Below, piece after piece: positions 1-56,263 of a stretch of 56,263 nt of DNA (the first letter of the stretch is position 1; each line of letters starts with the position of its first letter). A program made the position numbers and the translations under genes. The notes below the pieces were generated by a model. That model did not search any database, was not told where the DNA came from, and was given only the letters and a program-made list of their open reading frames with translations. The DNA lies in the IMG/VR virus record IMGVR_UViG_3300032309_001984, positions 1 to 56,263 of that record. One strand, given 5' to 3'. This stretch comes from a virus.

Positions 1-13
1 CTCTGGGCAATGG

Positions 14-19
14 TATACT
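14..19 (+). promoter_or_regulatory. Extended -10 promoter
   Basis: TGG-TATACT at the left edge of the window, followed about 20 nt later by CTGGAGA as ribosome binding site. The same layout (TGGTATACTT, spacer, CTGGAGA) recurs before the gene at 8886, so it looks like a conventional leadered promoter of this phage. Confidence 0.6.
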
Positions 20-50
20 TGAGTATCACCTATCTGGAGAGGGCTTTGTC

Positions 51-575
51 ATGACCTGTATTGCAGTTGTACGCCATGAAGATAAAATTTACATGGCTGG
101 AGATCGTGGGGCATCAGATGATGGCACCATTCTAGCACTTGAAGCACCAAAGGTTTGGAAGATAGGCCCATACTTAATTGGATATGCTGGATCAATGGAC
201 GGAGAAAGAATCCGTTACAACTTTAAACCAACTGCCCCCAACATTAAAGACACAGATAGGTTTATGCAGACAAGGTTTATTAAAGAACTAAAAGAATTCT
301 ACAATGAGTTTTGGGTTGACACATCAAAAGATGGAGACCTTGGTTTAATTATTGCAGTTCGTGGAAACATCTATGAGCATAGTTCTGCGGACATGTCTTT
401 ATCTAAGTATACACTCCCATACCTTGCTATGGGGTCTGGAGCAGAGTATGCATATGGAGTTTTATATGCAACAGATAAACAAAAAAATGCAAGGAATAGA
501 GTAATCCAAGCAGTAAATGCTGCAATTAAATTTAACCCATCATGCATGGGCCCAGTTGACATCGTCAGTCTATAG
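51..575 (+). CDS. Proteasome beta/HslV-like Ntn-hydrolase
   Basis: 174-aa protein of the proteasome/HslV peptidase fold. The second residue is Thr, which would become the N-terminal nucleophile once Met is removed; counting from it, Asp sits at 17 (AGDR) and Lys at 33 (APK), exactly the positions of the catalytic Asp17 and Lys33 of proteasome beta subunits. A GSGAEYAYGVL segment matches the GSGxxYAxGVL region around Ser129. The region where Asp166 is expected reads NPS, so that residue is probably replaced. Known family members are compartmentalised threonine peptidases; no ATPase or Pup-like partner is visible in this window. The role in infection is unknown (protein turnover or virion maturation are guesses). 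Assignment good, substrate unknown. Confidence 0.8.
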   Translation: MTCIAVVRHEDKIYMAGDRGASDDGTILALEAPKVWKIGPYLIGYAGSMDGERIRYNFKPTAPNIKDTDRFMQTRFIKELKEFYNEFWVDTSKDGDLGLIIAVRGNIYEHSSADMSLSKYTLPYLAMGSGAEYAYGVLYATDKQKNARNRVIQAVNAAIKFNPSCMGPVDIVSL

Positions 576-590
576 GAGTATACTTTTAAT

Positions 591-812
591 ATGAGCGAAG
601 AATTTGAAGAGATTCTAAAAGGTATTCAAGCGACTGAATTAGATTATGATGAATTTGAAATCTGGCTAAATAATGGAATTGAGCGTGGATGGATAACAGA
701 GCCTTTCTGTAATACTCATGATGGAGATCCATACATGAGTGATGAAGAGCAAGAAGAGTGGGAGTCTGGCGGAGATCCTTGCCAGGTAGTATTTAAAATA
801 AAGGAGCAGTAA
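591..812 (+). CDS. Acidic hypothetical protein
   Basis: 73 aa, strongly acidic (many Glu/Asp), no recognised domain. A TATACT box at 579-584 ends 6 nt before the ATG, while AGGAG at 574-578 lies 12 nt upstream, so it may be transcribed leaderless from its own promoter as well as by read-through from the peptidase gene. Confidence 0.7.
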   Translation: MSEEFEEILKGIQATELDYDEFEIWLNNGIERGWITEPFCNTHDGDPYMSDEEQEEWESGGDPCQVVFKIKEQ

Positions 813-817
813 TTTAA

Positions 818-1951
818 ATGTGTATAGTTTGTGTATCTACAGTAACAGTTGCGTCTTTGCTTGCACCAACCCAAGCACCAGTTGAAGTAAAGCCTATTCA
901 AAAAAATATTCAAGAGTATGAGTTTACTAATAAGTCATGCTCTCAGTCTAACTTAAATAAAGTTAAAAACAATACAATATGTTTAAAAAATGGAAAAGTT
1001 TATAGATGGGCTGTAAAAAAATCACCTGTTGTGACACCAACACCAACTCCAACACCAACACCAACGCCCACACCTACACCTAGTGCAAAAACACAACCTG
1101 CAGAAGAAGTTACAACACTTCAAAAAATTTATAAAAAAATTACTGAGCATTACAACAATAAAAGTGATTTCAGACTTACAGTAATCAAAAGTCCTCTTGT
1201 AAATGAAAAAAGAGTATTAGAGATTGTTCAAAAATATGAGACAGCAATAAATGCATACCCTGTTAACACAAATAGAAAAATTACTTGGGTTTTTGTAAGC
1301 GAAGAAGAAAAGCAATGGTATGTAAAAAAATCTTTAGAGATAGATAACTATGACTGGACATCTTGGTGGGATAAGGGTAAATGCTTTATTTCTTCATCTA
1401 CTGTTTGCGCTTATGGAAATTCAGATACTAGAAATCCAATATTTTATATGGTTGTAGGATCAAAGTCTTCTTGGACAGAACAAGATCAAATGAATGCAGA
1501 ACATGAAGCAGCACATATCTATCAAATGATGACATGGTCAAATGGCTACCCATCTTGTTGGGTTGTAGAAGGACAAGCAAATGCATTGGGTATTGCAATG
1601 GCATCTAGATATAAGCAAGTGCTTACAGCAAGAAACGGTCAAATTTTAGAAATGTCAAAGTTTGTTCCAAATTATCAAAAAATGTCTAAAGAGGAATGGA
1701 TTAACCTCTTTAAAAAATATAATAACGACAATGATTCTTGTATAAAAGATTTAGCAGGCTACTCTTTAGGAATGGTGGCTGTAGAGTCTTTGTTTTTAAA
1801 TAGTTCTGCATCAGATGTTGATAAGTTTATAATTAACTACTCACAAACTTTAAATCTTGAAAAATCTTTAAATTCTATTTTAGGCATAACTCTTGATCAG
1901 TTTTATATTAATTTTGCTGACCATATGACTAATGCATTAAAGGGTAGGTAA
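818..1951 (+). CDS. Secreted gluzincin metalloprotease with PT linker
   Basis: 377 aa. Order: short hydrophobic N terminus ending near Ala-Pro-Thr (signal peptide candidate, residues 1-20); a small Cys-containing module (about 38-65; C...C with NGKVYRW) resembling the SGKK(L/V)xW cell-surface module found in planktonic actinobacteria; a (PT)n linker (about 72-90); then a protease domain. The zinc site is HEAAH (about residue 226) with a downstream EGQAN carrying the third ligand Glu, the peptidase-MA-like gluzincin pattern. AAGGAG lies 11 nt before the start. Likely exported or virion-associated; may cleave host surface proteins. The domain composition suggests capture from an actinobacterial host. 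Confidence 0.72.
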   Translation: MCIVCVSTVTVASLLAPTQAPVEVKPIQKNIQEYEFTNKSCSQSNLNKVKNNTICLKNGKVYRWAVKKSPVVTPTPTPTPTPTPTPTPSAKTQPAEEVTTLQKIYKKITEHYNNKSDFRLTVIKSPLVNEKRVLEIVQKYETAINAYPVNTNRKITWVFVSEEEKQWYVKKSLEIDNYDWTSWWDKGKCFISSSTVCAYGNSDTRNPIFYMVVGSKSSWTEQDQMNAEHEAAHIYQMMTWSNGYPSCWVVEGQANALGIAMASRYKQVLTARNGQILEMSKFVPNYQKMSKEEWINLFKKYNNDNDSCIKDLAGYSLGMVAVESLFLNSSASDVDKFIINYSQTLNLEKSLNSILGITLDQFYINFADHMTNALKGR

Positions 1952-1957
1952 TAATTA

Positions 1958-2053
1958 ATGAAAAAAATTAAATCAATTTATCTTGCAGTAAAAAATTATT
2001 TTATTATCAAAAAAATAAAAAAAATACTTAAAAAAAGAAATTTTATTTATTAA
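1958..2053 (+). CDS. Tiny Lys-rich peptide A
   Basis: 31 aa, about one third Lys, alternating with Ile/Leu/Phe, ending FIY. Its TAA overlaps the ATG of the next gene (TAATG), so translation is probably coupled. A second copy of the same kind (ending GFIY) precedes the paralogous downstream gene at 2874, which argues that this is a real gene and not chance. Could be an amphipathic helix. Confidence 0.55.
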   Translation: MKKIKSIYLAVKNYFIIKKIKKILKKRNFIY

Positions 2054-2877
2054 TGAAAAAATTAAAAAATTTTTATATAGTTCCAGACTCTGTATCTGAA
2101 AATAGTTTATCTTTTGACAGTTTGTTTTTAGATATTCCAAAATCAAATATTCCTTTAGATATTGAAAAATGGACAAAACTATTTAAAAAAAATCATTCTG
2201 AAACTTTTATTTCAGAAATTAATAGTCTTGGATTTCGTTCCGATGAATTTAAAACAAAGCATAACGACAAGCATATTCTTTTTTTAGGTTGCTCTTATAC
2301 TTGGGGAACTGGCATGTACCTTGAAGAGGTTTGGTCAAAAATGCTATATGAAAAAATTAAAAAAGAAAGTGGTGCTTCTGGATTTTTTAATCTTGGCGTA
2401 CCAGGAGACTCTATATATTCTTCAGTAACAAACGCTTTTAAATATTTTAAAAATTTTGGTAACCCAGATATTTTATTTTTTAATATACAAGATATAAAAA
2501 GATTTTATGCATACAACAAAGAAGATGATTTTTTTTATAGATCAACAGTTTCAGATAGTCAGGTTTTAGAATTAATGGCTTATCAATATTATTATATGTT
2601 AGAGCAATATTGTGCAGCAAACAAAATTCTTTTAATAGGTTTTACTTGGTGCTTAGGGTATGAAATTCATCCACTGGACAATCTTAAAAGTTTTAGTTAT
2701 CCTAAAATAAAAAATGTTTCAGATTTTGTTTTAAAGTATAAAAATGAAAACTCGAATCAAGAAGAATCTCTTGTCGCAAGAGATGGATCTCATATGGGAA
2801 AGGCTTATCATAAATATTGGTCTGAATATGCATATGCTCAATACAAAAAAACATTAAATGGTATAATAGAAATATGA
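2053..2877 (+). CDS. SGNH/GDSL-like hydrolase-fold protein, copy 1
   Basis: 274 aa. Near residues 75-90 it has ILFLGCSYTWGTG, the block I position of SGNH hydrolases (GxSxT with Cys before the Ser), followed by a FNLGVPGDS block II-like stretch; near the C terminus a D-G-S-H (RDGSHMGKAYH) could supply the catalytic Asp/His pair. Family members act as esterases or sugar O-acetyl hydrolases/transferases. Lies in a tandem duplication with the gene at 2957 and just upstream of a carbamoyltransferase, which suggests carbohydrate modification. Very AT-rich codons. Confidence 0.65.
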   Translation: MKKLKNFYIVPDSVSENSLSFDSLFLDIPKSNIPLDIEKWTKLFKKNHSETFISEINSLGFRSDEFKTKHNDKHILFLGCSYTWGTGMYLEEVWSKMLYEKIKKESGASGFFNLGVPGDSIYSSVTNAFKYFKNFGNPDILFFNIQDIKRFYAYNKEDDFFYRSTVSDSQVLELMAYQYYYMLEQYCAANKILLIGFTWCLGYEIHPLDNLKSFSYPKIKNVSDFVLKYKNENSNQEESLVARDGSHMGKAYHKYWSEYAYAQYKKTLNGIIEI

Positions 2878-2957
2878 TAAAAATTAAATATTATCTTGCA
2901 AAAATTAAAAAATTAATAAAGAAAAAAAATAAAAAATCAAAGGGATTTATTTATTAA
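2874..2957 (+). CDS. Tiny Lys-rich peptide B
   Basis: 27 aa, highly basic, ends KGFIY like peptide A. ATGA overlap with the stop of the preceding SGNH gene and TAATG overlap with the next start. Same position relative to an SGNH paralogue as peptide A, so the pair [peptide + SGNH] was duplicated as a unit. Confidence 0.55.
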   Translation: MIKIKYYLAKIKKLIKKKNKKSKGFIY

Positions 2958-3886
2958 TGGATATTCTAACTATTTTAACTATGAAAGAGAACACAAGTAG
3001 CCAGTACTCAAAAACAAAAGAAGAGTATGTAGATTTTTTGTTTAAGAACAAACTTGAAACTTTTCAATCTAATAAATCAACAAGAGGCTTTTATAGGGGT
3101 GATGTTCTTGTAGATCAAGAGACTGAATATGAAAACAATTCTTTTGGATATCGTGGTGGTGAATGGTTGGGACAAGCAGATGTGTTAGCGCTAGGATGCT
3201 CAATGACCTATGGAGTTGGTATTCCAATGGATGGAAGTTGGCCAGCAATTTTATCTAAAATTATAAATAAAAATGTAAGAAATTTATCTCAGCCAGGAGC
3301 ATCAATTAATGAGATAGTTGCAAAAGCCTTTAAATATTTTGAAATGTTTGGAAATCCTAAAACAATAGTATGCTTATTCCCAGACCCATACCGAATAACT
3401 ATTTCAAACAATCAAAATTTAATAACCTCTCAAGACAAAGAAGATAGGTTACTTACTACAGTTTTTTTAAATGGTCTTCACGATATTGAAAAACGAGAAA
3501 AATATTTAAAAAAGCCATATTGCTATGAAGATGTTTTACCACAAGAAGTTCCAATATTTTTTTCAACTCAGTATATTCATATGTTAGAACAATATTGCAA
3601 ATCAAATAATATTAATTTGGTATGGTCAACATGGTTTAATGATTTTGGCAAAGCAATAGATTCAGTTGAAGATACAATTTTTAATAATTTTTTTTATAGT
3701 AATGAATTTCCTATTGATTTAAAAGATGTTGAAACTGAATGTCATAAAGAATATGTAAAAGATTTTATAAAATACTTTGATTCAGGGTTAGACATCGAGG
3801 ATAATTATGACTACAGGCACCCTGGAGTTCACAAGCATATACACATTGCAGAAGTATTTTATAATAAAATAAAAGAGATGCTATGA
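2957..3886 (+). CDS. SGNH/GDSL-like hydrolase-fold protein, copy 2
   Basis: 309 aa, paralogue of the preceding large gene: ALGCSMTYGVG at block I, NLSQPGASINEI at block II, shared KYFExFGNP, and a C-terminal DYRHPGVHKH with Asp and His. Divergent elsewhere. The ATGA overlap with the carbamoyltransferase gene implies one operon from about 818 to 5313. Confidence 0.65.
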   Translation: MDILTILTMKENTSSQYSKTKEEYVDFLFKNKLETFQSNKSTRGFYRGDVLVDQETEYENNSFGYRGGEWLGQADVLALGCSMTYGVGIPMDGSWPAILSKIINKNVRNLSQPGASINEIVAKAFKYFEMFGNPKTIVCLFPDPYRITISNNQNLITSQDKEDRLLTTVFLNGLHDIEKREKYLKKPYCYEDVLPQEVPIFFSTQYIHMLEQYCKSNNINLVWSTWFNDFGKAIDSVEDTIFNNFFYSNEFPIDLKDVETECHKEYVKDFIKYFDSGLDIEDNYDYRHPGVHKHIHIAEVFYNKIKEML

Positions 3887-5313
3887 TAATTTTAGGGGTC
3901 AATGAAACAACCCATGATGCATCTATTTCTTTAATTAAAGATGGAGAGATACTTTTTGCAGGACACGCAGAAAGATACAGTAAGAAAAAAAATGATTGGT
4001 TTACAAACAAAGAACTAATTAAAGATGCATTGCAGTATGGATATCCAGATCAAATTGCATATTACGAAAAGCCTTTGCTCAAAAAACTTAGAATAAATAC
4101 TAGAGGTGGCTTTGGTGGGGGTACACCATGGTTTGAATCCACAGAACTTAGAGACTTACCAAGAAAAAACTTTGGTCATCACTACTCTCATGCAGCAGCA
4201 GGATACTACACAAGCGCATTTAATGATGCCTGTATCGTTGTTTTGGATGCAATTGGTGAGTTTAACACATCAACAATATGGGTTGGTGAGGGCGACAAGA
4301 TTAAACTTAAGTACAAAAAAAATTATCCAGTCAGTTTTGGATTGTTCTATTCTGCATTTACACAACTGGTTGGTCTTATGCCAAACCAAGAAGAATATAT
4401 TATGATGGGTATGGCTGCTTACGGAGATTGGACAAAATATTATAAAAAAGTTGACGAGTATTTTCCAAATTACGATGAGCAAAAATATAATTTTCATAAG
4501 GGAATCACTTACTGGGGATGGGTTTCAGAACAAGATAAGTTTGATATAGCAGCAGCAGTACAAATGGTATACGAGCAAAGGTTAAACCAATTTATGCGTA
4601 TGGCAAAGCATCTTACTGGAAAGAATAATTTAGTATTTATGGGTGGTTGTGCTCTTAATTCTTCAGCCAATACCCTTCTTTGGAATATCTTTAAAGATGT
4701 TTGGATCATGCCAAACCCAGGGGATGCTGGAAGTTCATTGGGTGCTGCAGCAGCATTATACGGTAAGCATATTGACTGGAATACTCCTTATCTTGGTTAT
4801 GATTTAGGTGGTGATTATCCCGTTCAAAAAATTGTTGACGGTATATTAAAAGATGGAATTGTTGCAGTAGCAGCAGGAAGAGCAGAGTATGGACCCAGAG
4901 CATTAGGAAATAGAAGCATTCTTGCAGATCCAAGAGATCCACTAATTAAAGACAAGGTAAATCTAATTAAACAAAGAGAACTATTCAGACCATTTGCTCC
5001 AGTAGTTATGGAAGAGTGTGCCTCTAAATGGTTTGATATGGACTTTACAAGCCCTTACATGCAGTATACAGTCAAGTGCTTACAGCCTGAGAAGATACCA
5101 TCTGTAGTTCATGCTGATGGAACATCAAGGGTACAAACTGTCAATAGAGACCAGCATCGTGGTCTGTATAGGGTTTTAAATAAATTTTATCTTGAAACTG
5201 GTGTTCCAGTATTGCTTAACACTAGTCTTAATATAAAAGGTCAACCACTTCTTAATGATGAGATTGACATTATTAAATGGGAAAAAGAGTATAACTTTAC
5301 AATATTTGGGTAA
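3883..5313 (+). CDS. Carbamoyltransferase (NodU/CmcH/TobZ family)
   Basis: 476 aa. N-terminal HSP70-like ATPase fold begins MIILGVNETTHDAS and contains GHAER and FGHHYSHAAAG, the His-rich metal/carbamoyl-phosphate region; a GGCALNSSANT segment follows; the C-terminal domain has EYGPRALGNRSILADPRD and FRPFAPVV, signature motifs of this family. Members transfer carbamoyl from carbamoyl phosphate via carbamoyl-AMP to a hydroxyl on a sugar, antibiotic or Nod factor. Shorter than many homologues (500-600 aa) but both domains are present. With the two SGNH proteins upstream it probably decorates a glycan or nucleotide; the acceptor cannot be read from sequence. Confidence 0.9.
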   Translation: MIILGVNETTHDASISLIKDGEILFAGHAERYSKKKNDWFTNKELIKDALQYGYPDQIAYYEKPLLKKLRINTRGGFGGGTPWFESTELRDLPRKNFGHHYSHAAAGYYTSAFNDACIVVLDAIGEFNTSTIWVGEGDKIKLKYKKNYPVSFGLFYSAFTQLVGLMPNQEEYIMMGMAAYGDWTKYYKKVDEYFPNYDEQKYNFHKGITYWGWVSEQDKFDIAAAVQMVYEQRLNQFMRMAKHLTGKNNLVFMGGCALNSSANTLLWNIFKDVWIMPNPGDAGSSLGAAAALYGKHIDWNTPYLGYDLGGDYPVQKIVDGILKDGIVAVAAGRAEYGPRALGNRSILADPRDPLIKDKVNLIKQRELFRPFAPVVMEECASKWFDMDFTSPYMQYTVKCLQPEKIPSVVHADGTSRVQTVNRDQHRGLYRVLNKFYLETGVPVLLNTSLNIKGQPLLNDEIDIIKWEKEYNFTIFG

Positions 5314-5318
5314 GATGG

Positions 5319-5324
5319 TATAAT
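5319..5324 (+). promoter_or_regulatory. Promoter for CHAP lysin gene
   Basis: TGGTATAAT just after the carbamoyltransferase stop, with AAAGGAGG at 5336-5343 as a strong ribosome binding site 7 nt before the start at 5350. Confidence 0.65.
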
Positions 5325-5349
5325 AGATAAGAGACAAAGGAGGCCAGAT

Positions 5350-6033
5350 ATGGCAGCAAAAGGATCGGTAGAAGCAATCATAGAGGTTGCAAAGAAAGAA
5401 GTGGGCACAATTGAAGGCCCAAAGGATAATGAAACAAAATATGGTGCATGGATTAAGGTAAACTTTCAGCCATGGTGCCAGTCATTCGTTTCTTGGTCAG
5501 CATTTACTGCTGGAGTAAAATCATTTCCAAAGTCTGCATCAACAGTTGCAGCATCAGATTGGTTTAAGAAGGCTGAGCGTTGGTCAGATGCTCGCAATGA
5601 TGATCCACAAGCAGGAGACTGGATCTATTTTGATTTTCCAGATGACGGTGTAAATCGTATTTCACATGTTGGTCTATGCATCAAGAACAATGGAGATGGA
5701 ACCATTCAGGTTATTGAAGGAAATACTTCTGGAACCGCAAAGGGAGATCAAAGAAATGGCGGAATGTGTGTAGAAAAGACTCGTGCTTATGTAAAAAATA
5801 ATAAGAAGAAGTTAGTTAATGCCGTAGTTGGTTGGGGTCGTCCAGTATATACTGGTGAAGAAAATGCTCCACTTTTAAATAAAGTAGCAGCAACAGCAAC
5901 CATAGCATCTCCACCATATTTTCCACCACCATATTTCTCAGCATCATGGGGTGGCGGAGGAACTGCTCCAGCACCGCAAGTAGAAAAGAAAGCACCCGCA
6001 AAGCCTAAAACTAATTCAAAAAAGGCAAAGTAA
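5350..6033 (+). CDS. CHAP-domain peptidoglycan hydrolase with PYFPPPYF tail
   Basis: 227 aa. CHAP/NlpC-like amidase-peptidase core: Cys in WCQSFVSW (about residue 43), His in ISHVGL (about 101) and acidic/Asn in VIEGNTS (about 117). The C terminus has a proline-aromatic motif [16 protein letters not shown], then an Ala/Lys/Pro tail. The same motif appears four times in the large fibre protein at 46239, so the lysin may be mounted on or assembled with the virion, or both may bind the same surface ligand. Likely endolysin or virion-associated lysin; no signal peptide. Confidence 0.82.
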   Translation: MAAKGSVEAIIEVAKKEVGTIEGPKDNETKYGAWIKVNFQPWCQSFVSWSAFTAGVKSFPKSASTVAASDWFKKAERWSDARNDDPQAGDWIYFDFPDDGVNRISHVGLCIKNNGDGTIQVIEGNTSGTAKGDQRNGGMCVEKTRAYVKNNKKKLVNAVVGWGRPVYTGEENAPLLNKVAATATIASPPYFPPPYFSASWGGGGTAPAPQVEKKAPAKPKTNSKKAK

Positions 6034-6233
6034 TGGAATCAACAAAAAGAACATTACTAAAAACTGTTAGTTGGGAAACGTTTCATCTAGTTGGAGTTGC
6101 TGGAGTTATCTATCTCTTTACTGGCGAATGGGAATACGCAAGCCTTGGAGCGCTTTTATACATTGGATGGGAAGCACTTGGATACTTTATCCATGAAAGA
6201 GTTTGGGCAAAGTTTGGAAACAAGGTTTCTTAA
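6033..6233 (+). CDS. DUF2061 small membrane protein 1
   Basis: 66 aa. Pattern of DUF2061: TLLKTVSWETFH near the N terminus, two hydrophobic helices, and a terminal FIHERVWAKFG (HERVW motif). TAATG overlap with the lysin gene. One of three such proteins in the window (also 9919 and 10119). Function unknown for the family. Confidence 0.8.
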   Translation: MESTKRTLLKTVSWETFHLVGVAGVIYLFTGEWEYASLGALLYIGWEALGYFIHERVWAKFGNKVS

Positions 6234-6237
6234 TAAT

Positions 6238-6843
6238 ATGAATACTGAGAAAGGGGAAGTCATTAAAAGCATAAACAATAAACTTTTTATAATAGAAGAC
6301 TTCCTCTTTCCAGAAACTTGTGAACTTCTTATTAAAGAGTTTTCAAAAGATTTAAAAAATATTGGAAAGCCTGGAATCTTTGGTGGGCCAGGTGGCGATG
6401 AAAATAAGGACGCAAGGCTGACATCATCTTTAAATAAGATATCAAAGAAGACAGATGATTCTGAGTATAACGTTGCTATTGATTTGTTTACATCAATTTG
6501 TACAAATATTGAAAAAACTGCTTCAATAATATTTAAGAAAGATCTTGTTTTAAGGTCATACTTTTATAGTCATATGAAAGAAGGTGGGAAAAATTCTTTG
6601 CATACAGACAATTACTCTGAAGACTATGCAGAAGATTTTTCAGCAATACTATATCTTTCAGATTCTTATCAGGGTGGATTAATAAGTTTTCCCAAACTAG
6701 AGACAAAATTAAGGCCAAAGCCAGGGACTTTAATTACGTTCATCGGTAATGAAGAGTTAGAGCACGAAGTGGAAGAAGTTTCTGCTGGAGACAGAGTTAA
6801 TATTATATGCTTTTTAAATGAAAGGAGAAATCATGAGAATTAA
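6238..6843 (+). CDS. 2-oxoglutarate/Fe(II) oxygenase, prolyl-hydroxylase type
   Basis: 201 aa from the ATG at 6238, 4 nt after the DUF2061 stop. Fe ligands: H-T-D in SLHTDNY and the distal His in ELEHEV, with Arg in GDRVNI for 2OG binding; LYLSDSYQGGLISFP is the usual strand-turn signature between them. First of eight clear members of the superfamily in the window. Substrate unknown. Confidence 0.85.
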   Translation: MNTEKGEVIKSINNKLFIIEDFLFPETCELLIKEFSKDLKNIGKPGIFGGPGGDENKDARLTSSLNKISKKTDDSEYNVAIDLFTSICTNIEKTASIIFKKDLVLRSYFYSHMKEGGKNSLHTDNYSEDYAEDFSAILYLSDSYQGGLISFPKLETKLRPKPGTLITFIGNEELEHEVEEVSAGDRVNIICFLNERRNHEN

Positions 6844-6940
6844 AATAATTAGATTTGTTGTTAAAGCCCTAGGATATGAATGGGGCGGAGATTTGCTTAA
6901 TGCACCAATTTGGACAGTTAAAGAAAAGAAAAAGAAGTAA
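6833..6940 (+). CDS. Small basic protein
   Basis: 35 aa, starts inside the end of the oxygenase gene after AAAGGAG and ends TAATG on the next start. Basic ends, central GYEWGGDLLNAPIW. Supported by the good ribosome binding site and coupled overlaps at both ends. Confidence 0.55.
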   Translation: MRIKIIRFVVKALGYEWGGDLLNAPIWTVKEKKKK

Positions 6941-7122
6941 TGGCTATTTATGAATATAATTGCAATCAGTGCAATGATAATTTTATTAAGCAAAGATCTA
7001 TTTCAGAGGATGATCCAGGGTATAAGTGTGAAACTTGCAATTCAGATCTAACTCGTGTATACTCTAATATAGGAGCAGTTTTCAACGGTAGTGGATTTTA
7101 TTCCACTGATAACAGAAAGTAG
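6940..7122 (+). CDS. FmdB-like zinc ribbon protein
   Basis: 60 aa. MAIYEYNCNQC...CETCNSDL is the FmdB/CxxC_CxxC_SSSS zinc-ribbon pattern with two CxxC knuckles and a GSGFYSTD tail typical of this family. A putative regulatory or nucleic-acid-binding protein; no proven function. Confidence 0.85.
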   Translation: MAIYEYNCNQCNDNFIKQRSISEDDPGYKCETCNSDLTRVYSNIGAVFNGSGFYSTDNRK

Positions 7123-7131
7123 TAGTATACT

Positions 7132-7389
7132 ATGAAGACAATGATTGATAATCCAGTAATAGAAAAAGAATGGACCCTTAGCCCTAAAGATCGGTGTGAC
7201 TCTTGTGCAGCAGAGGCTTTGGTTCAGGTTAATGGAATTTCTGGAGATTTAATGTTTTGTGGACACCACTATAATAAGATTATGGATAGTGCTGAAGGAT
7301 ATAAAAAGATGATGTCTTTTGCACTTACAATCATTGACGAAAGAGAAAAATTGATTCAAAATAAAATAAAGGATAAAGACTATGTATGA
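7132..7389 (+). CDS. DUF7455-like zinc protein
   Basis: 85 aa. RCDSCAAEALVQV followed by LMFCGHHYNKI gives CxxC plus CxHH, the pattern of the actinobacterial DUF7455 family. A TATACT directly abuts the start codon (7126-7131), too close for a normal leaderless start. Overlaps the nuclease gene by 8 nt. Confidence 0.65.
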   Translation: MKTMIDNPVIEKEWTLSPKDRCDSCAAEALVQVNGISGDLMFCGHHYNKIMDSAEGYKKMMSFALTIIDEREKLIQNKIKDKDYV

Positions 7390-7789
7390 GTATTATGTAA
7401 GAAAAGTAGAGAACGTAGTAGATGGAGACACCATTGATGTTCTTATTGATTTAGGGTTTGATATTCTTTTTGCATCTCGTGTTAGACTGGCTGGTATTGA
7501 TACCCCTGAATCTCGCACAAAGGATCTTGCTGAGAAGGCTCTTGGTCTTGAAGCCAAAGAGTACCTAAAGAAGTCTCTAAAGGATGCCAAGTCTGTTGTA
7601 ATTAAGACTGAGAAGATGGACTCATCTGAAAAGTATGGTCGCATTTTAGGCTGGGTATATGTAGATGGTAACACAGTATCCCTTAATGATATGATGATTA
7701 ATGATGGGTATGCTTGGGGTTATCTTGGAGACACAAAGGTAAAAGATTTTACAGCACTTGCAAAGGCTAGAAAGAAGTCTGGAAAGTGA
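7382..7789 (+). CDS. Thermonuclease-like nuclease (SNase family)
   Basis: 135 aa. VVDGDTIDV, RLAGIDTPES and KYGRILGWVY match staphylococcal nuclease; the catalytic Arg/Glu (RLAGIDTPE) and second Arg (YGR) are present, as is the YAWGY near the C terminus. No signal peptide, so probably intracellular: host DNA degradation or nucleotide scavenging is likely. The GTGA overlap couples it to thioredoxin. Confidence 0.88.
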   Translation: MYEYYVRKVENVVDGDTIDVLIDLGFDILFASRVRLAGIDTPESRTKDLAEKALGLEAKEYLKKSLKDAKSVVIKTEKMDSSEKYGRILGWVYVDGNTVSLNDMMINDGYAWGYLGDTKVKDFTALAKARKKSGK

Positions 7790-8037
7790 GACATGTCCTA
7801 TACTTTACTGCAGACTGGTGTAACCCATGCAAAAGAACAAAACCTTTTGCAGATGAACTTGTGTCTGAAGGCGAGAACATTAAATTTATTGATGCTGACT
7901 CTGAGCCAGATATGATTAAAAATTTTAAAGTTTTAAGCGTTCCAACATTTATTTTAATTGAAAATGAATCTGAAATTAAAAGAATGAATGGTGCAAAAAC
8001 AAAAGAAGAACTGTACAGGTTCATCCATGAAGAATGA
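7786..8037 (+). CDS. Thioredoxin-like protein, WCNPC active site
   Basis: 83 aa, GTG start overlapping the nuclease stop. TADWCNPCKRTKPF holds the CxxC redox site (CNPC instead of CGPC), and SVPTFILI contains the cis-Pro. Shorter than cellular thioredoxin (about 105 aa) because the first strand and helix are missing. Could reduce phage ribonucleotide reductase or the GPx-like proteins found at 20.5 and 23.6 kb. Confidence 0.85.
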   Translation: MRHVLYFTADWCNPCKRTKPFADELVSEGENIKFIDADSEPDMIKNFKVLSVPTFILIENESEIKRMNGAKTKEELYRFIHEE

Positions 8038-8221
8038 GATATCTGATATGATCCTTGATGGAAGCCTTGAGTTTGCTGGAGTAGACGATAAGTCTGGAGA
8101 AATTGTTTATAGTTTTCCTAAAGAAAATTCATTGATAGATTCTGAAGATAGTCAAAGTTATTTTTTTTATGATCAAGTAAAAGAGTTTATTGTAAATAAA
8201 GATAACAAAGAAAAGGAATAA
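8027..8221 (+). CDS. GLEFAG-family small protein 1
   Basis: 64 aa. The N terminus (MILDGSLEFAGVDDKSGEIVY) is clearly related to that of the protein at 10322 (LILNGGLEFAGIDKETGQGLY). Function unknown. Overlaps the thioredoxin end by 11 nt. Confidence 0.6.
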   Translation: MKNEISDMILDGSLEFAGVDDKSGEIVYSFPKENSLIDSEDSQSYFFYDQVKEFIVNKDNKEKE

Positions 8222-8222
8222 A

Positions 8223-8843
8223 ATGAAAAGAAACATACTTGAAAAAAATATTTACTACTATGAAAATGCAGTAAAAGATCCAGACATTCTTATTCAAAAT
8301 ATAGAAAAACTAGATGAATTCTTAACAGAAAAAACTGGGATATCTAAATGGACTGATTGGACTGCGTATCAGTCTGACTATTCTTTTGGAAAGCAAAAAA
8401 TGATAAGAACAGAGTTTTTTAACTTAAACAATGATATAGATAAAGAATGCAAAAAAATATATCAAACACTTTATGATGCTATAGAGTCTGTTTCAAAAGA
8501 CTACGAGTCTATGCACCCAGGCTTAGATATTGGAATGCTTTGCCCAATGTCAATAAGTAAATATTTTGTTGGCAGTATGATGGGCCCACATGTAGATTGT
8601 CATGATGATGATAAAGGAAAGACAATATCTGTTGTATTGTATCTAAATGATGATTACACTGGAGGAGAGTTAAACTTTAAAAATCAGGAAATTAAGATTA
8701 AGCCATCTGCTGGAAGCATTGCAGTTTTCCCATCAAGGTCTCCATATTTTCATGAATCGCTGCCAGTTTTAAGTGGAGAAAAATATATGACTCCAGGATT
8801 TTGGGAAAATAGAGATATTTATCAAACAATACTTGCAGATTAA
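8223..8843 (+). CDS. 2-oxoglutarate/Fe(II) oxygenase
   Basis: 206 aa. H-V-D in GPHVDCHDDD, LYLNDDYTGGELNF signature, distal His in YFHESLPV; the basic 2OG-binding residue appears to be Lys in GEKYM instead of Arg. AAAGGAATAAA gives the ribosome binding site. Follows the 8027 gene by one base. Confidence 0.85.
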   Translation: MKRNILEKNIYYYENAVKDPDILIQNIEKLDEFLTEKTGISKWTDWTAYQSDYSFGKQKMIRTEFFNLNNDIDKECKKIYQTLYDAIESVSKDYESMHPGLDIGMLCPMSISKYFVGSMMGPHVDCHDDDKGKTISVVLYLNDDYTGGELNFKNQEIKIKPSAGSIAVFPSRSPYFHESLPVLSGEKYMTPGFWENRDIYQTILAD

Positions 8844-8885
8844 TTGCTTTACTGGTATACTTATTTATAAAGTCTGGAGATAGTT

Positions 8886-9095
8886 ATGTGGTCATGGATA
8901 TTAGCAGTAATTGGTGTAACTGGAATTTTCTTTGTTGGTCGCAAGACCATATGGGGATGGTTTGTTTTACTATTTAATGAATGTCTTTGGATTGCGTATG
9001 CATTAATAACAGATCAATATGGTTTTATTTTTTCTGCATTGGCATATGCAGCAGTATATATTAAATCGTACATACATTGGAAGAGGGAAGAATGA
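8886..9095 (+). CDS. PnuC-like small membrane protein
   Basis: 69 aa with three hydrophobic segments; the WGWFVLLFNECLWIAYALIT and YAAVYIKSYIHWKR stretches resemble half of a PnuC nicotinamide riboside transporter. Promoter TGGTATACTT at about 8854-8862, ribosome site CTGGAGA. The next gene, overlapping by 4 nt, is a kinase/nucleotidyltransferase fusion, which fits pyridine-nucleotide salvage, but the length is far short of full PnuC. Confidence 0.5.
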   Translation: MWSWILAVIGVTGIFFVGRKTIWGWFVLLFNECLWIAYALITDQYGFIFSALAYAAVYIKSYIHWKREE

Positions 9096-9853
9096 TTATA
9101 CAAATTATTGGATTGCCAGGATCTGGAAAAACAGAACTTGCAAAGGCACTAAAAGAACGAATTAACGCTATTCATCTTAACGCAGATGAGGTTCGTGCAA
9201 CAGTCAATTCAGATTTAGGGTTTACACCAGAAGATAGACTTGAGCAGGCTCGTCGTATGGGTGAGATGGCTCGCCTAATTGCTAAGCAAGGCGTTGCTCC
9301 AGTAATCGTGGATTTTGTATGTCCAACAGATCTAACTCGTGTAGCATTTGGTAAGCCAGATATTTTGGTATTTATGGACACCATTGCAGAAGGTCGCTTT
9401 GAAGACACTAACAAGATGTTTGAACGACCAACAGAGTTTGATGTATCATTCATTAGCCATAACTTAGATGCAGAAGCAAAAGCATCTCACATTATTAATA
9501 AGTTTAGTCTTCATGATTGGTCTGCACCTACAACACTTATGCTGGGTAGGTACCAGCCATGGCATGAAGGACACCATGCCCTTTACAAAGAGGCAGGGAA
9601 GAGAACAGAGCAAGTACTACTGGGAGTCCGTAATACATACAACACAAGCGAAAAGGACCCACTTACTTTTGATCAGGTAAAGGGTTATATTGCTAAAGAT
9701 GACTTCATGGATGGTGCATTAGTACTAAGACTTCCTAACATTACTAACATTGTTTATGGTCGTGATGTAGGATACAAGATTGAGCAAGTGGACTTGGGGG
9801 CAGACATTCATGCTATTTCGGCTACTGAAAAACGCAAGCAAATGGGTATTTAA
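9092..9853 (+). CDS. APS-kinase-like / nucleotidyltransferase fusion
   Basis: 253 aa. N-terminal half: P-loop GLPGSGKT (residues 7-14) and DEVRATVNSDLGFTPEDR plus RRMGEMARL, the adenylylsulfate-kinase (CysC) pattern. C-terminal half: GRYQPWHEGHHAL with the HxGH motif and ISATEKR, the ISxTxxR motif of cytidylyl/NMN adenylyltransferases. NadR-type bifunctional enzymes have the domains in the opposite order. Substrate could be nicotinamide riboside/NMN (PnuC-like neighbour) or a sulfonucleotide; sequence alone does not decide. Confidence 0.8.
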   Translation: MIIQIIGLPGSGKTELAKALKERINAIHLNADEVRATVNSDLGFTPEDRLEQARRMGEMARLIAKQGVAPVIVDFVCPTDLTRVAFGKPDILVFMDTIAEGRFEDTNKMFERPTEFDVSFISHNLDAEAKASHIINKFSLHDWSAPTTLMLGRYQPWHEGHHALYKEAGKRTEQVLLGVRNTYNTSEKDPLTFDQVKGYIAKDDFMDGALVLRLPNITNIVYGRDVGYKIEQVDLGADIHAISATEKRKQMGI

Positions 9854-9938
9854 TTACTTAGAAGAGTCTGGTCGCCTAATGAACGAAGCAGAAGAGCGAC
9901 TAATGTTTGGGGACAAAGATGAGCGTAAAGAAAAGTAG
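9810..9938 (+). CDS. Possible overlapping small ORF
   Basis: 42-aa frame starting inside the 3' end of the fusion gene in the +1 frame and running into the next gene. The part outside the overlap (FNYLEESGRLMNEAEERLM) is protein-like and fills the 65-nt gap between genes. No clear ribosome binding site; a +1 frameshift extension of the upstream gene is an alternative. Confidence 0.3.
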   Translation: MLFRLLKNASKWVFNYLEESGRLMNEAEERLMFGDKDERKEK

Positions 9939-10122
9939 ATCATTTGTTAAGTCTTTAACATGGAGAGTTGTCGCAATGGTTTCAGGGTTTGTAACTCTTT
10001 ATGCTTTGAGCGAAGATATTAGTCTGGCTACTGTTGCTACACTAATAACCAATGGGGTTAACTTTGTGGCATACTATTATCATGAAAGAATTTGGAATGC
10101 TGTTGGGTGGGGCAAAGAATGA
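9919..10122 (+). CDS. DUF2061 small membrane protein 2
   Basis: 67 aa from the ATG at 9919. SFVKSLTWRVVAM, a long hydrophobic centre and YYYHERIWNAVGWG match DUF2061. ATGA overlap with a second, related gene directly downstream. Confidence 0.82.
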   Translation: MSVKKSRSFVKSLTWRVVAMVSGFVTLYALSEDISLATVATLITNGVNFVAYYYHERIWNAVGWGKE

Positions 10123-10322
10123 CAGTAACCAAGGCTAGATCATTTGCTAAGGCATTAAGTTATCGCATATGGGGAACACTTTCTTCCTTTGTAGTAGCAT
10201 ATGTTATAACAAGAAGCGCAAGTCTATCAGGGGCTATTGCCTTTTGGGAAACGGTAGTTAAAGTATTTATCTACTATGCACATGAGCGTGGATGGAATAA
10301 AGTTAAATGGGGAAGAAAGTGA
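10119..10322 (+). CDS. DUF2061 small membrane protein 3
   Basis: 67 aa. SFAKALSYRIWGT, hydrophobic centre and YYAHERGWNKVKWG. Tandem copy of the preceding gene, probably acting as a pair in the membrane. TGATG overlap with the next start. Confidence 0.82.
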   Translation: MTVTKARSFAKALSYRIWGTLSSFVVAYVITRSASLSGAIAFWETVVKVFIYYAHERGWNKVKWGRK

Positions 10323-10651
10323 TGGATGAGTTTGACATAGTCGATAGGCTTATTCTTAATGGTGGTCTAGAATTTGCTGGAATAGACAAAGAAACAGGCC
10401 AAGGTCTGTATAGACCAACAGAAAAACTAAAAGATATAGATCCTAACCTTAGTAGCGAAATGTCTATTTACTTTTCTGAAACTACAATGAAATTGTGGGA
10501 AAAAGGCTTTATTGATATGGATGTAACTTCTGAAGATCCATTAGTAAAACTTGCCCCAAGATCTTTTAATGTATCAGATATAAAAACCCTTGATGCCAAC
10601 GAAAGAGTTATTTTGGAAGAAATTATTAGAGTTCTTTCTGGTAAAAAGTGA
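10322..10651 (+). CDS. GLEFAG-family small protein 2
   Basis: 109 aa from the ATG at 10322. The N-terminal 25 residues share LEFAG(V/I)D with the 8027 product; the rest is acidic and predicted helical. Not recognised. Confidence 0.65.
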   Translation: MDEFDIVDRLILNGGLEFAGIDKETGQGLYRPTEKLKDIDPNLSSEMSIYFSETTMKLWEKGFIDMDVTSEDPLVKLAPRSFNVSDIKTLDANERVILEEIIRVLSGKK

Positions 10652-10675
10652 TACAATTGTATAGAGGTGATTATT

Positions 10676-11095
10676 TTGAATAATATCTATGGAGCCATAC
10701 TTGCTACACTTTTATCGATATCTCTTCTAATTATATACTTAATGATTCAAAACAACAAAAATAAAAAAAATACAAATATTATAAGTCAATCAATGTTGCA
10801 CTATAGGTATAATTATTCAAAAAAATATTCAAGAAAACTAAAGACAAAAAGACAGTCTATAAATCAGTATAATGAAAATAATGTAAAAGTTATTATTCTT
10901 GACAATGAGGCTTATTGGATCAAAGGAAATGTTTTTTATAAAGCGCCAATTGTAAACAATAGCATAGATAAAGATAGTACACAGCAAGTTGACACAATAA
11001 GTATGGATAGGGTACAATTAGATAAGATGCTTTTTATAATGGATAAACTAAGAGAAGGGGCAAGCGATGATCATAGGAGTTCAGGGGACGAGTAG
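10676..11095 (+). CDS. Single-pass membrane protein, TTG start
   Basis: About 139 aa. The start is taken as TTG because GAGGTGAT, a good Shine-Dalgarno, lies 6 nt upstream; a TACAAT promoter at about 10652 precedes it. One transmembrane helix (residues 4-24), then a Lys/Arg/Tyr-rich segment and an acidic C terminus ending SSGDE. Not recognised. Confidence 0.6.
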   Translation: MNNIYGAILATLLSISLLIIYLMIQNNKNKKNTNIISQSMLHYRYNYSKKYSRKLKTKRQSINQYNENNVKVIILDNEAYWIKGNVFYKAPIVNNSIDKDSTQQVDTISMDRVQLDKMLFIMDKLREGASDDHRSSGDE

Positions 11096-11417
11096 TTTTG
11101 AAAACTATAACATATTCCTTAGAGCAATGGCTGTTGCGCTTTCTGAGTTATTAGACGAAGACAAAGAGTTTTACATATACTCTGCTGGGCCAAATAACAT
11201 TAACATGATGGCTATGGAGTTTTCAAATTTATCAGAAAGAGGAATGAAGTCTCGTGGAAAAACAATAAAACTTTTTAAGGTTACTCCACAATGGCTAGAA
11301 GAAAATGTTAAAAGTTTAAATCATTTTGCATTTTTATCTAATCCAAAAGAAAGTGTTTCAAAGATTGTACATATATCAAAACTAAATAACATTAATACAA
11401 ATGTTTATACATTTTAA
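11067..11417 (+). CDS. SLOG/DUF2493-like protein
   Basis: 116 aa. Begins MIIGVQGTSSF, with a Rossmann-like first strand and Gly-rich loop, then YIYSAGPNN; resembles the small SLOG/DUF2493 nucleotide-sensing fold. Overlaps the membrane protein by 29 nt. Weak assignment. Confidence 0.4.
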   Translation: MIIGVQGTSSFENYNIFLRAMAVALSELLDEDKEFYIYSAGPNNINMMAMEFSNLSERGMKSRGKTIKLFKVTPQWLEENVKSLNHFAFLSNPKESVSKIVHISKLNNINTNVYTF

Positions 11418-11463
11418 TAAATAGCAACTAACTACGGTTGCTAACAAATAGAACGGAAAAACA

Positions 11464-11676
11464 ATGAAAATAATTAATTCTTTAGATACTATGGAATCAA
11501 TAGTAAAGAATAATCGTCAACTGTCTTGGAATGGCTGGACTGTGGTTGAAACCTTTCCATCAGAAAAAGCATTTTACTCAAAGTTTGGCATATATAAAAA
11601 CAATAAGTGGCAAATGAAAAAAGAATTTGTTCCTTCAAGTCAAGGGTGGGAAATTCCAGATAAGTATGTGATCTAG
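11464..11676 (+). CDS. Hypothetical protein upstream of WhiB
   Basis: 70 aa, no recognised motif; aromatic-rich (WNGWTVVETF). Preceded by an AGCAAC/GTTGCT inverted repeat at 11424-11443 that lacks a T tract. Its stop abuts the whiB-like start, so it is co-transcribed. Confidence 0.55.
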   Translation: MKIINSLDTMESIVKNNRQLSWNGWTVVETFPSEKAFYSKFGIYKNNKWQMKKEFVPSSQGWEIPDKYVI

Positions 11677-11958
11677 ATGAATAAATATAAATGGAAAGAC
11701 AAAGCAGTATGTTTAGACTACGACACAAATCTATTTTTTGAAAAGTATGAAGATGATGAACTTCTTAGGCCTGCAATAGATGCGCTATGCTCTTCTTGTT
11801 CAGTAAGAAAAGAGTGTTTTTCTGTTGGAATTTCTGGAAAAGAGTGGGGAGTTTGGGGTGGTGTATACTTAGAAAATGGAGAAATATCTAAAGAGTTTTC
11901 AAGTCACAAGAGCAAGAATGACTGGGGATTAACTTGGCAGTCATTAACGATGGAGTAA
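11677..11958 (+). CDS. WhiB-like transcriptional regulator
   Basis: 93 aa. First Cys in AVCLDY, then CSSCSVRKEC (CxxCxxxxxC), giving the four Fe-S ligands, and GVWGGVY, the GVWGG turn of WhiB proteins. The family is essentially confined to actinobacteria and their phages; members bind sigma factor region 4 and tune promoter choice, sensing redox/NO through a [4Fe-4S] cluster. The C-terminal basic DNA-contact tail is weak. Candidate switch for the special promoters described here, or a redox sensor linked to katG. Confidence 0.92.
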   Translation: MNKYKWKDKAVCLDYDTNLFFEKYEDDELLRPAIDALCSSCSVRKECFSVGISGKEWGVWGGVYLENGEISKEFSSHKSKNDWGLTWQSLTME

Positions 11959-11959
11959 T

Positions 11960-12199
11960 ATGTATACTGATGCAATGAAACGTGCTTTTAGATCTATTCA
12001 TTGTCCCAAAAATTTTTCTTTAGAAATAGTTGACAATGATAATTTTATTACTGTTAAAGCAAAGGAAAAAGTTTTTATGTCACTTGAAACGGTGGAGTTA
12101 AAAAGACAGGCTATAGAGTATATGATTCGTGTCAAAAAAGCACTAGAGGATAATGGTGCAATTGTTCTTTTAGTAAGAGAAGGTGGGAAAGAATTATGA
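11960..12199 (+). CDS. Hypothetical protein
   Basis: 79 aa, mixed alpha/beta with no known motif. One base after the whiB stop and ATGA overlap with the next gene. Confidence 0.55.
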   Translation: MYTDAMKRAFRSIHCPKNFSLEIVDNDNFITVKAKEKVFMSLETVELKRQAIEYMIRVKKALEDNGAIVLLVREGGKEL

Positions 12200-12594
12200 T
12201 TGAGTCAGTCTTAGTGGGAGTACTTTCATTCTCTACATTGTTTTTTTTGTTATTATATATGATACAAATAAAAAAGAATCGTGCAATTCTTGCAAACACC
12301 ATAAGGCTTTTACTGATGCAAGACTCTATGAATGGCGAAAACAAAACAGATAAAGAAAAAGCAGATGAAGCATTTTTAAAATTTGTTTCAGATTCTAGAG
12401 ATTGGGCATATTCTTATATTGATTCTGTTCAGGAAGAGATTAATAGTTTTATTACTATTGTAGGTCCAGACATAGAATACCTTGAGGCATATAAACCACC
12501 AATTATTTCGGAAGAAGCCACAAATAGGCTTTTTGTTGGGTATAAAAAAATAAAGGCTCTGTTGCCAGACGACTATGGTAAAATAGATACATGA
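12196..12594 (+). CDS. Membrane-anchored hypothetical protein
   Basis: 132 aa. One N-terminal transmembrane helix (residues 5-23, VLVGVLSFSTLFFLLLYMI), then a soluble acidic helical domain with SDSRDWAYSYI. Not recognised. Confidence 0.55.
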   Translation: MIESVLVGVLSFSTLFFLLLYMIQIKKNRAILANTIRLLLMQDSMNGENKTDKEKADEAFLKFVSDSRDWAYSYIDSVQEEINSFITIVGPDIEYLEAYKPPIISEEATNRLFVGYKKIKALLPDDYGKIDT

Positions 12595-12755
12595 TAAAAT
12601 TCAAGTCATACGAAGACCTAGCATATGATGCTTTCTATTCATGCCATGTAGTTGGGTGTGAACTTGAAGCAGAAAAAATATATGGAGCAGCAACAAAAAT
12701 TGTTGATGTATGTTTAAACCATTACAACGAATTATCAGAAAAGGAATATCAATGA
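12591..12755 (+). CDS. Small hypothetical protein
   Basis: 54 aa with two internal Cys; ATGA overlaps at both ends support it as a gene of the operon. Confidence 0.5.
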   Translation: MIKFKSYEDLAYDAFYSCHVVGCELEAEKIYGAATKIVDVCLNHYNELSEKEYQ

Positions 12756-12910
12756 AAGATGTTATCCTATCAATACTAACAGGTTTTGGGTGTGGCGTAG
12801 TATTTGCTGCATTCAAATTGCCAGTACCAGCACCACCAGTTTTTGCGGGAGTCGCAGGAATTATTGGTTTATGGATTGGTTTTACAGTACTAACTAAATT
12901 CATATCCTAG
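12752..12910 (+). CDS. XapX-domain membrane protein
   Basis: 52 aa from the ATG at 12752. Two hydrophobic helices joined by KLPVPAPPVFAG match the XapX family (PxPAPP turn). Small predicted membrane protein of unknown role. Confidence 0.75.
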   Translation: MKDVILSILTGFGCGVVFAAFKLPVPAPPVFAGVAGIIGLWIGFTVLTKFIS

Positions 12911-12920
12911 GAGGAATAAA

Positions 12921-13193
12921 ATGAATACAACACAACTAAAGGCAATGCTTGCATCTTACGGACGATCAGTCCTTGGCGCTGCAATTGCACTATACGCTTC
13001 AGGCGTAACAGATCCAAAGACACTTGCTTACTCATTGCTTGGAGCCATTGTGCCCGTGGCATTGAGAGCAGTCAACCCTAACGATTCGGCATTTGGCAAG
13101 TTGCCATCTGTTGAAGAAGTAGAAAGAGCAGTTAAGACTGCAAAGGTAGTTAAGAAGGCTCCTGCTCGCAAGAAGGCAGCAGCAAAGAAGTAA
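12921..13193 (+). CDS. Small membrane protein with basic Ala/Lys tail
   Basis: 90 aa. Hydrophobic 15-50 (VLGAAIALYASG... LLGAIVPVALRAV), then a Lys/Ala-rich tail (RKKAAAKK). AGGAGG at 12909-12914 is a strong ribosome binding site. Holin-like topology is possible but unproven. Followed by a strong terminator. Confidence 0.6.
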   Translation: MNTTQLKAMLASYGRSVLGAAIALYASGVTDPKTLAYSLLGAIVPVALRAVNPNDSAFGKLPSVEEVERAVKTAKVVKKAPARKKAAAKK

Positions 13194-13206
13194 ACAATTA
13201 GATTAG

Positions 13207-13236
13207 CAGGCTAGGGTATTTGACTAGCCTGTTTTT
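13207..13236 (+). terminator. Intrinsic terminator
   Basis: Perfect 8-bp stem CAGGCTAG/CTAGCCTG with a 9-nt loop followed by TTTTT. Ends the 5-13 kb plus-strand gene run. Confidence 0.9.
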
Positions 13237-13242
13237 CTATGC

Positions 13243-13306
13243 TATAATATTTATACCTGCCCAAATTTGGGGGGTATATAACTTATTCGCTTGAAAGGGG
13301 AATAAC
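13243..13306 (+). promoter_or_regulatory. Hsp20 promoter and palindromic leader
   Basis: TATAAT at 13243-13248, then a 12-bp perfect palindrome CCCAAATTTGGG (13260-13271) within a longer TACC...GGTA pairing near the expected 5' end of the mRNA, then AAAGGGG as ribosome site. The palindrome could be an operator or a 5' RNA hairpin. Confidence 0.55.
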
Positions 13307-13708
13307 ATGGTAGAAACAATGCTGGGTCTTTTAGATGATCCATTCTTTAATCGATTCAATCAAACAGTAAGATCAACACAAAATAATTATCCTCCATACA
13401 ACCTAGTTAAGGTTGGCAATGATGTATTTGTTTTGGAGTTTGCGCTTGCAGGGTTTGATAAGAGTCAAATATCAGTTACATTAGACAATAATAAACTCAC
13501 AGTTAATGGACAAAGATCTGATATTGAAGAAGATAATTCAGTAACTTACCTTCACAAGGGTATTGCTGCAAGAAAATTCTCAACAACCTTTAATTTGCCA
13601 GAATATATGGAAATTGTTTCGGCAATTTTTAACAATGGAATTTTAGAAGTTAGTCTTGAGAAGCAGATTCCTGAAGATAAAAAGCCAAAAACTATTGAAA
13701 TTCAATAG
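13307..13708 (+). CDS. Small heat-shock protein (Hsp20/alpha-crystallin)
   Basis: 133 aa. Alpha-crystallin domain: YPPYNLVKVGNDVFVLEFALAGF, LTVNGQRSD, the HKGIAARKFSTTFNLP strand and the NGILEVSLEK (GxLxVxL) close; short acidic C-terminal tail. ATP-independent chaperone (IbpA/Hsp17 type), also found in some cyanophages, possibly for structural-protein folding. Own promoter and long leader. Confidence 0.93.
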   Translation: MVETMLGLLDDPFFNRFNQTVRSTQNNYPPYNLVKVGNDVFVLEFALAGFDKSQISVTLDNNKLTVNGQRSDIEEDNSVTYLHKGIAARKFSTTFNLPEYMEIVSAIFNNGILEVSLEKQIPEDKKPKTIEIQ

Positions 13709-13838
13709 TATAATGGATAACATTCCGCTATGAGACTTTAAAAGGTTTTACAACGGATGCTCGATGAAAAGAGAGTCAGCAGGCTGAAACCCGTGGCTGA
13801 TAGACCTGAGCAGTCGTCTATAAACTGCTTTCATTTTT
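13709..13838 (+). ncRNA. Candidate structured small RNA
   Basis: Starts with TATAAT (13709-13714) immediately after the hsp20 stop and has no plausible ORF. Predicted transcript about 13721-13835. Visible pairings: CATTCCG with CGGATG (13721-13727/13754-13759, one bulge), CTC/GAG (13760s-13770s), GTCAGC with GCTGAT (13775-13801), and an end hairpin GAGCAGT/ACTGCTT (about 13808-13833) followed by TTTCATTTTTT, an intrinsic terminator reaching into the end of the convergent gene. Own promoter, multiple stems and a terminator make a compact RNA gene; class not recognised. Confidence 0.5.
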
Positions 13839-14417
13839 TGTAAAAGCAAAAATAGTAATAGCGTATCTTGTTCCATTGTAAATATCCCTAACACCATGAG
13901 TATATTCTTCTGTTCCTGGGTGAATTACAAGGTCTCCACATTTAGGTTTATACTCAATTTCTAGTTTTGGATAGTAAAGTTCTCCACCATCATAGTCATC
14001 GTTTAAATAAAGAACCAATCCATAGTGAGTATTTGTTTCTAAATTTTCTGGGCTATCATCAAAGTGTGTTGGCATTCCTTTATCAGCAGAATAAATTAAA
14101 TTTTCAATTCCAGTTAAATAAAGATTTTCTTCAGATATTGTTTTTAAAATATTATTAATTTTATTAACTATATTATTTTTATTTAATAAATAAATCTTTG
14201 CAATATCTTTTATGTCTTCTTTTTCAGAAATTGTTTCAATATTCTGCTCAGTTGGTAGTTGTATAAGCCTATTATTAAAATATTCAGAAGATATTCCTTT
14301 AGGTTTATGCATTTGCTTTTCTTTTTCAATATAATTAAATATTGATTGAATTTCATCTTTAGATAAAAAATTATTTATAACTATTATTTCGTTATTAAAT
14401 GGTTTATTTATTTCCAT
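13818..14417 (-). CDS. 2-oxoglutarate/Fe(II) oxygenase
   Basis: 199 aa from the internal Met (MEINKPFNNEI), chosen because the upstream paralogue begins the same way (MKIYRPYENEI); a longer start at 14435 is possible. H-F-D in THFDDS, LYLNDDYDGGELYYP, distal THGV and Arg in GTRY. Tandem duplicate of the next gene; convergent with the small RNA. Confidence 0.85.
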   Translation of the reverse strand: MEINKPFNNEIIVINNFLSKDEIQSIFNYIEKEKQMHKPKGISSEYFNNRLIQLPTEQNIETISEKEDIKDIAKIYLLNKNNIVNKINNILKTISEENLYLTGIENLIYSADKGMPTHFDDSPENLETNTHYGLVLYLNDDYDGGELYYPKLEIEYKPKCGDLVIHPGTEEYTHGVRDIYNGTRYAITIFAFTKNESSL

Positions 14418-14419
14418 TT

Positions 14420-14995
14420 TTATCTTGTCCACCAAGAAAGGCTATACCTAGTAGATCTCCTGACTTCATTAACACCATGCTCATATTCTTTATTTCCAGG
14501 GTGCATTACTAGAGACCTTGCAATGGGTTTAATAGATATATTTTTATTAGGATAAAATATTTCTCCACCATCGTAATCATCATTTATGTATACAACAAAA
14601 CCATGAGTAATTATCTTTTCATTTGGATTGTATTGAGGATGCTCTGGATCTATTTCATCTGTGTGGACGCCAAGGCCAGGACCAATTCTGCGGGATAAAG
14701 AGTTAATAGGAAGGTATTCAAAGTCTGATATACCATAGTATTCAGTAAAGATTGATTCAGATCTTTTCTGTATAGAATCAAGCAAATCCCTATAATACCA
14801 ATAAGAACTTTTTAGGTTATCTGGCTCTATTCTTAGTTGGTTTCCATACCACTCTTTAAGCCCATTTCCATCGTTCGATCCTTCCCATAGGCTTGGATCA
14901 TCTTTGCCAAGTTTATTAAATATCTCTACTTCTTCTTCTGATATAAAATCTTCTACAACTACTATTTCATTTTCATAAGGTCTGTATATCTTCAT
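14420..14995 (-). CDS. 2-oxoglutarate/Fe(II) oxygenase, leaderless start
   Basis: 191 aa from the ATG at 14995. H-T-D in GVHTDEID, YINDDYDGGEIFYP, EHGV and Arg in STRY. A TATAAT (minus, 15002-15007) ends exactly 6 nt before this ATG, so the mRNA should be leaderless; this decides the start over the Met at 15010. Divergent from the gene at 15038. Confidence 0.85.
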   Translation of the reverse strand: MKIYRPYENEIVVVEDFISEEEVEIFNKLGKDDPSLWEGSNDGNGLKEWYGNQLRIEPDNLKSSYWYYRDLLDSIQKRSESIFTEYYGISDFEYLPINSLSRRIGPGLGVHTDEIDPEHPQYNPNEKIITHGFVVYINDDYDGGEIFYPNKNISIKPIARSLVMHPGNKEYEHGVNEVRRSTRYSLSWWTR

Positions 14996-15037
14996 ATATT
15001 CATTATACACTATTAGATATTGTGCTATAATTATAAA

Positions 15038-15586
15038 ATGATAAAAGAAGGCGACTTTGTTATGGGATCAACCTCTGAGGGGGTTGTACATGGCGTTATA
15101 GAGCACATAATGACTGAGGGTGGGATACTTGGTACACCTGGATCAGAATATGCTTTGGTTTCAATGCCACCAGAAAATCCAGCAATGTCAGTTAGAATAC
15201 ACAAAGAAGAAAACGGTACATGGAAGCCAACAGCATACAGTATTGGCATGATGTATAAGGATGCTGAAAAAGCAGATATGGATAATCACTCAATGGATTC
15301 AGAAGTTGCTATGGCAATGTACGACTCATCAATTGGTAAGGCCTACGAAGGTTGTGGCTGTCCAATGTGCAAAGAACTAAATGTAACCTGTGAAGAATGC
15401 CCACAGTGTCAGGCTGGAGAGATGAAGTCGGATTGCTGCGGTAATGTAAATAAGCAAGCACCTTGTTGGGATGGATATGTCCAAAGAGGAATGAAGCCAG
15501 GGGCAGATGGAAAGCCAGTACCTAACTGTATTCCAGTTGCTAAGTCAGACAGTTGGATTGATTCTCCATTTAGGATAGTAAAGTAA
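15038..15586 (+). CDS. Cys-rich hypothetical protein
   Basis: 182 aa. Starts MIKEGDFVMG; TGCTATAAT at 15023-15031 ends 6 nt upstream (leaderless). The middle has a Cys cluster (CGCPMC...CEECPQC...CC) and a later CWDGYVQRGMKPG...PNC motif that I associate with phage head/prohead proteins, but the assignment is uncertain. Confidence 0.6.
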   Translation: MIKEGDFVMGSTSEGVVHGVIEHIMTEGGILGTPGSEYALVSMPPENPAMSVRIHKEENGTWKPTAYSIGMMYKDAEKADMDNHSMDSEVAMAMYDSSIGKAYEGCGCPMCKELNVTCEECPQCQAGEMKSDCCGNVNKQAPCWDGYVQRGMKPGADGKPVPNCIPVAKSDSWIDSPFRIVK

Positions 15587-15714
15587 TGCCAAAGAAAAAA
15601 GCAGCAGCATTTAATCCTATTCAGATTAAAGATGGATGGATTGTTAGATTATATAAAGATGGTCGCATTAAATCTAAGATTGCACCATACGAACCAAAAC
15701 ATCCTAAAAAGTAA
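15586..15714 (+). CDS. Small basic protein
   Basis: 42 aa, TAATG overlap with the preceding stop, basic N terminus PKKKAAA. Not recognised. Confidence 0.5.
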   Translation: MPKKKAAAFNPIQIKDGWIVRLYKDGRIKSKIAPYEPKHPKK

Positions 15715-15750
15715 TATTGGATAGTTTTAAGTCATACCCAGGACTATTAA

Positions 15751-15885
15751 TTACTTACGTTTAATAAAACTAAACGCTTTTTCTCTTACATTGTTTGTAG
15801 CCTGCTTGAATCCATAAGCATAAGATCCAATCATTAATCCAATGATTGCTGTTGAATGTGCTAAATAAAACATTGCGCTTCTCAT
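15751..15885 (-). CDS. Small membrane protein downstream of katG
   Basis: 44 aa with one transmembrane helix (HSTAIIGLMIGSYAYGF) and a basic end. Starts directly after the katG stop (TAAATG), with AAGGAG in the katG end as ribosome site; therefore co-translated with KatG. Not recognised. Confidence 0.6.
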   Translation of the reverse strand: MRSAMFYLAHSTAIIGLMIGSYAYGFKQATNNVREKAFSFIKRK

Positions 15886-17949
15886 TTACTTGCTCTCCTT
15901 AACAAATAGGTCTGCGTTCATAACCTTTGTCCATGCTGAAACAAAATCATGAACAAACTTTTCCTTCGCATCGTCTGATGCATATACTTCAGCAATCGCT
16001 CTTAATTCCGAGTTAGATGGAATGATAAGATCTACACGAGGGACATTGATTGCATTCTCTGGATTTGTAAAAGATAGAAGTCTGACTAAATAAGTATTAC
16101 TTAACTCGTTATACTTTAACATTCTCATTCCAGATAGCAACAAAACCATTTCTACTGGGTTTAGACCTAAAAGGTTTGCCTTCTCTACCAAAAGAACCTC
16201 TGCTGGAGCAGTGATACTTGGATCAATGTAGTTACGGAAAGCATCAAACTTTGGCTCAAGAACTGAAAATGAATCAACATCTGTCTGCTCTTGTGTTGCA
16301 TCTCCACGACTAAACTTAGCATTAATAATTACACCAATACCAGAATTATGTGCAGCAAGTTGGACACCAACGCTACCAGCAAACACGATAAGGTCTGCAA
16401 GTGATACGCCAAACTCTTCCTTTAATGGATTCAACACAGCAACAACTCTGTCGATTGCGTCTTGATCATTTACTTCCCATGAGTATTGTGGCTCAAGAAC
16501 AATTCTTGCACCGTTTGCACCACCACGCTTGTCTGTCTTGCGGAATGTTGATGCAGAGGCCCAAGCAGTTGTTACTAAATCAGAAATTGAAAGACCAGAA
16601 GAACTTATTCTATCTTTAATTACATCAACTTCCTCTTGTGTTAGATCATCCTTTGTAACATTACCAATTGGATCTTGCCAGATTAGTTCTTCAGAAGGAA
16701 CTTCATTGCCAAGGTATCTTGAGATAGGTCCCATGTCACGGTGGGTTAACTTAAACCAAGCACGAGCAAACTGATCTGAGAAGTAGTCAAAGTCTTCAAG
16801 GAATCTGCGTGAGACCTTCTCGTACTCTGGATCAAAGCGTAATGCAAGGTCGGCAGTTGTCATAACTGGAGCATGGAACTTGCCCTCAACATGTGCATCT
16901 GGAACTAAATTAGCAGCAGACTCATCTGTTGGAATCCATTGTGTTGCACCAGCAGGAGACTTTGTTTGTGTCCAATCATACTTAAATAATAACTTAAGGT
17001 ATGAGTTGTCCCACTTAGTAGGAGTTGCAGTCCATGCACCTTCAATACCACTTGTAATTGTGTCTTCTGCATTACCCTTGCCGAATGAATTCTTCCATCC
17101 AAGACCAAGGTCTTCAAGTGGAGCAGCCTCTGGGTTTGGACCAACGTGTGAAGGATCTCCAGCACCATGTGCCTTACCAAATGCGTGTCCACCTGCAATA
17201 AGGGCAACGGTCTCTTCATCATTCATTGCCATGCGAGCAAAAGTTTCACGGATATCTCGTGCAGAAAGAACTGGATCAGGATTTCCGTTAGGTCCTTCAG
17301 GGTTCACATAAATCAAACCCATTTGTACTGCAGCAAGAGGATTTTCTAACTCACGATCTCCGCTATAACGGTTGTCTGCAAGCCATTCTTTTTCTGCACC
17401 CCAGTATGTATCATCAGACTCCCACACATCTGCACGACCACCAGCAAAACCAAATGTCTTAAATCCCATATTCTCAAGAGCAACATTGCCAGCAAGAATC
17501 ATTAGGTCTGCCCATGAAATCTTCTTACCATACTTCTGCTTGATAGGCCAAAGAAGTCTGCGAGCCTTATCTAAGTTACCATTGTCTGGCCAAGAGTTTT
17601 GTGGAGCAAATCTGTGTAGTCCTTCACCTGCACCCCCACGCCCATCAGTTGTTCTATATGTACCTGCAGAGTGCCATGCCATACGAATAAAGAAAGGACC
17701 ATAGTTGCCATAGTCTGCAGGCCACCAATCTTGCGAGGTAGTTAGAAGTGTATTGATGTCATCCTTAAGAGCATCAAGATCTAAACTATTAAACTCTTCA
17801 GCATAATCAAATCCATCTGACATTGGGTCAGACTTTTCTGAATGCTTTCGTAATCCTGACAGATCTAATTGATTAGGCCACCAGTCTTTGTTTGTATTTA
17901 CTTCTGTTATATAGGTTTGTCCAGTGTAGGGACACTTTGCTTCACTCAT
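15886..17949 (-). CDS. katG: Catalase-peroxidase KatG
   Basis: 687 aa from [10 protein letters not shown]. Both KatG halves are present. Active half: [11 protein letters not shown] with the distal Arg/Trp/His, LIYVNPEGP with the crosslink Tyr, [24 protein letters not shown] with the crosslink Met region and the proximal haem His. The C-terminal inactive half extends through the [17 protein letters not shown] region to the end without a break. Removes H2O2 (catalase) and acts as peroxidase in the cytoplasm. An intact katG is highly unusual in a phage; planktonic actinobacteria are often peroxide-sensitive, so it may protect the infected cell. Codon use looks less AT-rich than neighbours, hinting at recent acquisition. 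Confidence 0.97.
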
Positions 17950-18065
17950 GAATTTCTCTTTCTGTTGTTTATGTATTACAAAAATTAGGAGGGTGTGGTG
18001 TTGCAACATAGGCTACATATGTTTCCCGACACATATAGGCTAACCACACCCTTACTACTATTATA
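17950..18065 (-). promoter_or_regulatory. katG promoter and structured 5' leader
   Basis: On the minus strand TGCTATAAT (18060-18068) abuts the 3' end of tRNA-Arg. The leader of about 100 nt contains a perfect 10-bp closing stem AGGGTGTGGT/ACCACACCCT (17990-17999 with 18043-18052), an inner ATATGT/ACATAT hairpin (18017-18036), a repeated TAGCCTAT (18008-18015, 18035-18042), and CCTAATTTTTG just after the stem. It could be an attenuator or riboswitch-like control of katG. Confidence 0.6.
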
Positions 18066-18066
18066 G

Positions 18067-18140
18067 CACCCCTGGCAAGAATCGAACTTGCGACGCATGG
18101 CTTAGAAGTCCATCGTTCTGTCCACTGAACTACAGAGGTG
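18067..18140 (-). tRNA. tRNA-Arg (TCT)
   Basis: Cloverleaf with acceptor CACCTCT/AGGGGTG, anticodon loop CTTCTAA and TTCGATT T-loop. The last anticodon-stem pair is an A/G mismatch. No encoded CCA; the 3' flank is the katG -10 box. Reads AGA, a frequent codon here. Confidence 0.88.
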
Positions 18141-18216
18141 TGGCTGGGCTGGCAGGTATCGATCCTGCGACATCCGAATTAACAGTTCGGCACTCTACCA
18201 TCTGAGTTACAACCCA
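18141..18216 (-). tRNA. tRNA-Asn (GTT), CCA encoded
   Basis: Acceptor TGGGTTG/CAGCCCA, anticodon stem CCGAA/TTCGG with loop CTGTTAA, discriminator G and encoded CCA at the 3' end (18141-18143), which then abuts tRNA-Arg. Confidence 0.9.
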
Positions 18217-18223
18217 AAACTTA

Positions 18224-19021
18224 TTACTTTTCTTTTTGATATCCCCATATCCCAATAAACTTTCTATCAATTGGATCAAATCCCCCAGTAACAGCGTGTG
18301 CAAGTTTAAACATATCTGGTATAACTAAGTCACCTTTTTGCCATTTATGGACCATACGAATGTCCTCATTATTCATTACTTGATTACTAAACCACCATAC
18401 TATATCTTTAAATTTTTCATCTTGATCTTTTGTTGGTTCTTGTCCATCAAACAAAACTAAATTATTAATACTTTCTCTGTTTTCAGCAATTCTTACTCGT
18501 ACAAGAGGGTTGCCAGTTAGCCAGTGCTTTTGAATTGGCTTAAAATTTGTAAATACATCTTCAAGACCAAAGTCTTTTGCACTTATAATGCATTTATCTA
18601 AAAAATCTTTATTTTCTTGAGACATTGATAAATAAACCTTCTCAGAATCAACAAAATATGTTTTACCATTTTCATTGTCAATATTAAAAACAAGCATATT
18701 CCAAGTACCAGCAAGAATTGGGTTATCATAATAAACATGCTCAATATGCCAAGAAAGCATTACCTCATCTTTAGTTGAAATGCCTACTCTTGTATTCGTT
18801 GCATGATCTTCAATATATTTGCTTAGTTCATCATTACTTTCTTTTGGTGTGAACCAGCCAAATATCTTTCCCAAAGTATTGTGAAGTTCTGACTGTTCAT
18901 CAAAAGAAAGGTTAGCATTTCTAAATACAATAATAGACTCATTAATAAATTTATCTTTGTAAAACTGTGCATTACTTAATATGCTATTAATTCCTGGAAA
19001 ATCAACTGTTTTTATATTCAT
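18224..19021 (-). CDS. TauD/TfdA-like 2OG oxygenase
   Basis: 265 aa. Larger and different from the prolyl-hydroxylase-like set: WHIEHVYYDNPILAGTWNML with HxE as the first two Fe ligands, distal LAHAVTGG, and Arg in DRKFIGIWGY. Members oxidise small molecules such as taurine, amino acids or antibiotic precursors. Promoter TGGTATAAT (minus, 19044-19049 is the hexamer) and AAAGGGG ribosome site. Lies between tRNA clusters. Confidence 0.75.
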   Translation of the reverse strand: MNIKTVDFPGINSILSNAQFYKDKFINESIIVFRNANLSFDEQSELHNTLGKIFGWFTPKESNDELSKYIEDHATNTRVGISTKDEVMLSWHIEHVYYDNPILAGTWNMLVFNIDNENGKTYFVDSEKVYLSMSQENKDFLDKCIISAKDFGLEDVFTNFKPIQKHWLTGNPLVRVRIAENRESINNLVLFDGQEPTKDQDEKFKDIVWWFSNQVMNNEDIRMVHKWQKGDLVIPDMFKLAHAVTGGFDPIDRKFIGIWGYQKEK

Positions 19022-19059
19022 AAATAATTACCCCTTTCTTATAATTATACCACTACGGT

Positions 19060-19132
19060 GCATCTGGAAGGACTTGAACCTTCGGCTCTCCGCATATAAG
19101 GCGGGTACTCTAACCAACTGAGTTACAGATGC
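19060..19132 (-). tRNA. tRNA-Ile (TAT)
   Basis: Acceptor GCATCTG/CAGATGC, anticodon loop CTTATAT giving TAT, T-loop TTCAAGT. One mismatch at the top of the anticodon stem. Reads AUA directly, useful in an AT-rich phage. Confidence 0.85.
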
Positions 19133-19140
19133 ATTCTTAG

Positions 19141-19211
19141 AGCGAGTGACCAGAATCGAACTGGCACTACCAACTTGGAAGGATGGTGCACTACCATTAT
19201 GCAACACTCGC
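19141..19211 (-). tRNA. tRNA-Gly (TCC)
   Basis: Acceptor GCGAGTG/CACTCGC, anticodon loop CTTCCAA, one T/T mismatch in the anticodon stem. Reads GGA. Confidence 0.87.
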
Positions 19212-19216
19212 TTTGT

Positions 19217-19289
19217 ACACCAGGTAGGACTTGAACCTACGATAGCCGAATTATGAGTTCGGTGCCTTAACCAACTTGGCTACTGGTGC
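19217..19289 (-). tRNA. tRNA-Met (CAT)
   Basis: Acceptor GCACCAG/CTGGTGT (one G-T pair), anticodon stem CCGAA/TTCGG with loop CTCATAA. Could be elongator Met or a lysidine-modified Ile2 tRNA; the sequence does not settle it. Confidence 0.87.
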
Positions 19290-19328
19290 ATATTATAAGT
19301 ATACATGTTATGTGCTATACTGTCAACT

Positions 19329-19907
19329 ATGGAAATACTAGCAGATAAAATTGTTAAATTTAAAACTGATATTAACTCACAGGAATGGATTGATTTAATT
19401 GAAAAAATAAATCAAGAAGCATTTCATTTTCAAGATATTTCTGATATAGCAAGACCACACCTGACAATGTTTGTACCTATGGTTTTTACAAAAGATGATA
19501 CTTATAGTTCAATTAAACTTAAGAATATGTTTTATAGCCTTGTTTTTGATAAAATATTAGAGTACATGCAGCACTACAATAACTTTGGAATTGTTACAAG
19601 GCAAGACGCTTTTGTTGTTTCTAAACTGAGAGATGGAAATTTTATGTCATATCATTCTGATAGTCCAGATGAAAAACATATAATGGTTAATCTTCACATT
19701 AATGATGATTTTGAAGGCGCAGAAATTAAATTTAAAGATTTAGGCATTACTTACAAAGCAAAGGCTGGAGACATTTTTATTTTTCCCGCATCACATCCAC
19801 ACTCTTTGAGCATGCTAAAAGGAAATCCAAGATATACAGTAAGTATAGGGCTTGTTAGTCCTAAGTTTTCAGGAAAACATAAAGAATATTTAAAAGATTC
19901 TAACTAG
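19329..19907 (+). CDS. 2-oxoglutarate/Fe(II) oxygenase, leaderless start
   Basis: 192 aa from the ATG at 19329. TGCTATACT (hexamer 19316-19321) ends 7 nt before it, favouring this start over the Met at 19305. H-S-D in SYHSDSPDE, LHINDDFEGAEIKF, distal His in HPHSLSM, Arg in PRYTV. 3' end overlaps the convergent CDGSH gene by 8 nt. Confidence 0.85.
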   Translation: MEILADKIVKFKTDINSQEWIDLIEKINQEAFHFQDISDIARPHLTMFVPMVFTKDDTYSSIKLKNMFYSLVFDKILEYMQHYNNFGIVTRQDAFVVSKLRDGNFMSYHSDSPDEKHIMVNLHINDDFEGAEIKFKDLGITYKAKAGDIFIFPASHPHSLSMLKGNPRYTVSIGLVSPKFSGKHKEYLKDSN

Positions 19908-20025
19908 AAGATTCCTCTTGCTCTTTATCTAATTCTTTCTTATCCTGCATTTCTTTTGCTTTTATTTTATGTGTATTGTCACAGTATGGATAGGTTTGTG
20001 ATCTACCACATGTGCATTGTCTCAT
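19900..20025 (-). CDS. CDGSH-type iron-sulfur microprotein
   Basis: 41 aa. CTCGRSQTYPYCDNTH fits C-x-C-x2-S-x3-P-x-C-D-x-x-H, the mitoNEET/CDGSH 2Fe-2S motif (Asn instead of Gly in CDG). The remainder is a charged helix. Such clusters are redox-active and transferable. Starts immediately after the stop of the 20026 gene. Confidence 0.75.
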   Translation of the reverse strand: MRQCTCGRSQTYPYCDNTHKIKAKEMQDKKELDKEQEESSS

Positions 20026-20196
20026 TTAGTTTTCTTCCCTTACAAGTGGCTTTAATTTATCCCAATAACCTTTTGGGCTACCCTGGTATATTTGACCAGT
20101 CTCTCTATCTATTAGCAACCATTTTTCGGGGCATAAGGTTTTGACCGTAAGAATTACATCTTCTTCTGTCTCATCAAAAGGATATTGATGTCTCAC
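20026..20196 (-). CDS. Small hypothetical protein, GTG start
   Basis: 56 aa; GAGGA lies 9 nt before the GTG. Contains RETGQIYQGSPKGYWDKL. TAAATG junction with the CDGSH gene indicates one operon (20411 to 19900). Confidence 0.55.
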   Translation of the reverse strand: MRHQYPFDETEEDVILTVKTLCPEKWLLIDRETGQIYQGSPKGYWDKLKPLVREEN

Positions 20197-20201
20197 AAAA
20201 A

Positions 20202-20411
20202 CTATTCCTCAATTATTTCAAAATCAAAAGGAAAGCCCTCTTGCTGAGTAAAATTTGAGGAATAGCCTGGATTTATAGACCATCTATCCATTACAGCATG
20301 CTGCTCTATCTGATCAACATAATGAAGATAGGTAATAGAGCATTTCCTACAAAGTACATTATCTTGGCTATCTATGTCAAAAATATGCTTATTTACTTGG
20401 CAAACTCTCAT
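20202..20411 (-). CDS. Small CxxC protein, leaderless
   Basis: 69 aa with CRKC plus other Cys/His near the N terminus (possible zinc site). TGCTATAAT (minus hexamer 20418-20423) ends 6 nt before the ATG, so leaderless. Confidence 0.6.
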   Translation of the reverse strand: MRVCQVNKHIFDIDSQDNVLCRKCSITYLHYVDQIEQHAVMDRWSINPGYSSNFTQQEGFPFDFEIIEE

Positions 20412-20494
20412 ATCTCAATTATAGCATACCTAAATTTTTAAAATATTGGGGTATAATATAACTATATACAGTATGTATATAACTAGGAGGAAAT

Positions 20495-21130
20495 ATGTCA
20501 ATTTATGATGTTAAAATTAAATCATCAGATGAAAGTACAGATGATCTGCTTTCACAATACAAAGGCAAAGTAACACTTATTGCTAATGTTACTGGAGATT
20601 GTGGAAACGCACCACAGTATGCAGTATTAGAGACCCTATATCAAAAGTATAAGGACCAAGGGTTTGAGGTTGTAGCAGTTCCAACAAATGACTACTGCGG
20701 GGCTAATTTAACCTATGGAGACCACATAGAGGGTACCTCTTGTGCAACAGACAACGAAGAGTTTGGCAAAAGAGTCTGGGGAGTTACATATAATTTTACA
20801 GAACTAGTTCCTTCAAAACCACAAAAAGAAGATGTAATTCCAGGATTGCCATCTAAGTATGGCAAAGCAGATCCACACCCACTATTTACTGCAATCCTAG
20901 GAGATGATGATTTTATGGGTGGAAATTTTGAAAAATATTTAATTGATAGAGATGGAAACCTTATTAGACACTTTAAAAATGGTGCCACACTTAATCATAA
21001 CTATATTAATCAAAATTCTGATCCTGAGACAGATGGTCGACCAATAGAAAGACTAAAAACTGGTTCTAGACGTGCAGATATTGAGTTTAAAGAGTTAATG
21101 GAAGCAATTGAAACTGCTTTGGTAGCATAA
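20495..21130 (+). CDS. Divergent glutathione-peroxidase-family protein
   Basis: 211 aa. LIANVTGDCGNAPQYAVLETLYQKY aligns with the GPx active-site region (NVASxCGxTxQY), with Cys in place; the FPCNQFG block is changed to VPTNDYCG, and NFEKYLIDRDGN is retained. Longer than usual by a central insertion and a C-terminal extension. Thiol peroxidase, probably thioredoxin-linked. TATAAT at about 20454 and AGGAGG before the start: leadered, unlike many neighbours. Confidence 0.8.
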   Translation: MSIYDVKIKSSDESTDDLLSQYKGKVTLIANVTGDCGNAPQYAVLETLYQKYKDQGFEVVAVPTNDYCGANLTYGDHIEGTSCATDNEEFGKRVWGVTYNFTELVPSKPQKEDVIPGLPSKYGKADPHPLFTAILGDDDFMGGNFEKYLIDRDGNLIRHFKNGATLNHNYINQNSDPETDGRPIERLKTGSRRADIEFKELMEAIETALVA

Positions 21131-21167
21131 TTTTTATTTAAAATAGAATCTATGATACAATAACTAT

Positions 21168-21866
21168 ATGATAAACGAAACCGCAGGCGTTCAGCAGTTA
21201 GCAGAAAAACTTTGGTATATACCTAACTTTCTTACAAAAGAAGAAGTCGATAAGTTTAATAAAATACTTGAGAGCAAAACAAATGAATCTCTTGCTCATC
21301 CATTTGATGTAGCAGATCATGGAATAATTAATGAAGTACCAGAATTATTTGAGGTATGGGAAAAACTATCTGATGTATTATATCCAACACACGTTATGCA
21401 TCCACAATTGCAGATACTTCATTTTAAAGAAGGTGGAAGCATGCAGCCACATTGGGATAGTCCAGGAGAAGGACATCATGATGACTTAACTCTTCCAGAC
21501 AGATGGTCAACATGCTGTGTTCTTGATTATGGTGTTTGTGTATACTTTGGTGACTTTACTGGTGGAGAAGTTTACTATCCAAAACTTGAACTTGAAGTAG
21601 TGGTAGAGCCAGGAGATCTAGTTATTCATGGTGCATTGCAAGACTACGAACACGGAGTAAATACTGTAACATCTGGAACAAGATATACATATTCTAACTT
21701 TGCATTAAAAGCAGAAAAAAATCCAGGAACATTTCCAAACTATAAAACTGAAGAATATCAAGCATGCACAATGACACCAGAAGATAGAAAAAATGTCTGG
21801 TCAGTTCCTAAGTTTAATGATCCAGTAACATCTGGATATCCAGAAGCAGTAGATCGTTACCTATAG
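21168..21866 (+). CDS. 2-oxoglutarate/Fe(II) oxygenase, leaderless start
   Basis: 232 aa. H-W-D in QPHWDSPGE, FGDFTGGEVYYP, distal YEHGV, Arg in GTRYTY; about 40 extra C-terminal residues. TGATACAAT (hexamer 21156-21161) ends 6 nt before the ATG. Confidence 0.87.
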   Translation: MINETAGVQQLAEKLWYIPNFLTKEEVDKFNKILESKTNESLAHPFDVADHGIINEVPELFEVWEKLSDVLYPTHVMHPQLQILHFKEGGSMQPHWDSPGEGHHDDLTLPDRWSTCCVLDYGVCVYFGDFTGGEVYYPKLELEVVVEPGDLVIHGALQDYEHGVNTVTSGTRYTYSNFALKAEKNPGTFPNYKTEEYQACTMTPEDRKNVWSVPKFNDPVTSGYPEAVDRYL

Positions 21867-21953
21867 TTATTGCTCTACTTTGTAAGTCATGATAATGTAA
21901 CAGGCAATGTAGCCAACAATAAATGCTGGAATTAAAAATAGTGCACTAATCAT
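21867..21953 (-). CDS. Single-helix membrane peptide
   Basis: 28 aa, nearly all one transmembrane helix (ALFLIPAFIVGYIACYIIM). ATGA overlap with the upstream gene. Confidence 0.5.
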   Translation of the reverse strand: MISALFLIPAFIVGYIACYIIMTYKVEQ

Positions 21954-22774
21954 TCTTCCTCCAATTTTATTATTTCTTCATTTTGTGTGTATAAAACTTT
22001 TCCAGATTCATCTCTTATTTCATTCATAGAAAAAGATCTTTCATTGTCCGAAGAATATTCATCTAAACCTTCTTTATTACCTAGGCTTGATGATAATTCT
22101 CTAATCCTACCATTTTTTATATGTTCTTTACAGACAAGTACTGATTTAAAGTCTATATGAACCTTGCTCATGTCATCAATAAAAATCCAGTCTGTTGCAT
22201 TTTCTTTACAATAATAACATTCTATCTTTTTAAGTTGATTCAAAGTAATCTGCCAATTATTTTTTTCACCATTTATAAAATTGATTTTATCATTTACTAC
22301 ATATTGTGATTCATCATCTACATGTTTTGTTAAAGGACTTTCTGATAGTTTGATTCTTTTTGTAGAGTATGTATAGTCAAAGATGCCAAACCCATCGTTT
22401 GGAACTGGTGGGGCACATAGGTGATCTATAATTAGATCTGGATCTTTTAAGTCATCTTCTAAAAATAAATCAAATTGAATTTTAGAAGGATGAGTGTTGT
22501 TCCAAATTCTTATTGTATAGTATCCATTATCGAGAATGCAATGACCTACCAGCCCTATATTCTCAATATTCTCAATCATTGTTGCAATTGGACCTAAAAG
22601 AATATCTCCTAAATAATTTTTATGAACGACACCCTTGCTATAATCACATAAATGATTGCCTCTATACTCTGCAAGACCCCTCATGATATTAACTAAAATA
22701 TGTTTTTCTGTTACTGGATTAATGGTAAAACCATTTAGAGTAAATCTAGTAACAACTTTATTTCTATGAAACAT
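21950..22774 (-). CDS. Unassigned protein, weakly SpeD-like N half, zinc C half
   Basis: 274 aa. The N-terminal 130 residues (KHILVNIMRG...LVGHCILDNGYYTIRIW...FDLFLEDD) have the strand pattern of S-adenosylmethionine-decarboxylase-like proteins but lack the clear processing ESS/H motif. The C-terminal half holds CYYC...CKEH, a possible zinc site, and an acidic tail. Function not established. Confidence 0.4.
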   Translation of the reverse strand: MFHRNKVVTRFTLNGFTINPVTEKHILVNIMRGLAEYRGNHLCDYSKGVVHKNYLGDILLGPIATMIENIENIGLVGHCILDNGYYTIRIWNNTHPSKIQFDLFLEDDLKDPDLIIDHLCAPPVPNDGFGIFDYTYSTKRIKLSESPLTKHVDDESQYVVNDKINFINGEKNNWQITLNQLKKIECYYCKENATDWIFIDDMSKVHIDFKSVLVCKEHIKNGRIRELSSSLGNKEGLDEYSSDNERSFSMNEIRDESGKVLYTQNEEIIKLEEE

Positions 22775-22928
22775 CTGTTGTTCCTAAAAAGTTTAAGACA
22801 AGAGCCTGTCTTATTGCTTCTTCACGCCTTTGTTGTTTAGAAAGTTTGGGCTTATTCTTTAACCTTTTAATTTTTTTATTAGCCCTCTTTGCTTTAATTT
22901 GAGAAGATTTATTATTAACTTTTTTCAC
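22764..22928 (-). CDS. Lys/Arg-rich small protein, GTG start
   Basis: 54 aa, very basic (RANKKIKRLKNKPK), AAGGA 7 nt before the GTG; GTGA overlap upstream. Nucleic-acid binding is plausible. Confidence 0.5.
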   Translation of the reverse strand: MKKVNNKSSQIKAKRANKKIKRLKNKPKLSKQQRREEAIRQALVLNFLGTTDVS

Positions 22929-23110
22929 TTTTGATTCCTTGCAACCTTGGCTGCCATAATTTGCATGCCTAAAGCATTTGTTACTGAGTCCTGTATCTCT
23001 ATTGCCTCAATTTCTTTTGCAATATGATCTCTGACAGCCTTAACAATCTTGTGCGTTCCATCACAATTTCCACCAGCATCGCTAGAAAATTTACATACAC
23101 ATTTTCCCAT
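22925..23110 (-). CDS. CDGSH-like microprotein 2
   Basis: 61 aa from MGKCVCKF. CVCKFSSDAGGNCDGTH resembles the CDGSH motif, with CDGTH intact, but has one extra residue between the second and third Cys and no Pro. The rest is helical. TAATG overlap with the HAD gene. Probably binds a 2Fe-2S cluster. Confidence 0.6.
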   Translation of the reverse strand: MGKCVCKFSSDAGGNCDGTHKIVKAVRDHIAKEIEAIEIQDSVTNALGMQIMAAKVARNQK

Positions 23111-23556
23111 TATTTTACTCCATCCCAATTTCCTATTTTTGTTGTAGCAATTTCATTTTCTTCCCAAAGTTTTATGACGTTAGGATTGTCGTCAACTGCA
23201 TGTACAACAACCCAAAATTCATTTATTTTATTTAATATATCTTTTTTAACTTCATAGTCTGGCCTATCATCGTGATCATCTCGCATAAATAAAGCATGAC
23301 ATCTTGCATTGTTTTTTGCAAGCCACATAGAAGTTAAACCACGCCACTTTTCTTTTCTTGAAGTAACAACCATTATTGAATGTCCTTTAGACAAAGCATT
23401 GTCTAGCATACTAAATACATCCTTATTTGGCTTTGCATCAATTGAAGATTTATGAAATGACTCATAGTCTTTGTTTTGTCCACGCACATAGTGCAAGAAT
23501 GGATCAACATTTGCCAATGTGCCATCAACATCAAATATGTATGCAGTAGGCTTCAT
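23110..23556 (-). CDS. HAD-family phosphatase (PNKP-like)
   Basis: 148 aa from MKPTAYIFDVDGTLAN. Motif I DVDGT, motif II VVTSR, and a late DDNP with acidic residues. Resembles the 3'-phosphatase domain of phage polynucleotide kinases without the kinase. Could trim 3'-phosphates on nicked RNA/DNA. Confidence 0.75.
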   Translation of the reverse strand: MKPTAYIFDVDGTLANVDPFLHYVRGQNKDYESFHKSSIDAKPNKDVFSMLDNALSKGHSIMVVTSRKEKWRGLTSMWLAKNNARCHALFMRDDHDDRPDYEVKKDILNKINEFWVVVHAVDDNPNVIKLWEENEIATTKIGNWDGVK

Positions 23557-23563
23557 CTTAAGG

Positions 23564-24007
23564 TTAAACCAATTTTGCAATATCTATTGGAGAAAAATCA
23601 GAAGGAAAATAAGAAATGCTTTCATCAGGCTTAATTAAAAACTTTTCAAAATTCCAGCCAATGTCTTGACCATTCTTAGCAACAGCCTTTAGGTGAGTGT
23701 ACAGAGGGTGCTCAAGTTCTCCATTAACATCAATTTTTTCAGCAATCTGAAAGTCTACTCCATAAGTTGTTGAACAAAATTCTTTAATTTCTTCGTTAGA
23801 ACCTGGCTCCTGCTGTCCAAACTGGTTGCAAGGAAAAGCAATAACCTTTATATTGTCATTTGTTGAAATTTCTTGAAGATCGGCATATTGTTTTGTGAAT
23901 CCACATTTACTTGCTGTGTTTACAATTAAAATATTCTTGTCTTTAAATTCAGACAAAACGACATCATTTCCTTCATTATCTCTAAATACATATTCATAAA
24001 CGTTCAT
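23564..24007 (-). CDS. Glutathione peroxidase (BtuE type)
   Basis: 147 aa, classic family member: NTASKCGFTKQYADLQ (peroxidatic Cys), FPCNQFGQQEPGSNEEI, and WNFEKFLI with the Trp-Asn of the catalytic tetrad. Likely thioredoxin-dependent peroxidase. Promoter TATAAT (minus hexamer 24033-24038) and AAAAGGAT. Heads an operon with HAD, CDGSH-like and basic protein genes. Confidence 0.92.
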   Translation of the reverse strand: MNVYEYVFRDNEGNDVVLSEFKDKNILIVNTASKCGFTKQYADLQEISTNDNIKVIAFPCNQFGQQEPGSNEEIKEFCSTTYGVDFQIAEKIDVNGELEHPLYTHLKAVAKNGQDIGWNFEKFLIKPDESISYFPSDFSPIDIAKLV

Positions 24008-24051
24008 AAATAATCCTTTTCTCTAGACTTCTATTATACTACATGCAAAAC

Positions 24052-24174
24052 TTAAGCACCTATAGATGGCATTGTTGCTTCACATGGACAAATTATTGAC
24101 TCAGGCATCTCATGGACATTAGTTTCAACAGTTATAGTTGTGCTACATTCTTCACATTTATATATATTCTTCAT
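24052..24174 (-). CDS. Zinc-knuckle microprotein, leaderless
   Basis: 40 aa with CEEC and CPC. TGGTATGAT (minus hexamer 24181-24186) ends 6 nt before the ATG. Confidence 0.55.
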   Translation of the reverse strand: MKNIYKCEECSTTITVETNVHEMPESIICPCEATMPSIGA

Positions 24175-24194
24175 TGTATAATCATACCACAAAA

Positions 24195-24308
24195 CTAAGA
24201 GGATTGATAGTTTGTAAGATGTCTTTTACAAACACCGACAATAGAAACACCAGCAACGTCATTATAGAGGGCCTCATTAGAGCAATAAAAACATTTTTGT
24301 TTTTCCAT
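24195..24308 (-). CDS. Zinc-knuckle microprotein, leaderless
   Basis: 37 aa with CFYC and CKRH (CxxC...CxxH). TGATATAAT (minus hexamer 24315-24320) ends 6 nt before the ATG. Confidence 0.6.
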   Translation of the reverse strand: MEKQKCFYCSNEALYNDVAGVSIVGVCKRHLTNYQSS

Positions 24309-24326
24309 AATAAAATTATATCACAT

Positions 24327-24545
24327 CTATGACTTAAGAACTACCTCATAGTAAGTACCCCACCATTTGTATGGTTTATTTAAAATTACCCACATTTTTG
24401 CGTGGTATTTATAACGAAACCCTAAGTTACTATCTAATTCCTCATCTAAGTTAATAGCCTTAACAAGGTGATTGCCAGCAAACTCCCCACAAAAATTACC
24501 TATCCATCGTAATGGAAGTATGTTAGTCTTTTGAATCTTTTTCAT
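24327..24545 (-). CDS. Hypothetical protein
   Basis: 72 aa from the Met at 24545 (MKKIQKTNILPLRW); aromatic-rich (KPYKWWGTYYEV). The start overlaps the preceding small gene by 23 nt. Not recognised. Confidence 0.5.
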   Translation of the reverse strand: MKKIQKTNILPLRWIGNFCGEFAGNHLVKAINLDEELDSNLGFRYKYHAKMWVILNKPYKWWGTYYEVVLKS

Positions 24546-24636
24546 CTTGTGGCACCCATACTTTCTTTCCATCTTTCCACACAGGCCAATAACCAAGGCT
24601 ACGCCAATCCATCTGTGCGATCTTAGGCTCTTTCAT
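24523..24636 (-). CDS. Trp-rich small protein
   Basis: 37 aa (MDWRSLGYWPVWKDGKKVW core); resembles tiny proteins with a WPxWKDGKKVW signature. Overlaps both neighbours; fits the compressed style here. Confidence 0.45.
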   Translation of the reverse strand: MKEPKIAQMDWRSLGYWPVWKDGKKVWVPQDEKDSKD

Positions 24637-24724
24637 CCATGCTCCTGTCCCATAAAACTAAACACTTAGTACATTGTATACCATCTTCACGCATATACCA
24701 AGTATGGCTACACTTAATATCCAC
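24623..24724 (-). CDS. Zinc-knuckle microprotein, GTG start
   Basis: 33 aa; KCSHTW and CTKC give C-x-H...CxxC. GTG start overlaps the stop of the upstream gene. Confidence 0.4.
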   Translation of the reverse strand: MDIKCSHTWYMREDGIQCTKCLVLWDRSMDERA

Positions 24725-24920
24725 CTAAGCACTCATTTCTTGTATGATATAGGCGAATCTTTGTCAAGATTTTGCGGGATGGACCAGACAGATCTTCCTT
24801 ACAAGTGCTACACCTATAAGACCATTCCCCAGTAAAGAAATCATGCACATATCCCTTAGCGTTGGCATACTTCTTGGCTACAAATGTAGTAAATGGATCA
24901 GGTATTTCCATGTTTATCAT
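24714..24920 (-). CDS. Small CxxC protein, leaderless
   Basis: 68 aa. RCSTCKEDLSG zinc-type knuckle plus a later Cys. TGATATGAT (minus hexamer 24927-24932) ends 6 nt before the ATG at 24920, which selects this start over an internal Met. Confidence 0.6.
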   Translation of the reverse strand: MINMEIPDPFTTFVAKKYANAKGYVHDFFTGEWSYRCSTCKEDLSGPSRKILTKIRLYHTRNECLGGY

Positions 24921-24982
24921 ATTCTAATCATATCACTTTTAGCCTGGGATTGCAAGATGCTCATCGTAATCATTAGTATAAA

Positions 24983-25108
24983 CTAATCAGATAAGCATGT
25001 AAGGCAGACAAAAGGCTGATCATCTTGTTTAAAATATAGTTGATCACATTGAGTGCAGGCTACTTTGTAGCCCATAAACTTACTATAGGATGATTCTAGT
25101 CTATGCAT
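24983..25108 (-). CDS. Zinc-knuckle microprotein, leaderless
   Basis: 41 aa with CTQC and CLTC. TGATACAAT (minus hexamer 25115-25120) ends 6 nt before the ATG. Confidence 0.6.
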   Translation of the reverse strand: MHRLESSYSKFMGYKVACTQCDQLYFKQDDQPFVCLTCLSD

Positions 25109-25130
25109 TGGATTATTGTATCATAAATTA

Positions 25131-25973
25131 TTAACAGATTGGCAGGTTATGCTTTATCAGATAGTCATCATATTTTATTTTTGTTCCATAGTCATTGATC
25201 CAAAAATCTGAATCAAATCCTGTCTTATAAAGGTCGTCATGATGGAATGGGTTAAAGTCAAAGGAAACAGATGGGTCATTTTCTAATCCATGGATCACAT
25301 TTAGAAATGGAACGTATAGCATAACTCTGGGTATGTTCTTGCTAATGCTTTCTGTAAAGTGTGTCTCAGACTCCCTTATAACCTGTTCCATTATTTTGGA
25401 TCCTTTTTTAACAGCATAGTTAGAACTTTTTGTAGTTGATGACCTGATCATCATACCATTTTCTGACTCATATACCTCTACACCATTTCTATTTGCCTGC
25501 ACCTTTAACCGAAACTGAATGTGCTCTTCATTAAAATTGTTTGCTCTCATCATATCTATTTTATCCTGAATTGGTGCATCTGATTTGATGGGGGTAGAAA
25601 CAAATATCTCAGCATCTTCAAGACCATTAAGGCAATAGGTAATAGACTGAGTACATACAGAGTCCATATCAGCATATACACCACCATGCTCGTATGTAAC
25701 CACATATCTCCAGATGTCTGCTTGGCACACACCATCTTGAGTGGCATAATACTTCCAAAGTATTGGATACTTTTTAATTATTTCTTCTCTTTCAGTATGG
25801 CTTACATATCTATAGTCCCAGTCTGGGTTAAGGTTTTTCCATGTCTGTGCTATTTTTTTAAAATGGATTGGCAGATCAGAATATTCGTAATTATGTGTTT
25901 GCCAGATGATCTTTGGGATATCCACAGGATTACTCAAAAGATTCATTCCTGTATAAAGAGATCTGTTTTCCAT
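25131..25973 (-). CDS. GT32-type glycosyltransferase
   Basis: 280 aa. IPKIIWQTH at residues 19-27 and ADIWRYVVTYEHGGVYADMDS with the DxD metal site are the signature of the Gly_transf_sug/GT32 (Och1-like, capsular) family. Uses a nucleotide sugar to extend a glycan. Overlaps the methyltransferase gene by 44 nt, so the two are coupled. Confidence 0.88.
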   Translation of the reverse strand: MENRSLYTGMNLLSNPVDIPKIIWQTHNYEYSDLPIHFKKIAQTWKNLNPDWDYRYVSHTEREEIIKKYPILWKYYATQDGVCQADIWRYVVTYEHGGVYADMDSVCTQSITYCLNGLEDAEIFVSTPIKSDAPIQDKIDMMRANNFNEEHIQFRLKVQANRNGVEVYESENGMMIRSSTTKSSNYAVKKGSKIMEQVIRESETHFTESISKNIPRVMLYVPFLNVIHGLENDPSVSFDFNPFHHDDLYKTGFDSDFWINDYGTKIKYDDYLIKHNLPIC

Positions 25974-26505
25974 TATATCTCTCTATCTTCTCAAAATCAA
26001 AAGAAAATGGTTTTTCTGATAAATCTATAGGTCTGGCTCTTCCCATAGGTATATCGCTATTTAGTTCTCTATCATTGACTTTGATATACATGTCGCAAAA
26101 TAGGGCATACCTTGCGTTGGTTTTAATTTTATCTATTATGCTGACTATCTTTGAGTTAGGCAAGTGTTGAAGAACATCTTTAATTATAATTAAGTCAACT
26201 GGCTCAATTTCAAGGGAATCAAAATCTCCATGGATAAACTTAACATTATCTGTAGCATGGGCCATTGTTTCATCTAGTATAACTGAACTAATATCAATGC
26301 CTGTATAAACCTTATCCTCTAGGTTATAGTTTTGACCCAGCCTCCAGTCACCACACCCAACATCAATTATTGTCTTAATATCTTCTTGTTTTAGAAAAGA
26401 GTTGACTATGTCTATCCAGACCTTGGCCTGTTCTGGCTCTGATCCTGGGCCACTCTTATAGCCCCATCTATTTTCTAAATATATAATATCGAATTCGTTT
26501 GACAC
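25930..26505 (-). CDS. Class I SAM-dependent methyltransferase, leaderless GTG start
   Basis: 191 aa. TIIDVGCGDWRLG is motif I, GIDIS motif II and LIIIKDVLQHL the motif IV-V region. TGATACAAT (minus hexamer 26512-26517) ends 6 nt before a GTG, a leaderless mRNA with non-ATG start. Coupled to the glycosyltransferase, suggesting methylation of a sugar. Confidence 0.85.
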   Translation of the reverse strand: MSNEFDIIYLENRWGYKSGPGSEPEQAKVWIDIVNSFLKQEDIKTIIDVGCGDWRLGQNYNLEDKVYTGIDISSVILDETMAHATDNVKFIHGDFDSLEIEPVDLIIIKDVLQHLPNSKIVSIIDKIKTNARYALFCDMYIKVNDRELNSDIPMGRARPIDLSEKPFSFDFEKIERYNGKQISLYRNESFE

Positions 26506-26615
26506 TATTTGATTGTATCATATATAGCGTATATATTCAATTTTTTGGTTTTAAAGTTCGGCGACAAGTAGAGGTTAACAAACCATTCTATGCCCTACAC
26601 GGGCAATAGTGGTTA

Positions 26616-27065
26616 CTATCCCTGATTTGCCCATTTCCTCAAATTACATAGCCCATGTGCTGGTCTGACATTCTGCAAGGTATCTGAGCCACCTTTTGCA
26701 ATAGGAACAACATGATCAATATGCAAACCTTGCTCCCAGCCCTTGACCCCACATTTTCGGGGAGCCAGAAGATCAATGCCTAATCCACATAAGTAACATA
26801 CATCCCCATAGTTAGAGATAACCTGGGATTCTTTATACTCGTTCGTAATACTTGCCCTACGTCGCCGATTCTTAGATCTTTCTCGTTCTCTTACCAGATC
26901 AAGGTTTGAGGCACGATACTTGGCTGTCACAGAACGGCGATTATTATTGGCATATCGTAATCTATTGTAGAGACTTGATGCAGCCAAACACTCAACACAT
27001 GGTTTAGTCTTATGGTTATGGTGTTTGCGATATCCAGCATAGGTTCCGCAGTTAGAATACATCAT
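26616..27065 (-). CDS. HNH endonuclease
   Basis: 149 aa. N-terminal zinc/basic segment (CGTYAGYRKHH...CVEC, then an Arg-rich helix); HNH core CYLCG...GLHIDHVVPIAKGGSDTLQNVRPAHGLCN with two CxxC-type pairs, the HxDH and Asn/His of the fold. Could be a free-standing homing or packaging-associated nuclease. A TGCCC/GGGCA hairpin lies downstream. Confidence 0.88.
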   Translation of the reverse strand: MMYSNCGTYAGYRKHHNHKTKPCVECLAASSLYNRLRYANNNRRSVTAKYRASNLDLVRERERSKNRRRRASITNEYKESQVISNYGDVCYLCGLGIDLLAPRKCGVKGWEQGLHIDHVVPIAKGGSDTLQNVRPAHGLCNLRKWANQG

Positions 27066-27204
27066 CTTTAAAAAAATCTATACCGAGATACCACTTAAAG
27101 AGATATAGGCCTATCTCCCATTGGTGTCTGATTGGATAGCCCCAGTTATGCAGATATACCCCAATAGAGTAATTAGAGGTCATGGTGCCATAGTGGAGTT
27201 TCAT
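27052..27204 (-). CDS. Aromatic-rich small protein
   Basis: 50 aa, Trp/Tyr/Phe-rich (HNWGYPIRHQWEIGLYLFKWYLG). ATGA overlap upstream; its end overlaps the HNH start. Confidence 0.5.
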   Translation of the reverse strand: MKLHYGTMTSNYSIGVYLHNWGYPIRHQWEIGLYLFKWYLGIDFFKDDVF

Positions 27205-27389
27205 TTGCACATCAAACAGTAGTATGGGGCACGAAAGTTATCCTTATTGGTGTAGATGGTTTGAGCACATTTGGAACATTTAATATGCCCCATAGATGGA
27301 TCTTTGTCTGCCGTTTGAATTGTCAAACTTTTTGTATAGTATACCTTTGTGGCATACCAGGTGATTAGTATTGCGATTATTGTTAGCAT
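27201..27389 (-). CDS. Membrane-anchored zinc ribbon
   Basis: 62 aa from MLTIIAILI: one N-terminal transmembrane helix, then CSKC...CLMC. An alternative start at 27401 overlaps the upstream stop. Confidence 0.6.
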   Translation of the reverse strand: MLTIIAILITWYATKVYYTKSLTIQTADKDPSMGHIKCSKCAQTIYTNKDNFRAPYYCLMCK

Positions 27390-27390
27390 G

Positions 27391-27522
27391 TTATTCCTCA
27401 AAACTCATTTGTGATGACCAGAAGTCGTTATCGTATGTTTCAATTTCATCTACTACATCATGACAATTAGAGCAAGTTACCTTGCCATCTAAGTCAATTT
27501 CATAGTAGTGTTTACATTCCAT
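27391..27522 (-). CDS. Zinc-knuckle microprotein, leaderless
   Basis: 43 aa: CKH near the start and CSNCH. TGGTACTAT (minus hexamer 27529-27534) ends 6 nt before the ATG. Confidence 0.55.
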   Translation of the reverse strand: MECKHYYEIDLDGKVTCSNCHDVVDEIETYDNDFWSSQMSFEE

Positions 27523-27566
27523 AACTCTATAGTACCACATGAAGGTTAACAAAGTTATCCACAGGT

Positions 27567-27686
27567 TTAGCAGTTATGGCTACAGCCACATATTGTACAA
27601 ACACTGTCTTGAACAGTGCAATCATCACACCAATCAGGAGGGATTTGCTTATATCCTGGGATCTTTTCTTCGGTTTGTTCTGTCAT
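27567..27686 (-). CDS. Zinc-knuckle microprotein, leaderless
   Basis: 39 aa with CDDC and C..CGC near the C terminus. TGATATAAT (minus hexamer 27693-27698) ends 6 nt before the ATG. Lies between DnaA boxes. Confidence 0.55.
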   Translation of the reverse strand: MTEQTEEKIPGYKQIPPDWCDDCTVQDSVCTICGCSHNC

Positions 27687-28063
27687 ATACTAATTATATC
27701 AAATAGTTATCCACAGGTTTATCCACATAATAATCTTACTGATTATATATTTAGACATTCTAGAAGTGGAGTGATGTGGAGGATAGTGGAGAATAGAGCG
27801 CTTTTATAGAAGGCGTTCGTAATGCCAAACCTCAAACCTTCTTTCCCCCAAACCTTCGAAGCGGGATTGTATCACAAACCTTCATATCTGTCAAACCATC
27901 ATATGCAGGGTTTGGGCATTATATCCTAGTTTTTAAGGTTTGTCAAGCCCATTTGCTGCATAAAAAAATCTCCCAAAACCAGGGAGAAATTGTCGATAAT
28001 CGTAATGTTTTTTAAACAAACCTTTATGAAATATTTAGAAACCAGGACATAATGGTTTGTTAT

Positions 28064-28294
28064 TTACCATAGGGTTAGTTGTGTATACTTTAGGTCCCCG
28101 CCTTCGGCGTCCTTAACAGGATTATGATTCATTTCTGGGGCGGGGGACTTAGGAAAGAAAGCCTTAAGAGTAACAATAGAATACAACATACCAGTAAGAG
28201 TACCCATGAATTTATCAAACCCTACAGAGTCATGAGGTTGATCATGTCTATGGGATTTGTTCTGATACATCTGTGAAAAATGATCTCTGGCCAT
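28064..28294 (-). CDS. Hypothetical protein inside iteron region, leaderless
   Basis: 76 aa, His-rich N terminus (SHRHDQPHD), one possible hydrophobic segment (FMGTLTGMLYSIVTLKAFF). TGTTATAAT (minus hexamer 28301-28306) ends 6 nt before the ATG. Position between the two iteron groups makes it a candidate replication-associated protein, by location only. Confidence 0.55.
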   Translation of the reverse strand: MARDHFSQMYQNKSHRHDQPHDSVGFDKFMGTLTGMLYSIVTLKAFFPKSPAPEMNHNPVKDAEGGDLKYTQLTLW

Positions 28295-28504
28295 AATATA
28301 ATTATAACATGGTTTGACAAACCTGGTTTGATATGATATAAGGTTTGGGGAAATAAGGTTTGGATCGTAATGTTCTGCTGGGGGAAAGTTTTTGAGGTTC
28401 GTAATGTCTAGGTTTGGGGATTTTTTGGTTTGGATCGTAATAAGGTTTGAAGGTTTGAAATAGACACCGCCCCGTCCCAGCCCCGCAGGGCTAGAACAGA
28501 AGGT

Positions 28505-28765
28505 TTAGTCTCCGTCTAATAAATCTGCAATGTCCTCAAACCCTGTATCCTCAGTATCTAAACCTTCAATAAATAAATCCCATGTTTCATTTATGTATTG
28601 CTCTAGTGTTGTAGTATGATTGATGATACCCTCGGCAAATGCAAAAGCAAGTGGCAAACCTAAATCATTGTATTCAAAGAAATCTGCCCATTCGTCCTCA
28701 CCCTTGAATTGAATCCAAAGTTGTCCTAAGATTAGTGCCTTGTTCTCAAAGGTTGTTGTAAGCAT
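28505..28765 (-). CDS. Acidic hypothetical protein
   Basis: 86 aa from MLTTTFENKALILGQ; acidic C terminus (DTEDTGFEDIADLLDGD). Start overlaps the end of the upstream gene. This protein type is common in actinobacteriophages but has no function. Confidence 0.55.
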   Translation of the reverse strand: MLTTTFENKALILGQLWIQFKGEDEWADFFEYNDLGLPLAFAFAEGIINHTTTLEQYINETWDLFIEGLDTEDTGFEDIADLLDGD

Positions 28766-28952
28766 AGTTAGTACCTTCCTTAGTTTCTTTTGCTGACTCT
28801 GCGATTGTCTGTACTCTATTGTACACGACATGGGGCTGAGATTTTGCTAGGTATTCCCCGACTAATTCCAAATCAACTCTGAGGTCAGAAACCATGTTGC
28901 CCAATTTCATGGCAACCTTTTCTTCCTCTGTGACTCGCCTGCTTATACGCAT
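28746..28952 (-). CDS. Hypothetical helical protein
   Basis: 68 aa from MRISRRVTEEE; GGGAGAACT before the ATG and a TACAAT promoter about 25 nt further up (28973). Confidence 0.55.
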   Translation of the reverse strand: MRISRRVTEEEKVAMKLGNMVSDLRVDLELVGEYLAKSQPHVVYNRVQTIAESAKETKEGTNYAYNNL

Positions 28953-29044
28953 AGTTCTCCCTTGTATCCATTGTATCAAAAAGTGGGGGAAAGAGCAAGC
29001 CCCACGCCTGCCCCTTCCACCCTATAATCTAGAGGACCCACTCC

Positions 29045-29401
29045 CTAGATCTGCGACAGTAAAACTGGTCGATATGCTGCGATGAATAGGTCCCATTTGA
29101 CTGGAACGTTATCAGTGACAGTCTGATTAGTAAAGTCAATAACCACTGTCTGCTCGCCTAGGTCATAGTTAGTACCATTAATTGCATAGATTCCAAAGCC
29201 TGTCTCTTCTAGCACGGAATGCTGCATAAGATAACTAATAACCATACGGGTGCCATATGCTGCATCACTCCAACGTGGCTTGGCATGCATTAAGGCTTGG
29301 GCAATGTCCTGCTCCCAGCCGTCCTGTCCCCAGTGGCTGTAGAGTACAACGCTAGGGCCCTCATCCGAATCCTTGAATACAAAATTAATACGTGCTCCCA
29401 T
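29045..29401 (-). CDS. Hypothetical protein
   Basis: 118 aa from MGARINFVFKDSDEGPSVVLYSHW; mixed alpha/beta. The pattern resembles a family of phage proteins starting with a strand-rich FxDxxGxxVxLYSHWG segment. TAATG overlap with 29401-29547. Confidence 0.6.
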   Translation of the reverse strand: MGARINFVFKDSDEGPSVVLYSHWGQDGWEQDIAQALMHAKPRWSDAAYGTRMVISYLMQHSVLEETGFGIYAINGTNYDLGEQTVVIDFTNQTVTDNVPVKWDLFIAAYRPVLLSQI

Positions 29402-29547
29402 TAGTTCTCTTCCTTCCAAGATACAATTGATAGTTGGCTTAAAATTTCATTGCATAGGGCTTCTTCATCTTCTGACTCAGCCTCGTATCTAAACGTCATG
29501 TAGTCGCCTGTTGGCTCAAAGATTACTTCTACTTTATATTCGCTCAT
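29401..29547 (-). CDS. Small acidic protein
   Basis: 48 aa; ATGA overlap upstream and TAATG downstream. Not recognised. Confidence 0.5.
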   Translation of the reverse strand: MSEYKVEVIFEPTGDYMTFRYEAESEDEEALCNEILSQLSIVSWKEEN

Positions 29548-29987
29548 TTAGTTTCCAATCCTACTAGGGTCATTTCTTCAATGGTAGCACAATTAGGGCA
29601 TTTTTCCAAATCCTGCTCTTGGAAGGCATCTCTAATAAGATTATCAGGGTCTTCCCATTCTGAGTCACAGGCCTCACAGTAGTACCATGGAATTCCTACC
29701 TGAACCTGAATGGTCGTGTCAGGTGGGCAAGGTACCTCAGTGACAAAGTATCCTATTCTATTTACAAATCCCCAGCCGTTCCAGATATACATGCCACCGT
29801 CGTCACCGTCGCCAAGCATCCATATACGGTCTTCAGGGATAGACTTAACAAACTCTACCTCTGAGCCATATGTCTCAAACATATGTCCGTCAAATGAGGA
29901 GGTGGTTTCAAGGTGATTCTTGATAGGCTTATAAGTGTTAAACCAATCCTCTTCAGTCATTTCGATAAAGCGTTCGTTAGTTGACAT
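29544..29987 (-). CDS. Zinc-ribbon-containing hypothetical protein
   Basis: 147 aa from MSTNERFIEM. The C-terminal part has CEACDSEWED...CPNC (two CxxC, about residues 104-131), a rubredoxin/ribbon-like pair. Confidence 0.6.
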   Translation of the reverse strand: MSTNERFIEMTEEDWFNTYKPIKNHLETTSSFDGHMFETYGSEVEFVKSIPEDRIWMLGDGDDGGMYIWNGWGFVNRIGYFVTEVPCPPDTTIQVQVGIPWYYCEACDSEWEDPDNLIRDAFQEQDLEKCPNCATIEEMTLVGLETK

Positions 29988-30186
29988 CTTTACCTGCAGG
30001 CTCGTATTGCTCATCGTAGATTAGGAAGTAGGCAACTGACAATGCTTCTGCATAGCCTTCTGCATAAGTGCGTTCCATAGATACCATAGCGTCACTATAG
30101 TCATCTTCTTCTTCCTCTTTAGCAATCTCGCTAAATTCTTTCCAAGCATCGTCAATCATGTCACGAAGCATTTCTTGTGGGGTCAT
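29977..30186 (-). CDS. Acidic hypothetical protein
   Basis: 69 aa, acidic helical (EIAKEEEEDDYSD); overlaps at both ends within the minus operon. Confidence 0.5.
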   Translation of the reverse strand: MTPQEMLRDMIDDAWKEFSEIAKEEEEDDYSDAMVSMERTYAEGYAEALSVAYFLIYDEQYEPAGKDVN

Positions 30187-30425
30187 ACTAGGCTCTCCTC
30201 TATGTGTTTTCTGTCTATAGATAAATTATACGTCAAGACGTAGCAGTTTGTCAAGGCCTGCAGATACCCTTGCAAAAATCTGTCGTCATTGTCTCCGTCA
30301 AGGAGTTGCTCTACATCAAGCATTTCGTTTTTAAGGTAGCCGTGCATTAGATCGATTAATGGGATAGTTACATCCTCTAATCCTTTTTCTAAATAGTCGG
30401 GGAGAAAGGGATACTTATCACTCAT
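30183..30425 (-). CDS. Hypothetical protein
   Basis: 80 aa; ends shared by overlap with neighbours. The EGYAEALSVAYFL-like end of the 29977 product and QGYLQALTNCYVL here suggest two diverged paralogues. Confidence 0.5.
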   Translation of the reverse strand: MSDKYPFLPDYLEKGLEDVTIPLIDLMHGYLKNEMLDVEQLLDGDNDDRFLQGYLQALTNCYVLTYNLSIDRKHIEESLV

Positions 30426-30567
30426 TGATTACCTCGATTAAATGTTTAACAGCGTAGATTTGTCCCTCGATATCTACCACATGAATAGAAGCAGGGTTTT
30501 CTTCAAGGTCTTGTTCAAGACTTATAAGGTGCAGGCTTAGGTATTGCTTAAAGGTTTCTAGGTCCAT
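30418..30567 (-). CDS. Small hypothetical protein, leaderless
   Basis: 49 aa. GTATAAT (minus hexamer 30574-30579) ends 6 nt before the ATG, giving an internal promoter in the operon. Confidence 0.55.
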   Translation of the reverse strand: MDLETFKQYLSLHLISLEQDLEENPASIHVVDIEGQIYAVKHLIEVINE

Positions 30568-30570
30568 ATA

Positions 30571-30810
30571 TTAATTATACGGGTTGGTGTTGATTTTTAC
30601 AAGCCGAGAGGGTGTGACCTTGATCACAGGTTCATAGTCAGGGGTGGGATCTTCATCCACATGGGTAGCAGTGGCATCCCACTTGCTTAATAGGATTACA
30701 TGTGATGTGGCATGGCAAATGCATGCGGGATCAATCTGAGGCTCAACAGATGCAGTAATCTCTATAAGAGCATCACAGTCAGTACAAAGATAGGTAAACT
30801 TAGTCCACAT
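30571..30810 (-). CDS. CxxC hypothetical protein
   Basis: 79 aa. CTDCDALIEI and a later CICH give a possible zinc site. A TGTGA-N6-TCACA palindrome occurs inside the gene at 30613-30628. TAATG overlap upstream. Confidence 0.55.
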   Translation of the reverse strand: MWTKFTYLCTDCDALIEITASVEPQIDPACICHATSHVILLSKWDATATHVDEDPTPDYEPVIKVTPSRLVKINTNPYN

Positions 30811-30890
30811 TAGCAGTCCTCACAAGTAGTATCACCGTAGGTAATAGAGACTCCACATTCAGAGCACCAAGACTCATCATACATTCCCAT
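30810..30890 (-). CDS. Zinc-knuckle microprotein
   Basis: 26 aa with CSEC and CEDC. TAATG overlaps on both sides. Confidence 0.5.
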   Translation of the reverse strand: MGMYDESWCSECGVSITYGDTTCEDC

Positions 30891-31048
30891 TAGTCAAAGT
30901 ACCCTTCTGCCCATAGGCCTTGTAAGAAATCTTGTGCCATAACTAAATAATTATGAATGGCAGGGTTTTGGTCTGCATCAAGCATGAAGTCAGCAGTTTT
31001 AACTCCGTAAACCATGTTATCTAAATCTTCCAATGTATAGCCTAACAT
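30890..31048 (-). CDS. Small hypothetical protein
   Basis: 52 aa, acidic helical. TAATG overlaps on both sides. Confidence 0.5.
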   Translation of the reverse strand: MLGYTLEDLDNMVYGVKTADFMLDADQNPAIHNYLVMAQDFLQGLWAEGYFD

Positions 31049-31212
31049 TAGTTCTCCTCATCCCACCAGTATTTGACTATTGTATTCAAGGTAGTGTGGA
31101 TGTTACAATCACAATCCCCACCGTTCATATTTTCCATGTATTCGAGATGTTGTTCATTGTCCATATACATCTCATTGACTAGTTCGTCAATTGTTCTCAT
31201 TGTTTGGGTCAT
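31048..31212 (-). CDS. Small acidic protein, leaderless, heads operon
   Basis: 54 aa. TTGACA (minus 31242-31247), 17-nt spacer and TGTCATAAT (hexamer 31219-31224) ending 6 nt before the ATG: a full sigma70-like promoter driving a leaderless mRNA for the 31.2 to 30.6 kb gene chain. Confidence 0.6.
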   Translation of the reverse strand: MTQTMRTIDELVNEMYMDNEQHLEYMENMNGGDCDCNIHTTLNTIVKYWWDEEN

Positions 31213-31360
31213 GTCTTAATTATGACAGGATTTTGGGGAAATGTCAAGTCTATCGTAAAGATTTTTAAGTTTGACATTTTTTGGGGGATTTCTATTTATC
31301 TTCGTAAAGATTTTTAAAGTTGACATTTTTTGAAAGTTGTGACCGCCCCATTTTCTTTGC

Positions 31361-31433
31361 GATTCCAACGGGACTTGAACCCGTAGCCTCTACCGTGACA
31401 GGGTAGCGATCTAACCAATTGATCTATGGAACC
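31361..31433 (-). tRNA. tRNA-Asp (GTC)
   Basis: Acceptor GGTTCCA/TGGAATC (one G-T), anticodon stem CTACC/GGTAG with loop CTGTCAC, T-loop TTCAAGT. No encoded CCA. Confidence 0.9.
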
Positions 31434-31436
31434 TTG

Positions 31437-31457
31437 CGAGCAGTTTTTATTCTTGCT
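31437..31457 (-). terminator. Conserved GAGCA/TGCTC hairpin, copy 1
   Basis: GAGCA-N11-TGCTC just past the DUF932 gene end, flanked by CCT. Same stem and an A-rich loop recur at 32646, 33838 and 36901. Confidence 0.55.
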
Positions 31458-31472
31458 CAGGAATTTTTTTAT

Positions 31473-32489
31473 TTATGCAATCTGCATTGTGCTTTGCACA
31501 ATTTTTAGCAAACGATTTTTTTCTGCGTTGATAGCAGGGTCAAATCCTGATGCTGATGCAAGAATGGATTCGTTAGAACCACCACGAGCAGAACGGTACC
31601 AATCAAGGCGTTCAGTTAGTGCATTGAAAGCACCCCACGCATTACCAGCAATCATTCCGTTAAACTCGCCTGTGTAAATGTCGTTAATAACATCTACCTT
31701 GTTTTCCCATTTCTTGAAAGCACCCTTAGCATCTGCTTCTGGCTTTGGGTATGCAGCAAGAATGATGTCGTTGAATTGCTTAGCAGAAACTTCCTTCTCA
31801 ATCATAGCCTTAGCCATGAGGTCAAAAGAATCCATGTACTTATGAGCCATGCCAAGAGTCTCACGAGCAACGGCAACCTTACCTGATGCTGTTTGCGTGT
31901 GACGAATCTTGAATGATTGCTTAACGCCATTTTTCTTTTTGGTTGTGTTAAGTGCAAGATTGAGAGTATTAGCACACACTACACGAACAGGTGTAATACT
32001 TGCTTGAATAGCAATCGAGCCATCGTGTGATGTGTTGATGAGCAAATAAGTTTTTACCTTGTCTGCAACTCCGTTAGGGTCAAGAATTGTTTCACGCTCT
32101 AATGCCAATGCACCGAACACGACACGTCCACCCTTGATTGAGCCAGCCGTCTCCCAACGTCCACCACCATCAAGAATGTTATCACCGAATGAGAATAAAT
32201 CTTCATTTTGCATAACATGATAACGTTCACCAACGACACCAAGAATGTCTGTCTGTGTTGTATCTGTAGGGTTAGTACGCAATACGTACTGATAGTTTTT
32301 ATCGCTTGTTAAATGTGATGGGGTTTCCAAATCTTCCAGACGAACATTCCAATTATTTAGATTGGCAGCAGCAAGCATTTCGCTTGTTGTTTTTTCTTCT
32401 GTAAATACGGTACCCAATCCATGCCAAGCAGGTTCACGAAATGATGCGAATGAAACTTTACCATTTTGTGATTCTAGTTCATGTGCCAT
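31473..32489 (-). CDS. DUF932 phage/plasmid-like protein
   Basis: 338 aa. AWHGLGTVF near residue 20, VGERYHVMQNEDLFSF, RVVCANTLNLAL and HTQTASGKVAVARETLG are typical of the DUF932/TIGR03299 family of phages and plasmids. Function unsettled. AAAGGAG before the ATG; promoter of the TGTCAG class with an upstream CRP-type site. Confidence 0.9.
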   Translation of the reverse strand: MAHELESQNGKVSFASFREPAWHGLGTVFTEEKTTSEMLAAANLNNWNVRLEDLETPSHLTSDKNYQYVLRTNPTDTTQTDILGVVGERYHVMQNEDLFSFGDNILDGGGRWETAGSIKGGRVVFGALALERETILDPNGVADKVKTYLLINTSHDGSIAIQASITPVRVVCANTLNLALNTTKKKNGVKQSFKIRHTQTASGKVAVARETLGMAHKYMDSFDLMAKAMIEKEVSAKQFNDIILAAYPKPEADAKGAFKKWENKVDVINDIYTGEFNGMIAGNAWGAFNALTERLDWYRSARGGSNESILASASGFDPAINAEKNRLLKIVQSTMQIA

Positions 32490-32522
32490 GAGTTTTCTCC
32501 TTTTTGTTTTGTTGATAGTTTA

Positions 32523-32544
32523 AGTATAACAGGACAGGCTGACA
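32523..32544 (-). promoter_or_regulatory. TGTCAG-N10 promoter (DUF932 gene)
   Basis: Minus strand TGTCAG, 10 nt, TATACT (extended TGT-TATACT). Confidence 0.7.
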
Positions 32545-32598
32545 AATGCAAATCGGGATAGTTAGACATGGGGCAATTCGGACATATCGTAACCTCTA

Positions 32599-32614
32599 TG
32601 TGATATTGATCACA
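32599..32614. promoter_or_regulatory. CRP/GlxR-type site
   Basis: TGTGA-TATTGA-TCACA, perfect palindromic half sites, directly followed by CGGGGCGGTCC. Centre 78.5 bp from the -10 box of the DUF932 promoter. Confidence 0.75.
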
Positions 32615-32645
32615 CGGGGCGGTCCGCATTTTGCAGGGAACAGAG

Positions 32646-32669
32646 GAGCAGTTTTAAAACATGCTCAGG
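32646..32669 (-). terminator. Conserved GAGCA/TGCTC hairpin, copy 2
   Basis: GAGCAGTTTTAAAACATGCTC follows the end of the 32691 gene; loop is also conserved with copies 1 and 4. Confidence 0.55.
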
Positions 32670-32690
32670 TTTATTATTAGTAGCCCCCTA

Positions 32691-33119
32691 CTAAATATCT
32701 ATTCTGTCAACACTGGATGACAACCAAGAAATATTATCTGAGTTGTATTGAACGGTATCAAAATCAATATCGTGAATTTCATTCTGTGCACTCTCTTCAT
32801 CACGAGCATTAACGGTTACCGAATAAAGAACTGTAACTTCTAATTCGAATTCTTTTGTTAATTCAAATCCACATATGTCTGCAATCTCTTGTGCAGTGCT
32901 CTCATCGAACGTACCATTTTCAAGCGCTTCCAAGGTCCACTCTTGCATTTCATTACGCATACGGGTGCGTTCTGCTGATTCTGTGTATGAACGCTGAGTT
33001 ACTTTTTGAATGTGGTCTTCAAGTTGAGTAATACGCTCATCCTTGATTTTAATCTGAGACTGAAGGAATTCTTGCGTTGTGTTTGGTATTACTGTTACTG
33101 ATGTTTCTGTTTGGTCCAT
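32691..33119 (-). CDS. Coiled-coil hypothetical protein
   Basis: 142 aa from MDQTETSVT; residues about 20-45 form a coiled coil (SQIKIKDERITQLEDHIQKV); the C terminus is beta-rich and acidic. GAAAGAGG ribosome site. Confidence 0.6.
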   Translation of the reverse strand: MDQTETSVTVIPNTTQEFLQSQIKIKDERITQLEDHIQKVTQRSYTESAERTRMRNEMQEWTLEALENGTFDESTAQEIADICGFELTKEFELEVTVLYSVTVNARDEESAQNEIHDIDFDTVQYNSDNISWLSSSVDRIDI

Positions 33120-33150
33120 GGGGGCCTCTTTCTGTTTGTTGGTTAATTCA

Positions 33151-33172
33151 ATTGTATTGGGTACCACTGACA
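33151..33172 (-). promoter_or_regulatory. TGTCAG-N10 promoter with TTGACA
   Basis: Minus strand TTGACA-AA-TGTCAG-N10-TACAAT; here the TGTCAG box lies inside the 18-nt spacer of a standard promoter. Confidence 0.7.
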
Positions 33173-33374
33173 TTTGTCAAGGACCCTTGCGGGAAGCCTT
33201 TTTGGATCATGCTTAGGATGTCTGCTTCTTTAGGCCTGCAGGAGCCTTGCTCTATAGTATTTCTATTATCGCCCTAATCAGCCTGGCGAAGGATCCCCAG
33301 GGGACGCTTGCTATAAATAGCGTGGAACGCAGGGGATAATGAGTGGGGCTTTTACACCCCACCCAATTATCTAA

Positions 33375-33797
33375 TTAGAGATAACGAGAAACTGCTTGAT
33401 AAGTTGATGTGGAAACTACTTCCTCATCTGTCATCTTTAGAATACGAATAGCATTAGAGATTTCCTCTTTCTGCTCACGATAGTTATACAAAGATACTGA
33501 CTCGAAATCCTTTTCAGGCTCTTTAGGGAAATCCTTTTCGCTAACTGTTAAGTCATAGTCAATGTTGAGTGAGTTGTTCCATGAACGATAATTGGTGCGA
33601 AAGTTCTCAGCCTTTGAGATGTTAGCAACGGCAAACTCGCTAACTTCTTTCTGCCATGCTTTGCGTAGCAGTTCGTATTTTGCTTCGTTGGCTTCTTGTG
33701 ATGTGTAGTCAAGTTCTAGTTTATCTAGTGACTTTTGTAGTGCTTCGATTACTCGTTGAGTAGGTATCTTTACGCTAATTGCTTTCTGTCGTGCCAT
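33375..33797 (-). CDS. Hypothetical protein
   Basis: 140 aa, charged and helical (RKAWQKEVSEFAV; KMTDEEVVSTSTYQAVSRYL). Not recognised. The 33838 hairpin lies between it and the upstream gene. Confidence 0.6.
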   Translation of the reverse strand: MARQKAISVKIPTQRVIEALQKSLDKLELDYTSQEANEAKYELLRKAWQKEVSEFAVANISKAENFRTNYRSWNNSLNIDYDLTVSEKDFPKEPEKDFESVSLYNYREQKEEISNAIRILKMTDEEVVSTSTYQAVSRYL

Positions 33798-33832
33798 TGG
33801 GTCTGTTTCCTTTTCTGTTAGTTGGGGGTGGT

Positions 33833-33854
33833 GAGCCTTTTGTATTCATGCTCA
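33833..33854 (-). terminator. Conserved GAGC/GCTC hairpin, copy 3
   Basis: TGAGC-N12-GCTCA between the 33871 and 33797 genes; less similar loop than the other copies. Confidence 0.4.
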
Positions 33855-33870
33855 GGAATTAGTAATTAGA

Positions 33871-34038
33871 TTACTTAGCCGTCCATGTAGTGTAACGAGT
33901 GTTACCATCTACATCTAACTTTACACGAACACTCTGACCATTTGGGTTAGGTGTGATTTCTTGGATAACTCCTGTTACCTTTGACTTCTGTGTTGTGTAG
34001 AGGTCTCCGACTTTGTATGTTGCTGTTGCTACTGACAT
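33871..34038 (-). CDS. Small beta-rich protein 1
   Basis: 55 aa; (Y)KVGDLYTTQKS...VTGVI then a second strand pair. Paralogue of the next gene (YQIGDLFTTSKTGVTGRI); probably a small SH3-like barrel. Promoter TTGACA-N18-TATACT (minus, about 34080-34112). Confidence 0.6.
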   Translation of the reverse strand: MSVATATYKVGDLYTTQKSKVTGVIQEITPNPNGQSVRVKLDVDGNTRYTTWTAK

Positions 34039-34143
34039 TATTTTCTCTTTTCTGTTTAGGGGTTGTTATTTGGTTATACCTAAGTATAACATTTTGCAGA
34101 TTAAAATGTCAAATCCATTTCTGACATTTCTCACATTTTGAGA

Positions 34144-34314
34144 TTACTTAGAGGTCTTAACCATAGCCAAACGGCGTGAGCCATTTGCTAGGACTAGAGA
34201 AACTCTAGTAACCTTATTAGACATTGGTTCGAAACCTGCGATACGACCTGTAACGCCTGTCTTGCTTGTTGTGAATAAATCACCAATTTGGTAAGTGTAT
34301 CCTGATAGTGTCAT
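34144..34314 (-). CDS. Small beta-rich protein 2
   Basis: 56 aa paralogue of the preceding protein, with a more basic end (SRRLAMVKTSK). -10 candidates TATACT (34354-34359) and TGCTAAAAT upstream. Confidence 0.6.
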   Translation of the reverse strand: MTLSGYTYQIGDLFTTSKTGVTGRIAGFEPMSNKVTRVSLVLANGSRRLAMVKTSK

Positions 34315-34408
34315 TTGGGTCTTGCCTTTCTGTTGTGGGGGTTAATTGCTTATAGTATAATTTTAGCAGAAAAATGTCATAAATACCAATTTTGGGGGGG
34401 TTCTAGGG

Positions 34409-34424
34409 TGTGTGCTTAATCACA
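34409..34424. promoter_or_regulatory. CRP/GlxR-type site (one mismatch)
   Basis: TGTGT-GCTTAA-TCACA upstream of the 34314 gene; followed by GGCGTGTCG and then a CCGCCCC boundary element. Confidence 0.6.
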
Positions 34425-34557
34425 TCTTAAAGGCGTGTCGTAACTTGACAAACCCAAAGTTGGGGGCCGCCCCATTTCTGCAGGGGATTTACTGATAAAA
34501 AAATAACATTAACAACATCCACACAAGGAATATGATTTGTGTTTTACTCACAGTGTC

Positions 34558-35280
34558 TCATTTCTTAGTAGCAGAAAAAATTATGTCACTCTTAGAGTAT
34601 ACACACAATGAGCAAGAAACGCAAGCCGAGCCATTAGTTGAGATAAGTGGAATCTGTTTATTATTCTCAGGACACTTAGCAGCAGGTCGTCCGATCATTT
34701 CTTTTACATCGGCTTGACCAATAGCAAAATTCTTAGCAAGGTATGCCATGCGTACACCACTGTTAATTTTTAGGTCAACGGCAGTTTTAACATTTTCACT
34801 GTCTGCAGAAAAGTACAATGATAAATTAGATACATCCTTAAGAATAAGTGCTGCACTCTTCACACGTGTGTATACCCAAAATTGAATCTCAGGATTATCA
34901 AGGATAATAGTCTTCCATGCATTGGTGTAAGTATCATTGAAGAAATCTCCGTCCCAGTGGATACGGAATAGCATAGGGGCGTCTTTCTTGACACAGTCAT
35001 TCTTGAATTCTGTGATCATCTCAGAAAGCAATGCTTCCATGGTATCTTGCTCAGCGTCTTTAAGCAATTCCCAATTGTGAAGAAGGTTAGCCTTTACTCC
35101 CTTGAATAACTTTTCGAGTTTTCCCGCATAGCATACTGACTCACATACACTCGTGGCACCAGGACACGAGAAAGCCTTTCCAGCAGGTAAACCAAAGGTA
35201 TTTGCGATTGCTGCTTGCTTTCCATTTTTTGTGACAAGGTTAGCCACCTTTCTATCATTAGAGCGTTTTAGTTTAGTCAT
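34558..35280 (-). CDS. GP88-family phage protein
   Basis: 240 aa. SCPGATSVCESVCYAG near residue 40, RIHWDGDFFN, WVYTRV and a Cys-rich end (CVSCSLCVYS) match the GP88 family known from actinobacteriophages; pattern suggests an Fe-S or radical-type enzyme, not proven. AAAGAGGCCCTC precedes the ATG. Confidence 0.8.
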   Translation of the reverse strand: MTKLKRSNDRKVANLVTKNGKQAAIANTFGLPAGKAFSCPGATSVCESVCYAGKLEKLFKGVKANLLHNWELLKDAEQDTMEALLSEMITEFKNDCVKKDAPMLFRIHWDGDFFNDTYTNAWKTIILDNPEIQFWVYTRVKSAALILKDVSNLSLYFSADSENVKTAVDLKINSGVRMAYLAKNFAIGQADVKEMIGRPAAKCPENNKQIPLISTNGSACVSCSLCVYSKSDIIFSATKK

Positions 35281-35422
35281 GAGGGCCTCTTTCTTTCTTT
35301 AATTCTATCATCAAGGACTGACATTTTTTACGGTCATACTTTTTCTTATTAGGTACGGCAGAGGCTGCATTGCTACGGCGTAATTCCATAAGCCTGCGTA
35401 ATTCCTCTTTACTTTTCTTCAT
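35273..35422 (-). CDS. Small basic protein, leaderless
   Basis: 49 aa, Lys/Arg-rich. TTGACA-N17-TGC-TAAGAT (hexamer 35429-35434) ends 6 nt before the ATG. Its 3' part overlaps the TGTCAG promoter of the GP88 gene. Confidence 0.55.
   Translation of the reverse strand: MKKSKEELRRLMELRRSNAASAVPNKKKYDRKKCQSLMIELKKERGPHD
35302..35323 (-). promoter_or_regulatory. TGTCAG-N10 promoter (GP88 gene)
   Basis: Minus strand TGTCAG, 10 nt, TAGAAT with TGA before it. Confidence 0.65.
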
Positions 35423-35531
35423 AAACTAATCTTAGCAGACAGGGGGAAAAATGTCAACTAACGTAATTGGGATATTCTGTACAAAACGGACATTGGCACC
35501 GCCCCGCATTTTTATGCAGGGGATTGATTAT

Positions 35532-35771
35532 TTATTCTTCATCAATAAAAACATACAACGGAATTAAATCAGTATAAGCATACTGACTAACTTCCTTTTC
35601 ACCAAATTCATTTTGAGTTTGTATGTCATAGTTATCGCCTGTTGAATCAGACTCAATAAAAAGAACTTCAACAATGTCATCATTGACTCTAATTAAATCA
35701 CCAAGCATAACTTGGTCTGGTGTTAAATCATCAGCGTGGATCAATTTCATGTTTACCATTGTATCAGACAT
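35532..35771 (-). CDS. Acidic beta-rich protein
   Basis: 79 aa (MLGDLIRVNDDIVEVLFI core). TAATG overlap with the upstream gene. A CCCCTGCAT/ATGCGGGG hairpin and CCGCCCC element follow its stop (35496-35521). Confidence 0.55.
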   Translation of the reverse strand: MSDTMVNMKLIHADDLTPDQVMLGDLIRVNDDIVEVLFIESDSTGDNYDIQTQNEFGEKEVSQYAYTDLIPLYVFIDEE

Positions 35772-36094
35772 TATTCTAATCCTAACCCTAACTCATAACC
35801 TGCATCTTCACCATAGTATTCGTTTTCATCTTGTGGTAACCATGCATCTAAGTGGTGTTGCTCAATGATAGCCCATGCTGGTGCATGACTCATGCCCTTA
35901 TAGAATACGCCTTCAGGCATTGCAATGTATCTCATTGCGTCCATTTCTCGTGCAGCGTCTAACGCATCAATGCAAGGTTGTACCATGCTTAGAGGTACTG
36001 GTGGATAGTGATTACCTTGTAAGTGATAACCAATAGCCTGTTCAAGGCTTATGTCTAGGTTTGTTGCTAAGTCTATTGCTGTATTGTTTCCCAT
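35771..36094 (-). CDS. Hypothetical protein
   Basis: 107 aa, no known motif (HLQGNHYPPVP; WAIIEQHHLDAWLP). Start/stop overlap with both neighbours. Confidence 0.55.
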   Translation of the reverse strand: MGNNTAIDLATNLDISLEQAIGYHLQGNHYPPVPLSMVQPCIDALDAAREMDAMRYIAMPEGVFYKGMSHAPAWAIIEQHHLDAWLPQDENEYYGEDAGYELGLGLE

Positions 36095-36312
36095 TATCGT
36101 GTTACCACCATTCCTGTTTTGTAGAAAGTTTTTGTGTGCATCTTACCTGAAGGCTCAGATAAGTTAATTGTTGCGTACTCATTAGCAAATCCATGGTCAA
36201 TGAATTTTTGAAAAGTTTCAACGGCAGATAAAGCATCACTATAACGACCAACCCACTTAGGGGTAGGCTCAGAGTCATAGGTGCAAGTTACAGAGTATAG
36301 ATAGTCATTCAT
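36094..36312 (-). CDS. Hypothetical protein
   Basis: 72 aa; strand-rich (YLYSVTCTYDSEPTPKWVGRYSDA). Overlaps both neighbours by one base-pair junction. Confidence 0.5.
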   Translation of the reverse strand: MNDYLYSVTCTYDSEPTPKWVGRYSDALSAVETFQKFIDHGFANEYATINLSEPSGKMHTKTFYKTGMVVTR

Positions 36313-36503
36313 TATTCATTCTCCTTATAGAATTCGTTCATTACTGTACTAGCGTACCATTCAGCGTATTCACTTTCAAGTGACACGCCCTTGTTGCACT
36401 CACAAAATTCTGAGTCGTATTCGCCTCCTGAGTTTCCCCAAAAGAGTACGCCTTCATCATGGCAATCAACACAATCTACCAAAAATTCAATTAAGTTACC
36501 CAT
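36312..36503 (-). CDS. Cys-containing small protein
   Basis: 63 aa with CVDCHDEG and CECNKG, possible zinc site. Confidence 0.55.
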   Translation of the reverse strand: MGNLIEFLVDCVDCHDEGVLFWGNSGGEYDSEFCECNKGVSLESEYAEWYASTVMNEFYKENE

Positions 36504-36507
36504 TTAT

Positions 36508-36717
36508 TTATTCTCCTGTTTCTATTGCTACTGTTGCCCAAAAATCATTTATGCCACGAGTGGGGCTTACTCGTATTGCATAGGCTTGCAGGTTTTCACC
36601 ATACCAAATTGCATCACGCTTTTCTGCGTAGTTAATAATTCCCTCATCATGACGAGAAATTGAACGATAGTATTTTCCTACTAATAGATTATCTACTGAG
36701 TATTTTCTTGCTGACAT
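36508..36717 (-). CDS. Hypothetical protein
   Basis: 69 aa. First gene of the 36.7-35.5 kb minus operon. Not recognised. Confidence 0.55.
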   Translation of the reverse strand: MSARKYSVDNLLVGKYYRSISRHDEGIINYAEKRDAIWYGENLQAYAIRVSPTRGINDFWATVAIETGE

Positions 36718-36757
36718 AGTGTCACTTCCTTTTCTTTAATTACTTTATTACTCTGTA

Positions 36758-36779
36758 ATCCTATCATGGGGGGCTGACA
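36758..36779 (-). promoter_or_regulatory. TGTCAG-N10 promoter
   Basis: Minus strand TGTCAG-CCCCCCATGA-TAGGAT (extended TGA). Drives the 36717 operon. Confidence 0.7.
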
Positions 36780-36828
36780 AAAATCTAATTACTAGCCAGT
36801 AATTCCAAATAATGAGACGCTCAAAGCC

Positions 36829-36844
36829 TGTGATTAATCTCACA
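36829..36844. promoter_or_regulatory. CRP/GlxR-type site
   Basis: TGTGA-TTAATC-TCACA; centre 73.5 bp from the -10 of the 36717 operon. A TTATCCACA DnaA-type box follows at 36860-36868. Confidence 0.75.
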
Positions 36845-36900
36845 TACTTAATCCACATCTTATCCACAGACACGCCCGAACGGGGCGGTCCCAAAATTGA

Positions 36901-36924
36901 GCAGTTTTAGATCTTGCTCAGGAT
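36901..36924 (-). terminator. Conserved GAGCA/TGCTC hairpin, copy 4
   Basis: TGAGCA-N11-TGCTCA followed by ATTTTGG on the minus strand, after the 36931 gene end, then GGGGCGGTCC (36884-36893 on the plus strand). Confidence 0.6.
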
Positions 36925-36930
36925 TTCTTT

Positions 36931-37287
36931 TTATTTTTTAAGTAGTTGCCACTCTAGATAAGCAGGGTTAGAAGTTTCTAAACATTTAACCTTTACCTTT
37001 TTTAAATCTGCAAGTTTTGTAAGTATTCCAGTTTTATTTTCTTGTGCTAATGAACACTCTCCAAAATATCCAGATTTTTCTTTTGCTTTTAAAATAAAAA
37101 ACATTGAACTGCATGTGCTATCGCATTGTCTTAGTTTTACCTGTTGTCTTAGGTCTAGTCTTGCCTGCTCTAATCTAATTAAAGATTTTGGACCTGTCTC
37201 AAATAAATAGTTGTAAGATTCACCTGCACTAGCAGAAGAGATTGGAAGAATTAAAATAGTTAAAACAATTGCAATTAGTTTTTTCAT
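36931..37287 (-). CDS. Exported hypothetical protein
   Basis: 118 aa from MKKLIAIVLTILILPISSASAGES: clean signal peptide with an Ala-x-Ala type cleavage site at about residue 20. The mature part has five Cys. Perhaps a superinfection or surface factor; not recognised. Confidence 0.6.
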   Translation of the reverse strand: MKKLIAIVLTILILPISSASAGESYNYLFETGPKSLIRLEQARLDLRQQVKLRQCDSTCSSMFFILKAKEKSGYFGECSLAQENKTGILTKLADLKKVKVKCLETSNPAYLEWQLLKK

Positions 37288-37469
37288 TATGCCATTTCCA
37301 TTTCTTTTACGCAGGCATCCCAAAATTTATTTTCATCAAATCTTGGATTGTCTGAAGCGAACCATTCGCTAAATTCAAAAATTAAATCTTGAAAGGTGTG
37401 TGAGTCGATTGTCTCTGCAAATTTATTTAGAATGTTTGCAGTTTCTACATAGTCTTTACGAGTCATCAT
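37287..37469 (-). CDS. Hypothetical helical protein
   Basis: 60 aa; TAATG overlap downstream. Two adjacent ATGs are possible starts. Confidence 0.5.
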   Translation of the reverse strand: MMTRKDYVETANILNKFAETIDSHTFQDLIFEFSEWFASDNPRFDENKFWDACVKEMEMA

Positions 37470-37675
37470 TATTCGGCCACCTTAAGAATTGCGTATGAAC
37501 CTCGTGCATTTATTTCTTCAAGTGTTGAAGCAATTGCAGGCACTAACAATTCTTTTAGCATTCCTTCAAGCATTTCTACTAAAACTGAGTGAGGCATAGA
37601 AAGTGCTTGTAGTGCTACTGGATGAGTTTCATCAAATTCGGTTACGAATTTTAGAGAGTGTTCTATTTTAGTCAT
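37469..37675 (-). CDS. Hypothetical helical protein
   Basis: 68 aa, amphipathic helices (LVEMLEGMLKELLVPAIAS). Not recognised. Confidence 0.5.
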   Translation of the reverse strand: MTKIEHSLKFVTEFDETHPVALQALSMPHSVLVEMLEGMLKELLVPAIASTLEEINARGSYAILKVAE

Positions 37676-37861
37676 TTATAGACCTCGGCTTCCTCGTAGT
37701 GTACCTGTAACGCCTAGTGCGTCACATGATACTTTAACAGATACGCCAACAGGTAATTGTGTTGGGTAGGTTGAGATGAATTGTGCAACGGCACCTTTAG
37801 AGGCTAGGTTGATTTTTTTAGTAGAACCTGAAAAGGTTTCTAGTGTTACAGTGTATGACAT
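37676..37861 (-). CDS. Hypothetical small protein
   Basis: 61 aa from MSYTVTLETFSG; start chosen because AAAGGATG lies 6 nt upstream. First gene of the 37.9-36.9 kb operon. Confidence 0.55.
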   Translation of the reverse strand: MSYTVTLETFSGSTKKINLASKGAVAQFISTYPTQLPVGVSVKVSCDALGVTGTLRGSRGL

Positions 37862-37893
37862 GGATGTCATCCTTTCGTTAAGTTGATAAGACT

Positions 37894-37915
37894 ATCTTAT
37901 CTTAGGGGGCTGACA
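37894..37915 (-). promoter_or_regulatory. TGTCAG-N10 promoter
   Basis: Minus strand TGTCAG-CCCCCTAAGA-TAAGAT. Confidence 0.7.
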
Positions 37916-37943
37916 AATTGGGCACTTATTTGCTTAGGCTCGC

Positions 37944-37959
37944 TGTGATTTAGGTCACA
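37944..37959. promoter_or_regulatory. CRP/GlxR-type site
   Basis: TGTGA-TTTAGG-TCACA; centre 52.5 bp from the -10 at 37894-37899. Confidence 0.75.
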
Positions 37960-38004
37960 TTTATTTGCTAAGGCTCATTGCTTAATTAGTCATTATTTAA
38001 TTGT

Positions 38005-38034
38005 TATACTAGAAGTATAGCAAAGAAATGTCAA
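38005..38034 (-). promoter_or_regulatory. Second upstream promoter with TATACT/AGTATA palindrome
   Basis: TATACT-AGA-AGTATA palindrome with TGC-TATACT on the minus strand (38014-38019); TTGACA at 38029-38034 is 17 nt from TAGTAT (38006-38011). A tandem or bidirectional promoter. Confidence 0.5.
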
Positions 38035-38063
38035 AAAGTCAAATCTTAACACGGCGTGTCGCA

Positions 38064-38079
38064 TGTGATGTCCGTCACA
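38064..38079. promoter_or_regulatory. CRP/GlxR-type site
   Basis: TGTGA-TGTCCG-TCACA, immediately followed by GGGGGCGGTCCC and preceded by CGGCGTGTCG. Confidence 0.75.
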
Positions 38080-38113
38080 GGGGGCGGTCCCACTTTTTGC
38101 GGGATCTATTTAA

Positions 38114-38167
38114 TTAAAGCGAATAAAGAAAACCAAATACCATCATTGCAATACATACAACTAACAA
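38114..38167 (-). CDS. Possible tiny membrane peptide, TTG start
   Basis: 17 aa, all hydrophobic (VVCIAMMVFGFLYSL), with GAGGAG 8-9 nt before a TTG. Weak. Confidence 0.25.
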   Translation of the reverse strand: MLVVCIAMMVFGFLYSL

Positions 38168-38168
38168 T

Positions 38169-38258
38169 TTATTTCTCCTCAATCTCATCTAGTAATTCCC
38201 ATAGTACTGGTTCTAGTACTAGGGCTACTGCATCAAGTTTATCTTGTAGTGTTGTCAT
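38169..38258 (-). CDS. Small acidic helical protein
   Basis: 29 aa (LDAVALVLEPVLWELLDEIEEK). One-base junction with the upstream gene stop. Confidence 0.45.
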   Translation of the reverse strand: MTTLQDKLDAVALVLEPVLWELLDEIEEK

Positions 38259-38419
38259 TACTTAACTCCCTTGTATAGGTAGTCCCATGCACTACGGCAC
38301 ATGAGAATAGATTTACAATTATCGCAACACACGACATTGTTATTTAACTCTAAGTCATACATGTCAATACTAGTGCTAGATGCACCACATACTGATTTTA
38401 CATTAACGAAGGTACTCAT
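38258..38419 (-). CDS. Cys-containing small protein
   Basis: 53 aa from MSTFVNVKSVCG; CCDNCKSILMC suggests a zinc site. ATGA overlap with the upstream gene. Confidence 0.55.
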   Translation of the reverse strand: MSTFVNVKSVCGASSTSIDMYDLELNNNVVCCDNCKSILMCRSAWDYLYKGVK

Positions 38420-38592
38420 TGAGACACCTTCCAATCTGTCCACTCAGGTAGACGCTCAGGGTCAGTATCGTTATACCAACGCTCAATGTTATTTTCACAC
38501 ATCTCACAGAAAGTGAATTGTGTATCCTGCACATCAGAGATAGCAGATTTATTAGGTGTATGCTCTTTGCATACTGTTATTAGTATAGTCAT
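38416..38592 (-). CDS. Cys-containing small protein
   Basis: 58 aa from MTILITVCKEH; CKEH and CEMC give a CxxH...CxxC site. TAATG overlap upstream. Confidence 0.55.
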   Translation of the reverse strand: MTILITVCKEHTPNKSAISDVQDTQFTFCEMCENNIERWYNDTDPERLPEWTDWKVSQ

Positions 38593-38732
38593 TATTTGAC
38601 CACCTTTCTTGAACAATTTTCTTTATGTACGAAACAAGCGTATTCGCACTCTGGGCAGATACTGTCTGCAAGACGCTCACGGATTTGTGAGTAACTCTCT
38701 AAGGAGTTTCTATTTTCATGTAGTGAATTCAT
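38592..38732 (-). CDS. Zinc-knuckle microprotein, heads operon
   Basis: 46 aa; CPEC...C with further Cys/His. Leadered mRNA from the promoter at 38784. Confidence 0.55.
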   Translation of the reverse strand: MNSLHENRNSLESYSQIRERLADSICPECEYACFVHKENCSRKVVK

Positions 38733-38783
38733 TGTGAATTCCTTTCTTTATCAAGAACCTTTCTTGATTTTCTTTATACTGTA

Positions 38784-38805
38784 AGTCTAACACAGACCAC
38801 TGACA
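38784..38805 (-). promoter_or_regulatory. TGTCAG-N10 promoter
   Basis: Minus strand TGTCAG-TGGTCTGTGT-TAGACT (extended TGT). Confidence 0.7.
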
Positions 38806-38843
38806 TTTTAGGGTGTTTTTCGGGCGTGTCGGAAAAGTATTTT

Positions 38844-38859
38844 TGTGATAAGCATCACA
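38844..38859. promoter_or_regulatory. CRP/GlxR-type site
   Basis: TGTGA-TAAGCA-TCACA; centre 62.5 bp from the -10 at 38784-38789. TTATACACA (38864) and TTATCCACA (38875-38883) DnaA-type boxes follow. Confidence 0.75.
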
Positions 38860-38895
38860 TAGGTTATACACAGGTTATCCACAGGGGGCGGTCAA

Positions 38896-38911
38896 TGTGT
38901 CGCACATCACA
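38896..38911. promoter_or_regulatory. CRP/GlxR-type site (one mismatch)
   Basis: TGTGT-CGCACA-TCACA; centre 52.5 bp from the plus-strand -10 TAGGAT at 38956-38961. Confidence 0.65.
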
Positions 38912-38932
38912 TCCCCTACACGGCGTGTCGGC

Positions 38933-38961
38933 TTGACTTTTGGCAGGGTATGTGATAGGAT
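38933..38961 (+). promoter_or_regulatory. Plus-strand sigma70-like promoter
   Basis: TTGACT, 17-nt spacer, TGA-TAGGAT. Upstream of the structured leader of the 39172 gene. Confidence 0.6.
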
Positions 38962-38994
38962 ACTCCTATACAATTAAATAACAGGCTAAGTAAA

Positions 38995-39010
38995 TGTGGT
39001 GCAAATCACA
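38995..39010. promoter_or_regulatory. CRP/GlxR-type site (one mismatch)
   Basis: TGTGG-TGCAAA-TCACA; centre 52.5 bp from the -10 at 39055-39060. Confidence 0.65.
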
Positions 39011-39038
39011 TAGACACACCCCCTAAAAAGGGTAAAAA

Positions 39039-39060
39039 TGTCAGTCCCCTATGGTAGTAT
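39039..39060 (+). promoter_or_regulatory. TGTCAG-N10 promoter, plus strand
   Basis: TGTCAG-TCCCCTATGG-TAGTAT (extended TGG). Only plus-strand member of the class found; drives 39172-39618. Confidence 0.7.
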
Positions 39061-39066
39061 TACTAC

Positions 39067-39171
39067 TATAAGAATTAAATAGAAAATCCTAGTGAGCCCT
39101 ACATAGTAGGCAAATAACCTAGGTCAGCAAAAGACTAGATAGTCTAGTCGCATTAAACGAAAGGTAGTCAA
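39067..39171 (+). promoter_or_regulatory. Structured 105-nt leader
   Basis: Between promoter and start codon: CCTAG/CTAGG (39088-39092 with 39119-39123) enclosing GCCCTAC/GTAGGC (39096-39111), then GACTAG/CTAGTC (39133-39149), then CGAAAGG as ribosome site. Possible cis-regulatory RNA. Confidence 0.45.
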
Positions 39172-39369
39172 ATGATTACACTAGAAACATTCAGAGCAGA
39201 GCAACAGGCTCGCTATGCAGTAGAGCGAGAGTATCGCTTAGCACAGGATAAGTTAAACAATCCTAAGAAATTGACAATCCGTCAAACACAGGTACTTATG
39301 AATAAGTACGGTTTCGATAAGGCTTTAGTTATTGCTAAACGCTATAACACAATTATGAAAGGTATCTAA
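39172..39369 (+). CDS. Hypothetical helical protein
   Basis: 65 aa, basic and helical; the C-terminal half (LTIRQTQVLMNKYGFDKALVI) may be a small HTH. Starts a three-gene plus-strand operon. Confidence 0.55.
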   Translation: MITLETFRAEQQARYAVEREYRLAQDKLNNPKKLTIRQTQVLMNKYGFDKALVIAKRYNTIMKGI

Positions 39370-39373
39370 TTAA

Positions 39374-39523
39374 ATGACAATCACATACTCACTATGGGAC
39401 GGCGCACAATTACTAGGCGCAGGACTTACTGCTAACTCAGCAGATGAAATGAATAAGGTAGTAGCAGACCTACAAAAGGTTTCTGTCAATGTAGTAGCCC
39501 ACATGCGAAAGGTATCACAATGA
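39374..39523 (+). CDS. Small hypothetical protein
   Basis: 49 aa; ATGA overlap with the next gene. Not recognised. Confidence 0.5.
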   Translation: MTITYSLWDGAQLLGAGLTANSADEMNKVVADLQKVSVNVVAHMRKVSQ

Positions 39524-39618
39524 ACGGAATGTATGCACACACATGCGAGACATGTGGAGACACAGGTATCATTATTTTTAGTGACAACGAGACCCGCATA
39601 GACCCTTGCAAGTGTTAA
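39520..39618 (+). CDS. Zinc-knuckle microprotein
   Basis: 32 aa with CETCG and a terminal CKC, DnaJ-like pattern. Last gene before a terminator. Confidence 0.55.
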   Translation: MNGMYAHTCETCGDTGIIIFSDNETRIDPCKC

Positions 39619-39669
39619 GAGTTTGACTGGGTACTAGTCTCAAAAGAGATCCACGCACCAGTGCAAGAG

Positions 39670-39702
39670 ATAGTGTGTCTATTATGGGCGCACTATTTTT
39701 TT
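39670..39702 (+). terminator. Intrinsic terminator
   Basis: ATAGTGTG/CGCACTAT (8 bp with one G-T) and a seven-T tract. Confidence 0.85.
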
Positions 39703-39817
39703 GTGTGTATTTTCTGTATAGTATGTATCATACATCTGAACAAAATATTCAGATTTTAGGCTATTTGGGTTTTACAAAATTTTTCAGATTTTGACGGAAT
39801 AGTGTATAATAATCTCT

Positions 39818-39988
39818 ATGGGAATACTAGATAACTTAGAAAACGCCTGGGATGATGAATTCAACTTTGAGAGTTCAATATACAAACCAGAGATAGAAAG
39901 CCTTGCTGTAAAATTATTTTCAGAAATTTGTTGTAACGGGTGTTCTTGTAAAACATCCAGTGATCACAGCAAAGAAGCAGAAATTTAA
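39818..39988 (+). CDS. Small Cys-rich protein, leaderless
   Basis: 56 aa with a C-terminal CCNGCSCK cluster. TATAAT (39805-39810) ends 7 nt before the ATG. Confidence 0.55.
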   Translation: MGILDNLENAWDDEFNFESSIYKPEIESLAVKLFSEICCNGCSCKTSSDHSKEAEI

Positions 39989-39994
39989 ACTGAT

Positions 39995-40543
39995 ATGGCT
40001 GTAACAACGATTGATGGTTTTATATCTCCAGAAAATGTAAAAAAATTAGTTGATCACTTTAAAACCTATGAACCAGTAACATCTGATGTAGATCCAAATA
40101 ATGACTTTAACTGGGGATCAGGAACTATGGAGTTATCTTCTTTAAAAAAATATCCAGAAGAATATTTAATAGTAAAATCAATTTTAGATCGAATTGAAAA
40201 AATATTTTTAGATAACTATCCTATAGAAGGAACCTTTGGTTTTAAAAGAGTTTTTGTTCAAACTTTAAAAAAGGGTGCATCTACTACAAATCATCACGAC
40301 GATAATGACTTAAACTACGACGGTAAATTTAAAAATGAAAAACACTATAGCGCAATCCTAATGCTTAATGACAATTATGGCGGGGGAGAACTATATTTTG
40401 AAAATGAAGGTTTGGAACTAAAGACTCCTCCAGGATCATTAATATACTTTAGAGGAGATAGACAAACCTTGCATGGTGTTAGAGAAATCACTTCTGGAGA
40501 AAGAATCAATATGGTAATATTCTTCAGAGATTATGATAAATAA
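39995..40543 (+). CDS. 2-oxoglutarate/Fe(II) oxygenase
   Basis: 182 aa. H-H-D in TNHHDDND, LMLNDNYGGGELYFE, distal LHGV, Arg in GERIN. Six bases after the preceding small gene. Confidence 0.87.
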   Translation: MAVTTIDGFISPENVKKLVDHFKTYEPVTSDVDPNNDFNWGSGTMELSSLKKYPEEYLIVKSILDRIEKIFLDNYPIEGTFGFKRVFVQTLKKGASTTNHHDDNDLNYDGKFKNEKHYSAILMLNDNYGGGELYFENEGLELKTPPGSLIYFRGDRQTLHGVREITSGERINMVIFFRDYDK

Positions 40544-40544
40544 T

Positions 40545-40715
40545 TTACCAACGTTTAGGATGTTTTTCTGTTGGCAGTGGACGGTATATCTCGTAAACAT
40601 TTAAATAATGAACAATGGTTTGGTGATCGACCTTACACTCTTCAGCAATCTTTCTAGCAGATTTTCGCTGGGATATATATTGATCGATCAACCAATCCTT
40701 GTTTTTATAACTCAT
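40545..40715 (-). CDS. Small HTH protein
   Basis: 56 aa. DWLIDQYISQRKSARKIAEECKVDHQTIVHYL is a clear helix-turn-helix of the kind found with homing/HNH proteins and resolvases; the tail is basic. DNA binding likely; target unknown. Confidence 0.65.
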   Translation of the reverse strand: MSYKNKDWLIDQYISQRKSARKIAEECKVDHQTIVHYLNVYEIYRPLPTEKHPKRW

Positions 40716-40921
40716 TACTCAGTACGATTAAGTTCCCACATGCGAGTATCTGTCATACCAACACGAATTCTTTCGGCCTGTGCTTCAGTTTCGGCATTGA
40801 TAACTAGTTCTGCGTTAAAAGCATTACGTTCTTCATCTGTGAAAAAAAACGGTACTTGGGCGTTATCAAGATAAGTCTTTTCCATAACATCCAAAATTAC
40901 AGTGTATATATATTTAGGCAA
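40715..40921 (-). CDS. Hypothetical protein, TTG start likely
   Basis: About 68 aa. AAAGGAGAG lies 8 nt before a TTG at 40921, better than the in-frame GTG at 40930 or ATG at 40885. No known motif. Confidence 0.5.
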   Translation of the reverse strand: MPKYIYTVILDVMEKTYLDNAQVPFFFTDEERNAFNAELVINAETEAQAERIRVGMTDTRMWELNRTE

Positions 40922-41099
40922 TTGCTCCACTCTCCTTTAGTTTTTGATACATATTTGAAACAATAAAAACAAGACTCTGTTGCGACTCGGCAATTTGTTT
41001 TTCAGCCTCGGCATCAGTCATTCCAGATTGCTTGCACATATCACGATTATCAGAGTTAATGCTCTCTAGCATCAAATCAATAGTTTCTTCTTTGTTCAT
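40914..41099 (-). CDS. Small acidic helical protein
   Basis: 61 aa from the ATG that overlaps the upstream stop (ATGA). Not recognised. Confidence 0.5.
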   Translation of the reverse strand: MNKEETIDLMLESINSDNRDMCKQSGMTDAEAEKQIAESQQSLVFIVSNMYQKLKESGAIA

Positions 41100-41866
41100 A
41101 CCCATTCCTTTTCCTGGTCGTAAGTTACAGAGTACTCCCCTGTAAATATCTCTGCATAAGAGATGATATCTCTATTATACCGTATAAGGGTTTCTATACC
41201 AACTTTGTCGCATATGTACTTCTTACCCTTGGTAAGTGGTTTAAACTTCATCCCCTGGCCTTGTAGGGCGTTATTAAGGGTATCTATATAACGTGTCTTG
41301 CCATAACGTTTTGATGTAAATGATTGATCAACATAGTCAAACCTTGCTTGTGCATCATCTCTTTTTGCAATGTCCGAATTGTCCATTATGTACTTAACTG
41401 CAGGATGATCCATCCTATCAGACCAGTTTCGCATGTTGTTGCTGTATTTCTCCATGTTCTTGAGAGTTGAATCAGCAAAAGCCATGCGTATGAGGTCTGC
41501 AGGAGATGTTTCAACCTCTGTTGCGAAACTTATCAAAAAGGCGGTTGCGAAAGGAAACTTGTCGCTATATGTCGAAACGCCGAAGTGAACATTCGGATTA
41601 AACGACTCGACGGACATATTATCTTCTAAGAGGCGCATATGATTGCCGAGAGATACAAACTCTTGTCGATTCATATCACAATCGACGAACAAGCATTCCG
41701 ACGGATCTATATCATCGGCGAGACATAAAATATTTTTGTCGTAAGAACCTACTATTTGCGAACCGTTAAAACGCTCTAATAATTTTGCGGTCATAAAGCC
41801 ATCCATGTCAGGGGATATAATAAGATTTTTAGAATACTCCAGTGTGTTGAGTATGTCTGTTTTCAT
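41096..41866 (-). CDS. DHH-like phosphoesterase (tentative)
   Basis: 256 aa. SPDMDGFMTAKLL (D-x-D-G), LFVDCDMN and GNHM recall the first motifs of DHH/RecJ-type phosphoesterases, but a full DHH triad is not evident. TATATT (minus, 41873-41878) ends 6 nt before the ATG, so perhaps leaderless. Divergent from the holin-like gene. Confidence 0.45.
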   Translation of the reverse strand: MKTDILNTLEYSKNLIISPDMDGFMTAKLLERFNGSQIVGSYDKNILCLADDIDPSECLFVDCDMNRQEFVSLGNHMRLLEDNMSVESFNPNVHFGVSTYSDKFPFATAFLISFATEVETSPADLIRMAFADSTLKNMEKYSNNMRNWSDRMDHPAVKYIMDNSDIAKRDDAQARFDYVDQSFTSKRYGKTRYIDTLNNALQGQGMKFKPLTKGKKYICDKVGIETLIRYNRDIISYAEIFTGEYSVTYDQEKEWV

Positions 41867-41898
41867 TTTTTAAATATACCCCTTATAATAATCTAGTT

Positions 41899-42165
41899 AT
41901 GACAATCCAAGACTGGGCTTCTCTTATAGTAGCCGTACTTACAATTGTATCATCAATCGGTCTAAGCATCAAGTGGCTTGTCAAACATTATCTGAGCGAA
42001 CTTAAAACCAATGGTGGCTCAAGCGTCAAGGATCAAATTAATAGACTTGAAGATTCTGTAGAAGAACAAAGAATAGATTCAATAAGATCTAGAGATCGCC
42101 AGGAAAAGAAACTTGACGAAATGTATCAAATTCTAATTAAGCACATTGCTTCTAACGATAAATAA
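41899..42165 (+). CDS. Holin-like membrane protein
   Basis: 88 aa. One strong transmembrane helix (residues 5-27), then a charged coiled coil (RLEDSVEEQRIDSIRSRDRQEKKLDEMY). Size and layout match small phage holins of the DUF2746-like sort. TATAAT at 41884-41889, 9 nt before the ATG. Terminator AACTAT/ATAGTT plus T tract at 42200-42222. Confidence 0.55.
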   Translation: MTIQDWASLIVAVLTIVSSIGLSIKWLVKHYLSELKTNGGSSVKDQINRLEDSVEEQRIDSIRSRDRQEKKLDEMYQILIKHIASNDK

Positions 42166-42199
42166 TTTGCTATATACTATATATAAAGATAGTTTTTAA

Positions 42200-42222
42200 A
42201 ACTATAAAGATAGTTCTTTTTT
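42200..42222 (+). terminator. Terminator after holin-like gene
   Basis: AACTAT-AAAG-ATAGTT stem loop, then C and six T. Confidence 0.7.
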
Positions 42223-42347
42223 CTTATATATATTTAGTATACACCATCGCATACATGGTCAAAATAGACTTATGGTAACAAATCGGACATTCTCTATTAT
42301 AACAATTTGATAACTTTAAATGTTATGTCCATATTGTCCTATTATGG

Positions 42348-42407
42348 TATAATTTTATTACTGGCTAATACCTTGGTTTGTCCTATACCCACCAATCAAG
42401 GTATTAG
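42348..42407 (+). promoter_or_regulatory. Short promoter-hairpin unit before the fibre block
   Basis: TGG-TATAAT (hexamer 42348-42353) followed by an 11-bp perfect inverted repeat CTAATACCTTG/CAAGGTATTAG (42365-42375, 42397-42407) and TCTTTATTT. The unit would yield a transcript of about 60 nt. The rest of 42223-42347 is AT-rich with no gene seen. Confidence 0.5.
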
Positions 42408-42432
42408 TCTTTATTTATGGTATAATCTGAGT

Positions 42433-42828
42433 ATGCCTATTCACTCTTCTCTTGCATTTGGTGCTGACCCAGTCAGTATGCAATGGAGCGTTGTTAGAGG
42501 AGATACTGGAACTCTAAGAGTTGAGTTTTTAGAAGATAATGAAGTAGATTATTACGATACTACCAACTGGTCCTTTAGGGCAACTGCTTATGATCAATCT
42601 GGTAACGTTTTGGATGCCCTCGAATGTGAGCCTGGCGTAGGATTTGTTGATATTACAGCCTACCCATCGGTTACAAAAAATTGGGGATTAAAATACTCAT
42701 CAGTTGTGGCTCAACTACCATTTGATCTACAGGTAACAATTCCAGAACTAATCGAAGACACTGTTTGGACTCCAGTAATTGGAACCATACAAGTATTAGG
42801 CGATATTACACCAGGGGGTACACTATAA
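42433..42828 (+). CDS. Virion structural protein (baseplate/fibre adaptor-like), leaderless
   Basis: 131 aa from MPIHSSLAFGADP. MQWSVVRGDTGTLRVEF is shared with the 52794 product (IRWTVVRGDSAAFRVYV) and is a common start of BppU-type upper baseplate/fibre adaptor domains. TGG-TATAAT (42421-42426) ends 6 nt before the ATG, deciding the start. Confidence 0.65.
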   Translation: MPIHSSLAFGADPVSMQWSVVRGDTGTLRVEFLEDNEVDYYDTTNWSFRATAYDQSGNVLDALECEPGVGFVDITAYPSVTKNWGLKYSSVVAQLPFDLQVTIPELIEDTVWTPVIGTIQVLGDITPGGTL

Positions 42829-44414
42829 TGGCAGTTATTAAGATTGTTCCAATGCCAGGCGCAGTTGGAGACAAGGGAGACGATGGAGCACCAGGTGCTA
42901 GAGGTCCTCAAGGCGAAAGAGGTTTGCAAGGAGTACCAGGTGTAAATGCAGTATGGTCATATCAGGGTGCATACAACCCTGCTGCTGCTTATGCAGTTGG
43001 AGATTTAGTAACATACCAAGGACAACTTTATTATACAAAGTCAGTTACAACTGCTGGAACACTTCCAACCGTTACTGCAAAATTTGATTTAATTGCATCA
43101 AAGGGTGCAGATGGACAAGCAGGTGCTAACGGTGCAAATGGTATAAACGGAACTAACGGAACTAATGGTGCAGACTTTGGAATTTACTATTTAGGAAACT
43201 ATAATCCAAACAGTGGATATGTTCCAAACATTGCAGTAGTAAGAGGTTCAGACGGACAACTCTATCTTGCTAAAGCAAGTGGACAACTTGGAGATCCAGT
43301 TGGAAACACTGCACAATGGGAGGTTTGGATTCCTAAAGGTGCAGATGGTACAAACGGGACAAATGGGACAAATGGTACAAATGGTGCAGATGCACTTTGG
43401 AATTACACAGGAGAATACAATGGCGGAGCATCATATGCCGTTGGAGATATAGCAACATATGACGGACAACTTTGGTATCGCTACAACGCTAATGGTGGAA
43501 ATGTTGGAGACACTCCTTCCCCAGGACTTTGGAATTTATTAGCAGCAAAGGGTGCAGATGGTTCTGGTGGAACAGCAAACACTGGAGATATAACTTTTGA
43601 TGGTGTAAAAATTATTGGTGCAGGAACAGCATCTGGTGATGGATCTAATAGAGGAACAATAGACTTAGTTCCAGATGCAGATTTGCTTACAAATCAATAT
43701 CATGAAGATCAGTATTTGATTATTGATCCAACAGCACCAAACCATATTCATATTCGTGGAGGAGGAACACAAGATGAATCTACAGCAGATCTATTTGTTG
43801 GAGGAGAAAGAAATCATGTTCGTGTTTCTGATGGCGGAAGAAGTGTAAGCATTAGTTCAAAGCCAGCAACTGTTATTAATACTTATACAAACGACAACCC
43901 AATAAGCAATACCTACTTTATAACAAGTAATTCAGCAAACGTTTATGTAGGGGATACATTGTTTTATCCAGGCGGAGACATAGTAACTATTGATTCAATT
44001 ACGCAAGACTCACCAAGTGCTGGTTTAATAACTATTACAGCAAACCTAAATGGAGCCCCAGCATCATTTGTTGCAGGACAGGCTCATGTATTTAGTCATG
44101 AAGAATCTTGGAATAATTACTGGCAGTTTGGAGCAGATGGTGTTCTGGCTGGTCCAGCAATGGGTGGTCTTCGTGTGCATGGAATTGAAGGCTATTCAGA
44201 ATCAGGGAATCCATTGTGGGTTTATTCAGGCGACAGCGTTGTTATTAATGGTGGTTCAGATGGAGAATTTCTAAATGATCCTACAGTTCCAGCAAACCAA
44301 ATTGCAACACTTGGAGATTTACCAACGGGAGCAACAGGAACATTCCAAACATCAGACTCTAAAATTGTTACAGTTACTAATGGAATCATTACATCCATTG
44401 AGTCACTTACTTAA
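42828..44414 (+). CDS. Collagen-like tail fibre with carbohydrate-binding-like modules
   Basis: 528 aa from MAVIKIVPMPG (TAATG overlap). Gly-X-Y repeats (about 11-38), then three related aromatic modules (WSYQGAYNPAAAYAVGDLV..., IYYLGNYNPNSGYV..., WNYTGEYNGGASYAVGDIA...) resembling CBM5/12 chitin-type domains, separated by GTNGTNG/GADG stretches, then a beta-rich C-terminal part. Likely host glycan recognition fibre. Confidence 0.82.
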   Translation: MAVIKIVPMPGAVGDKGDDGAPGARGPQGERGLQGVPGVNAVWSYQGAYNPAAAYAVGDLVTYQGQLYYTKSVTTAGTLPTVTAKFDLIASKGADGQAGANGANGINGTNGTNGADFGIYYLGNYNPNSGYVPNIAVVRGSDGQLYLAKASGQLGDPVGNTAQWEVWIPKGADGTNGTNGTNGTNGADALWNYTGEYNGGASYAVGDIATYDGQLWYRYNANGGNVGDTPSPGLWNLLAAKGADGSGGTANTGDITFDGVKIIGAGTASGDGSNRGTIDLVPDADLLTNQYHEDQYLIIDPTAPNHIHIRGGGTQDESTADLFVGGERNHVRVSDGGRSVSISSKPATVINTYTNDNPISNTYFITSNSANVYVGDTLFYPGGDIVTIDSITQDSPSAGLITITANLNGAPASFVAGQAHVFSHEESWNNYWQFGADGVLAGPAMGGLRVHGIEGYSESGNPLWVYSGDSVVINGGSDGEFLNDPTVPANQIATLGDLPTGATGTFQTSDSKIVTVTNGIITSIESLT

Positions 44415-44434
44415 TATCGTGAGATAATAACTCC

Positions 44435-45166
44435 ATGACTGTTTCTAAATCTATGGACTTTCCAGGTGCAAAAAAGTCTTCCTATGCTGCACAAGTAGAA
44501 CAAAGTCAAGCATCTCCTACTGTAGATAATGCTCTTTCTTTTCTTCCAGTCCCTGGCCCAGTAGGACCACAGGGACCAGCAGGAAGAGACGGCAGAGATG
44601 GAAATCAAGGACCTGAAGGGCCAGAAGGAAAACAAGGACCAAAAGGTGATCAAGGTACAGCAGGTAAAGATGGATTAAGTTCTTTATCATCTTCAGGTCA
44701 ACAAGCAGGATGGGCCTCATACACAAACACCATTGACAAACCAACAAAACTTGGTATATCTCAAGGAGACGATGGTTGGGTAACTATACTATTAGATACA
44801 AAAGACAAGTCCCAAAATGAAAAGTACCTTCCTAAAGACTGTACCAGTCTTTGGAATAGCCACCAGAGAGCACTAAACTTTCACGGTATAAAAGAAGGCT
44901 CCCAAGTATCAGTAACATACAACTTTGAACTAACCACATATACCTCAAATACAGAGGTTTGGCTAAGAACTTATTTTGCAAGCAATGATCAAGAATTTGT
45001 TCAGTTGGTAGGATCTTTTAAGTACCAGGGAACATATAATCTTTCTACTACACAGCAAATCTTTATAGAAAATACTGCGATGTGGGGTAATGGAGCAGTT
45101 CCACAGATTAGAACAGACTTTGATGCATCAGTAATCTTCAATTCTGTATATGTCAGCGTGGTATAA
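44435..45166 (+). CDS. Collagen-like structural protein, leaderless
   Basis: 243 aa. Gly-X-Y stretch about 40-78 (GPVGPQGPAGRDGRDG), then a globular beta domain. TGA-GATAAT (44423-44428) ends 6 nt before the ATG. Confidence 0.75.
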   Translation: MTVSKSMDFPGAKKSSYAAQVEQSQASPTVDNALSFLPVPGPVGPQGPAGRDGRDGNQGPEGPEGKQGPKGDQGTAGKDGLSSLSSSGQQAGWASYTNTIDKPTKLGISQGDDGWVTILLDTKDKSQNEKYLPKDCTSLWNSHQRALNFHGIKEGSQVSVTYNFELTTYTSNTEVWLRTYFASNDQEFVQLVGSFKYQGTYNLSTTQQIFIENTAMWGNGAVPQIRTDFDASVIFNSVYVSVV

Positions 45167-45173
45167 TAAAACC

Positions 45174-45626
45174 ATGGCATTTCCATCAATATATGACTTT
45201 AACTACTACAAGGGTGATACCTTTGAGTTTCGTATATACCCGAAAAAGAACGATGGAACGGTTTTTGATTTAAGTGCATTTTATGTGCCAACAAACTATG
45301 CCAATACGCCAGATGATGTAACAGATTCATCTGCACCATATGACAGTGCACAGTTTACTATCGCAACTGTTCGTGGATCTGCAGGAGTTCCTATAAAATG
45401 TTTTGCTAGAGTCTCAGATGACAATACCTTTGTTCAATGTGCAATTAGACCAGCAGAAGGAAATCAACTTGTTGCTGGTACGGAGTATGTTTATGACGTT
45501 GAGGTTAAAAAGCCAGCAGGAGCATCAGGAAGCGGACAGTATGAAGTCGTACAAACCCTTTTGACAGGTAAAATAACAATTACAGATCAGGTTACAGGCG
45601 CAACGTCTGCAACATCAGGTGCTTAA
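45174..45626 (+). CDS. Structural protein (adaptor-like), leaderless
   Basis: 150 aa from MAFPSIYDFNYYKGDTFEFRIY. Same adaptor style as the 42433 product. TGG-TATAAT (45162-45167) ends 6 nt before this ATG, which rejects a start at 45150. Confidence 0.65.
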   Translation: MAFPSIYDFNYYKGDTFEFRIYPKKNDGTVFDLSAFYVPTNYANTPDDVTDSSAPYDSAQFTIATVRGSAGVPIKCFARVSDDNTFVQCAIRPAEGNQLVAGTEYVYDVEVKKPAGASGSGQYEVVQTLLTGKITITDQVTGATSATSGA

Positions 45627-46219
45627 TGGCAGATATACTTTTATCTAATGATGACCTTACAGTTTTTGGTGGACCAGAAAGTATAAGTCTTGATTTAGAC
45701 ATAGGACCACAAGGAGATCGTGGAAGTATTATTATTGGAGTTCTTGGAGATCCAAGAGATTCTAATGTAGCATCAACAATTGTTCAAGATGTCCAGGCAT
45801 TAGATATTGCAATAGACTATCAATCAGCATCTCCTTATTTTAAAACTATGTTTCAGTTAGTATCTACTGGTGGGTCACTTCAATGGACACCTTTGGTAAG
45901 TTTGAAAGCAAATTCTTATTCTGCTATAAAACAGATAACTGCTTCAGGAGGTAAACTTGTAATACCTCCAATCAATGTAACAGAAATATACGATTTATCA
46001 GAAAATGAAGTTACATCAGCAAATTTTAAGGTTAACTATTCAATATCTGCTCCAGACACAGCAGGACCACTAGCAACAACTCTTGTGGTTAAAGATTTAA
46101 TAACTAGTCAAGGATTTTTAGCATTACCACTTGAAATAAAGGGTGTAGAATATGATGGAACAACCTGGGGACCTATTTCTGGCCCTAAAGTAGTCCACCT
46201 ATTTATTACGGTGGTATAA
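45626..46219 (+). CDS. Virion structural protein
   Basis: 197 aa; one short GPQGDRG collagen-like piece at about 28-34, then beta-rich. TAATG overlap with the previous gene. Confidence 0.6.
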   Translation: MADILLSNDDLTVFGGPESISLDLDIGPQGDRGSIIIGVLGDPRDSNVASTIVQDVQALDIAIDYQSASPYFKTMFQLVSTGGSLQWTPLVSLKANSYSAIKQITASGGKLVIPPINVTEIYDLSENEVTSANFKVNYSISAPDTAGPLATTLVVKDLITSQGFLALPLEIKGVEYDGTTWGPISGPKVVHLFITVV

Positions 46220-46238
46220 TGAAAAAGGGTGATTTATA

Positions 46239-47930
46239 GTGGCAGAAGAGAATATTGACAATACCGTTAGTGGTAGTGGGCTCTTTAATACCAAAATTCC
46301 AGGTCTCGGAGACGCAGCCGACATTCAGGCAGCGCTCAGACTTTATCATTATGGATCATATACTTATGATGGTGCAAATACTAATACAGCAAGTCTTGTA
46401 AACCCATCAATTGCAAAGCACCTTCAAAACCTTGTAGATGCCGATGCTGCAGAAGTAATAAACAGAAATGCAGCAATTGCAGTAGAAACAACAAACAGAA
46501 ATGCAGCAATTACAGCCCACAATGCAACAACATTAAATGTTCATGGTATAGCAAATACAGCACTTCTTACAACAAAAAGTTATGTAGATACAGCAGATTC
46601 AACTTTACAAACACAAATAAATACTCTTTCTTCAACCATTGGACTTCAAACAACACTAATATCTAAAAATTCTAGTTTTACGCTAGAGGCTACAGATGCT
46701 GGTAAAACTATATTGCTTGATACGTCTTCTTCTATGAATTTAACTATCCCAACAAATTTATCGGTGTCAATTCCTGTTGGGTATCAATATTTTGTCATAG
46801 AGGCAGGATCTGGAAGAACAACATTTACACCAGCAGCAGGAGTAACGCTAAATAGTAAAAATTCACAAATGTATATTGACACACAGTATGGTAAAGCAAC
46901 ACTTTTGAAAGTTGCAACAAATTCTTGGATTATCTATGGAGATATTTATGAAAATGTCTCTACACCAACACCAGTTTTCCCAACACCTACACCTGTAGCA
47001 CCAGTGGCACCTACACCTGTACACGTAGATCCAGCACCTACACCAGTTGCCCCTACACCAGTCGCACCTACACCCGTAGCACCAGTCGCACCTACACCAG
47101 TTGCCCCTACACCCGTAGCACCAGTCGCACCTACACCAGTAGCACCAGTCGCACCTACACCAGTAGCACCAGTCGCACCTACACCAGTCGCACCAGTCGC
47201 ACCTACACCCGTAGCACCAGTCGCACCAGTCGCACCAGTTGCACCCGTTGCTCCAACATCAACACCTTACTTCCCACCTCCATACTTCTCATCACTATGG
47301 GGCGGAGGACCTACAGCACCCGTAGCACCTGTTGCTCCTACACCAACCCCACCACCTTACTTCCCACCACCTTATTTCTCTGCTAACTGGGGTGGAGGAC
47401 CTACACCTGTTGCTCCCGTAGCACCTACACCTACACCCGTAGCACCAGTCGCACCTACACCTACACCAGTTGCACCTGTAGCACCCGTTGCGCCAGTCGC
47501 ACCTGTTGCTCCTGTTGCTCCAACATCAACACCTTACTTCCCACCACCTTATTTCTCTGCTAACTGGGGCGGAGGACCTACACCTACACCTGTTGCTCCC
47601 GTAGCACCTACACCTACGCCCGTTGCTCCCGTAGCACCTACACCTACACCCGTAGCACCAGTCGCACCTACACCTACACCTGTTGCACCTGTTGCACCAA
47701 CAGCACCAAATCCATTTTTCCCACCATTCTTCCCACCAGCATTCCCGTTCTTCCCACCGTTCTTCCCACCATCATTCCCGTTCTTCCCACCAACATTTGG
47801 AGGACCAGCCCCTGTTGCTCCAACAGCACCACCATTCTTCCCACCTTACTTCCCACCACCATATTTCTCTGCTAACTGGGGTGGAAGAGTGAATCCAGAT
47901 ATTATTGATCAAACAAAAAATAAGGCATAA
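46239..47930 (+). CDS. Proline-rich fibre with PYFPPPYF repeats, GTG start
   Basis: 563 aa from a GTG with AAAGGGTGAT upstream. N-terminal 250 residues: helical region with NRNAAI(A/T) repeats and a beta domain. Then about 300 residues of PTPVAPVAP repeats interrupted by four aromatic blocks ((P)[14 protein letters not shown]) and an [10 protein letters not shown] block. The aromatic block also ends the CHAP lysin. The repeats are low complexity at DNA level (47,000-47,700), prone to copy-number change. Confidence 0.8.
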
Positions 47931-47931
47931 A

Positions 47932-48519
47932 ATGAAAAAAGCATACATGCTAAATAATGTATTAGAAATTCATGAATTAAAAAATTTACAAAACTATGCA
48001 TTGCACATGTGGGCAAATGATAAGAGCACGTATAGTGAAGCATTTGGAAGGCACCAATGGACAGTGTGGGGTGAAAATATTCCAGAACACATGAAGCCTT
48101 TACAAAGATTTCATGATATGCTTTTGCCACTTGCAAAAAAAGAATTTGAATCTGAAACTTTAAAACCATCTTGGTGTCTTTTAAGTATTTATGAAGGAGA
48201 AAAAGCAAATTTGTGGAAGCATGTAGATGATAATGCTTGTACATATCATATAAATCTTACAGTTTTTCATAAAACTGCCTGGGATTTTTATGTAGAAGGA
48301 GAAAAGTTTAGTCCACAAGAAAATGATGCAGTTATATCTTATGGAAATGATCAAGAGCATTGGAGAGAAGATTTTACAGATCCAGAGCATAACCTAGTTG
48401 TTAATGCATTTTTCTTTTATTGTGAACCAGATCATTGGTATTTTACAGAAGGCCCAAACTATTTATTTAATACAATTAGAAAAAAAGAAGATCCAAATAA
48501 AGACATTATGAGCATGTAA
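47932..48519 (+). CDS. Possible 2OG/Fe(II)-type oxygenase
   Basis: 195 aa. WKHVDDNACTYHINL offers HxD and NDQEHWRED a distal His, but the usual GGE strand signature is missing. It sits directly after the fibre gene and at the head of the glycan cassette. Tentative. Confidence 0.5.
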   Translation: MKKAYMLNNVLEIHELKNLQNYALHMWANDKSTYSEAFGRHQWTVWGENIPEHMKPLQRFHDMLLPLAKKEFESETLKPSWCLLSIYEGEKANLWKHVDDNACTYHINLTVFHKTAWDFYVEGEKFSPQENDAVISYGNDQEHWREDFTDPEHNLVVNAFFFYCEPDHWYFTEGPNYLFNTIRKKEDPNKDIMSM

Positions 48520-48520
48520 A

Positions 48521-49543
48521 ATGAAAAAGATTTTTTTTCAACTTTATAACCCATGCGGATTATTTAATCAGGTAACAAGCATTGAGTTAGGAGTAGGATT
48601 GTCAACAATAACTGGAAGGCAAATGGTTTGGCACAATATAAACAATCCACCAGATGGAAACTATGGCCACAAAAGAGTTCCAATATATTCTGCAAATTAT
48701 CAATTTAATAATAGAAGCGAAAAGGTTGATACAAATGTTTTTCCAAAAATAACAGATTTCCTTAATTGGAAAAATAAAGAAAATGAAATCTTTATTGATG
48801 ATACTGTAGAGGTATTTTCTTCAGAAACTCAAAATATTAAAAATTTAATGACATATTATTATTCAAAAGAAGAAGATAGCGATTTTTCTGAAGGAAGAGA
48901 GTTGTTTAATCTTGACGAAAATAAAGACTGGGACATAAGGAAAACGCTTGGGTACTACAGTAGATTTTTTAATAATAGAACAAAAGATTTAGACTCTTCT
49001 CTTTCTTCTGTAAGATTTAAAGAGGAATATTATCAACTATCAGAAAATATTGCAAAATCACTTGGAGATTTTAATGGCGCACACTTAAGATTAGCAGACC
49101 ATAAGCCAATGATCAATATATCTTCAAACTCTTTTAGCGAAGGTCTTTCAAGTTTAAATAAAGAAAGGTTAATTGTTTTATCAACAGATGAACCAAAAAG
49201 CGATGTCATAAAAAATTCTGATTATAGAGTTCTTTTGCTTGATAGATATATATTAAAAAATTTTTATAAAGAATTTAGAGATTTGCCTTTTAAAGAAGAA
49301 GTTTCTTTTGGAATAATAAATAATCTTGTTTTGCATCATAGTAAAGATTTTATTGGAACACCTGGAAGTACATATACAGGTTATATTCATAGGAATATAA
49401 ATCAAAAAACAGAAATTGGGTTTAAATTGTTTGAAGAAAAAAATCATCAGCCAACTGGTAAATATTCTTGGAATGGTTATAATAATAAAGATAGTTTTAC
49501 AAAGCAGTGGTGGAGAGAGTGGAAAGAGTCAAAATATGCATAG
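48521..49543 (+). CDS. O-fucosyltransferase-like glycosyltransferase
   Basis: 340 aa. GAHLRLADH (HxRxxD) and DFIGTPGSTYTGYIHRN (FIGxxxSTxxxxI) are the nucleotide-sugar motifs of the POFUT/NodZ GT-B group; N terminus NPCGLFNQVTSIELGVGLS fits the GxxNQ entry motif. Likely transfers fucose or a related GDP-sugar. The GDP-mannose epimerase two genes on would supply a GDP-hexose. Confidence 0.7.
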   Translation: MKKIFFQLYNPCGLFNQVTSIELGVGLSTITGRQMVWHNINNPPDGNYGHKRVPIYSANYQFNNRSEKVDTNVFPKITDFLNWKNKENEIFIDDTVEVFSSETQNIKNLMTYYYSKEEDSDFSEGRELFNLDENKDWDIRKTLGYYSRFFNNRTKDLDSSLSSVRFKEEYYQLSENIAKSLGDFNGAHLRLADHKPMINISSNSFSEGLSSLNKERLIVLSTDEPKSDVIKNSDYRVLLLDRYILKNFYKEFRDLPFKEEVSFGIINNLVLHHSKDFIGTPGSTYTGYIHRNINQKTEIGFKLFEEKNHQPTGKYSWNGYNNKDSFTKQWWREWKESKYA

Positions 49544-50177
49544 TCTAAATCATATTTTAGGAATTCACGGCCTAAAACCAAAAACAGTTTTACATGTTGG
49601 TGCACATATGGCACAAGAATTACAAATGTATAAAGATTTTGGTGCAGAATCTGGAGTTTTTATTGAGGCTGATCCAACAATATATCCTAGGCTCTCTGAT
49701 TCTCTTATAGATGAAGAAAATTGGAATACAATCGAGGCTTTAATTTCAGATGTTGATGACATTGAAGTTGATTTTTGGATATCAGATAATGATAGAATGA
49801 GTTCTAGTTTATTAAAACCAGGTCTTCATCTAACAGAACATCCAAACGTTAGGTTTAGACCTATTCCAATAAAAATTAAAACAAAAACTCTAGACTCTTT
49901 AAATCTAGGAAAATTTGATCTTGTTGTTATGGATGTTCAGGGGGCAGAATTAAAAGTTTTAAAGGGTGGTGTAGAAACATTTAAAAATGCAGATGCTTTG
50001 TGGCTTGAAGTTGCACTTGGAGGACTCTATGAAGGTGACTGTAGCATTAATGATCTTGTAGAATTTTTATCTAAGTTTGATTTTTATCCAGCATATGTTT
50101 TAATTGGTAGTACACTATGGGGAGATGCATTTTTTGTTAAAAGGAATACATTAATATCAAGAAGATTGGAACAATAA
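49536..50177 (+). CDS. FkbM-family methyltransferase
   Basis: 213 aa from MHSLNHILGIHG. VLHVGAHMAQE motif I, VFIEADP, and KFDLVVMDVQGAELKVLKGG (DVQGAE) are diagnostic of FkbM. Usually O-methylates sugars. Overlaps the glycosyltransferase by 8 nt. Confidence 0.9.
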   Translation: MHSLNHILGIHGLKPKTVLHVGAHMAQELQMYKDFGAESGVFIEADPTIYPRLSDSLIDEENWNTIEALISDVDDIEVDFWISDNDRMSSSLLKPGLHLTEHPNVRFRPIPIKIKTKTLDSLNLGKFDLVVMDVQGAELKVLKGGVETFKNADALWLEVALGGLYEGDCSINDLVEFLSKFDFYPAYVLIGSTLWGDAFFVKRNTLISRRLEQ

Positions 50178-50178
50178 A

Positions 50179-51210
50179 ATGAAGACAGCATTAGTTTTAG
50201 GAGCAGGTGGTTTTATAGGAAGCCACATGGTAAAAAGATTAAAATCAGAAGGATATTGGGTTAGAGGTGTTGATTTAAAACATCCAGACTTTTCAAATAC
50301 AGAAGCAGATGAGTTTATTGAAAGAGATTTGTCCGTGTATGAAAATGTTGAAAAAGTAATTCAATTTAAAGGATATCAAGGAAACTTTTATCACGAAGTT
50401 CCATATAAATCAATAACTTCTTTTGATGAAATATATCAATTTGCAGCCGATATGGGTGGCGCAGGATATATCTTCACTGGTTTAAATGATTCTCAGATTA
50501 TGGAAAACTCTGCACTAATAAACCTTAATCTTTTAAGAGCACAGTCAAGATTAAACGCAAAATATGATATTAACAAAACAAAAATATTTTATTCAAGTTC
50601 TGCTTGTATGTATCCAGATTACAAACAGTTAGATGTTAACAATCCTGGACTTAAGGAGTCTGATGCATACCCTGCAGATCCTGACAGTGAGTATGGTTGG
50701 GAGAAACTGTTTAGTGAAAGAATGTTCTTGGCCTTTAATAGAAACAATAAGATTCCAGTAGCCATCGCCAGATATCATAATATTTATGGACCAGAAGGAA
50801 CTTGGGATGGTGGAAAAGAAAAGGCACCTGCTGCGATGTGTCGAAAAGTTATACAAGCAGATGGCTTTATAGAAATTTGGGGGGATGGAGAACAAACTCG
50901 ATCATTCCTATATATAGACGAATGCATAGAAGCAACAAGAAGGCTTATGCAGTCAGACTTTACGGGCCCAGTTAATATTGGGTCTGAAGAGATGGTTACA
51001 ATTAATCAACTGGTAGACATTGCCTGCAGTATTGAGGGTAAAGTTTTAAGTAAGATGCATGTTCCTGGTCCTCTTGGAGTTAGAGGTAGAAATTCTAATA
51101 ATGACTTAGTTAGGGAAAAGTTAAATTGGGATTACTCAATGTCTCTTAAAGATGGAATTCAAAAAACTTATAACTGGATACTTCAAGAAACAAAAAAGAA
51201 CCCCTCCTAA
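50179..51210 (+). CDS. GDP-mannose 3,5-epimerase-like SDR enzyme
   Basis: 343 aa. GAGGFIGSH NAD-binding motif, YGWEK catalytic Tyr/Lys, and strong GME signatures: AADMGGAGYIFT, SSACMYPDYKQL, HNIYGPEGTWDGGKEKAPAAMCRK, WGDGEQTRSF and GPLGVRGRNS. GME converts GDP-D-mannose to GDP-L-galactose/gulose. With its neighbours it would provide an unusual sugar donor for a fibre or surface glycan. Confidence 0.9.
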   Translation: MKTALVLGAGGFIGSHMVKRLKSEGYWVRGVDLKHPDFSNTEADEFIERDLSVYENVEKVIQFKGYQGNFYHEVPYKSITSFDEIYQFAADMGGAGYIFTGLNDSQIMENSALINLNLLRAQSRLNAKYDINKTKIFYSSSACMYPDYKQLDVNNPGLKESDAYPADPDSEYGWEKLFSERMFLAFNRNNKIPVAIARYHNIYGPEGTWDGGKEKAPAAMCRKVIQADGFIEIWGDGEQTRSFLYIDECIEATRRLMQSDFTGPVNIGSEEMVTINQLVDIACSIEGKVLSKMHVPGPLGVRGRNSNNDLVREKLNWDYSMSLKDGIQKTYNWILQETKKNPS

Positions 51211-51217
51211 GAGGGGT
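51200..51217. terminator. Bidirectional terminator
   Basis: ACCCCTC-CTAA-GAGGGGT; on the minus strand followed by TCTTTTTTG. Serves the convergent genes ending at 51210 and 51232. Confidence 0.8.
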
Positions 51218-51231
51218 CCTAATTTGATATA

Positions 51232-51795
51232 TTATTTAGGAAATTTACTCATCCACATTTTGGTCTTTGGGGTAATGCCCTTCCAAGAAGACCAATCATC
51301 TCCACCCTTTGTCATGTAGTATACAATTTCTGCATTCTTCACGGGATTGAATAATTCAGCATTAGAGTCCAAGTCAAACTTATCCCTACGATCAGGACCA
51401 AGTGTATCAATCATATTAATTTGGAACATTCCATAAGAGGAGTCCCCAGTCTTGTGGTTGCCATTAAATGCCAAAGGCCTACCATTAGATTCTTTCTTGG
51501 CAATGGCCCAAGCCACTACAAGATCTTGCCCCTTAAACCCTACAAGGGAAAGGAGTTGCTTTAGTTCAATATCGGTCAGAGATGTCTTATTCTCAAAACT
51601 CTCTAGCCTTTTTGCCTTAGAAACCAAAAAAACCTCTTTCGAGGCGGTTTCCGATGTTTGAGCCTGTTTCAGGCTAAGGTTGTTCTTAGTATCAAGATCT
51701 GAAATAGCATTAGCAGAGTTAGACATAACCGTTACTAATGCTACAATACTGAGTGTGCTAATGATCTCTTTGTTTCTTTCGATAAATTTAATCAT
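51232..51795 (-). CDS. Secreted lytic transglycosylase
   Basis: 187 aa from MIKFIERNKEI. Signal peptide with NSANA cleavage region (about residue 31); C-terminal SLT/GEWL-type domain with AKKESNGRP (catalytic Glu), SSYGMFQINM and NPVKNAEIVYYM. GGAGGAAACT ribosome site. Promoter TTGACT-N18-TATACT, and an AACACC/GGTGTT hairpin at the 5' end of the mRNA (51827-51844). Cleaves peptidoglycan glycan strands; may aid release or entry. Confidence 0.82.
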   Translation of the reverse strand: MIKFIERNKEIISTLSIVALVTVMSNSANAISDLDTKNNLSLKQAQTSETASKEVFLVSKAKRLESFENKTSLTDIELKQLLSLVGFKGQDLVVAWAIAKKESNGRPLAFNGNHKTGDSSYGMFQINMIDTLGPDRRDKFDLDSNAELFNPVKNAEIVYYMTKGGDDWSSWKGITPKTKMWMSKFPK

Positions 51796-51937
51796 AGTTT
51801 CCTCCTTAGAAAACAATAACACCTTGGTAGGTGTTACTACCTAGTATAACATAATTTTACCCCAAAAGTCAAATTTAGCGTATATTTTTTATTTTAATAT
51901 TTTGGTATGATAAACTTATATTGTAGATGGAGAAATA

Positions 51938-52165
51938 ATGTCTAAATGGGACGAATGGAAAATTGCAAGTGGGGCTACAAAGCCATGGCACCTTTTAAAT
52001 CCAAATCAGTATTCAGAAGAAGAGGGTTTGGCTAGAAAAAGGCTCTTAATTTGTCAAGGGTGTCCACAATTAATTAAACTAACAACTCAGTGCAAAAAAT
52101 GTGGGTGCATAATGAGCCTAAAAACTAAACTAGAGGCTGCAACATGCCCATTGGGTAAGTGGTAA
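51938..52165 (+). CDS. DUF6171-like Cys-rich protein
   Basis: 75 aa. LLICQGCPQL...QCKKCGCIMSLKTKLEAATCPLGKW: three Cys groups, a pattern common in tailed phages; probable zinc binding. GGAGAAATA before the ATG. Confidence 0.7.
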   Translation: MSKWDEWKIASGATKPWHLLNPNQYSEEEGLARKRLLICQGCPQLIKLTTQCKKCGCIMSLKTKLEAATCPLGKW

Positions 52166-52229
52166 TTTTAAATGTTACTTGTGTAAATTATCAGACAACT
52201 AAATTCTATAGAGTGGTATAATAAAGATT

Positions 52230-52781
52230 ATGGCTACAGGCGTATCATCTAATTATCCTACTATGAAGTTTCCTCTTGCTTCAGATCCCGTGAATGTACA
52301 CGGAGACATTAAAGTGCTTGTTGATGCCCTTAATGATATTTTGCCACCACTAGGAATGACCAGTGTTTCTTCACCAGTTAGAAATAATACCAATTTTGTC
52401 TTGTCTGCTGGAACTCCAGTTTATATTACAGGAAATGTTTCTCATAGTGGACAGATGAAAACAACGGTAGAAAGATATAATCCATCAAGTCTAACTCATA
52501 ATCCAGATGCACCAATACTTGGATTAATACAAACAGGAATTTCTGCATTAAGTGATGGTGTTGCTGTTGTGTCTGGAGTTTTACAGATGAATACTTCTGG
52601 TATAGGTGCTCCAGGAACTAAGGTTTATATTAACTCAAGTGGAGAACTTGTTGGAGGAAGACCTTTAACTGGTCCAGCAAGATATGTTGCAGTAGTTGCC
52701 GTTCAAGGAACACAAGGTTTGCTTGTTGTTCAGACAAAAGGCAATGGTACTTGGGGAGCACTCAAAGACGGATTGTCGTGA
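52230..52781 (+). CDS. Structural protein, leaderless
   Basis: 183 aa, beta-rich; GTPVYITGNVSHSG and GTKVYINSSGELVGGRP resemble phage decoration/fibre-associated proteins. TGG-TATAAT (52217-52222) ends 7 nt before the ATG. Confidence 0.65.
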   Translation: MATGVSSNYPTMKFPLASDPVNVHGDIKVLVDALNDILPPLGMTSVSSPVRNNTNFVLSAGTPVYITGNVSHSGQMKTTVERYNPSSLTHNPDAPILGLIQTGISALSDGVAVVSGVLQMNTSGIGAPGTKVYINSSGELVGGRPLTGPARYVAVVAVQGTQGLLVVQTKGNGTWGALKDGLS

Positions 52782-52793
52782 TATAATAACATT

Positions 52794-53177
52794 ATGGCTA
52801 CCTTTAGAAATCAACCAACAGACTCTTATGCACTAGGTGCAGCACCACCAGAAATTCGTTGGACAGTTGTTCGTGGCGATTCAGCAGCCTTTCGTGTTTA
52901 TGTAACCAACGATGCAAGAGAGCCACTTCTTCTTGAAGACTGGCAAGTTAAAATGGACATTCGTCGTAATGCAAGCCTTGTTCTTTCTTTGTCCCCTCAG
53001 CCAATTGAGTTTCAAGATACAGAGGGAAGTTTTACTGTAAACCTTACGTCCTCACAATCTGAACTTCTTCAGACAGGAGACATCTTCGATATTCAACTCA
53101 CAGAACTTCTATCAGAAGGCAGAGTTTGGACGGTAGCCAAAGGGTCAATGGTTATTATTGAAGATGTAACACAGTAA
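52794..53177 (+). CDS. Structural adaptor-like protein, leaderless
   Basis: 127 aa with IRWTVVRGDSAAFRVYV, paralogous to the 42433 product. TGA-TATAAT (52782-52787) ends 6 nt before the ATG. Confidence 0.7.
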   Translation: MATFRNQPTDSYALGAAPPEIRWTVVRGDSAAFRVYVTNDAREPLLLEDWQVKMDIRRNASLVLSLSPQPIEFQDTEGSFTVNLTSSQSELLQTGDIFDIQLTELLSEGRVWTVAKGSMVIIEDVTQ

Positions 53178-53383
53178 TGCCAACACACCAATTAGCACAT
53201 GCACAGGTACAAGAACTTGATTTAAGAAGAGTTCGTATAGATCACATACAACCAAAAGCAAGAGTTCAAGAGGTTTTGCCTTTTAGGGTACAGTTTATCA
53301 ATGTAAGTGTGTTTGGGTATTCAAAAACAAACCCTGCCCCAATTCCACTTCAGGTTATTGGATACAGCAACTATATTCTTTAA
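53177..53383 (+). CDS. Small structural protein
   Basis: 68 aa; TAATG overlap with the previous gene. Beta-rich; not recognised. Confidence 0.55.
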   Translation: MPTHQLAHAQVQELDLRRVRIDHIQPKARVQEVLPFRVQFINVSVFGYSKTNPAPIPLQVIGYSNYIL

Positions 53384-53415
53384 TTAGATAGTTAAAAGGG
53401 TGATATAATTACCAC

Positions 53416-53862
53416 ATGGCTAAAATATCAATCTCAAACGTAAAGGCCCTGTTTCAAACAGGAGACAGACCTACTCAAGAAAATTATGTAGATCTAATTG
53501 ATACCGCAGCAGCCCAAGCAACAGATTTGGGTTCTTCAGGTAACAATGAAAATACAATAAGTGGAATTGAAAACTTAACTGTTATTGATTCTTTTGATGC
53601 CACAGTTTGGCGTATGGTCAAGTATATTATTTCAATATCAAAGACTACTGCAGGGGACAATAAGTTCTATGCAACCGAATTAACAATTCTTGCTGATGGT
53701 ACAAATGTATCTGTTAGTGAGTATGGAACAATCGACAATGATGGGAATATTGGCACCATTAATGTCTCTCGCACTGGAAATACCGTGGCTATTACAGTCA
53801 CTCCAGATAATGCGATCAAGCCAGTCACCGTACGATATGCTCGTTTGGGACTTAAGGCGTAA
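53416..53862 (+). CDS. Structural protein, leaderless
   Basis: 148 aa. C-terminal part (IDNDGNIGTINVSRTGNTVAITVTPD) is similar to the end of the next fibre. TGA-TATAAT (53404-53409) ends 6 nt before the ATG. Confidence 0.65.
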   Translation: MAKISISNVKALFQTGDRPTQENYVDLIDTAAAQATDLGSSGNNENTISGIENLTVIDSFDATVWRMVKYIISISKTTAGDNKFYATELTILADGTNVSVSEYGTIDNDGNIGTINVSRTGNTVAITVTPDNAIKPVTVRYARLGLKA

Positions 53863-53880
53863 TAAAAGGAGATATAAAAA

Positions 53881-55641
53881 ATGGCAACAGTAAATAAAGA
53901 TTTTAAAATTAAGAGTGGTTTAGTCGTTGAAGGTTCATCAGCAACAGTTGGCGGATTTGACGTTCTTACAAAGAAGCAAGCAGATCAAGATTACATCGTT
54001 GGTCTTATTGGTGGTACAGCAACATCTGCTAATACTGCAAATACAGTTGTAAAGCGTGATGCATCAGGTAACTTTGCTGCAGGAACAATTACAGCAGCAT
54101 TAACTGGTAATGCAAGTACAGCAACAACACTTGCCACAGCAAGAACTATTGCTGGTCAATCATTTGACGGTAGTGCTAATGTTAGCATTGCACCAACAGA
54201 CTTAACAGGAGTAACTGCAACAGCAGCAGAAATTAATATTCTTGATGGAGCAACACTTTCAACAGCAGAATTAAACATCCTTGACGGTGTAACTGCAAGT
54301 GCATCAGAACTTAATATTCTTGATGGAGTTACAGCATCTACAGCAGAACTTAACTTTGTTGACGGAGTAACTTCAGCAATTCAGGATCAGATTAATGCTA
54401 AGGCACCATCTGCTTCACCAACATTTACAGGTACAGTTTCTGGTATTGACAAGACTATGGTTGGTCTTGGAAACGTAGACAATACTTCTGATGCTAACAA
54501 GCCAGTTTCAACTGCTACACAAACAGCACTTGACCTAAAGGCTCCTCTTGCATCACCAGCCCTAACAGGCACACCTACTGCTCCTACAGCAACTGCAGGA
54601 ACAAGTACAACACAGGTTGCTACAACAGCATTCGTAGGAACAGCAGTAGCAAACCTTGTAGGAACAGCAGCAGAAGCATTAAATACACTTGGAGAATTGT
54701 CAGATGCACTTGCAGATGATCCAAACTTTGCTACAAGTATTGCTACATCAATAGGAACAAAGGTTTCAAAGTCTGGAGATACAATGACTGGACTTCTTGT
54801 CCTTTCAGCAGATCCATCAGCAAACCTTGGAGCAGCAACAAAGCAGTATGTTGATACAGCAGAATCAGATGCAGTGAACGCAGCAGGAACTGCAGCAGAC
54901 ACAAAGATTGCAACTGCAGTAGGAGCATTGACAAAGTCTTCAGTAGGACTTGGAAATGTTGACAATACTTCAGACGCAAACAAACCAGTTTCAACTGCAC
55001 AGGCTGCAGCAATTGCAACAGCAAAGACTGAAGCACAAGCATACGCAGATGCACTTACAACATCTGATGTAGCAGAAGGAACAGCACAGTACTTCACAGA
55101 TGCTCGTGCTAAGTCTTCAGCAGCATCACTTTTGACTGGTGCAACACTTTCAAACATCACAATCACAGGAACAGGTGCAGGACTTACTATCACCGCAGAA
55201 AACGGTGTGGCAGACTCTACAACATCTGATCTTGCAGAAGGTACAAATAAGTACTTCACAGATGCTCGTGCTCGCACTGCGGTAGATGGAACAGATCGTT
55301 CATTTACATCAGTTGCAATTAACTCAGTTGCTAAGCAGGTTGCAGCAACTCTATCAGCACCAACAGCAGGAGTTCAGACAGCCCACGCTTTTGCAAAGGC
55401 TGATTATCGTTCAGCAGAATACCTTGTAAAGATTGCCAATGGAAGTCACACAGATATTTCAAAGGTACTATTAACACTTGATTCTTCAGATAACATTGCA
55501 ATCACTGAATACGGAATGGTCTCAACAGGATCATCTCTTGGATCAGTTTCAGCATCAATCTCAGGAGCAAATGTACAACTTCAAGTAACAACTGCCAACA
55601 ACACTTCAACAGTGACTGTTGTCGGAACATTGCTTGCGTAA
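53881..55641 (+). CDS. Large repeat-rich tail fibre
   Basis: 586 aa. N terminus MATVNKDFKIKSGLVVEG; Ala/Thr-rich with ELNILDGV repeats (three near residue 120-160), two VGLGNVDNTSDANKPVS repeats and two (Q/K)YFTDARA repeats, all typical of phage long fibres. AAAGGAG ribosome site. Confidence 0.88.
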   Translation: MATVNKDFKIKSGLVVEGSSATVGGFDVLTKKQADQDYIVGLIGGTATSANTANTVVKRDASGNFAAGTITAALTGNASTATTLATARTIAGQSFDGSANVSIAPTDLTGVTATAAEINILDGATLSTAELNILDGVTASASELNILDGVTASTAELNFVDGVTSAIQDQINAKAPSASPTFTGTVSGIDKTMVGLGNVDNTSDANKPVSTATQTALDLKAPLASPALTGTPTAPTATAGTSTTQVATTAFVGTAVANLVGTAAEALNTLGELSDALADDPNFATSIATSIGTKVSKSGDTMTGLLVLSADPSANLGAATKQYVDTAESDAVNAAGTAADTKIATAVGALTKSSVGLGNVDNTSDANKPVSTAQAAAIATAKTEAQAYADALTTSDVAEGTAQYFTDARAKSSAASLLTGATLSNITITGTGAGLTITAENGVADSTTSDLAEGTNKYFTDARARTAVDGTDRSFTSVAINSVAKQVAATLSAPTAGVQTAHAFAKADYRSAEYLVKIANGSHTDISKVLLTLDSSDNIAITEYGMVSTGSSLGSVSASISGANVQLQVTTANNTSTVTVVGTLLA

Positions 55642-55676
55642 TAAAAAATAAAAATAGTTGGAAGAGGGAGTAATAA

Positions 55677-56129
55677 ATGGCAACAGTCGATAAAGACTTT
55701 AAGGTCAAGAATGGACTACAGGTCGCAGGATCTGGTAGTTTTGGAGGAACCTTAACAGTAGCAAGCCCAACAGAGAATTCACATGTAGCAACAAAGGCAT
55801 ATGTAGATTCTTTAACAGGTATGACTGTATCATCAACGGCTCCCTCTTCACCAACAAACGGTAAGCAGTGGTTAGACACAACAACAAATAGAGTTAATTT
55901 TTATTATGATGGAACTTGGTATACTCAAGCAACTATTGATGATACAAATAACTTACCACAACATATTCACGATACCGCAATTGATGGAACTGGTTTCATT
56001 GTATCTCAGTTCTATGAAGGTGGATCATTCAACAGCCCATTGGGTGTAGGTTTGGATGCAGGTGGACCAGACTCAACAGTTTGGACAGTTGTATTCGATG
56101 GCGGTAGTGTAGTAGATAACTTCAATTAA
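55677..56129 (+). CDS. Tail fibre protein
   Basis: 150 aa. Starts MATVDKDFKVKNGLQVAG, paralogous to the start of the previous fibre; contains AYVDSL and the GKQWLDTTTNRVNFYYDGTW motif of fibre proteins. Confidence 0.8.
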   Translation: MATVDKDFKVKNGLQVAGSGSFGGTLTVASPTENSHVATKAYVDSLTGMTVSSTAPSSPTNGKQWLDTTTNRVNFYYDGTWYTQATIDDTNNLPQHIHDTAIDGTGFIVSQFYEGGSFNSPLGVGLDAGGPDSTVWTVVFDGGSVVDNFN

Positions 56130-56186
56130 AACAGGGGTTATAATAAGATAAGTTAATGGGCAGCCCCCATAAAGGAGAAATAAAAT

Positions 56187-56263
56187 ATGGCAACAAGAAT
56201 GCAACAGCGCAGAGGTACTGCAGCACAATGGACGGCTGCAAACCCAATTCTAGCAGCAGGTGA
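56187..56263 (+). CDS. Fibre protein, cut by window end
   Basis: First 25 residues only: MATRMQQRRGTAAQWTAANPILAAG, the RRGTxxQW...NPxLAxGE opening of many phage fibres. TATAAT at about 56141 and AAAGGAG upstream. Confidence 0.8.
   Translation, partial: MATRMQQRRGTAAQWTAANPILAAG

Follow-up and report, generated by a model that had tools for sequence, protein, structure and literature searches.

REP elements lie at 3' ends between cistrons, where they are believed to obstruct exonucleases and to determine how much of the upstream message persists. The xrRNAs described from RNA viruses have a ring fold that stops 5'-3' enzymes. The preQ1-I riboswitch is an H-type pseudoknot with an A-rich third loop, similar in size to the phage element that is the subject of this article. 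Intergenic stem-loops in clostridial operons have been tied to transcript-abundance ratios (PMC4423207), and the pseudoknot in the 5' leader of T2/T4 gene 32 mRNA binds gp32 for autoregulation (PMC3014915). There is also an engineered precedent, in that pseudoknots attached to the 3' ends of pegRNAs prevent their degradation (PMC12426525). How phages make and keep the 3' ends of their RNAs in very different hosts is poorly known.

Our entry point was the record of a freshwater phage, 56,263 bases long, the whole of which we refer to as the window and in whose frame all coordinates are given (Table 1). Between an hsp20 gene and a convergent 2OG-Fe(II) oxygenase gene lies a predicted small RNA (sRNA), and the evidence supports region 13706-13831 as a genuine new family of phage sRNAs, with a transcript that would run from about 13721 and whose 3' end would overlap the end of the oxygenase gene by 14 nt. 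The larger finding is the structure with which the RNA closes, a pseudoknot that is a widespread phage element.

Table 1. Coordinates of the sRNA locus, its neighbors and the pseudoknot copies in the window
Feature	Position	Strand	Support or setting
hsp20 gene	13307..13708	+	PF00011 4.5e-19, phrog_432 5e-38
TAGTATAAT, predicted -10 box of the sRNA	13706..13714	+	shared across hsp20 loci and other contexts
Predicted sRNA, type A, ~111 nt	13721..13831	+	40-sequence alignment; model R1
Domain I: P1 TCCG (13724-13727)/CGGA (13754-13757) around variable hairpin P2	13724..13757	+	alignment
Domain II: hairpin P3, CTC/GAG in the window	13760..13773	+	compensatory variation
Domain III: hairpin P4, GTCAGC/GCTGAT	13775..13801	+	type A alignment
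3' H-type pseudoknot of the sRNA	13802..13831	+	pattern scans, covariation
2OG-Fe(II) oxygenase gene, convergent	13818..14435	-	PF13640 1e-9
Pseudoknot, S2 variant TGGGTA/TATCCA	15718..15745	-	5 nt past stop of 44-aa ORF
Pseudoknot between DUF932 gene and tRNA-Asp	31437..31464	-	PF06067 1.8e-47 for the DUF932 gene
Pseudoknot	32645..32672	-	shortly downstream of gene stop
Pseudoknot variant, GGCTCA arm	33832..33859	-	between two genes
Pseudoknot	36898..36925	-	shortly downstream of gene stop

The initial annotation had placed a promoter box at the end of hsp20, and the box is where it was said to be, with TATAAT (13709-13714) directly abutting the TAG stop codon (13706-13708). An hsp20 search of viral contigs gave us 80 relatives to compare. 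AGTAYAAT lies downstream of the hsp20 stop in 77 of them, at the identical base position in 76, and in these 77 the box is followed by a structured RNA that ends in the pseudoknot in nearly all; the remaining three have no box at that place. The first RNA after the box falls into six types: A, the window's own (40 loci), B (25), D (6), C (3), G (2) and F (1). TAGTATAAT also stands ahead of the RNA in ten contexts that are not immediately 3' of hsp20, type A is found behind other genes with the identical box, and L070, L078 and L081 have tandem units. We saw no evident -35 box, and a promoter scan of the site gave a single promoter-like match, which uses another -10. The start of the RNA was placed by counting about 7 nt from the -10 box. 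A hairpin followed by a T run (CAGGCTAG...CTAGCCTGTTTTTCT, 13207-13238, + strand) closes the gene that precedes hsp20. It resembles a standard terminator, and the phage therefore seems to have 3' ends of both kinds.

Three hairpin domains make up the body of the type A RNA. In our alignment (A1: 40 sequences, 129 columns), P1 is invariant; P3 varies in length and in its pairs, with compensation, and has three pairs changed on both sides; P4 is paired in 100% of cells and has two pairs changed on both sides. Covariation across relatives, proposed as a check when the locus was first read, thus turned up compensatory changes in P3, P4 and the stems of the pseudoknot. The complementary segments pointed out at the same time are present but prove nothing by themselves: the fold energy of the window copy is ordinary (z -0.54, with 61 of 200 shuffles folding equally well), and that of one relative has a z of -2.4. 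Because the window copy folds so unremarkably, the case for the sRNA rests on conservation and covariation. Model R1 scores the window at 116.6 bits, a figure to which the window's own row in the model contributes. That this is a noncoding, structured unit was borne out, since the region to about 13831 has structure and no conserved ORF. The flat statement that it holds no ORF was nearly right; a 28-codon frame does open at about 13756, but it is not conserved, and in 22 of 40 relatives its counterpart is only 3 codons long before the stop. At the level of sequence, then, the unit has what an independent sRNA should have: its own promoter box, a conserved structure and no conserved ORF.

The body changes readily while its neighbor stays put. 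Two loci with near-identical hsp20 genes (~97.5%) carry different RNA types, A in L029 and B in L037, and the same exchange in one place separates L003 (type B) from L005-L009 (type A), again with hsp20 ~97.5% identical. Modules have been recombined too, as G plus D plus pseudoknot (L078), D plus F (L021) and G plus a hairpin plus pseudoknot (L133). The body is an exchangeable cassette that comes in several types. Turnover of this kind would be expected of an accessory RNA working in trans more than of a core component, and the probable target of the sRNA body is a host or phage molecule on which it acts in trans. Cassette-like sRNAs would offer a new place to seek phage RNAs that act on hosts or rivals. 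A BLAST search of phage isolates with the sRNA returned nothing meaningful, and the sRNA model came back empty from three other actinobacterial genomes, a result that carries little weight. Type F is a second structured RNA in its own right, with a core (GGACCTTAGTGATGGATTAGTTACC) that matches no Rfam family and whose pattern is matched many times over in viral contigs. Its closing stem varies while staying complementary (CCACACAGG/CCTGTGTGG or CCTCACGCAGG/CCTGCGTGGG), it often has its own -10 box, and it occurs outside the window in L005 after 3535, L003 after 3520, L021 after 2390 and L074 after 3410.

The 3' end of the RNA had been read as a terminator hairpin with a T run, and here we parted company with the initial annotation. 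The 3' end has the form GAC-CTGAGCA-GTC...AAACTGCTC in types A, B, C, D and G alike. In the window, stem 1 pairs AGAC with GTCT (13802-13805 with 13816-13819) and stem 2 pairs TGAGCA (13807-13812) with TGCTTT (13826-13831), extended here by GT/AC. The consensus across copies has a stem 1 of NNNC/GN'N'N', a loop C, a stem 2 of UGAGCA/UGCUCA and a loop with a terminal AAAC. The element is a pseudoknot, not an intrinsic terminator, because stem 1 covaries: it is hypervariable in sequence yet paired, and 128 of 160 distinct copies add at least three pairs to the invariant C-G, against about 19 when the 5' flanks are re-dealt. The T run is missing from most relatives, and a terminator scan of the window listed none at the 3' end of the sRNA.

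Both stems were also scored together in 70 sequences of fixed spacing. Of their cells, 96% are paired, a percentage that is partly built in for stem 2 because the collecting pattern admitted only changes there that preserve purine and pyrimidine; double-changed cells number 125 versus 40 in shuffles. The covariation score is 0.517 versus 0.191 for shuffled sequences and at most 0.126 for slid controls, and three pairs in stem 1 and four in stem 2 have changed on both sides, as an H-type pseudoknot would have it. The cleaner evidence is stem 1 together with a strict scan. A general pseudoknot scan with free sequence was swamped by chance, so the strict motif was used instead; it found 143 copies and none in each of three shuffles, and the motif run backwards gave zero in all control columns. 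Stem 2 occurs in seven versions, each with its matching complement (TGAGCA, TGGGTA, TGAGTA, TAGGCA, TGGACA, TAGACA and TGGGCA).

Five further pseudoknots lie in the window besides that of the sRNA. The 44-aa ORF ahead of the copy at 15718 comes after a large ORF on the - strand (15886-18009, 707 aa) that has no PHROG match and that by eye we take to be a catalase-peroxidase (KatG). KatG is unusual in a phage. Beyond the window, a pattern scan of viral contigs found at least 120 stretches with the pseudoknot, at 1-5 copies per large phage contig, and none with the reversed control pattern. The exact pattern is present in isolate phages of Mycobacterium, Arthrobacter, Lactobacillus and Paracoccus, and copies found by BLAST similarity or as a stem-2 variant add phages of Moorella, Synechococcus, Nostoc and Microcystis as well as phage D6E. 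Mycobacterium phage Labelle, Arthrobacter phage Molivia and Lactobacillus phage phiEF-1.1 are among the cultured carriers. A scan of genomes gave 85 stretches, on contigs assigned to numerous bacterial phyla and to a single methanogen assembly, several adjoining phage head genes and others being CRISPR spacers. Host names are only a guide here, because contigs in metagenome-assembled genomes (MAGs) may be phage contamination. An origin in the host was rejected for the order of one actinobacterial MAG (G016), where the pattern occurs on a single 4.7-kb contig of that MAG and in none of the 295 other genomes among the 296; it looks like a phage element there.

Where the pseudoknot sits bears on what it might do. 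Of 217 copies that are not part of an sRNA, 88 have the first base of stem 1 within 3-11 nt of a preceding stop codon. The genes upstream include those for DUF932 (20), hsp20 (5), ssDNA-binding proteins, minor head proteins, ribonucleotide reductase and ArdA, families so unrelated that the pseudoknot is generic. Twenty of 302 copies are followed by a tRNA that begins 3-14 nt away. Several of these are related DUF932-pseudoknot-tRNA-Asp loci, of which the window has one (the tRNA begins 4 nt past the GCTC arm); cases with tRNA-Arg and tRNA-Gln are separate, as is Arthrobacter phage Molivia, where the pseudoknot lies between an SSB gene and a tRNA. A promoter cannot be fitted in with a tRNA so near, which means that polymerase has to pass the pseudoknot and that the tRNA must be co-transcribed. 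Once RNase P had cut before the tRNA, the message would have the pseudoknot as its final structure. It is chiefly these tRNA-proximal copies that speak for a shield at the 3' end instead of a terminator.

The explanation we favor, and consider probable, is an sRNA with a body of three hairpin domains, made from a -10-only promoter and closed by a pseudoknot that serves phage RNAs generally as a fixer and protector of 3' ends, presumably against exonucleases. Transcription would start at the promoter overlapping the hsp20 stop codon and polymerase would transcribe through the pseudoknot. The RNA would then be cut or trimmed from its 3' side, by RNase P where a tRNA follows and by other nucleases elsewhere, until degradation halted at the compact pseudoknot. 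The sRNA and many upstream mRNAs would thereby retain a fixed, protected 3' end near their last functional base, and the hsp20 message, if it reads through, would share the pseudoknot end of the sRNA. That RNAs end at the pseudoknot, and that exonucleases stop there, is what we infer from this arrangement.

The best of the alternatives, although an unlikely one, is that the pseudoknot is a terminator without a U tract, its folding behind polymerase pulling the RNA out. Copies do come right after stop codons, often before a new promoter region, and the ten or so bases downstream have few Gs and a mild excess of U, so that some termination there is conceivable. Against this, in addition to the copies before tRNAs, the next ATG frame begins within 45 nt of the pseudoknot in 43 of 139 cases, again with scant room for a promoter, and TTTTT occurs within 15 nt downstream of just 17 of 160 copies. 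A classical intrinsic (Rho-independent) terminator does not fit: it would be a G+C-rich hairpin with a conserved U tract, ahead of genes that are convergent or have promoters of their own, and the copies show neither the tract nor that arrangement consistently.

A shade less likely still is that the pseudoknot works in the other direction, shielding the 5' end of the downstream RNA from a 5'-3' exonuclease (RNase J) in the manner of an xrRNA. Some copies directly precede scaffold or ssDNA-binding-protein genes, which counts against our preferred explanation, and protection of the downstream 5' end would suit these equally well. In the head operons of phage D6E (L330), a Lactobacillus phage (L326) and Lactobacillaceae genome loci (L251, L268 and L318) the pseudoknot is found near the junction of portal/minor-head and scaffold/capsid genes, where a shield for the start of the capsid message would be equally sensible. 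The sRNA and the sites with convergent genes, however, have no downstream RNA in need of protection, and where a tRNA follows, what lies downstream ends up as a matured tRNA.

We also think it improbable that the pseudoknot binds a phage or host protein such as SSB, as the T4 gene 32 mRNA pseudoknot binds gp32 (PMC3014915), or acts on terminating ribosomes. In its favor, stem 2, the loop C and AAAC are conserved in sequence far beyond what pairing demands, and copies seldom begin less than about 5 nt past a stop, roughly where the footprint of a terminating ribosome ends. The upstream genes, however, are mutually unrelated, the sRNA copies have no preceding stop codon, the gene 32 pseudoknot sits in a 5' leader, and frames past the stop close fast (median ~10 codons), which disfavors readthrough. 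Just as improbable is that the whole unit is an extended hsp20 3' UTR with no independent sRNA, for although the pseudoknot of L086 directly follows the hsp20 stop with no sRNA body, the unit with its own box sits behind other genes and in tandem elsewhere (L070, L078, L081, L164, L170 and L310).

Returning to the pseudoknot as a protector of 3' ends, a further witness came from bacterial immune memory. In one type III-A array on the Ignavibacteria Ch128a chromosome (~1029053-1038716; L454/L455), 5 of 140 spacers carry the pseudoknot, all in the same orientation and far beyond a rough chance expectation. The array adjoins a type III-A operon with Csm3, Csm4, Csm5, CARF proteins and Cas1; if the cas genes beside it and the repeat end ATTGAGAC give its direction correctly, its crRNAs would be antisense to the pseudoknot RNA. 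Single pseudoknot spacers occur in arrays of Poribacteria (L317, position 930) and Oscillatoriaceae (L280, position 212), the latter apparently in the sense direction. The spacers show that phages of those hosts carry the pseudoknot and hint that it is transcribed. A bolder proposal, which we hold tentatively and rate at a little under even, is that the 29-nt pseudoknot is a shared mark and shield of 3' ends among dsDNA phages across bacterial phyla, set on mRNAs, tRNA precursors and sRNA cassettes and conserved enough to be repeatedly targeted by type III CRISPR. If so, it would give a directly testable rule, would help to annotate where phage transcripts end, and would supply a small natural motif with which RNAs could be stabilized.

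The RNA class had gone unrecognized at the outset, and it stayed so after an Rfam search: neither the sRNA types nor the pseudoknot has a credible match among 4227 models, no gathering-level match occurs in the window or in 11 loci, and no family in Rfam 15 corresponds to the pseudoknot. Plastid-psbA-1, Spd-sr07 and snR58, which surfaced near the site at relaxed thresholds, are chance matches, and hammerhead, hairpin and theta ribozymes were dropped for want of Rfam support. A search confined to an open-access library found no prior description of the pseudoknot, and one may exist elsewhere.

The nearest known RNA in form is GP20-b (RF03003), and the resemblance is one of form only. The arrangement recurs in its 5' half, which can be read as an H-type pseudoknot whose stem 1 is GuC/GgC and whose loop 3 is rich in A. 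Its stem-2 sequence and loop 1 are different, it has a second hairpin and it is filed as cis-regulatory; its score on L131 is 18.3 bits against a threshold of 36.2, and we rejected the assignment. Like the T2/T4 gene 32 structure, ours is a small H-type pseudoknot in phage mRNA. It differs from preQ1-I in having no Rfam preQ1 match and in being sited after genes, not in 5' leaders. With xrRNAs it shares the character of a compact, pseudoknotted 3' UTR element potentially resistant to exonucleases, a property predicted for the phage element, which has a simple H-type fold, belongs to DNA phages and is placed for the 3' end. Its proposed role is shared with the 3' stem-loops of selective RNA processing and stabilization in clostridia, which also lie between genes and are believed to hold off exonucleases and to govern the abundance of the message upstream (PMC4423207). 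Those stabilizing stem-loops, like REP elements, are plain hairpins, whereas the phage element is a pseudoknot, short and with some bases that never change, and the phages that have it span many phyla.
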